From the NCBI GenBank assembly GCA_026398535.1, contig JAPLSQ010000066.1:1-64000 (forward strand): DNA of 64,000 bases, read 5' to 3'. Below are positions 1 to 64,000 of this stretch, one piece after another (the first letter of the stretch is position 1; each line of letters starts with the position of its first letter). The stretch is from Candidatus Sumerlaeota bacterium (GTDB taxonomy: Bacteria > Sumerlaeota > Sumerlaeia > Sumerlaeales > Sumerlaeaceae). The position numbers and the translations under genes are program-made. The notes beneath the pieces are model-generated. The model saw only the letters and a program-made list of their open reading frames with translations, made no database searches and was not told where the DNA came from.

Positions 1-19
1 CACGGACACTGATGCCAGG

Positions 20-1573
20 ATGAGCGCCCGCAGTGCACACTTTCCGAACGCCTTTTATTCGCGCATTCCATCGGGTTTGCTGGCAACGGTTTTTCTGTTC
101 TGTGTTTTTATGCTGACGGCGTCGCGGTTGCGTTTTGGTTATGAGGGCTTCAACATGGACCAGTGCGAGGCGCTCCTGCGCGGCACGCTCGCGAGGCTGC
201 CCGACGGGCGGCTGGCGCCCTACACCCAGGGCGGCATTCTGGAGGTCGCCGCCTGCGCGCCGTTCGCCGCGCTGAAAGCATGGATTGGGGCGGGCGGCGG
301 TCATGGGGGACTCCAGCAACTGGCCCATGCGCCGGCCCTTCCGCTCTATACGGCCATCCTGTGCCTGCTTTTTTTCGGTCTGGCGCGCGAGATTTACGGG
401 AATGACGCCACGGCTGTCATGCTGACGCTGATTCTCGGCATATGCACGATGGTTTGGCCTTACTCGAAATTCGGCATGGAAACATTTCAGACGATGGGCA
501 CGGTGGGCGGCGCGTGGGCGTTGCTGCGCCACGCCCGCACGCGGAGCACGCCGAGCGCGCTGGCGTTTGGCTGCGCGCTCGGCGCGCTGGCGCTGACCAA
601 GGTTTCCGGCGCGGTTCACGCGGCGCTGCTGGGCATGGCGGGGCTCTGGCTGGCATGGCGGATGTGCTGGTGGAAAAGCCGCGGGTTTTGGCGCAATGCC
701 GCGCTGGCTGTCCTTCCGTGCGCCGCGGCTGCCGCGATCTTTCTGCTGACCAACCGCTGGCGATACGGCGGATGGGTCACCGCCGGACGCTACAGCAGTC
801 AGCATATCCAAGGCCCGGCTGCCGCGTTTGGGGCATTTACGGCGCTCATTTTCAGCCCGGGCAAGAGCCTTTTCGTTTTCAGTCCACCGCTTCTCATCGG
901 CCTTTGTTACTGGGGCTGGTTCTGGCGCGCGTTCCCGATGGCGCGTCCAGTGATGATTGCGGCGCTGCTGGCCGTTGTCTTCCATCTCCATCTTGACCCA
1001 TGGACGGATGAAACATGGGGGCCCCGCCGGTTTCATTTCGTGATCCCCTTCCTGCTGTTGCCCGCCGGATTGTGGCTGGAGGGGTGGCGCGGGCTTGGCT
1101 GCTTGCCGCGCTGGAGCGGATTGGCGGCCCTGTCCGCTGGATTCATCATGCAGTTGATCGCCGTGCTGTTCGATTTTACGGCGCTGCCGTTTGTGCTTGG
1201 AAAAAATTTCATCTATACCAGCGAAAACTTCACATGGAATCCGGCGCTGATGGCGCCGCGTTTTAATTTGTTCATGCTGGAGTCCATGATCGCGCGTCTG
1301 GCCGCGGGCCAGCCGTTGCGGTTTGTGTACAATGAAACATACATGCCCTGGCTTTCACCGGCAAAGACTCCCTATCCGATCTCGTTCGATTTGTCAGGCC
1401 AGGACCGGCCCGATTTCTGGTATCTTCAGCATCTGAGCGATTACCCGAACTTCAACGCGCTACTGTTCACGTCGGCCTGTTTCATCTTATTCGTGATTAT
1501 GGCAACGGCGTGCGGCGCGGTGCTTTACATGCGCCTGAGGAGAGGGCGGATAACACTTTCACATGAACGTTGA
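20..1573 (+). CDS. Polytopic membrane protein, possibly GT-C-fold glycosyltransferase
   Basis: A 517-residue protein with many hydrophobic segments spread over most of its length, so a multi-spanning inner-membrane protein. An acidic stretch after the first segment (about residues 40-55, NMDQCEALLRG) resembles the first periplasmic loop of dolichyl-phosphate-mannose-type (GT-C) glycosyltransferases, but I see no decisive motif. The last 13 codons run into the next gene (stop at 1571-1573, next ATG at 1563), so the two are probably co-translated. The ATG at 20 lies in an ATGA context: a TGA in another frame at 21-23 could be the stop of an upstream gene cut off by the window edge. Real gene is near certain; the function is a guess. 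Confidence 0.6.
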   Translation: MSARSAHFPNAFYSRIPSGLLATVFLFCVFMLTASRLRFGYEGFNMDQCEALLRGTLARLPDGRLAPYTQGGILEVAACAPFAALKAWIGAGGGHGGLQQLAHAPALPLYTAILCLLFFGLAREIYGNDATAVMLTLILGICTMVWPYSKFGMETFQTMGTVGGAWALLRHARTRSTPSALAFGCALGALALTKVSGAVHAALLGMAGLWLAWRMCWWKSRGFWRNAALAVLPCAAAAAIFLLTNRWRYGGWVTAGRYSSQHIQGPAAAFGAFTALIFSPGKSLFVFSPPLLIGLCYWGWFWRAFPMARPVMIAALLAVVFHLHLDPWTDETWGPRRFHFVIPFLLLPAGLWLEGWRGLGCLPRWSGLAALSAGFIMQLIAVLFDFTALPFVLGKNFIYTSENFTWNPALMAPRFNLFMLESMIARLAAGQPLRFVYNETYMPWLSPAKTPYPISFDLSGQDRPDFWYLQHLSDYPNFNALLFTSACFILFVIMATACGAVLYMRLRRGRITLSHER

Positions 1574-3413
1574 CCGCCAGAGCATTGAGGTTGACATTGT
1601 CTGTGCCGGATTTGGTCCGGCGATGGGCGGATTTCTCACGACATTGGCGCGCGGACTGTCAGATGAAAACGGCCAGCCTGTGGCTGAAAGCGCGGTCATT
1701 CCCGGCATGCCGCCCCAGGTGATCTGCTATGAGCGCGCCGACGACATCGGATTCGGCGTGTCGGGTGTTGTGACGCGCGCTCGGGGCATCCGCGCCTCCT
1801 TCCCCGGCCTCGATCCCGCGCAGATTCCCATGGCGGTTCCGGTCAAGACTGAGAAACTTGTCTACCTGCTCGATCCCATCGGCGCGAGCCGGCGTCCTGC
1901 CCTGATGCGCATGGCGGATGCCTTCATCCGCGCCCTCAAAGCGATTCTCCCGCACAAGCACGAGGCGTTTGAACTGCCTTACATCCCGCCGTTTCTCAAC
2001 AAGCATGACGGTCTTGTCATGTCTATCGGGCAGTTCAATCAGTGGGTCGGCGGCCAGCTCATGGCGGGCGGGGCCGTGCAGATATGGCCGGGAATGCCCG
2101 TGGACGCTCCCATCATCGAGGCTGGTCGCGTGGCGGGTGTGCGGCTCATCGACCAGGGCACGGACAAACAGGGCCGGCCCGACGCGGGATACATGCCCGG
2201 CATGAATATCCGCGCCGCGCTCACAGTGATCGGCGATGGCCCCATCGGCCCTGTCGGCAGAGAGATCGACGAGCATTTCGGAATGCCCGAAGGCCATCAC
2301 CGTCGCGACTGGGCGGTTGGCGTCAAGGCGGTCATCGATCTTCCCGAAACATGCCAACTTGAAGAAGGCACGGTCATCCACACCTTCGGTTATCCCGAAC
2401 CGGAAATATTCGGGTTCTTGTATGTTCACCCTGGGCGCATTGCCTCGGCGGGCATTTTTGTGCCTTCCTGGTTTGACAATCCGGCGCGCACCTCTTACCG
2501 TTATCTTCAGCACTGGATGACGCATCCTTATCTGTGGAGGCATCTTGAGGGCGGCGCCCTGCGGTCGTTTGGCGCGAAATCGCTTCTGGAGTCGGGATTG
2601 CGCGGAGAGCCTTTCCTGGCGGGCGACGGATACGCGCGCATTGGCGAGGGATCGGGAAGCACGAATGTGCTCACGGGATCGGGTGTTGACGAGGCATGGA
2701 CAACAGGCGTCCAGCTTGCCGAGGGGGTGCTGGAATTGCTCAAGCAGAAGAAACCCTTCACGAAAGACAATCTTGAATCCGCTTATACGGGGCGGCGCCG
2801 CGCGAGCTGGATTGAGCGCGAGGCCCGCGCCGCGTCGCGCTCGCGCGACGGATTCAGCACGGGTTTTATCACAGGAATGATCGGCATGGGCTTGGCGGGC
2901 ATGACCGGTGGTCGGCTCAACATGCCGGGCAAACAGGTTCCCCCCCACGAGCGCATTCCGCCGCTCGAGGAATACTATAAGGGGCGCATCAGTCCCGCGG
3001 AGATCGAGGAAATCCTCCAGAGTTGCGCCCGGCAGGGTCTGCCGGCGCATGACGCGCTGATGGACCGGGCGGGCTGGCCGGCGATTCCACTTGACGGCAA
3101 ATTGCTTGTCTCGCATCAGGACGCCCTGATCATGGGCGGCAAGGCGCAGGCTCCCGGGGGATACCGCGACCATGTTTTGTTTGCGCGCAAAAATCTATGC
3201 GAAACGTGCCGCACAAAAGTCTGCATCGACATGTGCTCCGCCCAGGCCATCATGCCCGGCTCCGCGGGCGGCGCGCCTTCCTTTGACCGTGAAAAGTGCC
3301 TGCACTGCGGCGCCTGCTTTTGGAATTGCGCCAAGGCTGATCCTGACAATCCCGAGCGCGCGAACATCCGCTTCATCGCCGGAGCGGGCGGTCTGCACTC
3401 GGCGGAAAACTGA
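1563..3413 (+). CDS. ETF-quinone oxidoreductase-like flavoprotein with C-terminal iron-sulfur domain
   Basis: A 616-residue FAD protein. The N-terminus carries a Rossmann dinucleotide-binding motif (GFGPAMGG, residues 16-23). The middle resembles the GG-reductase/FixC/ETF-QO family that passes electrons from electron-transfer flavoprotein to quinone. The C-terminus has two cysteine clusters: CETC-x4-C-x3-C at about residues 546-559 and CLHCGACFWNC at about 578-590. Classical ETF-QO binds a single [4Fe-4S] cluster; the eight cysteines here look more like a two-cluster ferredoxin (FixX-like) module. The gene overlaps the preceding membrane-protein gene by 11 bases. No etfA or etfB is nearby, so the electron donor must be encoded elsewhere. 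It could also be a geranylgeranyl-reductase-type enzyme. Confidence 0.75.
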   Translation: MNVDRQSIEVDIVCAGFGPAMGGFLTTLARGLSDENGQPVAESAVIPGMPPQVICYERADDIGFGVSGVVTRARGIRASFPGLDPAQIPMAVPVKTEKLVYLLDPIGASRRPALMRMADAFIRALKAILPHKHEAFELPYIPPFLNKHDGLVMSIGQFNQWVGGQLMAGGAVQIWPGMPVDAPIIEAGRVAGVRLIDQGTDKQGRPDAGYMPGMNIRAALTVIGDGPIGPVGREIDEHFGMPEGHHRRDWAVGVKAVIDLPETCQLEEGTVIHTFGYPEPEIFGFLYVHPGRIASAGIFVPSWFDNPARTSYRYLQHWMTHPYLWRHLEGGALRSFGAKSLLESGLRGEPFLAGDGYARIGEGSGSTNVLTGSGVDEAWTTGVQLAEGVLELLKQKKPFTKDNLESAYTGRRRASWIEREARAASRSRDGFSTGFITGMIGMGLAGMTGGRLNMPGKQVPPHERIPPLEEYYKGRISPAEIEEILQSCARQGLPAHDALMDRAGWPAIPLDGKLLVSHQDALIMGGKAQAPGGYRDHVLFARKNLCETCRTKVCIDMCSAQAIMPGSAGGAPSFDREKCLHCGACFWNCAKADPDNPERANIRFIAGAGGLHSAEN

Positions 3414-3506
3414 CGCCATCAACGTTTTCTTAAACTTCCGTTGTTGCGTATCAACCGCTCATGAGCGCCTGTTGAATCCAATCATCATCGCGGCCAATCG
3501 CAACCC

Positions 3507-4802
3507 ATGTTAAACCATGCAAATGATCACATCGCCGGCGCGCCGCCTCCGCTCTCGCTCGCGGTTTTGCATGCGCGCACCGCCGATGACCTGCGCCCGC
3601 TTGCGGCGCAGCTTGGCCATGTGCTGAAATCATGTTCGTGGGTTGGCGGTCTCGATCTGCTTGTTTTTCAGGAGGGCGCGCCGGATCCGGCCGTCCAGAC
3701 CGCAACCGAATCCGCTGGCGGGCGGTATTTTACCGGCGGGAATGGATACGGCAGCTCGCTCCGCAAGGCCATAGAGCGCGCGCGGGGCGATTGCCTGGTC
3801 ACCATGGATTTGGACGGTTCCCATAACCCGTACATCATCCCCGAACTGCTCGCCCTGCGGGGCGAGGCCGACATTGTCATTGCGTCGCGTTACGCGCGCA
3901 ACGGCTACAGCAACGCCACGGTCGCGCGCCGTTTTCTGAGCTGGGGCGGAAACCTTGCGATTTCGATCCTGCTGGACATGCCCGTCAGGGACATGACGTC
4001 GAGTTTTCGGCTTTATCGTCTGCCTGCTTTGCGCCAGGTGAAGCTTGAGAGCGACGATTATGGCGCGCTCATCGAGGCGCTCGTCCGCGCATATGCCCAG
4101 GGTTTTCGCATTGTGGAAACGCCGTTTCATCATGGAGCGACGCAGGGCGGCGGCCGCCGCCCGATCACAGGGATCGGGCGCGACCTTTGCCGCCAGTTCG
4201 GGCGTCTTTGGCGTCTTCGCAACTCGATCGACTGCGCCGATTATGACGAGCGCGCGTTTCGCAGCCGCATCTGGTTTCAGCGCTCGTGGCAGCGCCGCCG
4301 CTACCACGCGCTGGCCGGCATGGCGCGCTCGTGCCCCGCAGTGCTCGATGTCGGCTGCGGTTCAAGCCAGATCGTTCTCGGCCTGCCTCAGTCGGACATT
4401 TGCGACATCTGCCTTAACAAACTGCGTCATCACCGCGGCCGCGCGCGCACCCCCGTCCGCGCCAGCGTCTTCAACCTTCCGTTTCCCTCCAACCGCTACG
4501 ACGCGGTTATCTTTTCGCAGGTGATCGAGCATCTGCCGCGCGACCCGCGCATCCTCACAGAAATCGTGCGCGTCGCCAAACCCGGCGGTCTTGTCATTGT
4601 CGGCACCCCCGATTACGCCACATGGTGGACCACCATCGAAAAACTCTACAAACTCGCCAATCCGACCGGTTATGCCGATGAGCATATCACCCATTACACA
4701 TTCAAGTCTCTGAAGGCCGAGGCCGAGAGCCGCGGATGCGAGTACATCGCCCACGACTGGGTGTGGGGCGCGGAACTCATCATGCGGTTCAGAAAGAAAT
4801 AA
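3507..4802 (+). CDS. Fusion of GT2 glycosyltransferase and SAM-dependent methyltransferase
   Basis: 431 residues in two enzyme domains. Residues about 15-230 form a family-2 glycosyltransferase of the dolichol-phosphate-mannose-synthase type, with the DLDGSHNP metal/nucleotide motif (D101, D103) followed by a conserved SRY and a region with DMTSSFR. Residues about 270-431 form a class I methyltransferase, with motif I DVGCGSS near residue 280, a later FSQVIEHLP block and PGG after it, typical of Methyltransf_11. No membrane segment is seen. It lies 93 bases after the flavoprotein gene and converges on the ABC exporter. Polyprenyl-phosphate-sugar synthesis coupled to methylation of a glycan or lipid would be consistent, but the substrate is unknown. 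Both halves keep their key motifs, so both may be active. Confidence 0.8.
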   Translation: MLNHANDHIAGAPPPLSLAVLHARTADDLRPLAAQLGHVLKSCSWVGGLDLLVFQEGAPDPAVQTATESAGGRYFTGGNGYGSSLRKAIERARGDCLVTMDLDGSHNPYIIPELLALRGEADIVIASRYARNGYSNATVARRFLSWGGNLAISILLDMPVRDMTSSFRLYRLPALRQVKLESDDYGALIEALVRAYAQGFRIVETPFHHGATQGGGRRPITGIGRDLCRQFGRLWRLRNSIDCADYDERAFRSRIWFQRSWQRRRYHALAGMARSCPAVLDVGCGSSQIVLGLPQSDICDICLNKLRHHRGRARTPVRASVFNLPFPSNRYDAVIFSQVIEHLPRDPRILTEIVRVAKPGGLVIVGTPDYATWWTTIEKLYKLANPTGYADEHITHYTFKSLKAEAESRGCEYIAHDWVWGAELIMRFRKK

Positions 4803-4805
4803 AAA

Positions 4806-4819
4806 GCGGGCAGGCCCGC
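4806..4819. repeat. GC-rich perfect hairpin between convergent genes
   Basis: GCGGGC-AG-GCCCGC forms a perfect 6-bp stem with a 2-base loop. It sits in the 18-base gap between the convergent fusion gene and the ABC exporter, preceded by five A on the plus strand. It can act as a terminator for the minus-strand gene, where the A run becomes a T run after the stem. It resembles two other GC-rich hairpins in the window (41683-41697, 43157-43171). Confidence 0.5.
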
Positions 4820-4820
4820 G

Positions 4821-7106
4821 CTACTTTGCGGGTTGCGTCTTGCCGAACTGAATCTGGTGGAAGCGCGCATAGCGGCCACCCAATTTGAGCAGCTCCCCGT
4901 GGGTTCCCCGCTCGACAAACCGGCCGTTTTCCATCACATAGATTTCGTCGCAGTTCTGGATGGTCGAGAGCCGGTGGGCGATGACGAAGACGGTGCGGCC
5001 CTTGATCACGCGCCGCAGCGCCTCCTGGATGAGCGCCTCGGTCTCGGAGTCGAGCGACGATGTCGCCTCGTCGAGGACGAGGACGGGCGCGTTCTTGAGA
5101 ATCGCGCGCGCGATGGCAAGGCGCTGTTTTTCGCCGCCGGAGAGACCAGTGCCGCGCCCGCCGACGATTGTGTCATACCCCCGGGGCAGTGCCGTGATGA
5201 AGCGGTCGGCATTGGCATCGCGCGCGGCCCCGACGATCTGGTCGCGCGTCACATTCTCCGAACTTCCATAGCGTATGTTGTTGGCGACCGTGTCATTGAA
5301 CAGAACGACATCCTGTGTGATGACGGCAATTTGAGCGCGGAGCGACCGCAACTGCGCGCCGCGCAGGTCGATGCCGTCATAGGTGATGCGGCCCTGGTTG
5401 GGATCATAAAACCGCGGCAGCAGATTGACGAGCGTTGACTTCCCCGATCCGGTTTCGCCCACGATTGCGACGGCCTTGCCGCATTGAACGCGCATTGTTA
5501 TGTTGCGCAGGACGGGTTCGCGGTGACGAGCGTAGGCGAACGTCACGTCGTCATAGACGATCTCGTTTTGCAGCGGCCCCAGCCGTATTGCGCCGGGCTT
5601 GTCGATCATCTCCGACTGCGTGTCGAGCACGCGGAACACGCGGTCGCATCCCGCCAGCCCTTTCTGAATGCGGCTGTTGACGCGGCTGACCCCCTTGAGC
5701 GGCCGGAACACCTGGCTGATGAGACCCACAAACAGGATGAAATCCGACGGCGTCATCACGCGCAGGTTGAGCACATAATATCCCCCGATCAGTATCATCG
5801 CGCCCAGCGTGGCGAAGCCAAGCAGGCCGGTGAGTCCCGATCCGGTTTCCTCGGCCGCCCTGGTTTTCATGACTAGCTGGAAGATGCGCCAGTTGTCGCG
5901 GCTGAATTGGCGGCATTCATAAGGTTCCATGTTGAAGGATTTCACAACCTTTACGCCCATGAAGGCTTCCTGAACGCGCGCGGTCACATCGGCCCGCGTT
6001 TTCTGGATGCTCGCGCTCACCTTTCGGACCTTTCGGCCCAGCACGTAGATCAGCGCCACGATCATGGGCACCGTGACGATGCAGAACAGCGTCAGCGACG
6101 GCGAAAGAAAGAACATGGCGCTGACGAGAATCACCACCGTGATGGGCGTTTTCAGCACATTGGAGAACAGCACTTCTATGGCGCCCTCAACCGTGATGAT
6201 GTCCTGCAGGACAATGGAGATGAGCGAGCCGACCGGGCGCGACGAGAAGAACTGGATGTCGAGACTCATGATGTGCTGAAAGGCGTGGTCGCGCAGACGC
6301 TGAACGACCAGATTGCCGAGCATGCCGCTGAGATAACCGCTTGCGAAGGAGGCCAGCGTGAGCAGGCACGCGTTTATCAGCATGATCCCGATGACCACGC
6401 TCAGCACCCTGAACAGGCACATGCGGTCGCGCGCGCTGTATTTTTCGACGCTCTCTATCCATGGGCGGAATTTATCCAGAAGCATATTTCGAAAGGCGCC
6501 CGTCCATGTGCGCGGCTGTTTGGCGGGGGCGGGAGCCGCCAAATTGTCAAGAAGCTCGCGTCGCAGACGTGCGGCCGCGCCGGAGCTCGCGCTCGCCAGG
6601 GTGAAATTGCCCGCCGTCGCGATTTCGGGCGGCGCCGCGGCGCCGACGGGGACGATCACCACGGTGTTGATGCCGTTTTTGGCGGACAGAATTTTCGCGT
6701 AATACACCTGCGCCCAGCACCCGTGGTCGATCTGCCCGCACAGCGACAAATCGAGCACGGCAAGCTTGCAGGGCGGCGCCACCAGCGCGGCCACGGCCTC
6801 GTGCAGATCTTCGGAAGCGCGCCGGCCCAAGGCATCGCCCACACCCTTGCGGACGGCCGCATTGCCGGCCGTCACCTCCAGGCGCCCAAGCTCAAGGCCC
6901 GTCCCCGCCGTCACACGGCTTGTGTCGACCAGGCGTCCCCTGAACAAAAGGTCCAGAACGGGTTTGACCATCGAAATTGTCGCAACCGTAAAAATGGCTT
7001 CCAGCACCATGCACATGATCACGGCGATGATGATCCTTTTCGTGCCATGCAGGTACCCCAGCAGGCGCCGGTAAGTGCCAAAATCACCGCTTGCGAATAA
7101 TTTCAT
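4821..7106 (-). CDS. MsbA-like ABC exporter with large insertion after the first membrane helix
   Basis: Half-transporter with fused membrane and ATPase domains, like the lipid A flippase MsbA. The ATG at 7106 (MKLFASGDFG) is preferred over a more upstream start because it puts the first membrane helix in the usual place; the protein is then 761 residues. The ATPase has Walker A GETGSGKST (about 547-555), the Q-loop ITQDVVLF, signature LSGGEKQRLAIARA (about 653), Walker B VLVLDEATSSLD and the H-loop IAHRLST. Residues about 58-225, between helix 1 and helix 2, hold an extra soluble stretch with alternating hydrophobic strands (KLAVLDLSLCG, GINTVVIVPVG), where MsbA has only a short loop; topology would place it in the periplasm. 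Lipid export is the likely role, with a modified substrate or partner. Confidence 0.85.
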   Translation of the reverse strand: MKLFASGDFGTYRRLLGYLHGTKRIIIAVIMCMVLEAIFTVATISMVKPVLDLLFRGRLVDTSRVTAGTGLELGRLEVTAGNAAVRKGVGDALGRRASEDLHEAVAALVAPPCKLAVLDLSLCGQIDHGCWAQVYYAKILSAKNGINTVVIVPVGAAAPPEIATAGNFTLASASSGAAARLRRELLDNLAAPAPAKQPRTWTGAFRNMLLDKFRPWIESVEKYSARDRMCLFRVLSVVIGIMLINACLLTLASFASGYLSGMLGNLVVQRLRDHAFQHIMSLDIQFFSSRPVGSLISIVLQDIITVEGAIEVLFSNVLKTPITVVILVSAMFFLSPSLTLFCIVTVPMIVALIYVLGRKVRKVSASIQKTRADVTARVQEAFMGVKVVKSFNMEPYECRQFSRDNWRIFQLVMKTRAAEETGSGLTGLLGFATLGAMILIGGYYVLNLRVMTPSDFILFVGLISQVFRPLKGVSRVNSRIQKGLAGCDRVFRVLDTQSEMIDKPGAIRLGPLQNEIVYDDVTFAYARHREPVLRNITMRVQCGKAVAIVGETGSGKSTLVNLLPRFYDPNQGRITYDGIDLRGAQLRSLRAQIAVITQDVVLFNDTVANNIRYGSSENVTRDQIVGAARDANADRFITALPRGYDTIVGGRGTGLSGGEKQRLAIARAILKNAPVLVLDEATSSLDSETEALIQEALRRVIKGRTVFVIAHRLSTIQNCDEIYVMENGRFVERGTHGELLKLGGRYARFHQIQFGKTQPAK

Positions 7107-7152
7107 GGCACAGACAATCCCAAACACGACATGAGCCGGGCAAGCGGAAACG

Positions 7153-7172
7153 AGAACACAGACAAACACGGA
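7153..7172. repeat. Two 10-bp CACGGACA-type units
   Basis: GAACACAGAC followed by AAACACGGAC, in the 190-base space between the divergent ABC exporter and aroQ. They match the tandem units at 12171-12210 in length and core sequence. Confidence 0.4.
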
Positions 7173-7296
7173 CGAAGAACGAGGCGGCGGAAGGCAGGGC
7201 AGTGCGCCGGCTTCATACGCCGCGCATATAAACATTGATCTTTGCGCCCAATCCTGCGTACCTTCGCGTAAACATCACAGACATGCGCATAAAACA

Positions 7297-7740
7297 ATGA
7301 ACAAGATACTCATCCTGAACGGTCCGAACCTGAATCTGCTGGGCAAGCGCGAGACGGGTGTTTACGGAACCGCGACACTTGCCGACATCGAAGACATGGC
7401 GCGCAAACGCGCCGCCTCACTCGGCCGCGAAATTGAATGTTTACAGACCAACAGCGAGGGAACGCTCATTGACCGCCTTCACGAAGCTCCTTCGCGTTTT
7501 CAAGCGATCATTTTGAACGCCGGCGCCCTCACCCACACCAGCGCGGCGTTGCGCGATGCCATCGCGGCCATTGCCCCGCTGCCTGTCATCGAGGTTCACC
7601 TGAGCAACATTTACGCGCGCGCCGAAACCTTCCGCCACCACAGTTTTATCACGCCGGTCTGCGCGGGCCAGATTTGCGGATTCGGCCCCATGGGCTACAC
7701 GCTGGCCGTCGAAGCGGCTGCGGCCCTCATCGGCAAATGA
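7297..7740 (+). CDS. aroQ: Type II 3-dehydroquinate dehydratase
   Basis: A 147-residue protein, the usual size of the type II enzyme, which removes water from 3-dehydroquinate in the shikimate pathway. It opens with the family hallmark ILNGPNLNLLGKRE. The catalytic tyrosine lies in the following flexible loop (GVYG), the active-site histidine in EVHLSNIYARAEFR-type sequence (EVHLSNIYARAETFR), and the substrate-binding arginine in the same block. No other aromatic-pathway gene is nearby. It is divergent from the ABC exporter; no clear Shine-Dalgarno sequence precedes the ATG. Confidence 0.95.
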   Translation: MNKILILNGPNLNLLGKRETGVYGTATLADIEDMARKRAASLGREIECLQTNSEGTLIDRLHEAPSRFQAIILNAGALTHTSAALRDAIAAIAPLPVIEVHLSNIYARAETFRHHSFITPVCAGQICGFGPMGYTLAVEAAAALIGK

Positions 7741-7798
7741 CACCGTGCGCCGCGCCGTTCCCGCGGTCCGCAAAGCCACCAAAGACATGGCATGGAAA

Positions 7799-8755
7799 TC
7801 AGGCGATTTGCTTTTTCATGATGGCGAAGCGTCGCGTGAAGGCGAATCCAAGCCTCCCGTAAACCCCCTTGAGCGCTCGCTCGCCCGTCCACAACACCCA
7901 GGCCGAGTGGCATCCGCTGACACGCATCTGGTGGAGCGTGCGCGCCAGCAGGACGCTGCCGATTCCGCGCCCCTGGTAAGCGTCCGAGACGCCAAAGGGG
8001 CCGAAATGCTCGTTTTCATTCTGGCAAAACCCGATGATTTTCCCTTGGTCAACGGCCAGCCAGATTGCCTCGGGGGGAAAACGTCCGCGTGTCAGCTCCA
8101 GCAGGTTGCGCCGCGCGTCCTCAACCCATGGCCCGGGCATGAGATCGCGCTGAAACTGAATGTAACCGGCGAGGTCCTGCCGCTCATAATGCCTGATGAT
8201 GACGCCCTCCGCGGCAAGCCGCTTTTCCTTGCTGAGCACATCCGGCGGGATTTCGAATTTCGAGATGAGCGCATCGGCCGCGATGGCCTCGGAGTATTCC
8301 GCGAATCCGTGTTCCGAGAGAAATCTCACGCCGTCAGCATAGCGGTCCTTGTCCACGCCCGGCACGAAATAATTGGGCGTATAGGGCGCGACGCAAATGA
8401 TTACGCGTCCGCGCGCGCGGAAAAACTTTTCGGCGGCGTCGAGCAGGGCGGCTCCAACCCCCCGATGTCGCGTATCGGGCGCCACGCCCATCGCCGTGAT
8501 AAACCCCGTGTCCTCGCGATGGCCGACCTTCTCGATAGGTTTGTTGAGAACGAAGCACACGACAAATCCGGCCAGGGCGTCATCAAGCCAGGCAATCATG
8601 AGGCTGTCACGCTCGTAATTCATGTCGAGCAGCACCTTGCGCTCGAGAATATCGAGCGTGATGGCATCGAGCGGCAGGGCGCGCGCCCAGCAATCGAGCA
8701 GCGCGGCTGTGTCGCGGCCCTCAAACGGGCGGACTGTTATACTGCCAGGTGACAT
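7799..8755 (-). CDS. Tandem GNAT N-acetyltransferase
   Basis: About 318 residues starting at ATG 8755 (MSPGSITVRPF); a longer frame upstream would overlap the preceding gene and has no homology-like sequence. Two GNAT domains are visible. The first has the acetyl-CoA motif RHRGVGAALL (about residues 93-102) after TAMGVAPD; the second has YQGRGIGSVLL (about 258-268) after FGPFGVSD. Tandem GNATs resemble mycothiol-synthase-like or aminoglycoside-acetyltransferase-like enzymes, but the substrate cannot be read from sequence. It follows the repeat-like anchored protein by 43 bases on the same strand and may be the last gene of that transporter operon. Confidence 0.75.
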   Translation of the reverse strand: MSPGSITVRPFEGRDTAALLDCWARALPLDAITLDILERKVLLDMNYERDSLMIAWLDDALAGFVVCFVLNKPIEKVGHREDTGFITAMGVAPDTRHRGVGAALLDAAEKFFRARGRVIICVAPYTPNYFVPGVDKDRYADGVRFLSEHGFAEYSEAIAADALISKFEIPPDVLSKEKRLAAEGVIIRHYERQDLAGYIQFQRDLMPGPWVEDARRNLLELTRGRFPPEAIWLAVDQGKIIGFCQNENEHFGPFGVSDAYQGRGIGSVLLARTLHQMRVSGCHSAWVLWTGERALKGVYGRLGFAFTRRFAIMKKQIA

Positions 8756-8798
8756 GGGGCAAAAAATCCTTATCGGCTGTTGAGCGCTGACTCGCGGC

Positions 8799-10103
8799 TC
8801 ACATATCGGGATGGGATGACGACTTGAACTCGCCGGTCTTGGGATCATAGGTGAATTTGCCGCCGAAGGGCTCGGTCGTTTTGAAGTCTGTGCAGAAAAC
8901 CTCGCGGAGCGATTCGGGATTGCGTCCCAGCTCATTCTTGCGTTTCCTGATCACTTCGCGCATGTCGCCAAGCAGATTTTTCAGGAATTCGGCGGCATTC
9001 GCGGTGTCTGTCACAGCTTCCTTGCGCGAGGCATACGGATTGCCAAGGCTCGTTAGGTTGAGCATATAAGGCGAACCCGCGGGAGACAGCGGAATACCGC
9101 CGCGCTTTTCCAGTGTGTCGCGGAAAATTTCATTCTGGAAGGGTGTCATGGATTTCGCGGCCTTGACAGCCTCGGGGCTTGGAACAGGTTTTGTCATCTC
9201 ATCCGGCGCGGGAAGAACATACCCTTTAAGCATGCCGGCGTCGAGAGTGTCGCGTCCGGACGCGAAGAGGTATCGGTTGATGGCGGCGATGAAATGGCTG
9301 ATGGAAGCGGATTCGTAATTTTGCAGCGCCGGCTGGCTGACCAGGTCGCCGATTCGTGCCGGCAGGCGGCCTGTTGAGGATGTGTATTCATCAAGCGCGC
9401 GCTGAAGCAGGCTTTTGTTCCAGTCGTCGATTGTGTCTTTGATCTTGCTCAGCGATATGGTTTGCATGACTGTATCTTTGCCGTCGATTCCCCGCAGGAA
9501 ATTGCCGATGAACCTGTCGAGCCCGACGTAATACGCGCCGCCCTGCACTTCGACATACGCGGCGATGCGCGGCACCCAGTCGGGCGCGTTCAGGCGGTTT
9601 GCGGCGACGCGCCCATACCAGCGCGCCAGGTTCGTGTCGCTCATCTGCCAGTGGGCCACATACATGCCCTCAAAAGGCACGCGGTACTGGCAGATCATAT
9701 TCTTCATGCCCTTGTCGATGAGCGCCAGGCCTTCCCTCTGTTTGCCGCCCTCGTCGCCGATGACAAGATTGCCGAATGTGTAGGCGTCCTCGAAATAAGG
9801 ATCGAGTTCCGTGATCGTGTCGAAAAGGTTGTAGATGGGGCGCCAGTCGCGGTTGGTCATGCCGCGGCCGCCGAACGACTGGATGGCGCGCAGCCACAGG
9901 AAATCAGCCGTCACCATGTCGTAACGCAGGGCGAGAATCTTGAGAATGTCGCCGCTGCGCCCCGAGAGATTCCATGTCTCGATGAACGGCGGGTTCTTGC
10001 GGACGCCTTCGAGCGTGCGCCGCTGGATGGCCACCGCGCCGGAGAAGAAGGCCAAAAACAGCGCGACCAGGATGAGATTATGAACGAGCGATCTGCGCAT
10101 CAT
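8799..10103 (-). CDS. Membrane-anchored hypothetical protein linked to ABC-2 transporter
   Basis: 434 residues. One hydrophobic segment at about residues 8-28 suggests an N-terminal anchor with the rest outside the cytoplasm. The region around residues 55-190 (TADFLWLRAIQ, then a run of short helices containing LDPYFEDAYTFG and GLALIDKGM) looks like TPR-type helical repeats; the remainder is charged and helical with no known catalytic motif. It begins one base after the ABC-2 permease stops, so it is very probably part of that transporter system as an accessory protein. Function not recognised. Confidence 0.65.
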   Translation of the reverse strand: MMRRSLVHNLILVALFLAFFSGAVAIQRRTLEGVRKNPPFIETWNLSGRSGDILKILALRYDMVTADFLWLRAIQSFGGRGMTNRDWRPIYNLFDTITELDPYFEDAYTFGNLVIGDEGGKQREGLALIDKGMKNMICQYRVPFEGMYVAHWQMSDTNLARWYGRVAANRLNAPDWVPRIAAYVEVQGGAYYVGLDRFIGNFLRGIDGKDTVMQTISLSKIKDTIDDWNKSLLQRALDEYTSSTGRLPARIGDLVSQPALQNYESASISHFIAAINRYLFASGRDTLDAGMLKGYVLPAPDEMTKPVPSPEAVKAAKSMTPFQNEIFRDTLEKRGGIPLSPAGSPYMLNLTSLGNPYASRKEAVTDTANAAEFLKNLLGDMREVIRKRKNELGRNPESLREVFCTDFKTTEPFGGKFTYDPKTGEFKSSSHPDM

Positions 10104-10104
10104 C

Positions 10105-11085
10105 TCACTTGAAATTGCGCCTGTTGAAGATCATGGATGCGAGGCAAAGCACGCCCCCGACGTAGAGCAGGCCGTAGACGACGACGACCCAGTCCACCGT
10201 GACGTAACGGTCGAGCGGATTGACGAATTCCGAGCCGTAAATGGCGTCCATCCGCTTGTCAAAAAGGCCGAGATTGGGCGTGATGTGCATGGCCGCCCAG
10301 GCGAACCAGTACTTGAGCGAGTCAGCGCCCGTGAGCATGTTCACGCCGCCAGCTTTTTCGGCGAGTTTGTCGGTGTAACGCAGGATGTCCTCGCACAGAC
10401 TGCCGATGATGAAGGTGAGGAATGTGAACACAGCGCTCAGCGTGGGCGTGGAGAATGTCGAGTAGAAGATCGCGAACGACGTGATGACCGCCAGACCGAG
10501 CGCGCTCATCAGGATGACGCGCATCAGCCCCTGGGTCAGAGGCTCCGTGTAGCCGAAGATTGTGATGAAAGCCTTTCCCGCGCTCAGCCCGAACTGTTTG
10601 GCATGGAAAAGATAATACTGGATGGCGGGATTGCCGGCGGCCTCCCATTTTCCGGGCGTGATTTCGTGATACAACGCCTTGTTGACCATGTCCGGCTGGG
10701 TGCTTTCACGAAAGTAAAGAACCGCGAAGAAAAACAGGCTCATGATGGCGATGTTCACATAGATGGTGAACAGCAGGCCGAAGTACTTGCCGAGAATGAA
10801 CTGGCAGCGGTCGATGGGCTTTGAAACGATGGTGTAGATCGTCCTCTTGTCGATTTCGTTGTAAACGAGATAGATCCCCACGAACACGGCGATAAGAAAG
10901 CCGAAGAAATCGATCGACGCGAGGCCGAGGTCCTTGATGAGTTTTTCGGGCGCGGCGATGGAGAGGTCGCTGATCACTCCGGAAAATCCCATGATGATCA
11001 GCGCAAAGATGAGCAGGAAATAGAGCACCTTGTTGCGCACGGCTTCCTTAAAGGTGTTCAATGCGATGACTGTGATCTTATGCAT
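10105..11085 (-). CDS. ABC-2 type transporter permease
   Basis: 326 residues with about six membrane segments and the layout of ABC-2 permeases: a cytoplasmic amphipathic start (NTFKEAVRNKVLYFLLIF), a large loop between the first two helices, then EIDKRTIYTIVSKPI-type sequence typical of NatB/NosY-like permeases. Its first codons overlap the last of the ATPase gene by 8 bases. It forms the channel of an exporter with the ATPase at 11078-12079; the cargo is unknown. Confidence 0.85.
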   Translation of the reverse strand: MHKITVIALNTFKEAVRNKVLYFLLIFALIIMGFSGVISDLSIAAPEKLIKDLGLASIDFFGFLIAVFVGIYLVYNEIDKRTIYTIVSKPIDRCQFILGKYFGLLFTIYVNIAIMSLFFFAVLYFRESTQPDMVNKALYHEITPGKWEAAGNPAIQYYLFHAKQFGLSAGKAFITIFGYTEPLTQGLMRVILMSALGLAVITSFAIFYSTFSTPTLSAVFTFLTFIIGSLCEDILRYTDKLAEKAGGVNMLTGADSLKYWFAWAAMHITPNLGLFDKRMDAIYGSEFVNPLDRYVTVDWVVVVYGLLYVGGVLCLASMIFNRRNFK

Positions 11086-12079
11086 TTGCGGCGCCTTCCC
11101 GCGCGGTTTCTTCGTCTGGGGCGTGGCGCGACACCTCGCGGATGAAATATTCCTCCAGCGTTTCGCGCCGCGGGGTCAGCGACACCAGGCGCGCCTTCTC
11201 GTTCACCACGATGCGCATGACCTCGTTGACCTCAGTCTCGGTGGGGACGATCATGAGCACGTCGCCCTCGCGCTCGATGCATTTCTGGGCGCGCGGCCTG
11301 AGCGCCTCGATCGCCGCGCCTGACAGCCCGCTGGCCACAATCTCGTAGTCCTTGATCTTGGTGTTGAGCAGCTTGTTCAACTCGCCGATGGAGATCAGGC
11401 AGCCGCGGTTGATGATGGCCACGCGGTCGCAGATCAACTCGGCGTCCGAAAGAATGTGCGACGAGAAGAAAACCGTTTTTCCTTCTTCCTTGAGCGCGAG
11501 GATGATGTCGCGGATTTCCTTGCGCCCGAGCGGATCAAGGCCCGACTGCGGCTCGTCGAGCACGACAAGCTTTGGGTCGTTGAGCAGCGCCTGCGCCAGC
11601 CCGATGCGCTGGAGCATGCCCTTGGAGTAGCCTTTCAGCGGCAGGTTGGGCGCGTGATCGGGCAGGCCCACGAGGCCGAACAACTCGGGGATGCGCCTGC
11701 GGCGCCGATCGCGCGTCATGCCATAAAGCTCGCCATAATAGTTGAGGAATTCGTGCCCCTTGAGATAATCACAGAAGGCGGGATTTTCCGGCAGGAAACC
11801 GATCTGTCCCTTGACGGTCTTGTCGCCAAGCGGGCGTTCCATGATGCGCGCGGAACCGCTTGTGGGGAACAGGATTCCCATCAGAATCTTGATCGTGGTT
11901 GATTTGCCGGCGCCGTTGGGGCCGAGTAGGCCGAATATCTCGCCCTCTCGCACCTCAAGGTCGAGATGATCGAGCGCCACGGTCCGGCGGAAAAAGTTGA
12001 ACCGGATGCGGCCATGCTCCACATCGATAAAGTCGTGCGTGTAAACTTTGGTTAACTTGTTCGTGTCAATGACAATCAT
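11078..12079 (-). CDS. ABC transporter ATP-binding protein (NatA/CcmA type)
   Basis: 333 residues. Walker A GPNGAGKST, signature YSKGMLQRIGLAQALL, Walker B LVVLDEPQSGLDP and switch region FFSSHILSDAELICDR are all intact. The C-terminal 80 or so residues form the extra domain common in DrrA/NatA-type ATPases. It is the first gene of a four-gene minus-strand unit: ATPase, permease, anchored repeat-like protein, tandem acetyltransferase. It energises the ABC-2 permease that follows with an 8-base overlap. Confidence 0.9.
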   Translation of the reverse strand: MIVIDTNKLTKVYTHDFIDVEHGRIRFNFFRRTVALDHLDLEVREGEIFGLLGPNGAGKSTTIKILMGILFPTSGSARIMERPLGDKTVKGQIGFLPENPAFCDYLKGHEFLNYYGELYGMTRDRRRRRIPELFGLVGLPDHAPNLPLKGYSKGMLQRIGLAQALLNDPKLVVLDEPQSGLDPLGRKEIRDIILALKEEGKTVFFSSHILSDAELICDRVAIINRGCLISIGELNKLLNTKIKDYEIVASGLSGAAIEALRPRAQKCIEREGDVLMIVPTETEVNEVMRIVVNEKARLVSLTPRRETLEEYFIREVSRHAPDEETAREGAANA

Positions 12080-12170
12080 ATTGGATACACTTCATGCGTC
12101 ACGCAGGACCGGCAATGCAAGAATAATGGATTGGAACATATTGCGATAACCAACGTCTATCATAACGGAG

Positions 12171-12210
12171 AACACGGACAACCACGGACAACAATGGACA
12201 ACCACGGCCA
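12171..12210. repeat. Four tandem 10-bp units (ACCACGGACA type)
   Basis: AACACGGACA, ACCACGGACA, ACAATGGACA and ACCACGGCCA follow each other without spacing; AACATGGCAT may be a decayed fifth unit. The array lies in the divergent region between the ABC ATPase and the [2Fe-2S] gene, and its third and fourth units contain the probable start codon and first codons of that gene. Confidence 0.7.
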
Positions 12211-12682
12211 AACATGGCATCTGGATTTCACGCTCAATGACGAACACCGCCAGTTGGAGATTGATCCTCACATCACGCTGCTCGAACTTCTGCGCATGAA
12301 ACTCGGCCTTACTGGGACCAAGGGCGCATGTCTGGAAGGCGAATGCGGAAGCTGCACGGTGCTGGTGGACGGACGGCCGATGAATTCGTGCCTGATCCTC
12401 GCCGCGCAGATGCAGGGGCGCGAAGTCACAACCATCGAGGGGCTGGCAAAAGGCGCAAACCTTCATCCGCTGCAGCGCAAGTTCATCGAGCACGGCGCCG
12501 TGCAGTGCGGTTACTGCACGCCGGGCCTCATCATGGCCGCCAAAGACATTCTTGACCACAACGCCCAATGCACCGGGGAGGAATTCCTGCGGGCGCTGGA
12601 GGGCAATCTTTGCCGTTGCACAGGCTACAACAAAATCCTGAGCGCCGTGCGTGACGCATGGCGCGAGACGCAAACAGAGTGA
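12194..12682 (+). CDS. [2Fe-2S] small subunit of a xanthine dehydrogenase/CO dehydrogenase-type enzyme (orphan)
   Basis: About 162 residues from ATG 12194. It has the two-domain layout of CoxS/HcrC/XdhC-type iron-sulfur subunits: a plant-ferredoxin-like cluster CLEGECGSC followed by a later C, then the helical second-cluster domain with CGYCTPG and CRCTGY. Such subunits carry electrons from a molybdopterin-containing large subunit to FAD or another acceptor. No molybdenum large subunit or FAD subunit occurs anywhere in the window, so it is an orphan here. The first residues (MDNHGQTWH) are read out of a 10-bp repeat, so the N-terminus has no family equivalent. A start at 12131 is possible but even less conserved. 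Confidence 0.85.
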   Translation: MDNHGQTWHLDFTLNDEHRQLEIDPHITLLELLRMKLGLTGTKGACLEGECGSCTVLVDGRPMNSCLILAAQMQGREVTTIEGLAKGANLHPLQRKFIEHGAVQCGYCTPGLIMAAKDILDHNAQCTGEEFLRALEGNLCRCTGYNKILSAVRDAWRETQTE

Positions 12683-12758
12683 GCGGGATTCACCGGTCCG
12701 CGGCAAACCGCTGCCACACCCCACGATTTGTCATCAACAACATGCCAGGAGATTGGTC

Positions 12759-13637
12759 ATGCACATTCACAGTAGGATAGCGCTTCCCTTCATCATTCTG
12801 CTGGTTTTCAGCGCTTATGCATCCGCTGAAACCACGACGACCGCCGCTGTCGCACCCTCCACAAAAGCACAGCCCCCCGCGGCGGATTCGCCCGGCTCCG
12901 GCGCCATGAAACCTTCCTCGCCAACTGAAGAGGCATTCATGGGACCCTACAAGCTTGAAAGCGGCACATATGCCGTGTTTCACACCACCGAGGGCGACTT
13001 CCTCGCGCGCTTGTTCGACAAACAGACGCCCAACACGGTGGCGAATTTCACGGGACTGGCGACCGGCCGCAAGAAATGGCAGCATCCCGTCACCATGGCG
13101 CAGAACACACGCCCGCTTTACAACAACACAACCATCTATCAAGCCATGAAGGACATTTTTATCAAGAGCGGCGACCCCACTGACACCGGCCGCCACGGAG
13201 CCAACCACACCTTGGAAATGGAAGCGCCCGAGGCATTTAATTTCAGTTCGCCCGGCATGCTCGCCATGGAGCGAGTCGGCAAAAACTCAGATGGCAGCCG
13301 CTGGATTGTCACGCTCACACCGCTGCCTGATTGGAACGGGCGCTACACCATTTTCGGGCAGGTGATGGGCGGCCTCGACATCGTGCGGATCATCGCGCGC
13401 AAGCCCTCGCGCAAGCCCTCGCTCCCGCTCGAACCTGTGCTGATCAACACCGTCGAGATCGTCCAAGTGACGCCAGACCAGCACACGACAGCCTCTTTTT
13501 CCCTCGAAGACGGCAGAAAAATGCTGACAATCGACAAGGAAACCGCTCAGCAAAACACACAGTCCACCGCGTCACGGGACACAATAACAACCGGCGCCGC
13601 ACCCAACGACGCGGGATCATCGCAAACCGCGCAATGA
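12759..13637 (+). CDS. Secreted cyclophilin-type peptidyl-prolyl isomerase, divergent
   Basis: 292 residues. ATG 12759 is chosen because AGGAGA stands just upstream and a clear signal peptide follows (residues about 1-23, ending YASA). A low-complexity linker leads to a cyclophilin domain at about residues 65-235, recognised by SGDPTDTGRHG, LAMERVG and YTIFGQVMGGLDIV. In active cyclophilins an FHR motif supplies the catalytic arginine; here the corresponding segment reads YQAMKD, and the SQFFIT motif reads SRWIVT, so activity may be weak or absent. The tail of about 60 residues is polar. It overlaps the convergent EI24-type gene by 21 bases. Confidence 0.8.
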   Translation: MHIHSRIALPFIILLVFSAYASAETTTTAAVAPSTKAQPPAADSPGSGAMKPSSPTEEAFMGPYKLESGTYAVFHTTEGDFLARLFDKQTPNTVANFTGLATGRKKWQHPVTMAQNTRPLYNNTTIYQAMKDIFIKSGDPTDTGRHGANHTLEMEAPEAFNFSSPGMLAMERVGKNSDGSRWIVTLTPLPDWNGRYTIFGQVMGGLDIVRIIARKPSRKPSLPLEPVLINTVEIVQVTPDQHTTASFSLEDGRKMLTIDKETAQQNTQSTASRDTITTGAAPNDAGSSQTAQ

Positions 13638-14405
13638 TCCGCTTTCTTCCAGCCGCCTCATAAGCATCGTTCCAGCGGCGACGCCCACGGGGATGAAGAG
13701 AAAGTTCACAACCGGCACAAGCGCCATGACTGTCATCACGGCGCCGAAACCAAGGCACGGCGGCCAGCGCCCGAGGGCAAAACGCAGCTTGCCGCCCAGC
13801 GCGATGACACCCCGGCGCTCCAGCGAATAGGATGTGTAATCGAGCGCGAAGAATGCGGCGCTGACGATGAATTGCGCCGCGATGGTGATAGGGGCAAGGG
13901 GCGCGATGAAGGACATCATGAAGAGGGATGCCATGACAACGATGTAGAGCGCCATCCGCTTGAGCTCCTGCAGGAGGGCATACAGCAGAAGTGCGATGCG
14001 CCGCCGCCACCCGGACGGCGCGCCGGTGCGCCAGCCCAGAAGATAATCCGTCCGCTCGCTCAGGAAGTCGTTGAACGGAACCGAGGCCACATTGCCGATG
14101 ATTACGAGCGATGCCAGTGCCAGCACAAGCCGCAGAAGCGCCGCCACGATCAGCGCGCCATATCTCAGCGTCGCATGCCACCACCCGGCGTCCCGCGGCA
14201 CGTTCCGCAGCCATTCCTCCGCCAGCGCGCCCGTCCAATGCCAGACAAGCAACACAACGGCGATGTTGATCAACAGCGGCGCCACGCACCACGGCCACAG
14301 CGAGGGATGCGCGGCAATGAAGAGCACCGCGCGAAACGGGCTGAACACGCCCGACATGAAACCCGGCACGGCCATGCGCTTCGGTATTGCGGACAACGAA
14401 ATCAT
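13617..14405 (-). CDS. EI24/CysZ-family membrane protein
   Basis: 262 residues with several hydrophobic segments: about 40-60, 85-110, 150-180 and 215-240. Near the N-terminus is FSPFRAVLFIAAHPSLW, characteristic of the EI24/CysZ family, followed by the SVPFNDFLSERTD segment typical of this group. CysZ of enterobacteria takes up sulfate, but many members have no known substrate. A second possible start is the ATG at 14375. It converges on the cyclophilin gene. Confidence 0.75.
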   Translation of the reverse strand: MISLSAIPKRMAVPGFMSGVFSPFRAVLFIAAHPSLWPWCVAPLLINIAVVLLVWHWTGALAEEWLRNVPRDAGWWHATLRYGALIVAALLRLVLALASLVIIGNVASVPFNDFLSERTDYLLGWRTGAPSGWRRRIALLLYALLQELKRMALYIVVMASLFMMSFIAPLAPITIAAQFIVSAAFFALDYTSYSLERRGVIALGGKLRFALGRWPPCLGFGAVMTVMALVPVVNFLFIPVGVAAGTMLMRRLEESGSLRGLR

Positions 14406-14760
14406 CAGTCAGTTCCTCTCACAGTTTGCGGGAACGGCAATTCACCATGAAACGGACAGGCTCATGCCGACGAACGGACCGACAGATTCGCTACATGGGG
14501 TGCAACAAATCCTGCGCTGCCGACGCGGGACCTGACTATCCGGCGGAAATCATCGGCAGGGATGATTTCCGAGCCTGTCGACAGTGCTTTTTCCCTTGAC
14601 GTGAATGCGCCGGATTGAGCAAATTGAGTGTTATAGTTTGCCAAAGCGCATCTGAATAAGGACGCGTTTATGTGCGCCCTTTATTTTCAAAGGTTCCCAT
14701 TCCGCGTTAGCGGGTGGCAATACTGATGAATCACACATATAACAACAGGACAGGGACAAA
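14406..14760. other. 355-base intergenic region with inverted repeats, no gene seen
   Basis: It separates the EI24-type gene from the FIST operon and should hold promoters for both. A perfect hairpin lies at 14545-14570 (see separate entry). Arms GACAGGCTC (14455-14463) and GAGCCTGTC (14571-14579) bracket it, followed by the palindrome CTGTCGACAG (14575-14584) and a five-T run. No open frame with coding character was found. Confidence 0.5.
14545..14570. other. Perfect 10-bp stem-loop upstream of the FIST operon
   Basis: GGAAATCATC-GGCAGG-GATGATTTCC: ten paired bases with a six-base loop. It lies about 190 bases before the FIST start codon, nested inside a longer pairing (14455-14463 with 14571-14579). 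It could be part of a structured leader, a small RNA, or a terminator with a poor T tract. Confidence 0.45.
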
Positions 14761-15903
14761 ATGAACACACGTGCATTCAGCGCGAATTCGGCAGGCGAGT
14801 TCAGCGCAAAGTTAAAGGATCAGCTTTCGTCGGGATTCAAGCCCAGTCTTGCCATTGTGTTCAGTTCCGTGTCGCTGGGCGTGAGCGAGTTGTGCCGGGT
14901 CATGGGCGAAAAGGATTTTGACTTCATCGGATGCAGCTCGTGCGGAGAGATTTTGTCCGGCCATTCGGGTTCGCCCGTTATTGAGGGATCCTCCGTGACA
15001 CTGCTTTGGGACCTCGACCGCGCCGCATTCAGCGTGAAACTGTTTCCGGGCGATGGCAAGAGTCCGTTCGAGGTGGGCTGCGACATCGGCGGCTGGGGGC
15101 GGGATTCGTTCGCCGATCCGTCGTTTGTGGTTCTGGGGAGCGGTCTGAAGATGGACGGGGAGCAGATGATCCGGGGATTGCTCAGCGTGTCCGGCCCGGA
15201 TGCGAAGGTCTATGGCGGACTGGCCGGGGATGATGGCAGGTTCCAGGAAACTTTGGCATTCACGAAGGACGGGATGACGTCATTCGGCGCCGTGGCGCTG
15301 CTGCTGGACAACAGCAGGGTCGAGGTCAAGGGCATCGCGCCGAGCGGCTGGGTGGGGCTGGGCGCCCGGAAGACAATCACCCGAGCCGAGGGCAACGTCG
15401 TTTACACGATAGATCACGAATCGGCGCTGGCAGTTTACAAGTGCTATCTTGACGTTCGCGACGAGGAACTCCCGGGCATCGGTGTCGAGTATCCCATGCT
15501 TGTCTTGCGTGACGACGGCACGGAGGTTCTGCGGGCGATCATGGGCGTGGAGCCGGATACGGGCGCCCTGATCTTCGCGGGTTCGGTGCCTGAAAAGAGC
15601 AAGGTGCGTTTCTCGAGCTCGCCGGGGTTTGAGGTGCTCGATTTTGTGAAGAGCGAATTAAAGCAGTTCCACGAGCGTTTCAGCGAGGCCAGCCTGTTGC
15701 TGCTGTTTTCGTGCATGGCGCGCCACGGGGCCCTGGGGCCGATGGTGGAGGACGAGATCAACGAGGCCAGCCGCCTGTGGAAAGCTCCTCTCGTGGGTTT
15801 TTTCACCTATGGCGAGATCGGTGAGAACGCGCACGGCAAGTGCGATTTTTACAACGAAACTTTCGCGCTGATGGCGTTGCGGATGCGTGATTCAAGCCGT
15901 TAA
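14761..15903 (+). CDS. FIST-domain signal-sensor protein
   Basis: 380 residues matching the FIST_N (about 25-225) and FIST_C (about 235-370) layout: [10 protein letters not shown] near residue 60, VYGGLAGDD near 160, [11 protein letters not shown] and later [11 protein letters not shown] and [13 protein letters not shown] domains bind small ligands, probably amino acids, and usually feed two-component systems. That fits the next gene, a hybrid kinase starting one base after this stop codon. A Shine-Dalgarno-like AGGGAC precedes the ATG. Soluble, no signal peptide. Confidence 0.88.
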
Positions 15904-15904
15904 G

Positions 15905-18724
15905 ATGGCGATTCAGGAACTTAAAGACAAACTCCGCATGCTGGAAGGCGGGCTTCAGGACAGCCGCGTTGCCGCGGAACTCAATGAACTGATCAATTCC
16001 GTGCAGAGCGAGCTGCAACAGCTGAATTTCAAATGCCAGCGCGCGGCAAAGGAAAAGTCGGCTTTAAGCGCTCTACTGAGCCACACCTCCGAGGATCTCG
16101 TCGCCAGTGAGCGCAAGATGCGCTCGATCCTTGAGACCTCCAGTGAGGGCTTCTGGCTGGTCGACGCCACCAACGGCACGGTCGAAGTCAACGACGCCCT
16201 GTGCCGAATTCTCGCGCGCCCGCGCAAAGAGGTCATCGGGCACAACATCTTCGACTTCACCGACGAAAAGAATACCCGGGTCTTCAAGGACAACGTGGCA
16301 ATACGCGCCAAAGGCGAGAGCAGCACCTACGAGATTTCGCTGAGCCGGCCCGATGGTTCCATGGTTCCGTGCCAGTTCAGCGCCACACCCCTGTTTGATG
16401 AGCACGGCGCCCGGACCGGCGCCTTCGCGCTGGTCACCGACATCACCGGCCGCAGGCAGTATGAGCAGGAGCTGGCGAAGGCGAAGGAAGTCGCTGAAGC
16501 GGCCACCGCGATGAAATCGATGTTCCTGGCCAACATGAGCCACGAGATACGGACCCCCATGAACGCCATCATCGGTCTGTCCCATCTCGCGCTGAAGACT
16601 GAACTGTCGCCCAAGCAGCGCGACTACGTGGTAAAAATCCACAACGCCGGGATATCCCTGCTCGCGGTCATCAACGACATCCTCGATTTTTCGAAGATCG
16701 AGGCGGGCCGGCTGGATATCGAGTCCGTCGGCTTCAAGCTCGACGAGGTCATACACTCCGTTACCGTGGTCACGGCCCAGAAGGCCAACGAGAAGGGGTT
16801 GGAGTTCCTGGTCGAGGCGCCGGCTTCCGTCCCGCAAAACCTCGTGGGTGATCCACTCCGGCTGGGGCAGATCATCATCAACCTGGTTAACAATGCGGTG
16901 AAGTTCACCGAGCACGGGGAATTGTGCCTGAAGGCGGAGCTGCTGGAGCAAACAGGCGAGAAGGCGAAGCTGCGGTTCTCGGTGCGCGACACCGGCATCG
17001 GAATGTCCGCTGAGCAGGCAGCGCGGCTCTTCAGGCCGTTCATGCAGGCCGACATGTCCACGACGCGCAAGCATGGAGGCACCGGCTTGGGTCTCACCAT
17101 CAGCAAGCGGCTGGTCGAGATGATGGGGGGACAGATCTGGATCGAAAGCGAGCCCGGCGTCGGCAGCACCTTCATCTTCACGGTGTGGCTTGGCGTGGGA
17201 TCGGAAACCGGCAGGATTCTGCCGGCTCAGTTTTCCAATCTCAACGTCTTGGTGGTGGACGACAATCCCGCCGCGCGCGACATTCTCATGGACACGCTGC
17301 GTATTGTGGCAGCGCGGGTCGACGCCGTCAGTTCGGGAGCCGAGGCTGTCGCGGCTGTGAAGCAACAGGCCCAGGCGAGCCCCTACGACGTCGTTTTTAT
17401 GGATTGGCGCATGCCTGGAATGGACGGTCTCGAGGCAACGCGCCGTATCAAGCAGGATCCCGCCCTGGCAAAGCCGCCGGCGGTGATCATCGTGACAGCC
17501 TTCGGCCGCGAGGAAGTGCGCGAGGAGGCCGAGGCCATCAACGTGGACGGTTTCCTGGTCAAGCCTGTCACCAAGTCCATGCTGGTGGACAGCCTGAGCG
17601 ATATCTTCGCGCCGTCCAGGCAGGCTATCGACGAGGCAGTCTCGATGATTGACGAGCAGGGCGCCATGCTGCGCGGCGTCAGGATACTGCTTGCCGAGGA
17701 CAACGAGATCAATCAGCAGATTGCCATCGAACTGCTGGAGGGCGTGGGCGCCACCGTTGACATCGCCAACAACGGCCGCGAGGCGGTTGAAAAGCTCATC
17801 CAGGCGCCTTATCCGCCACCCTACGATGTGGTGCTGATGGACCTGCAGATGCCTGAAATGGACGGCTATCAGGCCACCAGCCGCATCCGCTCGGACCAAC
17901 GGTTTGCGGATTTTCCAATCATCGCGATGACAGCCCACGCGACGGTGGAGGAACGCCAGAGCTGCCTGCAGGCTGGCATGAACGATCACATCACGAAGCC
18001 AATCGATCCGCAGGCCATGTTCGGGACGATCTCGCACTGGTGCCAGCCGTCATCGGCCGCACCAGCGTGCGCGCCCGTCGCCCGTCCCCGTGACACAGGG
18101 AGTGATGAGTTCGCGGTCCCCGACATACAGGGAATCGACGCCGCAGACGGCCTCAACCGGGTTGCCGGAAACCGAAAGCTCTACATCGGCTTGCTCCGCC
18201 GCTTTGTTGATGGGCAGGCGGGGGCAGCGGATGCCGTCGAGTCAGCCTTGGCGGCGGGTGACCTCCCGCTTGCCGAGCGACTTGCCCACACGACCAAGGG
18301 TGTGTCGGGCAATCTCGGCGCCCATGCGTTGCGTGAAGCGGCCGCACAGCTCGAGTTTTCGATCCGACAGAATGACGCTCCCGACCGAACCCGGGAGATT
18401 CTGTTTCACTTTGCCGCCACCCTGAACGAACTTGTCACCTGCATCAAGGCCGTGTTGCCAGGGCAACCGATCCAAGCGCCCATGGAACAGCAGGCCGCTG
18501 TCGACCCTGCCGCGCTATCGGACGCAGTGGCGCGGCTTGCACGCTGCCTGCGTGACAGCGACAGCGAGGCCCTTGACGTGTTTGAGTCGGAGCGACACCT
18601 GTTTGGTGGGATGGATTCATCCGCGGAGATCAAGCGCCTCGAACAGGCCATCCAGAGCTTTGATTTTGATGTTGCGCTGTCGATGCTCACCGATGTTGCT
18701 CAAAAGCATAACATCACGGCTTGA
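15905..18724 (+). CDS. Hybrid sensor histidine kinase (PAS-HK-REC-REC-HPt)
   Basis: About 939 residues. A coiled coil (about 1-65) is followed by a PAS domain (about 70-185). The dimerisation box [14 protein letters not shown] carries the phospho-histidine at about residue 213. The ATPase domain shows an N-box ([11 protein letters not shown]), DTGIGMS and GGTGLGL. Receiver 1 has its phospho-aspartate in [13 protein letters not shown] (about 499), receiver 2 in [13 protein letters not shown] (about 645). A C-terminal HPt domain has [13 protein letters not shown] (about 793). There is no membrane segment, so input must be cytoplasmic, plausibly through the FIST protein. A GTG at 15887 is an alternative start overlapping the FIST gene. 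Confidence 0.93.
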
Positions 18725-18733
18725 GGATTCATC

Positions 18734-19942
<1,209 letters not shown>

Positions 19943-20125
19943 TCCCGGACGTGTAGACGAAGCCGCAACCGGGACTGGGGCAAACTCTGGCCCGTTTCAG
20001 CGTAGCAACATCAAAATGCGCCATCGCGCTATCAGGGTGTTAATTCCTCTTGCATTTTGCGATCATCATGTCATGGTTAAACGTGCACAATGTGAACAAC
20101 TATAACACAAATGAGGATACCGGTC

Positions 20126-21175
20126 ATGCGCGATTTTCATAAAATCATGGCGGCGGTGGGAATGATGATGATGGTTTCTCTGTCCGTAATCGGCGATGAA
20201 AGCTCGGGCACGCAACCCGACTTCACGCCGACGGATCCCAACAAGCTCCAGACAGCCACCAGTCTTCTGGACGAGGCGTTGCGCATCCACAGCTACTATG
20301 TCGACAAACAGCTTTTTGTGAACAGCGAGGGATTGATAAGCGGCACCCTGCGCCCTGGCCCGAAGAAGGATCCCAGCAATCTCGGTCCGGGGCCGATCGC
20401 CTTTGTGACAAAGAGCGTCAAGGGGCGCATCGACAAGGATGTGTCAAGTCCTGATGTGGCGAAAAACCTCACGAAAGACGAAGCCGCCGACATCAAGTGG
20501 CTTGTCGGCACATGGGAAGGGAATTTGTCCGACAACGCAAAGAAGCTGAAAGATGCGATCAACCTGTTCAGAAAATACAAAAGGGAGCAGGATGCTCTGG
20601 TTCCCGGCAGCGACAATTATGCCGAAAAATTCAACGCGCTGCAAGCATTGATCGAGGCCGCGGAGTCGCAGATGGAGGACATCACCAGAGACACGGAGAC
20701 GTGGATTGATCGCATCAAGGCGGCGCTGATGATGTGCGGACCGGTCTTGAAGACCTTGGATGACAGCAAATCCGGTGAATCGAAACCGGCGGAGGACAAG
20801 CCGGAAAAGCCGAATCCGAACGACATATCGGGAAGAGTTCCTGATGGGGGAAAACCTGACAATCTTTCGGGTGTCTGGATTGGCGACAAAGGGGAGGTGC
20901 TTACAATAAACCAGACGCGCAACGAACTCGGCGGCACTTGGCGGGGCGGACGCGGTCATGAAAAGATTTTTGGAACAGTGAAGGGCTTCATTACTGGGAC
21001 TCGCTTCAGCGGGGTCTACTCAGTGACAGAGGATAATGTGAAGGGCAGCGGCAAGTTTGAGTGGTCAGCCAACCCTGACGGCTCGCTGACTGCCACGTTG
21101 GATGGCAAGTGTTACTGGGGCAATAACGAAAGCCGCCCAGTGCACGGAACGGTAATTTTGCGTCGGCAGAAATGA
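20126..21175 (+). CDS. Secreted protein of unknown function
   Basis: 349 residues from ATG 20126, chosen because GAGG lies nine bases upstream; an ATG at 20111 is also in frame. A signal peptide covers about residues 1-24 (MMMMVSLSVIG core). The middle, about 30-200, is charged and helical. After a proline/glutamate-rich linker (about 215-235) the last 110 residues look like a beta-rich domain with repeated WxG-type strands (GVWIGDKG, GTWRGGRG, FSGVYSV, KCYWG). I do not recognise the family. It stands alone between the signalling operon and gyrB. Confidence 0.7.
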   Translation: MRDFHKIMAAVGMMMMVSLSVIGDESSGTQPDFTPTDPNKLQTATSLLDEALRIHSYYVDKQLFVNSEGLISGTLRPGPKKDPSNLGPGPIAFVTKSVKGRIDKDVSSPDVAKNLTKDEAADIKWLVGTWEGNLSDNAKKLKDAINLFRKYKREQDALVPGSDNYAEKFNALQALIEAAESQMEDITRDTETWIDRIKAALMMCGPVLKTLDDSKSGESKPAEDKPEKPNPNDISGRVPDGGKPDNLSGVWIGDKGEVLTINQTRNELGGTWRGGRGHEKIFGTVKGFITGTRFSGVYSVTEDNVKGSGKFEWSANPDGSLTATLDGKCYWGNNESRPVHGTVILRRQK

Positions 21176-21313
21176 CGCTCCGTGCGCGATCTTTTGCGTC
21201 AGCGCGCGCCGCGCCCCACCGTGATTATACAAGTCGTTTATTGTCAACAATGTGAAATTCAAGTCATGGGGTGGGCAGATCGCGTTGTTTCTTGGTTTCA
21301 GCGGCGTTTTTAT

Positions 21314-21341
21314 TTGACCGGTTGCAGGATGGGGGCATAGT
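21314..21341 (+). promoter_or_regulatory. Possible sigma70-type promoter for gyrB
   Basis: TTGACC and CATAGT are separated by 16 bases, 65 bases before the gyrB ATG. A small inverted repeat, GACTG-TAC-CAGTC, lies downstream in the leader. Weak match; listed because the 230-base gap must hold a promoter. Confidence 0.3.
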
Positions 21342-21396
21342 CTTGCATTTAGCTGACTGTACCAGTCGAAAAATGTTCTCGCTCAAGATTGGATGA

Positions 21397-24003
<2,607 letters not shown>

Positions 24004-24012
24004 TGAAATGTG

Positions 24013-24043
24013 AATGAGGCCGGGCGGCGCGCCCGGCCTCATT
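24013..24043. terminator. Bidirectional terminator hairpin between gyrB and arsM
   Basis: Two perfect 14-base arms (24013-24026 and 24030-24043) around a three-base loop GCG; the stem starts with AATGAGG and its core is GCCGGGCG. It lies ten bases after the gyrB stop and before the end of the convergent arsenic operon. The T tracts are weak, but stem strength and position favour a shared terminator. Confidence 0.75.
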
Positions 24044-24055
24044 AATTCGCGTTGT

Positions 24056-24922
24056 TCAGGCGCAACAACAGCATTTCTGTTGCGACGCCGCAGGCTTGCG
24101 CGCCCGGATGAACGCGCTCCAGAGCTTGCCGTCGATGGCGTCAAGGTCGGTCTGCGGCAACCCTTCCAGTCCGGTCGGGCGCGATGCCATGATGTTCCCG
24201 GCGCGGTGAACACGCGTGGGCACGATCTCGATGTCGCGGAATCCGGATTGCTGAAGCTTGTCGGTATACTCGTCCACTGAGAGCGCTCCCGCGACGCATC
24301 CGCTCCAAGCGAGAATGTCGCCCTTGATGGATTCCGGCATTGTGCCGTTGATCACCATATCGGAGACGGCAAAGCGTCCGCCGGGCCGGAGCACCCGATA
24401 TGCCTGTCTCAGCACCTGATCTTTATCACCCGAAAGGTTGATCACGCAGTTCGAGATGATCACATCGACAGAATTGTCGGGCAGCGGGATTTCCTCGATC
24501 GTTCCCTTCAGAAATTTGACGTTGGTCACACCCGCAACTTCGCGGTTGCGTTCCGCGAGATCGAGCATCTCGTCAGTCATGTCGATACCATACGCGAATC
24601 CATCCGGACCCACCCGTTTTGCCGACAACAGCACATCGATCCCCCCGCCGCTGCCAAGGTCGAGCACCGTCTCCCCCGGATTCAACCGGGCAAGCGCCGT
24701 CGGGTTGCCGCAGCCAAGCGAGGCAAGAAACGCCTCCATGGGAAGCCCTTTCAACTCGGCCTCGGAGTAGAGACCCGAGCTGATGTAATCCTTTGCGGCG
24801 TCGAGCACGTCGCCGCCCCCGGAACAATCCGAGCCGCAACACGACGCGCGTGTTTGGCGTGATGCCGCGGCCGCCGCTTTCGCGTATCGCTGCTTGACCT
24901 GTTCACGGATTATTTCAGTCAT
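24056..24922 (-). CDS. arsM: Arsenite S-adenosylmethionine methyltransferase
   Basis: 288 residues from ATG 24922, which has AGGAGA in front; a longer in-frame start has no homology-like sequence. It transfers methyl groups from SAM to trivalent arsenic. SAM motif I is LDLGSGGGIDV (about 88-97). The three cysteines typical of ArsM are present: C71 (SLGCGNP), C159 (ISNCVINL) and C209 (WSGCVAG). An N-terminal CC-x3-C (residues 28-33) and a C-terminal KCCCCA add further possible arsenic or metal ligands. It is the last gene of the arsenic operon, ten bases after the ABC ATPase gene. Confidence 0.95.
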   Translation of the reverse strand: MTEIIREQVKQRYAKAAAAASRQTRASCCGSDCSGGGDVLDAAKDYISSGLYSEAELKGLPMEAFLASLGCGNPTALARLNPGETVLDLGSGGGIDVLLSAKRVGPDGFAYGIDMTDEMLDLAERNREVAGVTNVKFLKGTIEEIPLPDNSVDVIISNCVINLSGDKDQVLRQAYRVLRPGGRFAVSDMVINGTMPESIKGDILAWSGCVAGALSVDEYTDKLQQSGFRDIEIVPTRVHRAGNIMASRPTGLEGLPQTDLDAIDGKLWSAFIRARKPAASQQKCCCCA

Positions 24923-24932
24923 TGATTTCTCC

Positions 24933-25652
24933 TTATTGCATCGCCGGTTGAAGTTGCGGCAACGGTGATAAAAGTTCCTGAGCGTTGTGCGGCTGAATGC
25001 TGCCATCCACAATGCGCATTGTGCGTGTTGCCCGTACGGCGGCGGCACGCGCGTCGTGCGTCACCATGACGACCGTTCGCCCCTCTGCGTTCAACTCGGC
25101 GAAAAACTCGAGAATGTTACTGCCCGTCTCGGGATCAAGATTGCCGGTTGGCTCGTCAGCCAGGATGATCTTCGGATCATTGGCCAGCATGCGGGCAAGA
25201 GCCACGCGCTGTTGTTGGCCGACACTCAGCTCCGACGGTTTGTGATCGAGCCGGTCGCCAAGGCCGACTCGTTCGAGCAGCCGGGTGGCGATCCCGGTCT
25301 GCTGTCCGTCCACAAGACCGGCCAGATAGAGCGGAACCTGAACGTTCTGTAGCGCGCTAAGATACGGCACCAAATTGAATGTCTGAAACACGAATCCAAT
25401 CTTCTGTTTGCGCAATGCCGCCCTGCCGTTTACTGAAAGATCATATATGGATTGGCCGTCAACGCAGACACGGCCGGAACTGGGCGACAGCATGCCACCG
25501 AGCATGAGCAGTAGCGTGCTTTTTCCGCTGCCGCTGGGGCCAACGATTGCCACGAACTCGCCGTTATCTATCCTCAAATTCGCATTGCGCAATCCAATGA
25601 TTTCGTGCCGTCGTCGTGTGTACTGTTTGGTAACATTTTCCATCGTCAGCAT
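24933..25652 (-). CDS. ABC transporter ATPase, MacB/LolD type, in arsenic operon
   Basis: 239 residues from ATG 25652, which has GGGAG eight bases upstream; ATG 25679 is an alternative. Walker A is GPSGSGKST, Q-loop VFQTFNLVPYLSALQNV, signature LSVGQQQRVALARM, Walker B IILADEPTGNLDP, H-loop VTHDARAA. This is the LolD/MacB/FtsE branch, whose partners are FtsX-fold permeases that extrude or remodel periplasmic substrates rather than import. It lies two bases after the permease stop codon and ten bases before arsM. It therefore belongs to the arsenic operon, and its substrate may be an arsenical or a thiol conjugate (inference). Confidence 0.9.
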   Translation of the reverse strand: MLTMENVTKQYTRRRHEIIGLRNANLRIDNGEFVAIVGPSGSGKSTLLLMLGGMLSPSSGRVCVDGQSIYDLSVNGRAALRKQKIGFVFQTFNLVPYLSALQNVQVPLYLAGLVDGQQTGIATRLLERVGLGDRLDHKPSELSVGQQQRVALARMLANDPKIILADEPTGNLDPETGSNILEFFAELNAEGRTVVMVTHDARAAAVRATRTMRIVDGSIQPHNAQELLSPLPQLQPAMQ

Positions 25653-25654
25653 GG

Positions 25655-26881
25655 TCACATCTCCCTGAGTGTAAGGCATGGGTCAAGCCGGGCTGCGTTG
25701 TGCGCGGGAAGCAGACTGGCAATGACGGCGATAATGGTCGAGATCAGCACGGCCCAGACGAAGAGCATTGGCATTGGAAAAATGAGCACGCCCGCAATGC
25801 GGGGGCCGAGTGTGGCCGCCAGCACGGTGCCGAGAATGTAACCGCCAATGCCTCCACCAACCCCCAGTATGACGGCTTTTAATAGGAACATCCGCAGAAT
25901 CATGCCCGAGCTTGCGCCCAGGGCAAGCAGTGTGCCGATTTCACGCCGGCGCTCGTAGACGTTGGCGTACATGTAGTTTGCGATTGTCGCGCCGCCTACG
26001 AGCGCGATGATGGAAAGAAACAAAAGCGACAGACCGGCCATCATCCGGTTCGTCTTCACTTGCGTTTCCACCACCTGCGCGATCGTCACCACTTTCGCGC
26101 CGGGAAGCAATTCATTGATCTTTGACACAAGCCCTTTCGAGATCTCCTGGCAGCAGCCGATGATCTCGATCGCGTTGATCACCGGCCCCTTGCCTGCGAG
26201 TTCCTGAACCGTGTGCAGATGCGCGAAGATCCTGGAATCATCGACGGTTCCGGTCTGGGGCAACACAGCGGTGACCCTGAACTGCTTTCCGAGCACATCG
26301 ATCATGTCGTCCTGCTTGAGCTTGAGGCTGCCGCCCACCTCAGCGCCGATGAGCGCCTCGTTGGATTCGAGGGTATCGATGACGCGCTTGCGGACCAGTG
26401 TTTCCTTGGGCGGCTCCTGAGTGCCGGCGAGTTGAGCCACGGTGCCGCAACCTGTTGCGGGCATTGAGAAAATGCCAGCCCCCGCCCAGGCAGACTTCGA
26501 CTGAAATTCGCTTTTGGGCAGAATCCCGGTGAGCGTGCACGATGTTCCGCGGACAGTGACCGGAACCGACAGTTTTGGTGAAAGATTATCGAGCCCTTCG
26601 AGCGAGGAAGTGGCCAGAGTCGTCACATATTCCTCGGGCATTACTTCGCCTTGCATGTCTGCCCGGTAGTAGTCTTGGAGTGTGGCCGACTTCGGCAACA
26701 CGAGCACGTTGGCGCCAAGAGCATCCAGTTCCCGCGCCACAGCCTTCTCGGAATAATAGGTGATGTTTTTGATCGACACGATGACCGTGACGCCAAGCAG
26801 AATGGCCATAAAACTCGTAAGGAGCTGGCTTTTACGTTCGAGGATTTCCTTGCAAACTATGGTGGACAGTTTCACAGGCAT
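25655..26881 (-). CDS. ABC transporter permease, FtsX/MacB type, in arsenic operon
   Basis: About 408 residues. One N-terminal helix (about 22-42) is followed by a large periplasmic MacB_PCD-like domain (about 43-270) and three C-terminal helices with the family sequence NVYERRREIGTLLALGAS. The periplasmic part has several cysteines (GTSCTL, ATGCGT and a vicinal pair in IIGCCQEI) that could bind trivalent arsenic or form disulfides. The start is ambiguous: AGGAG overlaps the previous stop and is one base from ATG 26881 but seven bases from GTG 26875, so GTG may be used. Only four bases separate it from the secreted thioredoxin-fold gene. Confidence 0.88.
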   Translation of the reverse strand: MPVKLSTIVCKEILERKSQLLTSFMAILLGVTVIVSIKNITYYSEKAVARELDALGANVLVLPKSATLQDYYRADMQGEVMPEEYVTTLATSSLEGLDNLSPKLSVPVTVRGTSCTLTGILPKSEFQSKSAWAGAGIFSMPATGCGTVAQLAGTQEPPKETLVRKRVIDTLESNEALIGAEVGGSLKLKQDDMIDVLGKQFRVTAVLPQTGTVDDSRIFAHLHTVQELAGKGPVINAIEIIGCCQEISKGLVSKINELLPGAKVVTIAQVVETQVKTNRMMAGLSLLFLSIIALVGGATIANYMYANVYERRREIGTLLALGASSGMILRMFLLKAVILGVGGGIGGYILGTVLAATLGPRIAGVLIFPMPMLFVWAVLISTIIAVIASLLPAHNAARLDPCLTLREM

Positions 26882-26885
26882 TCTC

Positions 26886-27719
26886 CTACTTCGCAGGCCC
26901 GCATTGACCCGGCGCGCAACTGCTGCCACAGCCCGATACGGACGAGGTTACCTTGGCAATCATCACATCTTTGTCCGTTGGCCCCACGAAGCTCGCAAGC
27001 ACTGATCCGGGAGGAGCAAGGATCACAGTCATGGCATCTTTTGTGTTCGGATCGACTTTGAACTGATTGAGCAGTTTCGACTCCGCGGTGTCCGAAGGAT
27101 CCACCTTGACGATCTCAACAGCCTGTCCGAAACGCGGATCAGCCTTGAATTCCGTCACGCCTTTCATCGCGGCCTCGTTCAAGCGTGTCTTGGCATTCTG
27201 GATGCAGAGCAACACCAGCCCTCGGTTCTGCAGGACCTTCAAGCATTTCTCGAGCACGGGTGTGGCAAACGCATTCATGAGATCCTGCTCAGTGAATTTG
27301 CCCGGGAATCCGCGTGTGATTGCGCCATTCGGCGCGATCGCCAGCACCAGTGGCATCGGCGCCCGGCTGACATCATACTGCTGGACAATGTCCTTCTCCG
27401 CCGGATCGCCCGCATTGACCTCAATGGCGTCCGCTTTTGTTGCCATGTTCCCCATCACCACCCGGAACATCGCGCGCAACTCTTCGGTCTGGGCGGTCTT
27501 TTCTCTGCTGAAGAGCCTGCCGGCGAGTGATCCGCCTTCACGATAGAAAAAGACAAACGCGTATTTTCCGGTAGCCGCTGACTGTGAAATTGCCGCTATC
27601 CCCTTTCCTGCGGGACTGGGAGACTGCGCTGATGATGTGCCGAAGCATGATGCTATTGCCACGGCAACAAGCGCTGCCTGAAGCCGCCGCGGAAACGATT
27701 TGCATTTGTTGGTGCTCAT
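26886..27719 (-). CDS. Secreted thioredoxin-fold protein with cysteine-rich tail, in arsenic operon
   Basis: 277 residues from ATG 27719, with a strong GGAGGA upstream. A signal peptide covers about residues 1-32 (ALVAVAIASC core, ends SSAQ). Residues about 50-145 look like a thioredoxin fold (strand YAFVFFYRE, later APMPLVLAIAPNG in the position of the cis-proline loop), but the usual CxxC is missing. A second similar half (about 150-255) contains LVLLCIQNAKT and AMTVILAPPG. The C-terminus carries GCGSSCAPGQCG, a possible soft-metal or As(III) site. It lies 41 bases after acr3 and four before the permease. Plausible roles are periplasmic arsenic binding or delivery to the ABC system; neither is shown. 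Confidence 0.75.
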   Translation of the reverse strand: MSTNKCKSFPRRLQAALVAVAIASCFGTSSAQSPSPAGKGIAAISQSAATGKYAFVFFYREGGSLAGRLFSREKTAQTEELRAMFRVVMGNMATKADAIEVNAGDPAEKDIVQQYDVSRAPMPLVLAIAPNGAITRGFPGKFTEQDLMNAFATPVLEKCLKVLQNRGLVLLCIQNAKTRLNEAAMKGVTEFKADPRFGQAVEIVKVDPSDTAESKLLNQFKVDPNTKDAMTVILAPPGSVLASFVGPTDKDVMIAKVTSSVSGCGSSCAPGQCGPAK

Positions 27720-27760
27720 ATATTCCTCCATACATTAATCATAAAAATGTGAGACTCATA

Positions 27761-28852
27761 TCAGCTTGCCAATTTTTCTGATTCGGTTTGAGCCGCCGCC
27801 TCTTGTCTGTTGAAGCAGCGTCCGCGGAGCCACAACGCCACCGACACGAGACCGATCAGCACAGGCACCTCGACAAGCGGCCCGATGACGGCGGCGAAGG
27901 CCGCGCCCGAGCCGATGCCGAACACCGCGATGGCAACCGCAATGGCCAGCTCGAAATTGTTGCTCGCTGCCGTGAACGAGAGCGTCACGGTCTTGGGATA
28001 ATCCGCCCCCATCCTATGCCCCATGTAAAATGACACGAAGAACATAACGACAAAGTAGACGAGCAGGGGCACGGCGATCCGCAGCACGTCCAGCGGCAGA
28101 AGAACGATGACATCCCCCTTGAGCGAGAACATGATCACAATTGTCAGGAGCAGGAAAATCAGCGTAAGCGGGCTGATTTTCGGAATGAACACCTTGTTGT
28201 ACCACTCGTGTCCCCTTGTCTTGAGAAGCACAAAGCGGGTGATCATGCCGCCGAAAAATGGGATGCCGAGGTAAATGAGCACGCTCTCGGCGACCTGTCC
28301 GATGGTGACTTGCACAATGGCGCTCTTGAGGCCGAACATCGGCGGCAGGTATGTCATGAAAATCCAGGCATAAACCGAGTAAAAGAGCATCTGGAAGATG
28401 CTGTTGAACGCTACAAGGCCGGCGGCGTATTCGGTATTGCCCCTGGCCAGATCGTTCCAAACGATCACCATGGCGATGCAGCGCGCGAGGCCGACAAGGA
28501 TGAGCCCTGCCATGTACTCGGGTTTGTCATGCAGGAAGATCAGGGCAAGCGCGAACATCAGCACAGGCCCGATAAACCAGTTCTGTATCAGGGAAAGGCC
28601 GAGAATGCGCCAATTGCTGAAGACCTCCCCGAGTTCCTCGTATCGGACTTTCGCCAGCGGCGGATACATCATGAGTATCAGGCCCACGGCGATGGGAATC
28701 GAGGTGGCGCCCACACTGAGGGAGGTAATTCCTTTTGCCAGCGCCGGCATGAAGTGGCCCAGCGCCACGCCAATTCCCACGCCCAAAAAAATCCATAGGG
28801 TCAGAAATCGGTCCAGAAAGGAAAGCCGCTTGCCGCGACAGGTGTCAGCCAT
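27761..28852 (-). CDS. acr3: Arsenite efflux permease, ACR3 family
   Basis: 363 residues with about ten membrane helices. Family signatures are the helix-4 segment [18 protein letters not shown], whose cysteine (about residue 126) is needed for transport in characterised members, and [16 protein letters not shown] in helix 9. It exports As(III) with the membrane potential or protons. Its first bases overlap the arsC-like gene by eight, so the two are co-translated. ACR3 also associates with ArsM in many bacteria. Confidence 0.95.
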
Positions 28853-29132
28853 GGGAAGAAGACTTCTTCGATATTGTGTTCAACAGCGCCAGCACACGCC
28901 GCTCGATTTCATCGCGAACAATGGCAAATTCCTGTGGCGGCATGTTTCGCGGATCGGGAAACGTCCAGTCTTCACGGTGGGCTGCCTTGTGGGGATTCAG
29001 ATTTCCAGAGGGATGTGATCTGGCGCTCCATGCGTCGACCACGGCCGGCACGTGATGCCGCGCGAATGCCTCGGCCATCTGGCTGCGGTTCGAGTTTTCG
29101 ACGCAGACGAATAAAACGTGTTTCAGGCTCAC
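28845..29132 (-). CDS. Shortened arsenate reductase-like protein (LMW phosphatase fold, internal deletion)
   Basis: 95 residues from GTG 29132; the GTG overlaps the arsR TGA as GTGA, a classical coupled start. The N-terminus has the phosphate-binding loop [14 protein letters not shown] with catalytic cysteine and arginine, then [12 protein letters not shown] as in thioredoxin-linked ArsC. From there it jumps directly to [10 protein letters not shown] and the final [11 protein letters not shown] helix. Compared with the pI258-type ArsC (about 131 residues), some 45-50 residues between these blocks are absent, including the two relay cysteines. The frame is intact on both sides, so this is an in-frame loss, not a frameshift. 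Either non-functional as a reductase or dependent on another reductant. Confidence 0.8.
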
Positions 29133-29557
29133 AAGCTGGCCGGCCTCTTCTTGGAGCCGTTCCGGTGTTCCGCGGCTGTCCCTCTTGGCCTTGCTGTCCG
29201 GGCGCCGCATCGGCCGTCACGGTTCAACACCTTGCCCCTGACTTTGAGCTTGTCAAAGCGGGCAAGGTCCTCGCTGAAAACAGGCTCCTTGTTGAAACCG
29301 CGGCGCATCAGATTGACTACGAGCCGGTGTCCTTCAGACTCTGGCTTGGCCAGCGAGTAGTGCATCCAGACGGCCTCGCGGCGGTCCTTCACAAGGCCGA
29401 GATAACGCAGCATCATCAACTGGCGGGAAATCGTGCTCTGGGGCAGTCCAAGGGCGGCAATAAGGTCGCAAACGCACAGTTCCGGCCCCCGGCGCGCCAG
29501 CAGGTGGAAAATCCGCGCGCGTGTCATGTCGCTCAGACACCGCAGATATTCGAGCAT
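29129..29557 (-). CDS. arsR: ArsR-family arsenic-responsive repressor
   Basis: About 142 residues from ATG 29557 (a GTG at 29563 and ATG at 29581 are alternatives, the last lying inside the operator). Winged-helix repressor with the As(III)-sensing ELCVCDL at the start of the DNA-binding helices, then LPQSTISRQLMMLRYLGLV as recognition helix, and WMHYSL in the wing. After about residue 90 the tail is unusually basic and unconserved. It leads the arsenic operon and overlaps the arsC-like gene by four bases. It should release the promoter when arsenite is bound. Confidence 0.93.
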   Translation of the reverse strand: MLEYLRCLSDMTRARIFHLLARRGPELCVCDLIAALGLPQSTISRQLMMLRYLGLVKDRREAVWMHYSLAKPESEGHRLVVNLMRRGFNKEPVFSEDLARFDKLKVRGKVLNRDGRCGARTARPRGTAAEHRNGSKKRPASL

Positions 29558-29571
29558 TCTCACGAAACCAT

Positions 29572-29591
29572 ATATTCGCATACGCGAATAT
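29572..29591. promoter_or_regulatory. Palindromic operator upstream of arsR
   Basis: ATATTCGC-ATAC-GCGAATAT, a perfect 8-bp inverted repeat with a four-base centre, 14 bases before the arsR start at 29557. Its size, AT-rich ends and place fit an ArsR/SmtB-type operator for self-repression of the whole operon. Confidence 0.75.
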
Positions 29592-29892
29592 TATTTCATG
29601 TTTGCCGCGCAACCTTTATTGAAAATATGCTTCACTGCCTCTAATTTCCGGGTTTTGTGTGTTTCCGGGTTATTGTGGCAAGAAATGAACAACCACGAAA
29701 CACACGACGCACACGAGACAATGAGCGGGAAACAATCCGTGTTTGCCGGCGGAATCAGTGTTTTGTCATTTCATGTTATCATGACATTTTTGGGCGCATG
29801 GGGGCGGCTGTTTTTCGTTGTCAAACGCCAATTATCGCGATTGTCATGATGGGGTGATCAATTGAATGCGATTTTAATCATGAGGCGATAGC
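29592..29892. other. Intergenic region between arsR and the zinc-ribbon gene, no gene seen
   Basis: About 300 bases of lower GC than its surroundings. Contents: the arsR promoter side; an inverted repeat GTGTGTTTC (29657-29665) and GAAACACAC (29697-29705); a short run of CACGA-type units (29691-29720) related to the 10-bp repeats at 12171; and TGTCAT-x11-ATGACA (29764-29786) followed by five T. A GAGG before ATG 29893 serves the downstream gene. Confidence 0.45.
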
Positions 29893-30495
29893 ATGTATTG
29901 TCCTGAATGCGGTTTGCAAATCCCTGAAGGTTCGACTTCATGCAATCATTGCGGCAAGGCAACCGGCTTGGCGCTCGCGCAGCCCAAGGCTCCTGTGGAA
30001 GTGCCCGAGACGGAAATGTGGAAAGCGACGCCGAGCCTGCGCGCGGCCATCCTGCCCACCGTGGGCGTGTTGCTGGCGCTCATCATTATCGAAGTCATCA
30101 TCAGGGCGCTGATGAACTGGATATCGGGGGGCGTGAGCGGCGGCATTCTGGGATGGCGGTGGCTTGTCTATTTCTTTGTGTTGCTTGTTTTCGCGGGTTG
30201 GCGATGCCTGCTCCAGATCACCCAGCATTACCGGCTGACGAACAAGTATCTTTATGTTGAGCGCGGATTGTTGAGCAGGCAGACGGAAATTGTGGATTTG
30301 CGCCGGTTGCGCGATTTCGATCTGGCCGAACCATTCCTGATTCGTATCATGGGACTGGGCAATATAAAGATTACAAGCAGTGACGAGACGCAGTCGACGA
30401 CGGTGCTTGTCGACCTTGACAAGCCGCGTGAGGTATTGAGCCAGTTTCAGCGCGCTTATGAAAAACGCCGCCCAACGATGATCCAAATGGAGTAA
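29893..30495 (+). CDS. Zinc-ribbon membrane protein with PH-like (bPH2/YdbT) domain
   Basis: 200 residues. The N-terminus is a zinc ribbon with C3, C6, C17 and C20. Two membrane helices follow (about 49-70 and 86-104). The C-terminal part has the bacterial PH pattern HYRLTNKYLYVERGLLSRQ and later RRLRDFDLAEPFLIRIMGLGNI, typical of YdbS/YdbT-type domains. Probably a small inner-membrane protein with a cytoplasmic PH-like domain; role unknown. Monocistronic, divergent from the arsenic operon. Confidence 0.8.
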   Translation: MYCPECGLQIPEGSTSCNHCGKATGLALAQPKAPVEVPETEMWKATPSLRAAILPTVGVLLALIIIEVIIRALMNWISGGVSGGILGWRWLVYFFVLLVFAGWRCLLQITQHYRLTNKYLYVERGLLSRQTEIVDLRRLRDFDLAEPFLIRIMGLGNIKITSSDETQSTTVLVDLDKPREVLSQFQRAYEKRRPTMIQME

Positions 30496-30688
30496 CGCGG
30501 ACGGGAGGTTGGATTGCCGCCGTTATTTGGTGGAGACATGTTCATCTGAATGCGGCATTTGCGCGCCACAATCCCCAAGAAACACATATTTATGAATATT
30601 GCCGCCATCAGGGATGCACAGAGAGCGTTCATCCTTCATATATGCGCATGATTGGACATAGCTGTTTTGGGAGGCCGCAAAGGCTGAT

Positions 30689-33514
30689 ATGAGTCAACAG
30701 ACCAGGAAATACACGGCATATTTTTGTTCGCACACCCACTGGGACAGGGAATGGTACGGCAGTTTCCAGGAATTCCGCATGAGGCTGGTGCGGCTGATGG
30801 ACCGCCTGATGAATCTGCTCGAAACCGATCCTGACTACCGTTGCTTCAACCTTGACGGCCAGACGATCGTCGTCGAGGATTACCTTGAGGTGAAGCCGGA
30901 AGAGCGGGCGCGTCTTGAGAAGCACATCCGTGCGGGGAGGATAGCAATCGGGCCGTGGTACATTCTGCCTGACGAGTGGCTGGAGTCGGGCGAGGCGGCG
31001 ATTCGCAATCTCCTGCGCGGGCGCGAAATCTGCCGCGAATTCGGCGTTGAGCCGCCCCGGTTCGGCTACCTGCCCGACATGTTCGGCCAGATTTCGCAGA
31101 TGCCGCAGATTCTCAAGCGTTTCGGATACGACAAAACAATCATGTGGCGCGGCCTGACCGGCGACCATTACATGAGCGAGTTGTGGTGGGAATCGCCCGA
31201 CGGTTCGCGTGTGCTCGCGTTTCACCTTCCCGAATATTGCGGTTACGGCAATGCGGCGTTCTTCTATGCCGCCTTGCCTCCAGAGTCGCGCACTCTGCCC
31301 CCGGACACTCCGGGCGCCCACATGGTGGCGCATGATGTGGATTTCGCGGTCAACGCGCTGCGGGCCGTGGCCGACCGCGCCATCGCCAAATCGCGCAGCG
31401 GCGCGCTGCTTTTCATGAACGGCGTGGACCACATGGAGCCGCAGAAGACGACCCCCGAAATCATCCGGCGGGCAAATCAGAGTCTTGGCGATGTCGAATT
31501 GCGCCATGCCACCTTTGGCGAGTTCATGGAGGCGCTGGCGGAGCGCTCGCCAGCCGACCTGCAGATCATCCGCGGCGAACAACGCTCCACCGGAACATCC
31601 CGCGAAAACTGGCAGGCTGTGCTGCCAAACATTCTCAGCTCGCGTATCTATCTGAAGATCGCGAACGCCTGCTGCCAGACGCTGCTCGAACGCTGGGCCG
31701 AGCCCTTCTGCAGTGCGGCGGCCATGATCGGCAACGAATACCCGCAGGGCATGATCCGCACCGGCTGGAAATGGCTGCTCCAGAACCATCCCCACGATTC
31801 GATCGGCGGATGCTCTACCGACGCCGTTCACCGCCACATGGAAACGCGTTTCGAGTGGGCCGGCGAGATCGCCGACACCATGGCCAACAAGAGCATCCAC
31901 CAGATCACAAATGCCATCAGGACGGATGAACTCGATGAGAACGACATGGCATACTTCGTGTTCAATCCGCTGAACTGGACAGTGAACGACCTTGTGATCG
32001 TGGACATTGATTTCGACGAGGAGAGCGGCTGGATGCGCCGGCAGAACCTTCAACTCAACCGCGACAATATCTACCAGACGATGCGCAATCTGCGCATCAC
32101 GAACTGGGACGGTTCGCCCGTGGCCTACGAGGTGCTCGACGTCCGCTACCTAACGCATCACCGCCCGTGGCGCGAGGAGTTTGGCCCCACGTTCCAGACC
32201 ATCCGTTTCAATGTGGCGTTGTGGGCCGAGAACTTGCCGCCGCTTGGCTACAAGGGTTACAGGGCCGGCGCGGTGAAAAAAGCGCGCCGTTTGCCGAATC
32301 GTCATGCGTCGGCGCAACCCGCGCGGATGAGCAACGAGCATCTCACGGTGGATGTCAATCCCAACGGAACGCTCCGCGTGACAGGCCCGGCGCTGGGCGG
32401 CAAAGTGCTCGACAATCTCCATTATTTTGAGGATGGCGGCGACAACGGCGACGGCTACACCTATTCGCCGCCGCGCCATGACCAGGTTGTGACAAGCCTT
32501 GGCGGGAAGGCGGCCCAGATTACGCGGCTTATCGACGAGGATGCCGTTCAGGCCATCGCGGTGGATTACACACTCGACCTGCCGCGGGAGGTGACGCCCG
32601 ACCGCCAGCACCGCAGCGAGGAAACCGTCCCGTGCAAGATCCGCTCTGTCTTCCGGCTGGGCAAGCATTCGCGGCGCATCGATGTCGAAACGACTCTGAC
32701 CAACGCGGCAAAAGATCACAGACTGCGGGTGTGTTTCGATGTCGAGCGGCAAAGCGGCAGCCATGTGGCCGAGATGCAATTCGATGTGGTCACCCGGCGC
32801 AACCGTGTGGATCAGCCCGCCGAGGAAGTCTGGGGCGAGGACATGCCGATTGAGCAGCCCCAGCAGGGATTCATGAGTTGCTCAAACCTCGCGATCGCCA
32901 ATTCCGGTTTGCCGGAGTATGAAGTTGCCGACCCCCCCCTATCCAGATCCGATCTGGCGGCAAATGAGCCGGCGATGGCCGCCATCAAGCTGACCCTTCT
33001 GCGCGCCGTGCGGTTCCTTGGGGCGGGCGCGCATCCCAACACGATCATGGGCGGCGCGGGGCCGATGATCGAGACGCCCGAACAACAGATGATCGGACGG
33101 ACGCTCATCTTCCGCTACGCGCTCATTCCCCACACGGACGACTGGATCAGCGCGGGCGCGCAACGTCAGGCGCACCAGCACAATGCCATGTGGCGCGGCA
33201 TGACCACAGGCCGGCATGCGGGGACGCTTCCCGCGGCACAGCACTCTTTCTTTGAAGTCTCGGGAGACAACATCGTGCTGTCAGCATTGAAGCAGGTGGA
33301 AAACAAACCGCATGAGTATGTGGCGCGATTCTGGAATTCAGGCGTGACAACGGGCGATGCCGTGATCAACTGGGCCATACGCCCGTCGTCAGTGCATTTG
33401 TCGAATCTGGCGGAGGATGTGCTCGAGCCGCTCAAGATCGGGCGCGATGGAACGGTCAGCGTCAAGGTGAAGCCCAAAGAGATAGCGACTATCCTATTCA
33501 AAATGAATCAATGA
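30689..33514 (+). CDS. Alpha-mannosidase, glycoside hydrolase family 38
   Basis: 941 residues, no signal peptide, so cytoplasmic. Metal site near the N-terminus is HTHWDREWY (H17, D19). The nucleophile aspartate is D130 in GYLPDMFGQ, and a further metal histidine lies in NHPHDSIGGCS. Middle helices and C-terminal beta domains follow the MngB layout, in which the enzyme splits mannosyl-glycerate or mannose oligomers. No transporter or mannosyl-glycerate gene is next to it, so the substrate is open. AAGG lies before the ATG. Confidence 0.92.
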   Translation: MSQQTRKYTAYFCSHTHWDREWYGSFQEFRMRLVRLMDRLMNLLETDPDYRCFNLDGQTIVVEDYLEVKPEERARLEKHIRAGRIAIGPWYILPDEWLESGEAAIRNLLRGREICREFGVEPPRFGYLPDMFGQISQMPQILKRFGYDKTIMWRGLTGDHYMSELWWESPDGSRVLAFHLPEYCGYGNAAFFYAALPPESRTLPPDTPGAHMVAHDVDFAVNALRAVADRAIAKSRSGALLFMNGVDHMEPQKTTPEIIRRANQSLGDVELRHATFGEFMEALAERSPADLQIIRGEQRSTGTSRENWQAVLPNILSSRIYLKIANACCQTLLERWAEPFCSAAAMIGNEYPQGMIRTGWKWLLQNHPHDSIGGCSTDAVHRHMETRFEWAGEIADTMANKSIHQITNAIRTDELDENDMAYFVFNPLNWTVNDLVIVDIDFDEESGWMRRQNLQLNRDNIYQTMRNLRITNWDGSPVAYEVLDVRYLTHHRPWREEFGPTFQTIRFNVALWAENLPPLGYKGYRAGAVKKARRLPNRHASAQPARMSNEHLTVDVNPNGTLRVTGPALGGKVLDNLHYFEDGGDNGDGYTYSPPRHDQVVTSLGGKAAQITRLIDEDAVQAIAVDYTLDLPREVTPDRQHRSEETVPCKIRSVFRLGKHSRRIDVETTLTNAAKDHRLRVCFDVERQSGSHVAEMQFDVVTRRNRVDQPAEEVWGEDMPIEQPQQGFMSCSNLAIANSGLPEYEVADPPLSRSDLAANEPAMAAIKLTLLRAVRFLGAGAHPNTIMGGAGPMIETPEQQMIGRTLIFRYALIPHTDDWISAGAQRQAHQHNAMWRGMTTGRHAGTLPAAQHSFFEVSGDNIVLSALKQVENKPHEYVARFWNSGVTTGDAVINWAIRPSSVHLSNLAEDVLEPLKIGRDGTVSVKVKPKEIATILFKMNQ

Positions 33515-33640
33515 GGGCGCCGGTTTGACTGTTTTGGCGCGGGTAAGACCGGATTATTCCTTCCGCCCCCCCCTTCGGCGATGCTCTCTTTTTTACAGTA
33601 ACCGAGCCCCTGGAAAAGCGCCTCCCTGATGGTGTTGTTT

Positions 33641-36439
33641 TCATCGGTGACTTTGATGGAGTATGTTGCCCTCCCCCCTGAGCTGGCTGAAGACATAGCG
33701 AAGGATGCCGCCGCTGCGGTAATACTTCGCCTCGTTGGGCGTGTCGATGCGCACGATGGCGGAAAATGTCGTAACCTCTGTGACAGATCCATCCCCGTGC
33801 CCCGCACGCACCGCGACACGCATACGGGGTGTGATGCCGCTTGTGATGCCAATGATGTCATAGGATTCGAAACCATTCAAATCCAACGTTTCATGTGTGT
33901 GGCCGTGCTCGTACTGCAATGGCAGGATTCCCATGCCGACAAGGTTCGAGCGGTGAATGCGCTCGAAGCTTTCGGCAAGCACGGCTTTTACGCCAAGCAG
34001 CGCCGGGCCTTTGGCGGCCCAGTCGCGCGATGAGCCGGCGCCGTATTCCTGACCGGCGAGCACGATGAGCGCCACGCCCTCATCCCTGTAACGCATTGCG
34101 GCGTCAAAGATGGTCATCGACTCGCCGCTGGGGATGTGAATGGTCACGCCGCCCTCGGCGCCTCCTGCGAGCTTGTTGCGCAGGCGGATGTTCGAAAACG
34201 TGCCGCGCACCATCACCTCGTGGTTTCCCCGCCGCGAGCCATAGGAGTTGAAGTCCTTTGGCTCAATCCCGTGCGTCATCAGGTATTTTGCGGCGGGGCT
34301 GTTTTTAGCGATCGTTCCCGCCGGCGAAATGTGATCGGTGGTGACTGAATGGCCAAGCAGCGCTAGAACGCGCGCTCCGCGGATCTCAATATCAGAATTC
34401 TGAATTCCGAGTTCCGCATTCAGTGTGTCGATGAACGGCGGAGCCTTGATATAGGTGGAGGCTGGATCCCATGTAAAGAGGCTGGCTGCGGGCGTGGATA
34501 TCGCGCGCCAGCGTTCGTCGCCATCGAAGATGGTGCTGTAAGTTTTTTGGAACATTTCAGATTTGACGTGTGCGCCCACGGCGGCATTGATCTCGGCGGG
34601 GGAGGGCCAGATGTCAGCGAGCATGACCGGGTTACCGTTTGAATCAGCGCCGAGCGGTTCCTTGCCGGTATCGATGTCCATCGTGCCCGCGAGTGCATAA
34701 GCGACCACAAGCGGCGGCGATGCCAGGTAGTTGGCGCGCACATGGGGGTTGATGCGCCCCTCGAAATTGCGGTTGCCCGAAAGCACGGCGGCGGCCACGA
34801 GCTCGCCCTCGCTGATGGCCTTGGCGATCGGATCGGGCAGGGGGCCGCTGTTGCCGATGCACGTCGTGCATCCATACCCAACAACATGGAATCCAAGCGT
34901 TTCAAGCGGTTCGAGCAAACCTGAATCGCGCAGATAATCTGTGACGACCTTTGATCCGGGCGCGAGGCTTGTCTTGACCCATGGTTTTGTCCGCAGGCCG
35001 CGCTCGACGGCTTTTTTCGCGAGCAGACCGGCCGCGATGAGCAATGACGGATTGGAAGTGTTCGTGCAGCTTGTGATGGCGGCAATGACGACACTGCCAT
35101 GCGACATGGTGAAAGTCTCACCGTCGTTGCGGACTTCAAGCTTCCGCTGAAGGTGCGGCGTCAGGTCGTCCTCAACGACGGATGGGGCGGTTTGGGTCTT
35201 TCGCTGCGAATCACCGCGCGCGAATTCAGCAAGGGCGCGCTGGAATGATTCTTTCGCGGCGCCCAGCGGCACACGGTCCTGCGGTCGGCGCGGGCCTGCA
35301 ATGCAGGGCTCGACCGTGCCCAGGTCCAGCGTGAGAACCTCGCTGTAAAGCGGTTCGGGGCTGTCCGCGTCCCGGAACAATCCCTGGGCGCGGCAATATG
35401 CCTCAACGAGCGCGATATGCTCTTCGGCGCGGCCCGTGAATCGCAGATATTCCAGTGTTTGCTCATCGACAGGAAAGAAGCCCGCCGTCGCGCCGTATTC
35501 CGGTGACATGTTAGCAATGACCGCGCGCTCGGGCACGCCAAGAGCGCCGAGCCCATCACCGAAATATTCGACGAATTTGCCCACAACACCGTGCGCGCGC
35601 AACATGCCGGTGAGTGTCAGGACCAGATCGGTGGCGGTTGCGCCGGATGGCAGTCGTCCGGCGAGCTTCACGCCCGCGACGGGCGGTATGAGCATCGAGA
35701 CCGGCTGGCCGAGCATGGCCGCCTCGGCTTCGATGCCTCCCACGCCCCATCCGAGCACGCCAAGGCCGTTGATCATCGTCGTGTGGGAGTCCGTGCCGAC
35801 CAGTGTGTCGGGATATGCCTGGGGCGGCGCGGAATGGCCCTGCGGTTGCACAAAGACGACCGGGGCAAGAAATTCCAGGTTGACCTGGTGCACAATGCCG
35901 GTGTTCGGGGGCACAACCCGGAAATTGCGAAACGCGTTTTGTCCCCACCGGAGAAATTGATAGCGTTCGATATTGCGCTCATATTCAAGGGCGCTGTTGA
36001 TCGCCATGGCTTGCGGCGAGGCGAAGGCGTCAACCTGCACGGAGTGGTCGATGACAAGATCGACGGGCTGAAGCGGGTTGATGCGTTGCGGATCGCCTCC
36101 CAGTCGCGCCATGGCATCGCGCATCGCGGCAAGATCGGCCACGCATGGCACGCCCGTGAAATCCTGCAACAGAACGCGGGCCGGCATGAAGGCGATTTCC
36201 GTGTCCGTGAACGCATCGGGCGTCCACCCGGTAAGCGCTTCAATGCTTGCGCGGCTCGGTTCGCTGCCGTCGTTATGGCGAACAAGATTCTCCAGAAGCA
36301 CTTTCAGCGAGTAAGGCAGGCGCGAAAGCGGCTTGCCCAGACGGGCCGCCACGGATTCGATGGAGAAGATTTCGTAAGCGCGGCCGGCAACCGTGAGAAC
36401 ACGCCGGCAGGCGAAATCGTCCGCGCATTGGTTTGTCAT
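33641..36439 (-). CDS. acnA: Aconitate hydratase A
   Basis: About 932 residues from ATG 36439 (MTNQCAD); a TTG at 36496 would add 19 residues. It isomerises citrate and isocitrate in the TCA cycle. Hallmarks are GTDSHTTMINGLGVLGWGVGG, the cluster cysteine in AITSCTNTSNPS (about 456) and GCTTCIGNSGPL (about 522), and the swivel domain with GSRRGNHEVM and YGAGSSRDWAAKG. It belongs to the AcnA/IRP1 branch. No other TCA-cycle gene is nearby. Divergent from the dehydratase gene. Confidence 0.97.
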   Translation of the reverse strand: MTNQCADDFACRRVLTVAGRAYEIFSIESVAARLGKPLSRLPYSLKVLLENLVRHNDGSEPSRASIEALTGWTPDAFTDTEIAFMPARVLLQDFTGVPCVADLAAMRDAMARLGGDPQRINPLQPVDLVIDHSVQVDAFASPQAMAINSALEYERNIERYQFLRWGQNAFRNFRVVPPNTGIVHQVNLEFLAPVVFVQPQGHSAPPQAYPDTLVGTDSHTTMINGLGVLGWGVGGIEAEAAMLGQPVSMLIPPVAGVKLAGRLPSGATATDLVLTLTGMLRAHGVVGKFVEYFGDGLGALGVPERAVIANMSPEYGATAGFFPVDEQTLEYLRFTGRAEEHIALVEAYCRAQGLFRDADSPEPLYSEVLTLDLGTVEPCIAGPRRPQDRVPLGAAKESFQRALAEFARGDSQRKTQTAPSVVEDDLTPHLQRKLEVRNDGETFTMSHGSVVIAAITSCTNTSNPSLLIAAGLLAKKAVERGLRTKPWVKTSLAPGSKVVTDYLRDSGLLEPLETLGFHVVGYGCTTCIGNSGPLPDPIAKAISEGELVAAAVLSGNRNFEGRINPHVRANYLASPPLVVAYALAGTMDIDTGKEPLGADSNGNPVMLADIWPSPAEINAAVGAHVKSEMFQKTYSTIFDGDERWRAISTPAASLFTWDPASTYIKAPPFIDTLNAELGIQNSDIEIRGARVLALLGHSVTTDHISPAGTIAKNSPAAKYLMTHGIEPKDFNSYGSRRGNHEVMVRGTFSNIRLRNKLAGGAEGGVTIHIPSGESMTIFDAAMRYRDEGVALIVLAGQEYGAGSSRDWAAKGPALLGVKAVLAESFERIHRSNLVGMGILPLQYEHGHTHETLDLNGFESYDIIGITSGITPRMRVAVRAGHGDGSVTEVTTFSAIVRIDTPNEAKYYRSGGILRYVFSQLRGEGNILHQSHR

Positions 36440-36506
36440 GTCAGTGCCATGCTCCTCGGCCAAATGATGAAGATTGATAAAGCGCTGAAGAGGCAAAATT
36501 TCACGT

Positions 36507-36518
36507 CAAAGCGCTTTG
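36507..36518. promoter_or_regulatory. 12-bp palindrome in acnA/dehydratase divergent region
   Basis: CAAAGCGCTTTG is a perfect palindrome within the 278-base region between acnA and the divergent dehydratase gene. A second inverted repeat, GATTTG-x7-CAAATC, lies at about 36549-36567. Either may be an operator; there is no further support. Confidence 0.25.
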
Positions 36519-36717
36519 CAATGCGCAATTGCAGGATGTGTCTCTTTCGATTTGGCATAGGCAAATCTTAAGCGTTGTGGAACCTGGTGTAAAAATTGGG
36601 ATGATGCGGCAAGTTTGCGCCGCCAGCGTCCGCCGCGAAGGCATCCGATGCCTCATTTGTGATTCTGCTCATTTTAAATGTTGGCAATCCATGATGATGC
36701 GTGAAATTTCCACTCAC

Positions 36718-38598
36718 ATGAGCGTAAAAATCCCCTGGCAGCGGGCCGGATTGTTTCTTCTTGACGCGGTGCTTGTTGCGTTGTCGCTTTTTGCTGCGTA
36801 TTTGTTGCGTTTTCCGGACTTCGTCATCCCGGTCAGCTACGAGCTCCAGTACGTGCTGGTTGTTCCTGTGTTTGTGGCCGTTCGTCTGGTGCTTTTCTGG
36901 CGTTTCAATCTTTACCGCGGCATACTGCGCTACGCGAGCACGACTGAGTTGGTCGCCATCTTTGTCTCTGTGACGCTTGGCTCGGTTTTGCTGTCGGCCG
37001 CGAACGTTTTTCTTGTGCGCTTTCTGCCCGCGCCTCGTGTGTTTTCCGGCGAGGCGCACTTCCCGCGCGTGCCATTGCAGATTCTCATCATCGAATATTT
37101 CATCACGATCATGCTGGTGGGCGGCGGACGATTTTCGCGGCGCTTGCTGCTGGCGGCGTTCGCGCGCAGTGACGGCGGGGAGCCTTTGAAGCGCATACTT
37201 ATTGTGGGCGCCGGCGATGCGGGCGAGGCGGTGGCGCGCTCCATGCGCCAGGCGCTCACGCGCGCCTATGAGCCGGTGGCGTTCGTGGATGACGACCCGC
37301 AGAAGCTCAATCTGCGCATTCACGGCATTCCTGTTGCGGGCGCGGTGAGCGACATTGTCCGCGTGATCGGCGAATGCGGCGCCGACGAAGTGCTCGTGGC
37401 GATACCGCGCGTCGCCCCCGCCAAGTTGCGCGAAATCGTCCAGTTATGCGAGCACGCCCGCGTCGGGCTGAATATTCTTCCTTCCGTTGAGGATGTTTTC
37501 ACCGGCCGCGTTTCGGTCAGCCAGATGCGCCGGGTTGAAATCGAGGATCTGCTGGGGCGTGAGGAGGTGTGTTTTGATCTTGCGCCTGAACGCAATTACA
37601 TCAAGGGACAGACGATTCTCATCACTGGCGCCGGCGGGTCGATCGGCAGCGAGCTGTGCCGCCAGCTCATGCGGTTTGATCCGAAGCGGCTTGTGCTCAT
37701 GGGCAAAGGTGAAAATTCCATTTATGAGATCGCGACGGAGCTGAATCCCCGCGGAGACGGGGGTCTGTTGTGCCCCGTGATTGGCGACATCCGCGACAGC
37801 GCGAAAGTCAGCGCGGTCATGGCGCAATTCAGCCCGGCGATCGTGTTTCATGCCGCCGCGCACAAGCATGTGCCCCTGATGGAAATGCACCCCGATGAGG
37901 CGGTGAAGAACAACATCATCGGCACGCTCAACGTGGCGCGCGCGTCCGAGGCGGCGGGCGTGACAAAATTTATCCTGATTTCCAGCGACAAGGCCGTACG
38001 CCCCACCAATGTGATGGGCGCCACGAAGCGCGTGGCCGAGATGATCATCTTCTGCATGGCGCGCGCCTCGCGTACGCAGTTTGTGGCGGTGCGCTTTGGC
38101 AATGTACTCGGCAGCCGTGGCAGTGTCATCCCGATGTTTAAGCGTCAGATCGCGCGCGGAGGCCCCGTCACTGTGACACACCCCGATGTGACCCGGTTTT
38201 TCATGACGATCCCCGAGGCCGTATCGCTGGTCATCCAGGCGGGATCGCGGCCCGAACAGCGGCGCCTCTACCTGCTCGACATGGGCCAGCCGGTTCGCAT
38301 CATCGATCTCGCGCACAACCTGATCCGCCTGAGCGGATTCGAGCCGGGAAAGGACATCAAGATTGAAATCACGGGTCTCCGCCCGGGCGAAAAACTCATC
38401 GAGGAGCTCCTCACCTCAGGCGAAAATGTCACAGCCACGGAAATGGGCAAAATCTTCAGCGCCGAACCGGACAATGTCGATTGCGAGGCGCTATGGAGGG
38501 ATGTGGAGGTTCTGCGTGCGATGGCTGAGTCCGCGGATGCCGAAGCCATACGAAGAACATTGCGCAAACTGGCGCCGGATTATTCCCCCCGATCATAG
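36718..38598 (+). CDS. Nucleotide-sugar 4,6-dehydratase of CapD/PglF/WbpM family, membrane-anchored
   Basis: About 626 residues from ATG 36718 (MSVKIPWQRAG), chosen because the first membrane helix follows directly as in homologues; ATG 36691 and others upstream are possible. Four membrane helices (about 10-125) precede a CoA-binding-like Rossmann domain (ILIVGAGDAGEA). The catalytic SDR domain has GAGGSIGSELCRQL (about 303) and SSDKAVRPTNVMGATKR (about 421). Such enzymes convert UDP-GlcNAc-type sugars to 4-keto-6-deoxy forms for capsule, O-antigen or protein glycans. Other glycan genes are not adjacent. Confidence 0.9.
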   Translation: MSVKIPWQRAGLFLLDAVLVALSLFAAYLLRFPDFVIPVSYELQYVLVVPVFVAVRLVLFWRFNLYRGILRYASTTELVAIFVSVTLGSVLLSAANVFLVRFLPAPRVFSGEAHFPRVPLQILIIEYFITIMLVGGGRFSRRLLLAAFARSDGGEPLKRILIVGAGDAGEAVARSMRQALTRAYEPVAFVDDDPQKLNLRIHGIPVAGAVSDIVRVIGECGADEVLVAIPRVAPAKLREIVQLCEHARVGLNILPSVEDVFTGRVSVSQMRRVEIEDLLGREEVCFDLAPERNYIKGQTILITGAGGSIGSELCRQLMRFDPKRLVLMGKGENSIYEIATELNPRGDGGLLCPVIGDIRDSAKVSAVMAQFSPAIVFHAAAHKHVPLMEMHPDEAVKNNIIGTLNVARASEAAGVTKFILISSDKAVRPTNVMGATKRVAEMIIFCMARASRTQFVAVRFGNVLGSRGSVIPMFKRQIARGGPVTVTHPDVTRFFMTIPEAVSLVIQAGSRPEQRRLYLLDMGQPVRIIDLAHNLIRLSGFEPGKDIKIEITGLRPGEKLIEELLTSGENVTATEMGKIFSAEPDNVDCEALWRDVEVLRAMAESADAEAIRRTLRKLAPDYSPRS

Positions 38599-38708
38599 CA
38601 ATCACTGCCTTTTTGAGTGATCATCAACATGGACGCCGATAAAGCGCCTTGTCGCGGGGCCGGTGAAACAGCGGGTGGCTGAATCCCACAGCGTTCTCCC
38701 GCGGGTTA

Positions 38709-40700
38709 TTATTTCATGATGACCTTTTGCTCCAGGGCGAGCATTTGGTCGCGCAACTGGGCGGCGTGCTCGAAATCGAGCTTTGCGGCCGCCTCGCGCA
38801 TCTCATTGCGCAGCTTTTCGATCATCCTTGGCAGCGCCGCAGGGTCGTTGTATTCCGCCCCATCCTCGGCGGCGATGGGCGCTTCCACGTAATCGGCTTT
38901 GTAGACTGTTTCGAGGATTGTCTTGATCTCCTTGCGGATGCTCTGTGGCGTAATGCCGTTGGCCTCGTTGTATTCCCTTTGGCGTTTGCGCCGTCTTGAC
39001 GTCTCGTCGACAGTGGCCCGAATGGCGTCGGTCATCACATCGGCGTACATGATGACCGTGCCGTTGATATTTCTTGCCGCGCGGCCGCACGTCTGGATGA
39101 GCGCGGTGCGCCCGCGCAGGAAACCTTCCTTGTCGGCGTCGAGAATGACAACGAGCGACACCTCTGGCAAGTCCAGCCCCTCGCGCAGCAGATTGATGCC
39201 CACAAGAACATCGAATTTGCCCAGCCGCAGGTCGCGGATGATCTCCGTGCGCTGGATTGTGTCGATGTCCGAGTGCAGGTATTTTGACTTGATGCCGACC
39301 TCCTCGAGATATTCAGAAAGATCCTCAGCCATGCGCTTGGTGAGCGTTGTCACCAGCACGCGCTCTTCGCGTTCGGCGCGTTTGCGCACCTCGCAGATGG
39401 CATCCTCCACCTGCATGCGCGCGGGTTTGATGATGATTTCCGGATCGATGAGACCCGTGGGGCGGATGAGCTGCTCAACCACGATGCCCGCCGAAACCTT
39501 GAGCTCAAATTCGGCGGGGGTGGCGCTGACATAGACAACCTGATTGACGCGCGCCATAAACTCGTCGAACTTCAGCGGACGGTTGTCGAGCGCGCTTGGC
39601 AGCCGGAAACCAAAATTCACGAGCGACATTTTGCGCGAGCGGTCGCCCTCATACATCCCGCGCACCTGCGGCATTGTCACATGGCTCTCGTCCACGAACA
39701 GCAGGAAATCCTTCGGGAAATAATCGAGCAGAGTATAGGGTGGTTCGCCCGGCTTGCGCCCTGTCATGTGACGGGAATAGTTCTCGATGCCGTAGCATGT
39801 CCCCATTTCCTTGATCATTTCGAGGTCATAATGCGTGCGCTGTTCCAGTCGCTGCGCCTCGAGCAGGTTGTTCCCGTTGCGCAGCGCATCCAGTCTTTCC
39901 TTGAGTTCCTCCCCGATGGTCTTGAGGGCGGCGTCGAGTTTTGTCCGCGAGGTGACGTAGTGGGTGGAGGGATAAATGATCGCGCGCTTGATGTGCCTGA
40001 GGCGCTGTCCAGTCAGCGAATCAATCTCGTAGATGGCCTCGATTTCGTCGCCGAAGAACTCCGCGCGCACCGCCTTCTTGTCCTCGTAGGCCGGGAAGAT
40101 GTCGACGATATCGCCGCGCACGCGGAAAGTCGCGCGGTGAAAGTCGAAATCGCTGCGCTGGTACTGGATGTCCACGAGCTGGCGCAGGAGGTCGTTGCGC
40201 GCCAGGCGCTGCCCAGCTTCGATGTAAACCACCATCATGTGGAAGTCCTCGGGTGAGCCGATGCCATAGATGCACGAGACGCTGGAAACAATGATCACGT
40301 CGCGGCGCTCGATGAGGTGCATCGTTGCCGCAAGGCGCATCTTGTCCAGCTCCTCGTTGATGGACGAGTCCTTTTCGATGTATGTGTCGGTCGACGGGAT
40401 GTAGGCCTCGGGCTGGTAGTAGTCATAGTAGCTCACGAAGTACTCGACCGCGTTGTTGGGGAAGAGTTCGCGGAACTCGCGATAGAGTTGCGCCGCGAGT
40501 GTCTTGTTGTGCACGAGCACAAGGGTCGGCCTGTTGACACGCGCGATGACATTGGCCATCGTGAATGTCTTGCCGCTGCCCGTCACGCCCAGCAGTGTCT
40601 GGTGGGTCAGAGCGCGCTCAATGCCCTCCACAAGCGCATCGATCGCCTGCGGCTGGTCGCCGCGGGGCTCGAAACCAGTGACGAGTTCAAAGCTTTCCAT
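38709..40700 (-). CDS. uvrB: Excinuclease ABC subunit B
   Basis: 663 residues. Helicase-like Walker A is GVTGSGKT (38-45). The damage-probing beta-hairpin is [21 protein letters not shown] (around residues 92-115), and later helicase motifs include QTCGRAARN. The C-terminal UVR helix-hairpin ([20 protein letters not shown]) that binds UvrC is complete. UvrB verifies lesions after UvrA loading in nucleotide excision repair. uvrA and uvrC are not in the window. A possible promoter is TTGCTT-17 bases-TGTAAT upstream; no E. coli-type LexA box was seen. Confidence 0.97.
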
Positions 40701-40766
40701 GAATCATCTTCCCCAGAAATTACATGTTTATTACGTCGATCAAGCAATGGAGTCTATAAATTGCCC

Positions 40767-40791
40767 TTCATTCATGTAATTCGTGAATGAA
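40767..40791. promoter_or_regulatory. 8-bp inverted repeat between uvrB and FtsX-like gene
   Basis: TTCATTCA and TGAATGAA, separated by nine bases, form a perfect inverted repeat over the possible GTG start of the FtsX-like gene. If translation starts instead at ATG 40828, the repeat lies in the leader and could be an operator. No regulator is known. Confidence 0.35.
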
Positions 40792-41655
40792 AAAGAACAC
40801 GAACACCGCAACCAATCCGCAATCCCGATGCCCGCACCTGTCCACCCGCCGGAAAAAATAAAACGAGTCGGCGTGGGCGCTTATATCGCGCTCAACGGTT
40901 TTTTCGCCGGTTTGGCGTTATTTGTGGCATTGCTCATTTTCTGGGCGCGCGGCGGAATCGAGGCGGTGATACGCGACCGTCTGTCGGACATTGTCACCCT
41001 CGCGGTGTTGCGCCCCGAAGTGGATGATGTCCGGGCACGGTCGCTTGCCGCGCGGGTCGAAAAGGAAACGCCCGGCGTCAAGGCCTCGGCCATGGGCTCC
41101 GCGGAGGCGCGCGAGCTCATGGCCATCCAGGAGCCGTGGATGAAAAATCTTCCTGACATCGAAATCCCAGTCCTGCCTGCCATCATTGAAATGCGCCACC
41201 CGGATCTCATCATGTTGCCATCGGGCCTTGAAAAGTTCCATGATGAATTGTCGCGCATGCCAGAGACGGATTACCTTATTTTCAACGAGCAGGGGCATGA
41301 GGTCTTCAGGGCGTTTGTGTTCAGCGCGCGCGCCTATGCGTCGCTCATTGGAGTCGCCCTGCTTGCCGCCATTTCAGCGGGTCTGGTGATGTTCCACTCT
41401 GTCTGGGCCCGCGGCAAGCCGGGCCACGGCGCGTTCATGGCTGTTTTCCTTGCCATTGCCGAAACCGTCATCGCGGCCGCCGCCGGATGGGTGATTTTTC
41501 AGTGCGTGCGGTTCATTGCCCGCCCGTTCCCTATCCCAGTTGATCCACCGCGTCCCGCCGTTGTCGGGGCCATGATCGCGGTCCTGTTCGTTGTCATCTT
41601 CGCGCTCGAGATTCTCACGGGCTTTAAGCGCCGGGCATGTGTGGCGCCAAAATGA
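40783..41655 (+). CDS. FtsX-like membrane protein
   Basis: Up to 290 residues (GTG 40783; ATG 40828 would give 275 and looks equally good). One helix (about 37-58), an extracytoplasmic domain (about 65-180), then three helices (about 185-205, 220-245, 258-280) give the four-helix FtsX topology. The outer domain has the FtsX pattern of LAVLRPEVDD, then EKETPGVKASAMGSAEARELM and LPDIEIPVLPAIIEM. FtsX with the ATPase FtsE controls cell-wall hydrolases at division. No ftsE is adjacent. The stop overlaps the next gene's ATG (ATGA), and that gene is EnvC-like, which supports the call. Confidence 0.7.
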   Translation: MNEKEHEHRNQSAIPMPAPVHPPEKIKRVGVGAYIALNGFFAGLALFVALLIFWARGGIEAVIRDRLSDIVTLAVLRPEVDDVRARSLAARVEKETPGVKASAMGSAEARELMAIQEPWMKNLPDIEIPVLPAIIEMRHPDLIMLPSGLEKFHDELSRMPETDYLIFNEQGHEVFRAFVFSARAYASLIGVALLAAISAGLVMFHSVWARGKPGHGAFMAVFLAIAETVIAAAAGWVIFQCVRFIARPFPIPVDPPRPAVVGAMIAVLFVVIFALEILTGFKRRACVAPK

Positions 41656-43130
41656 GCCCTCGGCCGCGCAAAGATTATGGCGCAGGCTTCCAGCCTGTCA
41701 AAAGCCGCCCTGGCGCTCCCGGCGTGCTTAACCTGCTTGCCATAATCTGCCTGTCCGCAATGCTGCTTGGAGCGGTTTCATCGGAGCGCAAGTCCAGTGG
41801 CTCGCAGACATCAAGGACCGGCTCACAAGCCGCGAAAACAGCCGCGACCCCGAAACAAGCGCCCGCAAAGAAACAATCCATGAACGCGAAACAGGCATCG
41901 CGGGAAACCGTAGCGGACACAACACTCACGGCGACATATCTTTCCGTTCCGCGCAAACCCAAACTGTCCGCGAAACAGGCCGAAGCGGTAAAAATTGTCT
42001 GGTCTCGGCCAGTCATCACCATCACATCCCCGCGAATGAGCGGTTTCCCCTATGATCCCTACGAACTGGGATCGCATTTCCTGAAACGCTGGGACCTCCT
42101 GCATTTCGTCATGACCCCGTCAGAGCTTGCCGTTTACAGGCGCGATTCAGCCATGGAAGGGGTGAGGCGCATCGCGCGAATCTTCACCCGCCTCTCCGAG
42201 GCCGGCACGCAACGGCGCGCCAATATGTCGCGCGCGGCGGCGGCGCTCCATCTTATGCGGCGGGCAAATAACACCCCTCTTTACTGGCATCCGTCCCCTT
42301 CGTTGCTCCACATCGCCGGATTCAGGGCCGCCATTGAATCCGATGCGGCTGATGCGCGCGTGGCGCGGGACAGCTATGAACCGCTGCGCGATGCGCTCAA
42401 CGCCGCCGTGGAAAAAGCGCGTCTTTCTGAAAGCGCGGCGGCGGCAGAACAAAAATATCAGACCGCTGTGTTCAGCCCGACCAGCCGGTATGCCATCACG
42501 GAGTCCGTGATGGACGCCGTTGTTCGCGCGCAGGAACAGGCGCTGGCCGAGTGTTCGCTATCGCCTGCCGCGGCCGCGGCATTGGACGATGCGAGCCGCT
42601 ATCTCCGACGTTCAAGCGCGCGCGTCCTGCTGGCGTCGCTGGGGCCGCCCTCGCCTTCGCCCATGCCCGCATATCATCCGCTGGTGCCCGACGACACCCC
42701 CCTGCCCGATGGTTTGCTCGATCCGTCCGGAGTTTCCGCGCGCGCAATTCCCCGGCGGCCCCTGCCCGCTCTGCGTTCGCACCTCATCCCGGCGCCGGCA
42801 GGCGCAACCGTGCTGGCCGCGGCGGACGGTAAAGTGCTTTTCGCGGGGGAACTGCGCGGTTACGAGCGCCTTGTCATCATGGAACATTCCGGCGACACGA
42901 TCACTCTCTATGGCATGTTGAGCGATTGTCTGGTCTCGGCAGGGCAAACGGTTGACAAAGGCCAGCCCATTGGGCGCGCTGGCAAAGCGTCCTGGAGCGG
43001 CGCGGCAGCAGCCAGCGGCGTTGTGTTTGAGGTTCGGCGAAAAGGAGCGCTCATCAGCCCTGCCTCGCTTACCGGCGGCGCCCCGCCTGAAAAGATCATT
43101 CTTCAATCACGCCGCGAGCAGTCACAATAA
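41652..43130 (+). CDS. EnvC-like murein hydrolase activator (degenerate LytM domain)
   Basis: 492 residues from ATG 41652, fused to the FtsX-like stop codon as ATGA. A basic start and hydrophobic segment (about 27-43) suggest export. A long mostly helical middle leads to a C-terminal LytM/M23 domain (about 375-492) whose order GATVLAAADGKVLFAG, GYERLVIMEHSGD, TLYGMLSDCLVSAGQTV, KGQPIG, FEVRRKGALISP closely follows E. coli EnvC. The first zinc-ligand motif of active LytM enzymes (H-x3-D) is absent, as in EnvC, which activates amidases rather than cutting peptidoglycan. The first 20 or so residues contain a hairpin repeat read as protein. Confidence 0.8.
   Translation: MSPRPRKDYGAGFQPVKSRPGAPGVLNLLAIICLSAMLLGAVSSERKSSGSQTSRTGSQAAKTAATPKQAPAKKQSMNAKQASRETVADTTLTATYLSVPRKPKLSAKQAEAVKIVWSRPVITITSPRMSGFPYDPYELGSHFLKRWDLLHFVMTPSELAVYRRDSAMEGVRRIARIFTRLSEAGTQRRANMSRAAAALHLMRRANNTPLYWHPSPSLLHIAGFRAAIESDAADARVARDSYEPLRDALNAAVEKARLSESAAAAEQKYQTAVFSPTSRYAITESVMDAVVRAQEQALAECSLSPAAAAALDDASRYLRRSSARVLLASLGPPSPSPMPAYHPLVPDDTPLPDGLLDPSGVSARAIPRRPLPALRSHLIPAPAGATVLAAADGKVLFAGELRGYERLVIMEHSGDTITLYGMLSDCLVSAGQTVDKGQPIGRAGKASWSGAAAASGVVFEVRRKGALISPASLTGGAPPEKIILQSRREQSQ
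41683..41697. repeat. Hairpin repeat inside the EnvC-like gene start
   Basis: CAGGCT-TCC-AGCCTG, six paired bases with a three-base loop, falling in codons 11-16 of the EnvC-like gene. It is of the same kind as 43157-43171 and 4806-4819. Confidence 0.5.
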
Positions 43131-43156
43131 CCGCTCCAAGTCATCAGCCCCGAAGC

Positions 43157-43171
43157 GGAGGCGGGGCCTCC
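43157..43171. repeat. GC-rich hairpin between convergent EnvC-like and amidase genes
   Basis: GGAGGC-GGG-GCCTCC, a perfect six-base stem with three-base loop, within a GC-rich stretch followed by GGGGCGAGACGTCCCC-like sequence (about 43204-43219). Possible shared terminator and member of the dispersed hairpin family. Confidence 0.5.
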
Positions 43172-43231
43172 CGCCCCACACTCTTATGAGCGGCATTTAT
43201 TTGGGGGCGAGACGTCCCCTCCGTCCATTGA

Positions 43232-46200
43232 TCAGTAAAGGTTCCACTCGCCCACGGTGGTCACACTAAAATAATTCAAGATTTTACCCATGACGGTGTT
43301 GCGGACGGATTCGCTGCGGATGGTCTCGAAACCAAAACCGAGATACACGAGACGCCCATAGATGGAGGAACCGCCGAAGATGCCCGTGTATTGAATGCCC
43401 GCCGTGCCGCCTGAGCCGCCTGCGTAAGTCATGCAGACAGTCGAGCCGCCGTATGCGGTGATGGTGTCGGGCGCGCTGACGTCGTATGTGTCACCCGTGC
43501 CGTCGTCGAAGCTGAATGTCGTGATGCCCGCGAAGATTCCACCCGAGGCTCCCAGCGCCTGGTAGGTGTTTGCGTCGTCGTTGACGTAAGAGGCTTTCAT
43601 GTAGTTGTTGAGGAACGCTTTTTTTGTGGTGTCGCGATTGAAATCGAAAGCCAGCTGGCTGTTGCTCATGAAGACCTTTCCGCCGGCCTGCAGATAGTTT
43701 TGCAACTTAGCGCGCGAGTTGGGCTTGATGGCCGTGTCATCGGTGTTGATCGGTTCAGTGTCGACCTCAGCCTCCTGGGCGCCGATCCAGTCAATCATGC
43801 CGTAAGGCGTCAGTGAGGCCTGTCCTGCTTCGACGCATTCAGCGGAACAGGAATCGAAGCTGATCGCGAAGTTCGACAGCGCTTTGCCGTGCTGGATGAT
43901 GTAATTGAAGCTCTGGAAATTGCGCCAGTCGATCTTTCGCACGAGGTTGTTCGCGCATCCCATGACGGCGGCCACGAGACGTGGCAGATAGCGGTCGAAG
44001 CGGTGCGAGCCGTTGACGACGAGCGCCTGCGCCTGGCTGCCCGCGGTCACGCGCGCCGCAAGGGTTTCTGTGGGGATGGACACGCCCGCGCTGTTGTAAG
44101 CCGACACCCGGAAAAACATGAGCTGGCCGGGCGTCAGCGTGAAAGTGTAATTGGCCGGGGCTGTGATTGTTCCGGAATCGAACCCGTAACCGTTCGTGCT
44201 GGTGTGGACCCTGTAGCCGGTGGCGGCGCTTCCGCAGGGATGGGAGGCGTCGCGCACGGGGCCAGCCGCCCAATCGAGGCGCACCTGACCGTTGCCGATG
44301 TTCTTCACGCGGAAATTCGTGGGCGCCTCGGGCGGGAAGGTTGTGCCGCCGTAATAGCTGATGATGCCCTGCGTGATCCCCCGCGCGAAGGCGAAGCGGA
44401 ACTTCGGATCCTTCCATGCGGCCACGTCCGACGTGTTGTCGGCGAAAAGCGCCTCGAGGAAGAATCCCGACACAGTTCCGAGATTGCTCTGGCTGCACTC
44501 GCCATAACTGTTGCTTCCCGTGATGCCGCGGTCGCTCCAACTTGAATCGTAGAAGGCCTTGAGGTTGCTGATCACGGCATTGTGGACGGCCGTGGTCAGG
44601 TTCTTTGTGCCGGCGGTGGCATCGGCGTCAACGTCCCTGAAGGAATCGGTTCCGCGCGCGGCGCCTGATTGCTCTGTCCCGCCCGAGCATCCGCCGTTGT
44701 AAGCGTTGGTGTGGAAGCCGATATAAATGGTGTCATTGCCCTCGTTGTCGCGGCTCTGCTCCCATGAGGCGTAAGCGGGGCGGTCGCTCCAGCCGAGTTC
44801 TTCGTCATCGTAGTTCGTGGTGTTGTCGTAATAAAGCGGCCCACCGTTTGCCGCTCCGCCGAGATAATTCAGGTAGTTGACGCACTCTTCCTGCCATCGC
44901 GCCTTGCCGCTGACACCGTGGGTTCGCCGCGCCACATCGCCCATTCCGCCGCCGAATCGAACGGCGTCGCAGGAAACGATAGAGCCGTTGGGCGCGTCGT
45001 TCAAAACGGCGACTTTGCCGGTCGCGGGATTGGCGCCAGCCGCGAAGTAAAAGTTGCCTATAAGCACCCACGTGGCGCCGTCGCGCTGTTCGTTGATGCG
45101 GAAGTCAGCCAAGCCGCCCGTGTGATAAACCTGCCAGTGGGCTTGAGTTGTGCGGTTGCTGCCGGATGAATAACTGATATAAACATTATAGTATCCCGCC
45201 GCCGGAATGGTGGGCGTGTATGTAGCGGTCGCCGTGGCGGCGCCGGAGACAACAGTAGCATATCGTGTGGCGCTTGTGTTGCCAAAGGGATTGACAAGCA
45301 CGCCGTTCCATGATGCGGTTGTTTTATTGATAAAGCCGTTGGCTGTGGAGTTGTTCCATGTGCCGGTTTCCGCGTAGGCGGGCGCCCCCTGCGCGTTATC
45401 AACGATGGCCATGTTGGTCTGCATGTCGCACTCGCGCCCGGGTTGGACACGCGCGCCGCAATTGAGCAGTTGCGGCACGAGAAACATGGAAAGAAATTCG
45501 TTGGAGCTGTAATCCTCGAGTTGCTCATAGAGTTTGGAGCGTTGCACACGCCAGCCATTGGTGTCGTCCAGCCAGCCGTGCGCCTGGTTTAGAACGACGG
45601 CCTTGCCCGAAAGCGCGCCGGTGATCTGACCCGACGGCGGCGCGGGCGGGGCAACCAACAGGCTTGGCGCAGCCGCCGGGGCCGGCGGTGTTCCATCTGT
45701 CATGGCGTTGTCAGGCTCGGGGACAAACGCCTTCGGTTTGGGCAGGTATGAGCGGATGGGCATATAACTGCCCGACCCTGAATCTTTCACATAGAAGTAA
45801 TAATTGCGCAATCCTTCCTCGCGCAATGTTCCATGGAACTGGTGGGCGATGCCCTCGACCAGCCCAGGCGAGTACTTCGGGGTTCCCAGCCAGCCGGGCG
45901 GCAGATCTAAGTGGATGCGTATGGTTTTATCGGGCGTCACATCGATCTTCCCGAGGGTCGTGCCGTCGGGCAGGGCGCTGGAGAATCCCCGGGCGCGTTC
46001 ATCGGCCGTGGGGCCGTTGACCACAGCCTGCGCCAGCGCACTAACACGGTCGGCCTGGGCGACGGTCATTCTGACAGGCACGGTACCGGCTGGCCGTACC
46101 GCGACTGCGGGCATGCCATCGCGGAGAAACACCAGTTGAAGCGTTGCCGGCTCAGTCGCTTGGGTGAGCGGAGCATATGCCATAATCGTTGCGCAGACAA

Positions 46201-46243
46201 AAAAAACAGCGGCACATCCCGCCAGCCTTGAATGCAGTGTCAT
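43232..46243 (-). CDS. Large secreted N-acetylmuramoyl-L-alanine amidase with GerMN, golvesin-like and FnIII domains
   Basis: About 1003 residues from ATG 46243; a signal peptide ends near residue 30. Residues about 40-150 resemble a GerMN domain (NGPTADERARGFSSALPDGT). An amidase_3 domain is split: zinc histidine in LNQAHGW (about 219) and glutamate in SSNEF, then a golvesin/xanthan-lyase-type beta domain (about 310-430, with YTPTIPAAGYYNVYISY and CDAVRFGGG). The remainder of the amidase carries the second histidine in YIGFHTNA (about 509) and the catalytic glutamate in GFFLEALFADN (about 594). A fibronectin III domain (about 640-735) and an unassigned C-terminal domain follow. Zinc ligands are complete, so it probably cuts peptide from peptidoglycan. 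It converges on the EnvC-like gene. Confidence 0.82.
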   Translation of the reverse strand: MTLHSRLAGCAAVFFVCATIMAYAPLTQATEPATLQLVFLRDGMPAVAVRPAGTVPVRMTVAQADRVSALAQAVVNGPTADERARGFSSALPDGTTLGKIDVTPDKTIRIHLDLPPGWLGTPKYSPGLVEGIAHQFHGTLREEGLRNYYFYVKDSGSGSYMPIRSYLPKPKAFVPEPDNAMTDGTPPAPAAAPSLLVAPPAPPSGQITGALSGKAVVLNQAHGWLDDTNGWRVQRSKLYEQLEDYSSNEFLSMFLVPQLLNCGARVQPGRECDMQTNMAIVDNAQGAPAYAETGTWNNSTANGFINKTTASWNGVLVNPFGNTSATRYATVVSGAATATATYTPTIPAAGYYNVYISYSSGSNRTTQAHWQVYHTGGLADFRINEQRDGATWVLIGNFYFAAGANPATGKVAVLNDAPNGSIVSCDAVRFGGGMGDVARRTHGVSGKARWQEECVNYLNYLGGAANGGPLYYDNTTNYDDEELGWSDRPAYASWEQSRDNEGNDTIYIGFHTNAYNGGCSGGTEQSGAARGTDSFRDVDADATAGTKNLTTAVHNAVISNLKAFYDSSWSDRGITGSNSYGECSQSNLGTVSGFFLEALFADNTSDVAAWKDPKFRFAFARGITQGIISYYGGTTFPPEAPTNFRVKNIGNGQVRLDWAAGPVRDASHPCGSAATGYRVHTSTNGYGFDSGTITAPANYTFTLTPGQLMFFRVSAYNSAGVSIPTETLAARVTAGSQAQALVVNGSHRFDRYLPRLVAAVMGCANNLVRKIDWRNFQSFNYIIQHGKALSNFAISFDSCSAECVEAGQASLTPYGMIDWIGAQEAEVDTEPINTDDTAIKPNSRAKLQNYLQAGGKVFMSNSQLAFDFNRDTTKKAFLNNYMKASYVNDDANTYQALGASGGIFAGITTFSFDDGTGDTYDVSAPDTITAYGGSTVCMTYAGGSGGTAGIQYTGIFGGSSIYGRLVYLGFGFETIRSESVRNTVMGKILNYFSVTTVGEWNLY

Positions 46244-46344
46244 ATCAAAGTATCCGTCCTGGGGTCTCAAAATGAAAAAGCAGGTGATTGTATTGACGTG
46301 TTATCAAATCGGTGGCGACACAATTCACAAGGTCATAGACATAT

Positions 46345-46373
46345 AATATATCACGAAGATGATTTTGTGTCAT
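46345..46373 (-). promoter_or_regulatory. Probable sigma70-type promoter for the secreted amidase
   Basis: On the minus strand, ATGACA and TATATT (each five of six consensus bases) are separated by 17 bases, about 100 bases before the amidase ATG. The surrounding stretch is AT-rich. Confidence 0.5.
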
Positions 46374-46430
46374 GCTGTTAGGTTAGATCGCCGATCCCAC
46401 TCACAACACCCATAGTCCCCACAGCCTGTA

Positions 46431-47378
46431 TTACCCGATGATTTCAGCCCCGAGGTCGCGCGAGAGGTCGAAGGCGATGCCCGCGCCTAATTCGCGCGCT
46501 TCTTTTTCCTCCTCCTCCCACCACTTTTTAAGCTCGTCGATGAAATGATGGTGCGTCAGGTCGTAATGCAAAGGGGTGATTGATATTTTCCTGTCACGAA
46601 GCACGAGGTCATCCCAGTCGTCCCCTTCGTGCGAGAGAATGAGGCGGTTGCCGATGTTTTTATAGGCGACAAGCCCGGCGGTTTCCCCCGTAACCTTGAA
46701 TTCATCGACAAATACGGAATGTCCCATCTTTGAGATGGCAACACCGCGGATTTCGCTTTCTGGGACAAAGGGGATGTTGACGTTAAGCAGAATGCCGCGG
46801 GGCAATCCCCTGCGGGCGACGATGCGCGCCAGCCGCGCCGTGAAGCGCGCCGCGAAGGCGTAATCCTCGTGCGCGCGGGCGAGTTGTTTGATCTGCTTGT
46901 ACATTCCGCCATAGGGCGAAGGCTGGGAATCCGCCGCGGCAGACAACACCTCGCCTGAGGGGGTCTCGCTCTGATAGAGTGACAGAATGGCCAGTGAAAC
47001 CGCGATGGCAGGCAGGCCGGACATGGTGGCTTCGAGCGCGGCGGCCACTGTGCCCGAGTAAATGATGCTCGTGCCAGTGTTCTGTCCGCGGTTAATGCCG
47101 GAAATGACGAGATCGGGCGGATTGTCCTTCATGAGCACGGACAAACCCATTTTCACGCAATCAGCTGGCGTGCCGTCAATGCCGTAAGCCCAGCTTCGCT
47201 CCTCGCGGATATGCTCGCGCAGGGTGATCTCGTTGTAGACGCTGATCGAATGCCCCGCCGCGCTGCGCTCGCTGGCCGGCGCGGCCACGGTTGTGTCGGC
47301 AAACCGCGAAATCTCTTGGTGCAATGCCCAGATGCCTGGCGCGTCCACACCGTCATCGTTTGATATTAATACACGCAA
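46431..47378 (-). CDS. surE: 5'-nucleotidase SurE
   Basis: 315 residues. It begins at a TTG codon (47378): the family starts exactly with MRVLISNDDG, a stop codon lies two codons upstream, and GGGAG stands ten bases before. Metal ligands are D8 and D9, and a later SGINRGQNTGTSIIYSGTVAAA block completes the SurE signature. It removes phosphate from nucleoside monophosphates and is often tied to stationary-phase survival. Common SurE proteins are about 250 residues; the extra length is a charged C-terminal tail with a glutamate-rich EEEEKEARE stretch. Confidence 0.94.
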   Translation of the reverse strand: MRVLISNDDGVDAPGIWALHQEISRFADTTVAAPASERSAAGHSISVYNEITLREHIREERSWAYGIDGTPADCVKMGLSVLMKDNPPDLVISGINRGQNTGTSIIYSGTVAAALEATMSGLPAIAVSLAILSLYQSETPSGEVLSAAADSQPSPYGGMYKQIKQLARAHEDYAFAARFTARLARIVARRGLPRGILLNVNIPFVPESEIRGVAISKMGHSVFVDEFKVTGETAGLVAYKNIGNRLILSHEGDDWDDLVLRDRKISITPLHYDLTHHHFIDELKKWWEEEEKEARELGAGIAFDLSRDLGAEIIG

Positions 47379-47563
47379 AATTCAGTTGCTCCCATGTTCC
47401 GGATGTTCACACATCCGCTTGGATTCGACTCGCGATCTCGCAGAGAGTGTCATAAACAATATAACCGGGAGTGTTCTGAATTCTGCATTGCCCGCAATGA
47501 TTATGCCCGCGGCAAGAGGTGAGGTTCATATAATATGACGCGGCCATTACATCCGCGCCGAGG

Positions 47564-50482
47564 TCACTTCACACCGCTCACGCCGAACAGCATGAGAGCG
47601 CTGCCCTGGCCTGCCGAATCGAAGACGATTTTACTGAGGGTTTTCCCGGGTTGCGGGTTCTTCCAGATATACGCGTGGACGTTGACGGGCAATGCGCGGT
47701 CTTTATGCCAGATGAGCGGCGTGAGGTAGTGGGACTCATCCGACTCGAGCGGGCAGAGTGTGCCGCCCGGCTCCCATTGAATGTGTTCTTTCGTGCCGTC
47801 GTCATAGACAATCTCGGTGGCGGCGATGGCCGGTTTGAGCGCGGCGGCAAGTGTGGCCGCCACGGCGAATGTGAGCGTGGTGGCTTTGTCCCCGATATTC
47901 AGGGTCAGGCGTTTGGGCCATTGCCCGGGCGGATTGAAGCGGCCCGCCAGCAGCACGGCCTTTGGCGCGTCCGGTGTGCCGGGCAGGTCGAACACGAAGC
48001 GCCCCAGCGCCTGCCGTCCGCTGGGGAAGTCGGCCATGGCCGTCTTGGTTTTAAATCCCAGCCATTCGTCCTTGGCGGATGGTTTGAGGTCAAAGTTGGC
48101 CGCCTCATTCAGGTCCACGGTCCAGCCATCCGCGCCGTCGCGCGGGAACAGATCGTTGTGCCAGATGCGGTTGAATTCTTCAATGTAATCAAACGGCGCG
48201 GCCTTGGCGTTGTCGCCGCCGCCGTTCCAGGCGGCTTCGGCGGCAAGCACATAGGCGGCGTATTGCCTGGGCGCCTCCCATAGCGAGTAGTCATTAAATG
48301 AGTATCCGGCCCATGTGGTCTGGAGCGTGCCGAGTATTTCTCCGCGTTTTGGGGTCGCGCGCTCGCGCGCGGCCGCCTTGGCGAAGCACATGATGTTCTC
48401 GGCAGCTTCCCATGGACAGGCCACCGTATCGAAGCCTTCGGAGCAGAGGATGCCGAGGCTCCTGTATTTGTCCGGCGCGGCAGGCGCGTAATGCCAGTCA
48501 GCGAACATGATGTCGCGCGCCAGCCCCTGCCGCCTCCGTTTCGCTTCGCTGGCTGTCGGGGCGTTGCATGCGTCGGGGCTTTCTCCCGGCGCCAGGAACA
48601 TGTCGCCCCAGATCATTGAGCGGACGCCGAAGCCGGCAAGGAAACGTCTGTAGTGCTCGATGTCCCGCAGGATCATTGCCGTCGCGCCATCCTTCTTGCC
48701 AGCCGGGCGCATGGGGAAGCCGGGCACGGTGATTTCATCGTGTCCGATGTGCATGATGCGCGGGCGGAACATGGCGATGGCTTCCTTGTAGATGTCCTCG
48801 CACACGCGGTAGATGGCCGGATTGGTGGCGTCATAGGCATACGGATTTTCCGGATTATCGGCATAGTTGCGCATCGCGGGATTGTCGAGCAGCCATTCGC
48901 AGTGGCCGAAGGTGTTGATGAGGGGGATGATTTCGATGTGCTGGCGCCGCGCCTCGTCGGCCACGGCCTGCGCGTCGGGCTTGTCCATGCCGTATTTCGC
49001 GTTATGGATTTCGGGGTGCGACTGCCACTTGATGTACTCGCATTGATAGACAAGGCGGTTGATCTTGAGCGCGCCGAGAATCTCGCGCACCATGCGCGTC
49101 TGCAAGGCGCGGGCGTTCTTGCCGCTGAAAAAGTGGATGCCGCGGAAAGGCAGGGTTGGCCAATCGGTGATTTCGACCCCGCGGGCAAATGCCTTGCCGT
49201 GTTCAGCGCGCAGAAGCTGGCGCCATGTCTTGACGGCGTTCGAGAGTCCTTCAGTAGTGCGCGCCTCGAGCACAGCGCCCGATGCCGACACGGCCACGCG
49301 GTAGGTTTCGTCCGCCGCCGTGGACTGGCCGCCGCTCTTGGGCGCTGGCAGGGCCGCCTTCGGATTCAGTCGCACCGTCACGGTTGCGGTATGGTCCTTC
49401 TGGCTGACAGGCGCCGCGCCGCTCAAGGACCCGATCTTCCCAATGATGGCCTGACCGGCTTCCTTTTCGAAATCTGCCGCATCCGGGCCTCCTTCGGAAA
49501 GAAAAACGATGCCATTTGTCAGATCGAGGTTTTCCTGTTTCCACTGGATTTTCTTGGGTGTCGGGATGATGCGGTCGGGCAATTTATCCGCTCCGATCAC
49601 GCCCTTCACTTCAGCGGTTTTCGCGTCAACCTCAACGCGTTCCTCGCGGTAAGCCATGCCCTCGGCGGGGCGTGGTTGGCCGGTTACGCCGTGCGGGGGG
49701 AAGCGGAATTCAGCCTCATAATGCGCGGGCTTGCCGTACTTCATCGGCGTCTCGAACATGCCGAGCCAAATCATCCACTTTGGGTCATTCCAGAGGTTTT
49801 TGCGGTAGTCGATTAATCTCGCGGGCAGGGTTCCGGTGGTGAAAAAGGACACCGGTCCCATGCGCGTGTCGAGCGTGAGTTCGCGCAGGTTGCTCGCGAG
49901 GGTGTTGCGCGCGGCGTCGCCCGGCTGTGCCACGATGGAGACGGCGCCGCTGCCGCGCCGACCCGATGTCTCAACATAAGTGAACGGCCTGCCGATGACC
50001 CACGAAGGGTAAATTGAACCCAGCTTGTTCTCAAGGTTGATCGCGATGTCGGAGGTCAGGCGGGCGTCCACGCTGATGCGGACGGAACGGTCGGCGCGCA
50101 CCTCGAATGTCTGAGTTCCCTCGAATCCCGCGCGTTTGCGCAGCGCCACGGTCACGCGGCGCGCGTTGGCGGTTTGTGTTTGGCTTGTCAGGCTCGCGCT
50201 CGCCTTGCGCACGAAATCCGGATCGTCATCGTAAGCGTAAAAGCGTTCGGCCCATCCCGGTTTCACCGCATAAAAACGCCCGTAGGAACAAAACGGCACG
50301 CCGTCGACCAGAATCGTTGGTCCGTCCACATTGCCGAACTTCATCGTGATGCCGTTCAGTTCCACGGACAGGGTTTCTGTGCTGTCCCATTCGGCGCGCG
50401 CCGGCGCGGGCGCCATCAGCGCGGCGCACAGTGCCAGCGCCGCAGCCGCGAAAATATGAAAATTATTATGCTTGTCAGTCAT
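47564..50482 (-). CDS. Secreted GH20 beta-N-acetylhexosaminidase-like enzyme
   Basis: 972 residues with a signal peptide (ends APARA, about residue 30) and a very strong GGAGGA site. An N-terminal beta-rich region of about 280 residues is not assigned. A GH20b-like domain (RIIPTPKKIQWKQ onwards) precedes the catalytic barrel, which starts around ITDWPTLPFRGIHFFSG and has the Asp-Glu catalytic pair in HIGHDEIT (about 580). Family members release terminal GlcNAc or GalNAc from glycans and peptidoglycan fragments, using the substrate's acetamido group. The C-terminus is a further beta domain. It may work with the neighbouring secreted amidase in wall or glycan turnover (inference). Confidence 0.88.
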   Translation of the reverse strand: MTDKHNNFHIFAAAALALCAALMAPAPARAEWDSTETLSVELNGITMKFGNVDGPTILVDGVPFCSYGRFYAVKPGWAERFYAYDDDPDFVRKASASLTSQTQTANARRVTVALRKRAGFEGTQTFEVRADRSVRISVDARLTSDIAINLENKLGSIYPSWVIGRPFTYVETSGRRGSGAVSIVAQPGDAARNTLASNLRELTLDTRMGPVSFFTTGTLPARLIDYRKNLWNDPKWMIWLGMFETPMKYGKPAHYEAEFRFPPHGVTGQPRPAEGMAYREERVEVDAKTAEVKGVIGADKLPDRIIPTPKKIQWKQENLDLTNGIVFLSEGGPDAADFEKEAGQAIIGKIGSLSGAAPVSQKDHTATVTVRLNPKAALPAPKSGGQSTAADETYRVAVSASGAVLEARTTEGLSNAVKTWRQLLRAEHGKAFARGVEITDWPTLPFRGIHFFSGKNARALQTRMVREILGALKINRLVYQCEYIKWQSHPEIHNAKYGMDKPDAQAVADEARRQHIEIIPLINTFGHCEWLLDNPAMRNYADNPENPYAYDATNPAIYRVCEDIYKEAIAMFRPRIMHIGHDEITVPGFPMRPAGKKDGATAMILRDIEHYRRFLAGFGVRSMIWGDMFLAPGESPDACNAPTASEAKRRRQGLARDIMFADWHYAPAAPDKYRSLGILCSEGFDTVACPWEAAENIMCFAKAAARERATPKRGEILGTLQTTWAGYSFNDYSLWEAPRQYAAYVLAAEAAWNGGGDNAKAAPFDYIEEFNRIWHNDLFPRDGADGWTVDLNEAANFDLKPSAKDEWLGFKTKTAMADFPSGRQALGRFVFDLPGTPDAPKAVLLAGRFNPPGQWPKRLTLNIGDKATTLTFAVAATLAAALKPAIAATEIVYDDGTKEHIQWEPGGTLCPLESDESHYLTPLIWHKDRALPVNVHAYIWKNPQPGKTLSKIVFDSAGQGSALMLFGVSGVK

Positions 50483-50519
50483 TCTTGTTCCTCCGTATGG
50501 CGGATAACAGTTGCATTCC

Positions 50520-50534
50520 TTGACACCATGTCAA
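50520..50534. promoter_or_regulatory. Palindrome TTGACA-CCA-TGTCAA in a divergent promoter region
   Basis: A perfect inverted repeat whose two arms are both consensus -35 boxes, one per strand, in the 140-base gap between the divergent GH20 and SBBP genes. Matching -10 boxes are poor, so it may be an operator or back-to-back promoters. Confidence 0.35.
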
Positions 50535-50622
50535 CAGCGGTATTGGACATCGGCGGAAGGGAATGGTCGTTATTTTCGCATTTCATGGATTGGCTTCAGT
50601 ATTCTTGAGTGGAAAAAATTAA

Positions 50623-53600
50623 ATGTCTGACAACTTGTTTTCTCCAGGAATGGAACGGCTTCTCCGTTCGTTGCCGCTGGCGCTTTGCGCGGCGGCGTTT
50701 CTTCAAGTGAATTGTGCGGCTGCGCCGGTTTCAGCGGCAACGATGACCCTGCCATTGAGTTTTGAGCCGAACCGCGGCCAGGCTCCGGCGGGCGTTGACT
50801 ATGTGGCGCGCAGCCGCGGCGGTTGCGCCGCGATGCTTTCCGCCAATGCCCTGACGCTGGCGGTTTTGCCGCGCCGCGTCGAAGGGCCGCTGGAAAGATT
50901 CACGCCGGCTGGCGGCGGCGGACAAAGCCAGGAAACATCCGCCACGGGCGCCGTTTTCCGTGTTGAGCTGATAGGCGCGTCCGCGGACGCCCGCATGGAG
51001 GCGTTTGATCCCCTGCCCGGACGAATCAATTATCTGATCGGTGACGACTGCGGCGCATGGCGCACGGATATCCCGACCTATGGCCGCGTGGAATGCGGCG
51101 AAGTCTGGCCTGGAATCGGCGCCGTCTATTATGGCAATGAACGCCAGCTTGAATACGATTTCAACCTTGCGCCCGGCACGCGCCCCGAAGCCGTGCGCAT
51201 GCGGATTCTTGGGGCGGACTCGCTCGAACCGGACGCCGAGGGGAATCTCCTTGTCCGGTGCGGCCTCGTCAGCCTTGTCATGCGCAAACCCGCCGCCTAT
51301 CAGCCTTTGCCCGGCGCGCCTATCAGCACACAGGATGCCGGATTTTACCAATCCCCAGCCCGCCGCGAGGTGGAGGTCTGTTACTCGCTTTCTGCCGATT
51401 ATGAGGTGTCGTTTTGTGTTGGCGCGTATGATTCAACCAAACCGCTGGTAATTGATCCCGTGTTCACCTATTCGTCCTATCTTGGCGGATCGGGCGATGA
51501 CGAGGCGCACGCGGTGGCGGTGGATGCGTCTGGCAATATTTATATTGCGGGCCGCACAACCGGCGATTTCCCCGTCACGGCAGGCGCGTATCAGCGCACA
51601 TATAAGGACAACACCGACGCGTTCGTCTCAAAGATCAATCCCGGCAAGAGCGCCGCCGCCAGCCTTGTCTATTCCACTTATCTCGGCGGCAGCGGATTCG
51701 ACGAAGCCAACGGCATTGCCGTGGACATAAACGGCGCCGCTTATGTGGCCGGCAAGACGGGCTCGTCCAACTTCCCTATGTCAAAAATGTTTGGGGCAGG
51801 CGGCGGATACGACATCTTCATCACCAAACTCAACAGCAGCGGCTCGAATCTTGTGTACTCGGTGCGCATGGGCGGATCGATGGACGATTCGGCGGCGGCG
51901 CTGGCGCTGGATGCCTCGCTGAACGCGTATATCGCGGGTTCGACGCTCTCCCCGGATTTTCCCACTCAAAGCGCCGCGCGCGGCTACTACTCCGGCAACA
52001 GCGACGCCATTGTGGCGAAAATCAACGGCTCAGGCTCCACGCTCCGATATTCGACTTACCTTGGAGGCTCGTTTATCGACTATGGATACGGAATCGCCGT
52101 GGATGGCGACGGCTCGGCTATCGTGACAGGCTCGACAAGCTCCTCGGATTTCCCCACGAAAAGCGCCTTCCAGTCAATTTATGCCGGCGGCAGCAGCGAT
52201 GCCTTCGTGACCAAGCTCAAGAGCGACGGCACGAACTGGGTCTTCTCGACTTTCATGGGAGGAAGCACGGCCTCAACAGGCGGCGCCGCCGCCGACATAG
52301 GCGTGGGTGTGGCCGCCGACAGCCAGAAGAACATCTTCGTCACCGGTTACACCTCCTCGCTTAATTTCCCCATGGAAAAAGCCATCCAGCCATACTTCGG
52401 CGGAGGCGTTTTCGATGCCTTCATGCTCAAATTCAACTCCAGCGGCTCAACACTGTTCTGGTCGTCCTACCTCGGCGGGAAAGGCGACGACGTCGCCTTG
52501 GGCGCGGCCGTCGACAAGCTGTCGAATTATTATGTGACCGGCGAGACCTACTCGCCCGATTTCCCTGTCATCAATGCCCTGCAGGACACTTATGACTGTT
52601 GCGGGGACGGTTTTGCCGCGAAGATCAATCCCGGCGGCACATTGCTCATGTACTCGACTTATTTCGGCGGCGGCGGGCAGGATATTTCCTATGGCATCGC
52701 GACGGACAGCTCGGGCAACGCCGCCGTTGCGGGAGTCACAACTTCGCCGGATTTCCCCGTCACGGATAATGCTTACTCCCAGGTTTTCGGCGGCGGCCTG
52801 ACCGACGCTTTCGCGGCGCGCATCAGCCCCGCTGTCAGGGTGGCACAGGATGACATCTTCACATCGGGCAACATCCAGCCGCCCGGCTCGCTCACCGGTT
52901 GGAGCGTCTTAGGCTTCAACGTCCCGGGCTTTGCCGCCGCCGACTACAACAGCACGGCCAAGGCGTTTCGCGGGTGGGTGGCTTACGATCCCTCGCTCTA
53001 CCGCATCACCGGCTGGATGTGCAACATGAGCGATTGGCTGAAATACGTCTATATCGGCCCGGAAAAGTATGTGCGCGTCAAATACTACATCTATACGAGC
53101 GGCACGACGGCGCCGACCGGCGCGAATGCCATACCCAACATGCGCATGAGGGCTTCCACGCGTTTCGCCGTCAACTCGATGCTCGAGGTGTTCAATCATC
53201 TGAATGTCGATTTGACCAGCCAGATTTACTACCAGGAGCTCAAACCGTCCTCTGACTCAACGAAGCCGTCGCTCTACCGCGTGGATTTTGACCCCGTCGA
53301 CGTGCCTTTCCTTATGAACAATGCAGGCACTGAGGGTGTGCTCCGCGCGTTTGAAACGTATGCCATTGATCCGCAGGACAACGGCTACATCGGCATGACG
53401 GAGAGTTCGATCGGCGTCTACCCCTCTTGGATGATTGACGACACAGGGACGCCGGCCAAGGTGTTTGCGCCCACGGCCAGCGACGCGGGCAATCTCAAGG
53501 TTTACACTCCGACGGAACTGGACTGCTACGACCTGATCCTCTCAAGCACAATGGGCGTGTTCGCCGTGCGCGACATGAGCACGACAACGCCGCTGCCCGC

Positions 53601-54216
53601 TTACTCCGAGGGGCCATGGGGCATCACGATGGATTCGGCGCTCGTGCCGGCGAACCGCGTGGGCGTGGTCTCGCGCGAGTTCAATCCGGGCGCCAGCGAG
53701 ACGGCCCCGGGATGGCTTCGCGTGGAGGAGGGGCGGCAATACAAGATACGCTGGCATATTACGAGCACGCAAATGTCGAACCAGAACAGCGGCCTGACAC
53801 TTCGCGGGCGCTCGATCAAGTTCGGCTGGTCGCAAAAATATGAGTTGAGCGGCGCGTGGTCCACCGGCGGCTCTGTGCCGGGCGCCAACGCAACAATCTG
53901 CCAGCAGGCGCTGCCGGGCATCGGGTGCCAGAATCCGGACAAGGAGGGCGCCGAGAACGGCGGCTGGTACACGATGCTCATGCATACGCCCATGAGCATT
54001 GACATCCGTCCAGAGTATGCGGGGCCTCTGGTCAACCGCATGCCCAACATTTGCGCCCAGCCCGGGCCGATGCAACCCGGCTATTCGCGCCGCGACATTC
54101 GCTTCGGCTGTGACCTGATCGACACGCTCAGCGTGGGCGTCAACAAGGATCTTGAGCGCGGCAACTTCACCATCGATCGCATCATCGTGCGTATCTATAA
54201 TCTCGTCGATGATTGA
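50623..54216 (+). CDS. Secreted protein with seven SBBP repeats (predicted beta-propeller)
   Basis: 1197 residues. A signal peptide (about 1-38) precedes a conserved N-terminal module beginning FEPNRGQAPAGVDYVARS, as in DUF7948-type SBBP proteins. From nucleotide about 51460 to 52833 there are seven successive repeats of about 60-70 residues, each built like YSTYLGGSGxDEAxGIAVD-xxGNxYVAGxTxSxDFPV followed by DAFVxKIN. Seven copies suit a seven-bladed propeller. The last 450 residues have no recognised motif but are rich in aromatic and cysteine residues, looking like a beta-rich surface or binding domain. Likely exported to the surface; ligand unknown. ATG 50650 is an alternative start. Confidence 0.85.
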   Translation: MSDNLFSPGMERLLRSLPLALCAAAFLQVNCAAAPVSAATMTLPLSFEPNRGQAPAGVDYVARSRGGCAAMLSANALTLAVLPRRVEGPLERFTPAGGGGQSQETSATGAVFRVELIGASADARMEAFDPLPGRINYLIGDDCGAWRTDIPTYGRVECGEVWPGIGAVYYGNERQLEYDFNLAPGTRPEAVRMRILGADSLEPDAEGNLLVRCGLVSLVMRKPAAYQPLPGAPISTQDAGFYQSPARREVEVCYSLSADYEVSFCVGAYDSTKPLVIDPVFTYSSYLGGSGDDEAHAVAVDASGNIYIAGRTTGDFPVTAGAYQRTYKDNTDAFVSKINPGKSAAASLVYSTYLGGSGFDEANGIAVDINGAAYVAGKTGSSNFPMSKMFGAGGGYDIFITKLNSSGSNLVYSVRMGGSMDDSAAALALDASLNAYIAGSTLSPDFPTQSAARGYYSGNSDAIVAKINGSGSTLRYSTYLGGSFIDYGYGIAVDGDGSAIVTGSTSSSDFPTKSAFQSIYAGGSSDAFVTKLKSDGTNWVFSTFMGGSTASTGGAAADIGVGVAADSQKNIFVTGYTSSLNFPMEKAIQPYFGGGVFDAFMLKFNSSGSTLFWSSYLGGKGDDVALGAAVDKLSNYYVTGETYSPDFPVINALQDTYDCCGDGFAAKINPGGTLLMYSTYFGGGGQDISYGIATDSSGNAAVAGVTTSPDFPVTDNAYSQVFGGGLTDAFAARISPAVRVAQDDIFTSGNIQPPGSLTGWSVLGFNVPGFAAADYNSTAKAFRGWVAYDPSLYRITGWMCNMSDWLKYVYIGPEKYVRVKYYIYTSGTTAPTGANAIPNMRMRASTRFAVNSMLEVFNHLNVDLTSQIYYQELKPSSDSTKPSLYRVDFDPVDVPFLMNNAGTEGVLRAFETYAIDPQDNGYIGMTESSIGVYPSWMIDDTGTPAKVFAPTASDAGNLKVYTPTELDCYDLILSSTMGVFAVRDMSTTTPLPAYSEGPWGITMDSALVPANRVGVVSREFNPGASETAPGWLRVEEGRQYKIRWHITSTQMSNQNSGLTLRGRSIKFGWSQKYELSGAWSTGGSVPGANATICQQALPGIGCQNPDKEGAENGGWYTMLMHTPMSIDIRPEYAGPLVNRMPNICAQPGPMQPGYSRRDIRFGCDLIDTLSVGVNKDLERGNFTIDRIIVRIYNLVDD
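51460..52833 (+). repeat. Seven tandem SBBP protein repeats (coding)
   Basis: Degenerate coding repeats of roughly 180-215 bases inside the SBBP gene; each copy contains LGGS/MGGS, a VD or AD motif, and a DFP or NFP motif. Confidence 0.8.
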
Positions 54217-54323
54217 TGTCCCTCACGGCATCCGGTCTTTCTCACGCGAAGATACCAGGATCCATGGAACACGGGACATGCAAGGCGCGAAACAACAAAA
54301 TGGAATAACTCAGAATCCCGCCA

Positions 54324-55964
54324 TCATCGCTTGGGATTGGTGATGTTGAGGCGCGGCTGGGGAAGCGGGACAGGATTGGCCAGCACGGTGTAGCGCGAGT
54401 AGGCGTCGGAGATCTTGGTGTAAAGGTCATAGCTTGCCGGATCGCCAAGACTCGAGTCGATGCTCAGCGCCGTCCGCCACGAGTAAATCGCCCGCTGGAG
54501 ATATTTGACGGCCTCGGTTTTGGCGTTGAAGACGCGCTTGTTGGGGTCGACCTCCTTGCTGGTGTAGGAGGAGATGTAGGCCAGCGCCTGGTTGTAGTAG
54601 TCGTCGCCGCGCAATGCCAGCGCCACGGCCTGCTGCTGGCGGGTGCGCGCCACCTTCTGCTGCTCGACATCCGCCTTGGCGTCGAGCTCTTGCGCCTGTT
54701 TGACGATTTCAGGGAACATCGGGTAGTTCTTGGAGATTTCCCCGACCTTGTGCTTGGCGAGAAGGAACTGGCCTTCGGCGAAGAAGTCGGAAGCGTCTTT
54801 CATGTCGGCATCGGCGAAGCGCCGCAGACCGTAGAGCGCGGCTTTGTTGTCGGGCGCCAAGACGAGGATGTTCAGGTATTCCTTGCGGGCTGTTTCAGGC
54901 ATGCCGTGGTCCTCGGCAAATTTTGCAAGTGTGGCGCGCGAGTCGGGGTCGGACTGATTGATTTTGCCGCGCTGGATCATGTATTCGTAACGCGCGGTCA
55001 CTTGGGGGTCCTCGGTGGGGGAGTATTCAAGGAACTGATGATAGATGGCCAGCGCCTTTTCGTAATCGCCCTGGTCGGCGGCTTGGCGGTGGAGGATGTC
55101 GTACATGAGCCTGATGCGGTCCTTGGCGATTTGGTTGGACAGCTTGGGGTCCTGCGCGCATTTTAGGTATATGGGCAGGGCGGCCTCATAATTCTTAAGC
55201 TTGAAGTACGCGTCGGCCAGCTTGAGCTGGTCTTCGAGCGATGTGCTGTCCTTGTAATAGATGACAACTTCCTGGATCTTCGAAGGATCGCCCTCCCATA
55301 CGCGCACGAGTTTCTGCCGGGCGGCTTCGTTCTTGGGATCGAGCCTGAGAGCCATTTGGAGTTTTTCGGTTGCCCCTGCAGAGTCCTGCCTGTCGGCGCG
55401 GTCAACGCCCCACTGGTAATAAAGCTCCGCATAAAGCTGCTTGAGCTCGGCCGGTTTGATGGAGTCGTCGCCGGGATCGGCCGCGCGCAGCGTCTTAAGC
55501 GCCTCAGCGTATTTCTTTTCCTTGAGGAGTTCGCGGGTGCGGGTCATGGCTTCATCGAGCTTGGCGGAGGCATCGACCTTGTTGGCTTTCACGGCCTCGC
55601 TGCGGGCCGATTCGGCCTGCGAGAGCTTTTTCTGCAGTTCAGCGTTAGCCTTGTCCAGTTCCAGCGCCTGTTTGTAGGAGACGATGGCGTCGTCAAACTT
55701 GCGGCTCTCGGCGAACTGGTCGCCGATGTGCATGCAACCCATGGATTTTGATTCCGGCTCGATGCGGTCGATCTTTGCGCGCGGAATGGAAATCTCGCCC
55801 ACGCTGGTCTGGATCGACACGGATGGGGAATTGGCAAGGTTCTTGGTGATGATGCCCGTCTGCGTTTTACCGTCGCGCATGTAGATGATGTCGGCGCTGA
55901 CCGGCGCGGAGACGATGACAAAGAATACGGAGAGAAACAGGATGGTGTTTTGGAGTTTCGTCAT
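54324..55964 (-). CDS. Exported TPR-repeat protein
   Basis: 546 residues. A signal peptide covers about 1-24 (ends SAPVSA). Residues about 25-75 form a short beta domain (IIYMRDGKTQTGIITKN onward) common at the start of envelope TPR proteins. Then come helical repeats with TPR spacing, such as FDDAIVSYKQALELDKAN, AEALKTLRAADPG, AGATEKLQMALRLDPKNEAARQ and EAALPIYLKCAQD. The tail (about 440-546) is another helical segment ending in a proline-rich stretch. It probably scaffolds envelope complexes; no partner is evident. It converges on the SBBP gene with about 107 bases between. Confidence 0.82.
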   Translation of the reverse strand: MTKLQNTILFLSVFFVIVSAPVSADIIYMRDGKTQTGIITKNLANSPSVSIQTSVGEISIPRAKIDRIEPESKSMGCMHIGDQFAESRKFDDAIVSYKQALELDKANAELQKKLSQAESARSEAVKANKVDASAKLDEAMTRTRELLKEKKYAEALKTLRAADPGDDSIKPAELKQLYAELYYQWGVDRADRQDSAGATEKLQMALRLDPKNEAARQKLVRVWEGDPSKIQEVVIYYKDSTSLEDQLKLADAYFKLKNYEAALPIYLKCAQDPKLSNQIAKDRIRLMYDILHRQAADQGDYEKALAIYHQFLEYSPTEDPQVTARYEYMIQRGKINQSDPDSRATLAKFAEDHGMPETARKEYLNILVLAPDNKAALYGLRRFADADMKDASDFFAEGQFLLAKHKVGEISKNYPMFPEIVKQAQELDAKADVEQQKVARTRQQQAVALALRGDDYYNQALAYISSYTSKEVDPNKRVFNAKTEAVKYLQRAIYSWRTALSIDSSLGDPASYDLYTKISDAYSRYTVLANPVPLPQPRLNITNPKR

Positions 55965-56030
55965 GGTTCTCGCTCAGCTTATTGTTCGGACGCTTTACAG
56001 GTTGTTTCGTAATACATGCAACCCCGGTTT

Positions 56031-56723
56031 TCAGGGGCGCGCCTTTTTTCTGGTGGCCGGCAGTCGGTGCGGTTTTGGCTGGAACTGTCGGAAATAATCG
56101 CACAGGGCGCTGACGGCGCACTTTTCGCAACACGGTTTTCTCGCCCGGCAGACACGCCGCCCGTGGAATACCAGCCGGTGACTGAACAGCGTCCACTCTT
56201 TGCGGGGAATAACTTCCATGAGTTCCAGTTCAATCTTTTCGGGCGTTTCGGCCGCGGCCAGCCCCAGGCGTTTCGATAGCCGCTGGCAATGGGTGTCGAC
56301 GATGATGCCGGGCACGCCGCAACAGTTGCCGAGTATGACGTTGGCCGTTTTGCGTCCCACACCGCGCAGGCGCAACAGTTGCTCCATCGTGCGGGGCGTT
56401 TTGCCGCCGAAGTCTCCGACCAGCGTTTGGGCCATGCCAAGCAGTGATTTGGCCTTGTTCCGGAAAAATCCCGTGCACTTGATCAGTTCCTCGACACGCG
56501 ACGCCGCGGCGCCTGCCAGCGCGTTGGCATCAGGGAACTCGGCGAAGAATGCGGGAGTAACCATGTTCACGCGCTCATCGGTGCACTGGGCGGCAAGAAT
56601 TGTGGCCACAAGAAGCTGGTAAGGCTCCGCGTAATTGAGTGAGCAAGCGGCTTCGGGATATTCACGCGCAAGGATCGCATTGATCTTCGCGCCGCGTTTT
56701 TTGAGATCAGGGTTTACTGGCAT
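56031..56723 (-). CDS. nth: Endonuclease III
   Basis: 230 residues from ATG 56723; the frame stays open far upstream but that part is antisense to dprA and has no family resemblance. The helix-hairpin-helix LRLRGVGRKTANVILG contains the catalytic lysine (about 120), followed by the catalytic aspartate in IVDTHCQRLSKRLG (about 141). The [4Fe-4S] motif C-x6-C-x2-C-x5-C is complete near the C-terminus (CRARKPCCEKCAVSALC). It removes oxidised pyrimidines and nicks abasic sites in base-excision repair. The short tail is basic. Confidence 0.95.
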   Translation of the reverse strand: MPVNPDLKKRGAKINAILAREYPEAACSLNYAEPYQLLVATILAAQCTDERVNMVTPAFFAEFPDANALAGAAASRVEELIKCTGFFRNKAKSLLGMAQTLVGDFGGKTPRTMEQLLRLRGVGRKTANVILGNCCGVPGIIVDTHCQRLSKRLGLAAAETPEKIELELMEVIPRKEWTLFSHRLVFHGRRVCRARKPCCEKCAVSALCDYFRQFQPKPHRLPATRKKARP

Positions 56724-56840
56724 GTTTTGATCTATCCGTCCGGGCAGTGCGATTTTCAGTAAAAAATAGCTTGGAATCTTGTCCGCGAATTCAGACAAAA
56801 TGGCATGAAATCGGGCAATATGTTTCGTAACTGACAAATC

Positions 56841-58025
56841 ATGCCATCGTCGCCCATGCCAGACAGCCACCGATTGTGGCTGATCCTTCGACTGCTGCCG
56901 GAGATGACGCGCGTGCGTTTCTACACGCTCATCGATCATTTTCAGGCGCCCGATATTGTGCTTGGCGCGCCGGCCCAGGAGATCGCTTCGTTGCGCGGCT
57001 TCAACGGTCAGCTTGCCGGCGCAATACTGGGTGCGCCCCGAACCGTCCCGCTGGAGCGGGAGATGGAATTGATGGAGAAGCATGGCGCTCGCCTGTTGAC
57101 CATCAGGGATGACGAATACCCGGAGAACCTGCGCCAATCATCGTTTCCGCCGCCCATTCTTTTTATTCGCGGCGCGCTGGAGCCTAACGATCGTTATTCG
57201 CTGGCGATTGTCGGGGCGCGCCAAGCCACGCAATATGGTCATGCCGTTGCGCAGAAGTTTGCCTCGCGGCTGGCGGCGTGCGGTCTGACCGTTGTCAGCG
57301 GCTTTGCCCGCGGCATCGATTCGGCGGCGCAACGGGCGGCCCTCCATGCGGGCGGACGCACGATCGCGGTGCTGGGCAATGGTCTGGCTGTGTGCTACCC
57401 GCCGGAAAACGCGCGGCTCGCTGACGAAATCGCGGCGCGCGGCGCGCTTGTGAGCGAGTATCCCATGAAGACGCCGCCCGAACGGTTCAATTTCCCCGAG
57501 CGCAACCACATCATTGCCGCCATCTCGCTGGGAACCATGGTTGTGGAGGCGGCGGAAAAATCCGGCGCTCTCATCACGGCCAACCAGGCAAACGAGGAGA
57601 ACCGCTTTGTGTTCGCCGTGCCAGGCGACATCACCCGCATGAATTCGCGCGGCACGAACGCGCTCATCCAGGCAGGGGCAAAACTCGTCCAGCGGCCCGA
57701 GGACATCCTGGCTGAAATGCGGGAACTGTTGCGCGGATACTTGCGCGAAGAAGATTTCGGCGGCGGGGAGACGGATAAAGACGGGACGGAGAAAAAGCAA
57801 CCGTCCGGACAAAACGGACCACAACCTGCCGCGGCGATCTTGACTGATGATGAAACGGCCGTTCTTGAGATGATCCGCCAGGAGCCGCACCACTTTGACA
57901 CTATTGCCGCAAAAATCGATCCCGCCAAAATCACCGTTGCCCGCCTGTCGTCGATCCTGCTCTCGCTCGAACTCAAGCAGCGCATCAAACAGATGCCGGG
58001 CAGGTTGTACATGGTGCTTGAGTGA
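56841..58025 (+). CDS. dprA: DNA-processing protein DprA
   Basis: 394 residues. An N-terminal helical domain (about 1-75) is followed by the Rossmann-like DprA domain with SLAIVGARQATQYG, VVSGFARGIDSAAQRAAL and IAVLGNGLAVCYPPEN. A linker then leads to a C-terminal winged helix (about 330-394, DDETAVLEMIRQEPHHFDTIA). DprA loads RecA on incoming single-stranded DNA during natural transformation; many non-competent bacteria keep it too. It is divergent from nth, with about 117 bases between. Confidence 0.95.
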   Translation: MPSSPMPDSHRLWLILRLLPEMTRVRFYTLIDHFQAPDIVLGAPAQEIASLRGFNGQLAGAILGAPRTVPLEREMELMEKHGARLLTIRDDEYPENLRQSSFPPPILFIRGALEPNDRYSLAIVGARQATQYGHAVAQKFASRLAACGLTVVSGFARGIDSAAQRAALHAGGRTIAVLGNGLAVCYPPENARLADEIAARGALVSEYPMKTPPERFNFPERNHIIAAISLGTMVVEAAEKSGALITANQANEENRFVFAVPGDITRMNSRGTNALIQAGAKLVQRPEDILAEMRELLRGYLREEDFGGGETDKDGTEKKQPSGQNGPQPAAAILTDDETAVLEMIRQEPHHFDTIAAKIDPAKITVARLSSILLSLELKQRIKQMPGRLYMVLE

Positions 58026-58100
58026 AAGGAAATCGCGGCTGACGTTGGATATTGCTGACAATAGGTTGGGCGCGGCGATGGTATCTGAAGCCGCCCGGAC

Positions 58101-59882
58101 ATGAGCAAAGCGCCCCAGACCCAAACACCGCGCCATGAACGGCGCCGGCAGTTGCGCGGCGGCGGGGTGCGATTGAGCCCAAGACAATGGCTTGGGCTCG
58201 AGTATCCAAGTGATGATCCGGCGCCGCCGGTGCCGGCGCGTTTCGTTTGGAAACTCCTGTTTTTTGCCCTGCCGATTGTTTACTTTTTTGCGTATGGGCG
58301 CTATGGTCTTGCCCAGCGCGATGATGGTTTCGTCCTTGCCCTTGCATGGCGCGTCATCAACGGCGAATGGCCGCACCGCGATTTCATTTATGTGCGGCCT
58401 GCCATCCCATGTTACGTCCACGCGCTGCCTCTGCTGCTGCTACCGGAATCGCTCCAGATGATATCCGACCGGTTTCTTTTTTATGTCATGGCTGCCGCGT
58501 CGAATTACTGGTTTGCCTCTGCCATTGACCGCTGGCTGCCGCTGAGGAGGATCGGGCTGGAAAAATTCCTGCTCGCGTCGGTCAGTTTCATTTTCTCAGT
58601 GCATAACTTTCCCCCGATGGCGTGGACGACGACCGACGGAATCTTTTTCATCTGTCTTGGATTTTATCTGCTGACGCGGGGACCTCATCCGGGGTGGATC
58701 GCCGGCGGCATGGCGGGTGTGATCCTGGGCTTGTTGTGCAAGCAATCGTTCTTCGCGATGCCCGTGATCGCCATCGCTGTGGCGGGCGCGCTTTACGGCT
58801 GGCGGGCGGCCGTCACGGCTGTCGCAAGCTCAGCCGTCCTTGGCGCGCTGGTTGCCGGCGCCGCGGTCATGATGGGTGTGTATGGACCATTCATGGCTCA
58901 AACGACGAACACCACCGCCCGCGGCGGCATTTTCATCTACAACGGCTTTATCGTCTACCTGCTAGAATGGAAACTCTACCTGGCGCCGGCGGCAGTTCTC
59001 ATCGTCCTGCGGGTGGCGGCCTCATGGCGCAAACTCCCCGAAGCGCTCACGAGGCATCTTTATGGCGCGGCCGGGTCTCTGCTGTGCGCTGCCGTGATGG
59101 GCGAGAGCCTTTATTACGCCCTGAAAACGCAATCGTTTCACATACCGATTCCCATGGCGCGGTCGTTGCTGTTCCTGGGTGTCATCAGTTTTATGTTGCT
59201 GTGGCGGCCCCTGCGCGACAAAGCGACGATCCTGCCTGGGGCGTTTATCGTGCTCTCATGGTCTGTTTCGGCAACCAATGGCTACATCACGCCGGCGTTG
59301 TGCTCGGGTCCGCTCGTCTATTCGATATTTTATGCCAGCGTGAACATGTTTTCGCCCGGCTGGTCGCGTTTCGCGGTGCAGTTTCTCTTGTGGGGCGGAC
59401 TGATCACTTTCGCCGTCGCCAACCAGTTTCCATATCAATGCGCCCCCTCGTGGAAATGCGTCTACGACATGGGGAAACTGTTCCGCAAAGCCAGCTTCAT
59501 CAGGACCGACGAGGCTAATTATGAGCGGTACAAGGAACTGAAGGAGCTTGCGGCCAAGTATGGCGGGAATTTCAAGACGCTGCCTTGCGTTCCGCTGGCC
59601 AATTATCTTACAAGCACGCGCAGCCCCATCCAGCTTGACTGGGCGGAAGATTTTGAGCTGCCCGGCAAATGGACGCCTGTTGCGCAAAAACTCGACCGCA
59701 GCGGCGCGGCGGTGTTCCTGTTCAAGGACCTCATGGACACGGAACTTCTGCCGCAATACTCGTTCGGGGGGATCAATTCCACGATCACCTTTTATGTGAA
59801 GGAAACATGGAAAAGGGTTGAGGCCGGAAAGCATTACGATGTCTATAAACGCGAAGACGGCTCAACATCATCGCCCAAATGA
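58101..59882 (+). CDS. Polytopic membrane protein, GT-C glycosyltransferase-like
   Basis: 593 residues. After a basic cytoplasmic start there are about ten membrane helices between residues 50 and 450, then a soluble C-terminal domain (about 455-593). The first outer loop contains RDDGFVLALAWRVINGEWPHRDF, with the acidic pair and following segment typical of ArnT/PMT-type (GT-C) glycosyltransferases that use polyprenyl-phosphate sugars. The Asp-Asp pair supports that reading, but no acceptor can be inferred. It follows dprA by 75 bases; co-transcription is possible. Confidence 0.65.
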   Translation: MSKAPQTQTPRHERRRQLRGGGVRLSPRQWLGLEYPSDDPAPPVPARFVWKLLFFALPIVYFFAYGRYGLAQRDDGFVLALAWRVINGEWPHRDFIYVRPAIPCYVHALPLLLLPESLQMISDRFLFYVMAAASNYWFASAIDRWLPLRRIGLEKFLLASVSFIFSVHNFPPMAWTTTDGIFFICLGFYLLTRGPHPGWIAGGMAGVILGLLCKQSFFAMPVIAIAVAGALYGWRAAVTAVASSAVLGALVAGAAVMMGVYGPFMAQTTNTTARGGIFIYNGFIVYLLEWKLYLAPAAVLIVLRVAASWRKLPEALTRHLYGAAGSLLCAAVMGESLYYALKTQSFHIPIPMARSLLFLGVISFMLLWRPLRDKATILPGAFIVLSWSVSATNGYITPALCSGPLVYSIFYASVNMFSPGWSRFAVQFLLWGGLITFAVANQFPYQCAPSWKCVYDMGKLFRKASFIRTDEANYERYKELKELAAKYGGNFKTLPCVPLANYLTSTRSPIQLDWAEDFELPGKWTPVAQKLDRSGAAVFLFKDLMDTELLPQYSFGGINSTITFYVKETWKRVEAGKHYDVYKREDGSTSSPK

Positions 59883-59963
59883 CGGCGCCGGCCTTGGATT
59901 AATGAACTTGTTATATCTCACGCCAGGACAAACTGGATGTGATCCCGCCATTATGGAAATAAA

Positions 59964-59992
59964 TTGACTGTCCCGGCTTAGAACAATACGTC
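59964..59992 (+). promoter_or_regulatory. Weak promoter candidate for the aldolase-like gene
   Basis: TTGACT and TACGTC separated by 17 bases, about 43 bases before the GTG start. The -10 box is poor; a TGATAATAT stretch at about 60008-60016 is an alternative. Confidence 0.25.
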
Positions 59993-60034
59993 AGATGAAT
60001 TCTTACTTGATAATATAAGAAAGGCGGTTGGCTG

Positions 60035-61036
60035 GTGAGTATCGACGCAAAGGGTGTTTACGAGGATATCGTGGGTTCGTGGGTCATGTACCGCCCCGAA
60101 ATCAAGATTCATGATTGCACGATCCGCGACGGGGGGTTGATCAATGATCACGACTTCACGGATGATTTTGTCAAAGCGGTCTATGACACTTGTGTGAAGG
60201 CCGGCGTGGATTATATGGAGATCGGCTACAAGGCGTCGAAAAAGCTCTTTGCGTCCGACAGTTATGGCAAATGGAAGTTCTGCGATGAGGATGCGATTCG
60301 GCGCATTGTGGGCGACGCGCCCACCGGAACAGTGCTCTCCGTGATGGCCGACACCGACCGCACCGATTACCACACCGACATCCTGCCGCGCGAGCAGAGC
60401 GTGATCGGGTGCATCCGCGTGGCAGCGTACATCAACCAAATGCCGCGCGCTCTTGACATGATTGATGATGCTCACAACAAGGGCTACGAGACGACGCTCA
60501 ATATCATGGCCATCTCGACGGTTCAAGACCGTGAACTTCAGGACGCGCTCGCGCTTGCCGCGAAGAGTTCCGTGGATGTCATCTACGTCGTGGACAGTTT
60601 CGGAGCATTTTACCCTCTAAAGGTCAAGGAATTGACCATGACATATCTGCGTGCTGTCGAAGGCACCGGCAAACAGGTGGGCATCCATGCGCACAACAAC
60701 CAGCAACTCGCCTATGCCAACACAATCGAGGCTGTCATCAACGGCGCCAACCGCCTCGATGCCACCATCAATGGCTTGGGGCGCGGCGCGGGAAACTGCC
60801 CACTCGAACTTCTTATTAGCTTTCTGAAAAATCCAAAGTTTCGCATGCGACCGGTGCTCCAGTGCATCGAGGAGCATTTCCTTCCCCTGCGTCAGAAACT
60901 CGACTGGGGCTACAGCATCCCCTATATGATCACCGGCCAGCTCAACCAGCATCCGCGTGCCGCCATCAAGGCGCGCAGCAGTGATCAGGCCGACAATTAT
61001 GTGGCGTTTTTCGACCATATGATGGAAAAAGAATAA
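60035..61036 (+). CDS. DRE-TIM metallolyase-family aldolase-like enzyme
   Basis: 333 residues from GTG 60035. A TIM-barrel of the HMG-CoA-lyase/4-hydroxy-2-oxovalerate-aldolase superfamily: the RD pair of HDCTIRDGG (R31, D32) supplies the transition-state arginine and metal aspartate, and GIHAHNNQQLAYAN (about 216-229) the metal histidines. GLGRGAGNCPLEL (about 250) is also conserved. Shorter than isopropylmalate synthase and without its regulatory domain, it is more like MhpE-type aldolases. No dehydrogenase partner (MhpF-type) is adjacent, so the substrate is open. Confidence 0.82.
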   Translation: MSIDAKGVYEDIVGSWVMYRPEIKIHDCTIRDGGLINDHDFTDDFVKAVYDTCVKAGVDYMEIGYKASKKLFASDSYGKWKFCDEDAIRRIVGDAPTGTVLSVMADTDRTDYHTDILPREQSVIGCIRVAAYINQMPRALDMIDDAHNKGYETTLNIMAISTVQDRELQDALALAAKSSVDVIYVVDSFGAFYPLKVKELTMTYLRAVEGTGKQVGIHAHNNQQLAYANTIEAVINGANRLDATINGLGRGAGNCPLELLISFLKNPKFRMRPVLQCIEEHFLPLRQKLDWGYSIPYMITGQLNQHPRAAIKARSSDQADNYVAFFDHMMEKE

Positions 61037-61177
61037 TCGCGGGCGTCACGCAACCCAATCAGGCGCCGCCCCGACGAAAACCAGCCCCTATTATTAATTC
61101 CTGATCAAAGAGTCTATTGCGGGTTTACTTCCGGCTCTTTAGTGAACGCGGAAGCTTTCTGCGCAAAGTTCTATTGT

Positions 61178-62455
61178 CTATGGCGTGATGGTCAGCACCA
61201 CGAAGCGCGTCTTGCCGATTTTGAGTTTGTAGACGCCGGGCGCCAGCGGAGCGCGCAACAGGCCGAGTGAACCGCCCGCCGGGTGCGCGCTCAGTGTGTG
61301 CGGTTCGGGATATTCGATCACCTTGATGGCTCCCTGTTTGGCCAGCCTTTGGGCTTCGCGCGATGATTTTGCGGCGCCCGTAAGCGCAAGCACCTGTGCG
61401 AGGTTCGGCGCGTCGGCCAGCGACAGGGTGACGCGCTCGGCGGTTTTCTCTGGGAATTTGCGCAGGGTGAACCGCGCGCGGAAATCTTGCGCCTCGCGCT
61501 CGGCGGTGTCCGCCCCGTGGTATAGCGTAACGATGCGCCGCGCGAGGTCTTCCTTGACGTCCCTCGGATGGCTCGCCCCGCTTTCGACGGCGCGCCGCAT
61601 CGTCTGGGTTTCTTTCTCTGTCAGGCCGACGGCCAGCTCGAAATAATCCCACATGATGTCGTCGGGGATGCTCATTGCCTTACCGAACATGGCCTGCGCG
61701 TTCTCGCTGATGCCGATGTAGTTGCCGAGACTCTTGCTCATCTTGTGCGTGCCGTCGAGACCGACAAGCAGCGGCAGCGTCATGATGCACTGCGGCTCCT
61801 GCCCCTTGCCCCGCTGCAGTTCGCGTCCCACGAGCAGGTTAAACTTCTGGTCGGTTCCGCCGATTTCTATGTCCGCGTGAATCTCGATGGAGTCGCGTCC
61901 CTGAAGAAGCGGGTAGATGAACTCGTGGATGTAGATGGGCACTTCGGAATCGAAGCGGTTGTGGAAATCCTCGCGCTCGAGCATCTGCGACACGGTGTAT
62001 GAGCTCATGAGTTCGATGGTATCGGACACGGTCATGGGTTCGAGCCAGGCGGAATTGTAGGCCAGTTCCGTCTTCTCGCGGTCGAGTATTTTGAAAATCT
62101 GTTCCAGGTAGGTTTGTGCGTTTGCGTTGACTTCGTCTTTTGCGAGGCGCGGGCGCGCGCTGTTTTTGCCGCTCGGGTCGCCGATGCGCGCCGTGTAATC
62201 GCCGATGATGAACACGACCTTGTGTCCCCAGTCCTGGAAATCTTTCAGTTTGCGGATGGGCACGCTGTGTCCAAGATGGATGTCGGGGGCGGAGGGATCG
62301 GCGCCGTATTTCACCCTCAGCGGCCGCCCTTCGCTGCGCGCGCGGACAAGTTTTTGCGCAAACTCTTCAACCGGGAGGATGTCCACGGTGTTCGATGCCA
62401 GCACCTCGAATTCCTCGCGTATTTCTGCCGGGATGTTTGGTTCGTCGTGTTGCAT
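61178..62455 (-). CDS. tyrS: Tyrosyl-tRNA synthetase
   Basis: 425 residues. The class I HIGH motif is HLGH (60-63) and the KMSKS motif is KMSKSLGN (about 240). The C-terminal S4-like RNA-binding domain spans about 355-425. The anticodon-domain layout fits the TyrZ-like group. It lies 41 bases after the SGNH hydrolase on the same strand; co-transcription is possible. No T-box leader was seen upstream. Confidence 0.96.
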   Translation of the reverse strand: MQHDEPNIPAEIREEFEVLASNTVDILPVEEFAQKLVRARSEGRPLRVKYGADPSAPDIHLGHSVPIRKLKDFQDWGHKVVFIIGDYTARIGDPSGKNSARPRLAKDEVNANAQTYLEQIFKILDREKTELAYNSAWLEPMTVSDTIELMSSYTVSQMLEREDFHNRFDSEVPIYIHEFIYPLLQGRDSIEIHADIEIGGTDQKFNLLVGRELQRGKGQEPQCIMTLPLLVGLDGTHKMSKSLGNYIGISENAQAMFGKAMSIPDDIMWDYFELAVGLTEKETQTMRRAVESGASHPRDVKEDLARRIVTLYHGADTAEREAQDFRARFTLRKFPEKTAERVTLSLADAPNLAQVLALTGAAKSSREAQRLAKQGAIKVIEYPEPHTLSAHPAGGSLGLLRAPLAPGVYKLKIGKTRFVVLTITP

Positions 62456-62496
62456 GATACGATGTTATTTCATCAAGCAGAATGCGGCATTCAAAA

Positions 62497-63753
62497 TTAT
62501 TTCACATATTTTACTGAAATGTTGCTGGCTTGGCGCGCGCGCCCGATGATTTCATCCCAGCGCGCGAGGTCTTGGGGCAGCCGTGCGGCCCGCGCCTGGG
62601 CGTCGGGCAGTGCGCCATTGGCCGCCATGCGCTCGCAGATCACTTTTGCCTCGATGGCGTGGCGCAGGGGGTTTGGATGGGCGTCGGCGCGTTCCGGCCC
62701 CACCGACAGCGCCTTGGAGTGAAGGTTGTGCGTGTCGAGATACTCAATGAGCGCCTTGACGGGTGTGGCGTCGATGTAACCGAGGCTGACGGCATAATCG
62801 CGGATTTCATTTTCAGGATTGTCGGAAAGCGGCGCCGCGCCAACGCCGCGCCATTTTTCGACATTGTAATAATCCGGGGCGAAAACGCGCGGCATTTTGC
62901 GCGCCGCGCAGATATCGCTGATGTCCTTGAGCGCCGCGCGCGTCTTGTCCCACCCGATCAGGTACTGGTATTCGTCGGGGACATTTTTCGGATCGGTCCC
63001 CTGCAGTCCCGCCTCGAGGTCCGCACGCGTGCGGGCCGCGGCCTCCGACAGCAGGGCTTCGAGCGCACAGGAACGCGAGAGCGTGAACAGGGGGCGCGGG
63101 CGGGAAATGAAATTTGGCGCCGCCGCGTCGTTGTCGTAAATGAAGCTTAACAGAACGGCGTCGGGCTGCCATGCCAGCGCGCGCGCGCGCAACATCTCAG
63201 CCTCCATGACGGTATTGTAACCGGGCACGCCGAAATTGAGAACCTCAAATTTTGTGCCGGTGGTCGTTTCGTTGAGGAACGATTCGAGCAAGTCGGTGAA
63301 CCGCCATTCCTGGGGCGCGCCCCAGCCAAACAGCACGGAATCACCGAGCGCGGCGATGCGGAATACGCCGGGCGGTTTCGTCACGGGGCGCTCGGGATCG
63401 CGCCTCCCCGAGCTGTTGAATTTCACGGGAACGCCTTGGAAGCTGCCTTCGAGGTTGGGAATGAGTTCGAAAATCAGGCGCGGATTGTCGCTGATGCGGA
63501 CAAAATTAATGAGCGTCATCGGACCGCCCTCGCGCTTCTTGTGTTCGAAGCGCCGGAGCGTTTCGATGTCATTGGGCCGGGCGGCCAGCACAAGGCGCGC
63601 GGCAATCTCCACCGCGGCAAACGCCAGCAACAACCCCAGCGCGGCCGCCGACAGACGAAAGAGCCACAGGCGGCGTTGCGGCGCTGCGGCGTGAGCTGGC
63701 GCCGGCGCATTGCTTCCGGCAGTCTGGCTTAATTTTTCATCGGGCGGTTCCAT
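62497..63753 (-). CDS. Membrane-anchored SGNH/GDSL hydrolase
   Basis: About 418 residues from ATG 63753, which lets a single membrane helix (about 30-52) follow a short cytoplasmic start. The catalytic serine lies in GDSVLFGWG and a glycine block in LNFGVPGYNTVMEAEML. The third block reads LLSFIYDNDA, and the Asp-His pair near the end is ADAHPNPLRHAIEA. Such enzymes are often O-acetyl esterases acting on envelope polysaccharides. The catalytic domain should be periplasmic. Located between tyrS and glnS on the same strand. Confidence 0.8.
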   Translation of the reverse strand: MEPPDEKLSQTAGSNAPAPAHAAAPQRRLWLFRLSAAALGLLLAFAAVEIAARLVLAARPNDIETLRRFEHKKREGGPMTLINFVRISDNPRLIFELIPNLEGSFQGVPVKFNSSGRRDPERPVTKPPGVFRIAALGDSVLFGWGAPQEWRFTDLLESFLNETTTGTKFEVLNFGVPGYNTVMEAEMLRARALAWQPDAVLLSFIYDNDAAAPNFISRPRPLFTLSRSCALEALLSEAAARTRADLEAGLQGTDPKNVPDEYQYLIGWDKTRAALKDISDICAARKMPRVFAPDYYNVEKWRGVGAAPLSDNPENEIRDYAVSLGYIDATPVKALIEYLDTHNLHSKALSVGPERADAHPNPLRHAIEAKVICERMAANGALPDAQARAARLPQDLARWDEIIGRARQASNISVKYVK

Positions 63754-63863
63754 ATGTGTGTACGTTGCCTGTATCAGCGGGGATAAATCATTCAAACGGA
63801 CAAGCAAAATCATTTTCGTGAGACGTTGCCAATAGCCCTTCAGCAACACTTCGCCAGAGTTGC

Positions 63864-64000
63864 CTACTTTGCTCCCTGTGATTTTTCGATTTTTGCCCAT
63901 GTGTCGCGCAGAGTGGCGGTGCGGTTGAAAACGAGCGCGCCGGGGCGCGAGTCCGTGCTGTCGGCACAGAAATAGCCGAGTCGTTCGAACTGATATGGCG
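63864..64000 (-). CDS. glnS: Glutaminyl-tRNA synthetase, C-terminal end (partial)
   Basis: The last 44 codons of a gene whose start lies beyond the window. Reading minus from 63998 gives [13 protein letters not shown], then [16 protein letters not shown], the strongly conserved end of GlnRS, where the anticodon-binding beta-barrel closes. Stop codon TAG at 63866-63864. Presence of GlnRS means this organism charges glutamine directly rather than only by transamidation. It is followed by the SGNH hydrolase gene after about 110 bases. Confidence 0.88.

What the first reader, a model, noticed from the sequence alone, without database searches (positions are those of the whole stretch)
40783..46243. 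FtsX-like/EnvC-like pair without FtsE, facing a secreted amidase
The FtsX-like gene overlaps the EnvC-like gene by ATGA, and the EnvC-like LytM domain lacks an active-site motif, as in real EnvC. In E. coli FtsEX drives EnvC to activate amidases. Here a large amidase_3 protein lies 101 bases away in convergent orientation, and no ftsE is adjacent. This looks like a local wall-hydrolysis module, either using a distant FtsE or working without ATPase.
Basis: partly seen in the sequence, partly recalled or inferred. Interest (0 to 1): 0.5.

Follow-up and report, generated by a model that had tools for sequence, protein, structure and literature searches.

The report
FtsX–EnvC pair without its ATPase
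In Sumerlaeota-group bacteria a cell-division membrane protein, FtsX, and its wall-cutting activator partner, EnvC, have been kept (once even fused into one protein) while the ATP-burning motor FtsE that normally drives them, and the part of FtsX that grips that motor, seem to be gone.

Summary
The FtsX-like/EnvC-like pair is real. Of 39 class genomes searched, 15 have the FtsX-like protein, and in 12 of those the EnvC-like protein is encoded next to it or fused to it. The FtsX-like protein is a true but very divergent FtsX: Foldseek ranks 1–18 in the PDB are all FtsX/FtsEX entries, and its periplasmic domain superposes on E. coli FtsX (rmsd 2.7 Å over 99 residues).

I found no FtsE. No class genome passes the FtsE cut-off. 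In four genomes the best FtsE-like ATPases fall outside a strongly supported FtsE clade; eight of eight checked look more like LolD or MacB. The coupling helix that FtsE grips is missing or unrecognisable in 14 of 14 class sequences tested. The EnvC-binding X-lobe is kept in the window's family.

The amidase next door is not part of the module: in nine other pair-bearing genomes none lies within about 25 kb on the same contig (two contigs are short).

Best reading: an ATPase-free FtsX that anchors EnvC at the membrane; amidase activation without ATP is inferred. Fusobacterium nucleatum is a precedent for a locus without adjacent ftsE. New variant of a known kind; function untested.

The parts
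40783..41655 (+). FtsX homologue (P0001, 290 aa; GTG start, possible later ATG): 4 TM helices, periplasmic Porter + X-lobe domain about residues 70–170, TM2–TM3 turn of about 5 residues in the model (no coupling helix)
41652..43130 (+). EnvC-like secreted protein (P0002): N-terminal hydrophobic segment, low-complexity stretch, helical region, degenerate LytM/M23 domain (residues 384–475 counted from the ATG at 41637)
41652..41655 (+). ATGA overlap of the ftsX-like stop and the envC-like start
43232..46270 (-). large secreted Amidase_3 protein with a Golvesin_C domain (P0003; probable start ATG at 46243); neighbour, not a conserved part of the pair

Best explanation
The gene at 40783–41655 encodes a real but highly diverged FtsX, and the overlapping gene encodes its EnvC-type partner. 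In this bacterial class (Sumerlaeota/BRC1 lineage) the FtsE ATPase has been lost and FtsX has lost the cytoplasmic coupling helix that FtsE grips, while the periplasmic X-lobe that holds EnvC is kept (clearly so in the window's family). FtsX then acts as a passive, ATP-independent membrane anchor that positions EnvC (probably at the division site, where FtsA is still present), and EnvC's catalytically dead LytM domain recruits or activates an amidase encoded elsewhere. Shown here: FtsX fold, pair conservation, degenerate LytM, no detectable FtsE, coupling helix missing, fusion in one genome. Inferred: EnvC binding, septal location, amidase activation without ATP.
For: FtsX identity: 7 of 7 family members match TIGR00439, best E 2.2e-8; the other three families listed match one member each, one of them FtsX_Gpos. 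The 12-sequence class profile has FtsX as its top four PDB matches, E 1.2e-8, 0.0016, 0.031, 0.21. Foldseek ranks 1–18 are all FtsX/FtsEX entries; 6tpi_B Z 11.2, rmsd 2.7 over 99 residues. Pair: FtsX-like in 15 of 39 class genomes, EnvC-like directly downstream or fused in 12 of 15. Fusion: G012, one 671-aa ORF matching both profiles. FtsE: 0 of 39 class genomes pass the TIGR02673 cut-off, best 228.1 bits; 23 class ATPases from 4 genomes all lie outside a 35-row FtsE clade, support 100/99; 8 of 8 class ATPases scanned have LolD or MacB, not FtsE, as best NCBIfam model, whereas two low-scoring outgroup FtsE beside FtsX have FtsE best by over 55 bits. Coupling helix: 23–51 bits in 24 FtsX from genomes with FtsE, 0 or negative in 14 of 14 class sequences, while all 14 keep positive periplasmic-domain scores. 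X-lobe: E. coli Phe152/Phe158/Leu162/Leu165 (passage) correspond to Met113/Trp119/Leu123/Ile126 by the profile alignment and by the VIA ranges; Trp119 is W in 9 of 12 class sequences. Class genomes keep FtsA: 36 of 39. Literature: FtsE–FtsX contact is mainly through the coupling helix, and FtsX is reported to localise without FtsE (PMC11139282 section 10); AmiB activation in Vibrio cholerae is described as nucleotide-independent (PMC11139282 section 8).
Against: Nothing functional was tested. FtsE score alone cannot decide: outgroup FtsE beside FtsX scored as low as 213–219 bits (G077, G105, G051), inside the class range. The full candidate set was scored and treed only for G000, G004, G010 and G012; for the other class genomes one search scored 19 candidates each. 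Most genomes are incomplete MAGs (own 92.7%); G004 is one contig, listed as 96% complete. A small LolD-like ATPase without a permease next door (by eye) occurs in G000 (L005), G004 (L200) and G010 (L198), which group together (97/93); it could serve FtsX in trans. Families f4, f6, f9 and f10 have TM2–TM3 gaps of 23–43 residues by hydropathy, so another ATPase contact there is not excluded. The X-lobe Trp is lost in f9 and f10, and the f6 fusion keeps it but not the other hydrophobic positions fully. The seven-sequence profile found only 2 of the 64 PF18075 outgroup genomes and no significant PDB match. EnvC structure prediction failed (pLDDT 36). In E. coli, FtsX–EnvC without ATP-bound FtsE only moderately activates AmiB, like EnvC alone (PMC11139282 section 8). 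G015 and G017 have no EnvC neighbour, and 24 of 39 class genomes show no FtsX-like match, including G005 of the window's own family.
Confidence: 0.62

Rival explanations
1. FtsX still works as an ABC-type mechanotransmitter, but with a non-FtsE ATPase supplied in trans, as suspected in Fusobacterium nucleatum.
For: F. nucleatum ftsX-envC lacks an adjacent ftsE and an FtsX pull-down found another ABC ATPase (PMC5915739, passages). The own genome has 67 matches to the FtsE model at E<=0.001, some of them fragments. A LolD-like ATPase with no permease beside it (by eye) occurs in G000, G004 and G010 (L005, L200, L198). Some class members have a 23–43-residue TM2–TM3 gap.
Against: In the window's family the gap is 6–19 residues by hydropathy and 5 in the AlphaFold model, short for a coupling helix, and no coupling-helix sequence is recognisable in 14 of 14 class sequences. 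Several other ATPases inspected sit next to permeases or adaptors of their own (by eye).
Confidence: 0.17
2. The FtsX remnant is only a vestigial membrane anchor and EnvC has been repurposed (e.g. an elongation or outer-wall role, not division).
For: Strong divergence (21–30% identity to P0001 within one family); no FtsX-like match in 24 of 39 class genomes; in three genomes the pair precedes uppS–cdsA (wall/lipid precursor genes; products named by eye).
Against: Ten columns, all in the periplasmic domain, are invariant in 7 of 7 family members, as expected of a selected surface. FtsA is present in 36 of 39 class genomes.
Confidence: 0.12
3. A local trio: FtsX, EnvC and the facing amidase form one wall-hydrolysis module.
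For: The genes are 101 bases apart in this genome, and P0003 has a weak Amidase_3 match.
Against: No Amidase_3 gene within about 25 kb on the same contig in the nine other pair-bearing genomes searched (two contigs short); convergent orientation; P0003 is the weakest of six Amidase_3 matches in its own genome.
Confidence: 0.05
4. FtsE exists but is missing from the assemblies or too diverged to recognise.
For: MAG incompleteness; outgroup FtsE beside FtsX can score 213–219 bits.
Against: 0 of 39 class genomes over cut-off; none over cut-off in the single-contig genome G004; the tree; best-model test, 0 of 8 class ATPases with FtsE best; loss of the FtsE-binding helix itself.
Confidence: 0.1

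Closest known systems
FtsEX–EnvC (type VII ABC system; E. coli, P. aeruginosa, V. cholerae)
   Same: FtsX topology and periplasmic fold, X-lobe hydrophobic positions in the window's family, EnvC-type degenerate LytM partner encoded next door.
   Different: No FtsE found, coupling helix missing or unrecognisable, TM2–TM4 region hardly conserved, TIGR00439 and PF18075 cut-offs not reached.
Fusobacterium nucleatum ftsX–envC locus (PMC5915739; passages read)
   Same: ftsX-envC locus without an adjacent ftsE; deletion of either gene gives long filaments there.
   Different: The authors suspect another ATPase in trans; the passages I saw say nothing of a lost coupling helix; unrelated phylum (recalled). 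I did not have its FtsX sequence.
FtsX–EnvC fusion in an unnamed outgroup genome (G062, L224)
   Same: One polypeptide with FtsX and LytM domains and no ABC gene found within the 8 kb fetched.
   Different: Keeps PF18075 and PF02687 matches over cut-off and a coupling-helix score of 23 bits; its genome was not shown to lack FtsE.

Membership tests
FtsX | 4 TM helices with a large periplasmic domain between TM1 and TM2 | tested here: met
FtsX | Porter fold plus FtsX-specific X-lobe | tested here: met
   (6tpi_B Z 11.2, rmsd 2.7 over 99 residues; Foldseek ranks 1–18 all FtsX/FtsEX entries)
FtsX | Sequence profile FtsX_Gneg TIGR00439 at curated cut-off | tested here: not met
   14.7 of 255 bits; 0 of 39 class genomes over cut-off; weak match in 7 of 7 members, best E 2.2e-8
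FtsX | Coupling helix between TM2 and TM3 | tested here: not met
FtsEX ABC transporter | FtsE ATPase, normally adjacent | tested here: not met
   absence is a strong inference, not proof
EnvC | LytM/M23 domain with lost zinc ligands | tested here: met
EnvC | Encoded adjacent to FtsX | tested here: met
   adjacency or fusion in 12 of 15 genomes; binding itself not testable
EnvC | Equivalog NF008644 at cut-off | tested here: not met
   59 of 270 bits for P0002, LytM region only; best PDB match of the family profile is E. coli EnvC 4bh5, E 4.5e-22
EnvC | FtsX-binding coiled coil and restraining arm | tested here: inconclusive
   AlphaFold model pLDDT 36, helices only
EnvC | Activates an amidase | not testable with these tools
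   needs biochemistry

The most novel reading that the evidence does not exclude
FtsX can be uncoupled from its ATPase in evolution: whole lineages keep an FtsX–EnvC amidase activator as an ATP-independent membrane tether (sometimes as one fused protein), and the coupling helix decays once FtsE is lost. Weak or absent coupling-helix scores in ten outgroup genomes without a clear FtsE (0–23 bits, three of them zero; FtsE absence there provisional) suggest this happened more than once.
Probability: 0.45. Interest if true: 0.78.

Novelty: new variant of a known kind. Interest (0 to 1): 0.6.

Why it matters
FtsEX is the textbook example of an ABC transporter that sends force, not cargo, across the membrane, and ATP binding by FtsE is thought to release EnvC's self-inhibition. 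A lineage that kept FtsX and EnvC but lost FtsE and its docking helix is a natural test of what the ATP cycle is for. Either EnvC can be controlled without ATP (tethering, membrane or divisome signals), or another energy source has replaced FtsE. The natural FtsX–EnvC fusion is a ready construct for that test.

Tried and rejected
Single-sequence profile searches for FtsX were nearly negative, and the seven-sequence profile had no significant PDB match (best E 1.3; FtsX 8i6o at E 2.9); the 12-sequence class profile was needed. The AlphaFold model of EnvC was useless (pLDDT 36) and was not searched. A strict coupling-helix regular expression (18 of 20 canonical, 0 of 14 class) was dropped as main evidence because it also misses FtsX of genomes with FtsE (G128, G127, G057); the profile score with leave-one-out replaced it. 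FtsE bit score as sole criterion was rejected because outgroup FtsE beside FtsX reached down to 213 bits. The trio idea was rejected. The fold comparison also lists non-FtsX rows (e.g. Mesd/Boca at Z 9.4, Lrp/AsnC-type), below the best FtsX rows but above some weaker ones. After a check of the draft I scanned eight class ATPases and two outgroup FtsE for their best family model and recomputed the X-lobe correspondence; both agreed with the draft, and the permease-less LolD-like ATPase was added as evidence against.

Selections to know: one search's 19 training FtsX come from the 20 best-scoring of 64 PF18075 genomes (one, G093, set aside as ambiguous). I picked the further outgroup loci mostly for lacking an adjacent FtsE in the lists; four of those fetched repeat genomes already in the set and were not counted again. 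Of the 24 'with FtsE', 23 have an FtsE-model match of 248 bits or more and one (G074, the lowest at 23.2 bits) only an ABC gene overlapping FtsX; the best of the ten 'without' is 23.1, so the two groups touch. FtsE absence in those ten is provisional (no tree; G060 has a 230-bit and G116 a 224-bit match). The class set of 14 has two close relatives (G016, G022) and one sequence cut by a contig end (G014); G025 is not in it. One search dropped 8 rows of 300 aa or more (7 class, 1 FtsE), and two of its 35 FtsE rows are the same gene. The G012 fusion ends 90 bases from a contig end. Literature novelty rests in an open-access library only.
Full report
WHAT IS THERE. The window (G000 contig C8) holds an FtsX-like gene at 40783–41655 and an EnvC-like gene ending at 43130, overlapping by ATGA at 41652–41655. 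A large minus-strand amidase gene (43232–46270, probable ATG at 46243) faces them across 101 bases. The neighbours are uvrB on one side and surE and a GH20-type enzyme on the other. Homologues lie on contigs titled 'candidate division BRC1 bacterium HGW-BRC1-1' and 'Candidatus Sumerlaeaceae bacterium isolate SKW162'. Their lengths (110,505 and 7,462) equal those of the contigs in G002 and G003, which are of the window's family. So the window comes from the Sumerlaeota/BRC1 lineage.

THE FtsX-LIKE PROTEIN IS FtsX. Alone it nearly fails: Pfam gives nothing credible and TIGR00439 gives E=0.013, 14.7 of 255 bits. But 7 of 7 family members match TIGR00439, best 2.2e-8. A profile of these seven finds the PF18075-bearing FtsX genes of outgroup genomes G066 and G123 at the same places, though only these 2 of the 64, and has no significant PDB match. 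A 12-sequence class profile has FtsX as its top four PDB matches: 8i6o 1.2e-8, 8tzj 0.0016, 8hd0 0.031, 8ymc 0.21. The AlphaFold model (pLDDT 68.7; periplasmic domain mostly 65–92 by blocks of ten) shows TM1, a beta-alpha-beta/X-lobe/beta-alpha-beta domain, then TM2, TM3 and TM4. Foldseek ranks 1–18 are all FtsX/FtsEX entries. VIA-align gives 8ymc_C Z 12.4 and 6tpi_B (E. coli FtsX domain bound to EnvC) Z 11.2, rmsd 2.7 over 99 residues. LolC and MacB rows come far lower in Foldseek (E 0.68 and above).

THE PAIR IS CONSERVED. The FtsX-like protein occurs in 15 of 39 class genomes. In the window's family it is in 7 of 8 genomes, each time directly followed by the EnvC-like gene. Outside the family the pair is in G010, G016, G022 and G025. 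In G012 both are one 671-aa ORF matching the FtsX profile at residues 25–207 and the LytM part of the EnvC profile at 558–648; it ends 90 bases from a contig end. That is 12 of 15 adjacent or fused. In G014 the two genes lie at contig ends, unresolved. G015 and G017 have FtsX-like genes without an EnvC neighbour. In G010 the order is thioesterase–FtsX–EnvC–CtpA-type S41 peptidase. In G001, G004 and G007 uppS and cdsA follow (gene names read by eye from the sequences).

EnvC-LIKE PROTEIN. P0002's M23 domain scores 74.8 bits in Pfam; the family profile's best PDB match is E. coli EnvC, E 4.5e-22. Aligned with two intact M23 proteins of the class, 13 of 13 class EnvC-like proteins lack the complete zinc-ligand set, and none keeps the full HxH. 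The coiled coil could not be verified for the window's family.

NO FtsE. In the own genome PF18075 has no match and the best TIGR02673 score is 208.7 against cut-off 264.85. Over 147 genomes, 40 pass the FtsE cut-off, none of them in the class; the class best is 228.1 bits (which scored 19 candidates in most genomes). PF18075 matched 64 of 147 genomes, none of them G000–G041. In the class, TIGR00439 passes cut-off in 0 of 39; the matches listed (a capped list) cover either the N-terminal half (the FtsX-like genes) or a C-terminal part (other permeases), none the whole model. Score alone is not decisive, since three outgroup FtsE genes lying next to FtsX score 213–219. So I built a tree: 35 FtsE rows (over cut-off or beside FtsX) are one side of a branch with support 100/99, and 23 class ATPases under 300 aa from G000, G004, G010 and G012 lie on the other. 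In a best-model test, 8 of 8 class ATPases (six from G000, one each from G004 and G010) score highest with LolD (7) or MacB (1), whereas the low-scoring outgroup FtsE of G105 and G077 score highest with FtsE by more than 55 bits. G004 is a single 3.29-Mb contig. One result cuts the other way: a LolD-like ATPase with no permease beside it, by eye, is shared by G000, G004 and G010 and could act in trans.

THE FtsE-DOCKING HELIX IS GONE. In known FtsEX, FtsE binds FtsX through a conserved coupling helix between TM2 and TM3 (PMC11627006 section 7; PMC11139282 section 10). I scored that 23-column segment against an FtsX profile (leave-one-out for its own members). It gives 23–51 bits in 24 FtsX from genomes with FtsE, 0–23 bits in 10 outgroup FtsX without a clear FtsE, and 0 or below in 14 of 14 class sequences (13 with no residues aligned, one at −15.8). 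The periplasmic-domain scores stay positive in all 14, 4–37 bits. The hydropathy gap TM2–TM3 is 6–19 residues in the window's family against 26–41 in the 20 canonical FtsX, and 5 in the model. Families f4, f6, f9 and f10 keep 23–43-residue gaps without a recognisable helix.

THE EnvC-BINDING SURFACE IS KEPT in the window's family. E. coli X-lobe contacts Phe152, Phe158, Leu162 and Leu165 (PMC7668044 section 9, passage) correspond to Met113, Trp119, Leu123 and Ile126. Two alignments agree: the profile alignment to 8hd0 and the VIA range 70–170 to 109–209 with 99 residues aligned. The Trp is present in 9 of 12 class sequences, not in f9 or f10.

THE AMIDASE. P0003 is an Amidase_3 protein with a Golvesin_C domain that appears inserted in the amidase fold. 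Its genome has six Amidase_3 matches and P0003 is the weakest. In the nine other pair-bearing genomes searched, the nearest Amidase_3 on the same contig is about 25 kb away (G001); two contigs are short, G003 7.5 kb and G007 4.9 kb.

MECHANISM. Shown: fold, pairing, lost docking helix, no FtsE found, FtsA present in 36 of 39 class genomes. Inferred: FtsX tethers EnvC, and EnvC's LytM domain activates an amidase elsewhere in the genome without an ATP cycle. In E. coli, FtsX–EnvC, like EnvC alone, only moderately activates AmiB, while V. cholerae activation is described as nucleotide-independent (PMC11139282 section 8). So ATP-free activation is plausible but unproven.

NOVELTY. F. nucleatum is a published ftsX–envC locus without adjacent ftsE, where deleting either gene gives filaments (PMC5915739, passages read); its authors suspect a trans-acting ATPase. 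The Sumerlaeota genome paper does not mention FtsX or FtsZ in its main text (PMC8092238, term search). The listings of my searches (open-access library only; titles and abstract starts seen) showed no report of an FtsX without a coupling helix or of a natural FtsX–EnvC fusion.

Noticed in passing
L224:3688-5694 (+), genome G062: A second natural FtsX–EnvC fusion (668 aa) outside the class, with Pfam FtsX domains over cut-off and coupling helix kept; no ABC gene found in the 8 kb fetched.
   Followed up: partly
L225, L232, L235 (genomes G067, G116, G060): FtsX proteins outside the class in which no coupling helix aligns, in genomes without a clear FtsE; possible independent losses.
   Followed up: partly
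L005:1501-2181 (G000:C34), L200 (G004), L198 (G010): A small LolD-like ATPase shared by these genomes with no permease gene beside it (by eye); candidate trans partner of FtsX or of another permease.
   Followed up: partly
window 43232-46270 (-): Amidase_3 domain apparently split by an inserted Golvesin_C domain; proteins of about 1000 aa with weak Amidase_3 matches recur in the relatives, away from the pair.
   Followed up: partly
L016:4469-6733 (+): A secreted protein similar to the Golvesin region of the window amidase about 2.5 kb upstream of the pair in G002.
   Followed up: no
L062:3731-8396; L095 and L097: In families f9 and f10 the FtsX-like gene lies beside a gene that looks like smc (by eye).
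   Followed up: no
L061:6784-7254 and L105:2574-3149: A 4HBT-type thioesterase gene sits upstream of the FtsX–EnvC unit in two families (f4, f6), a shared synteny.
   Followed up: partly
window 50623-54216 (+): 1197-aa protein with DUF7948 and SBBP beta-propeller repeats.
   Followed up: no
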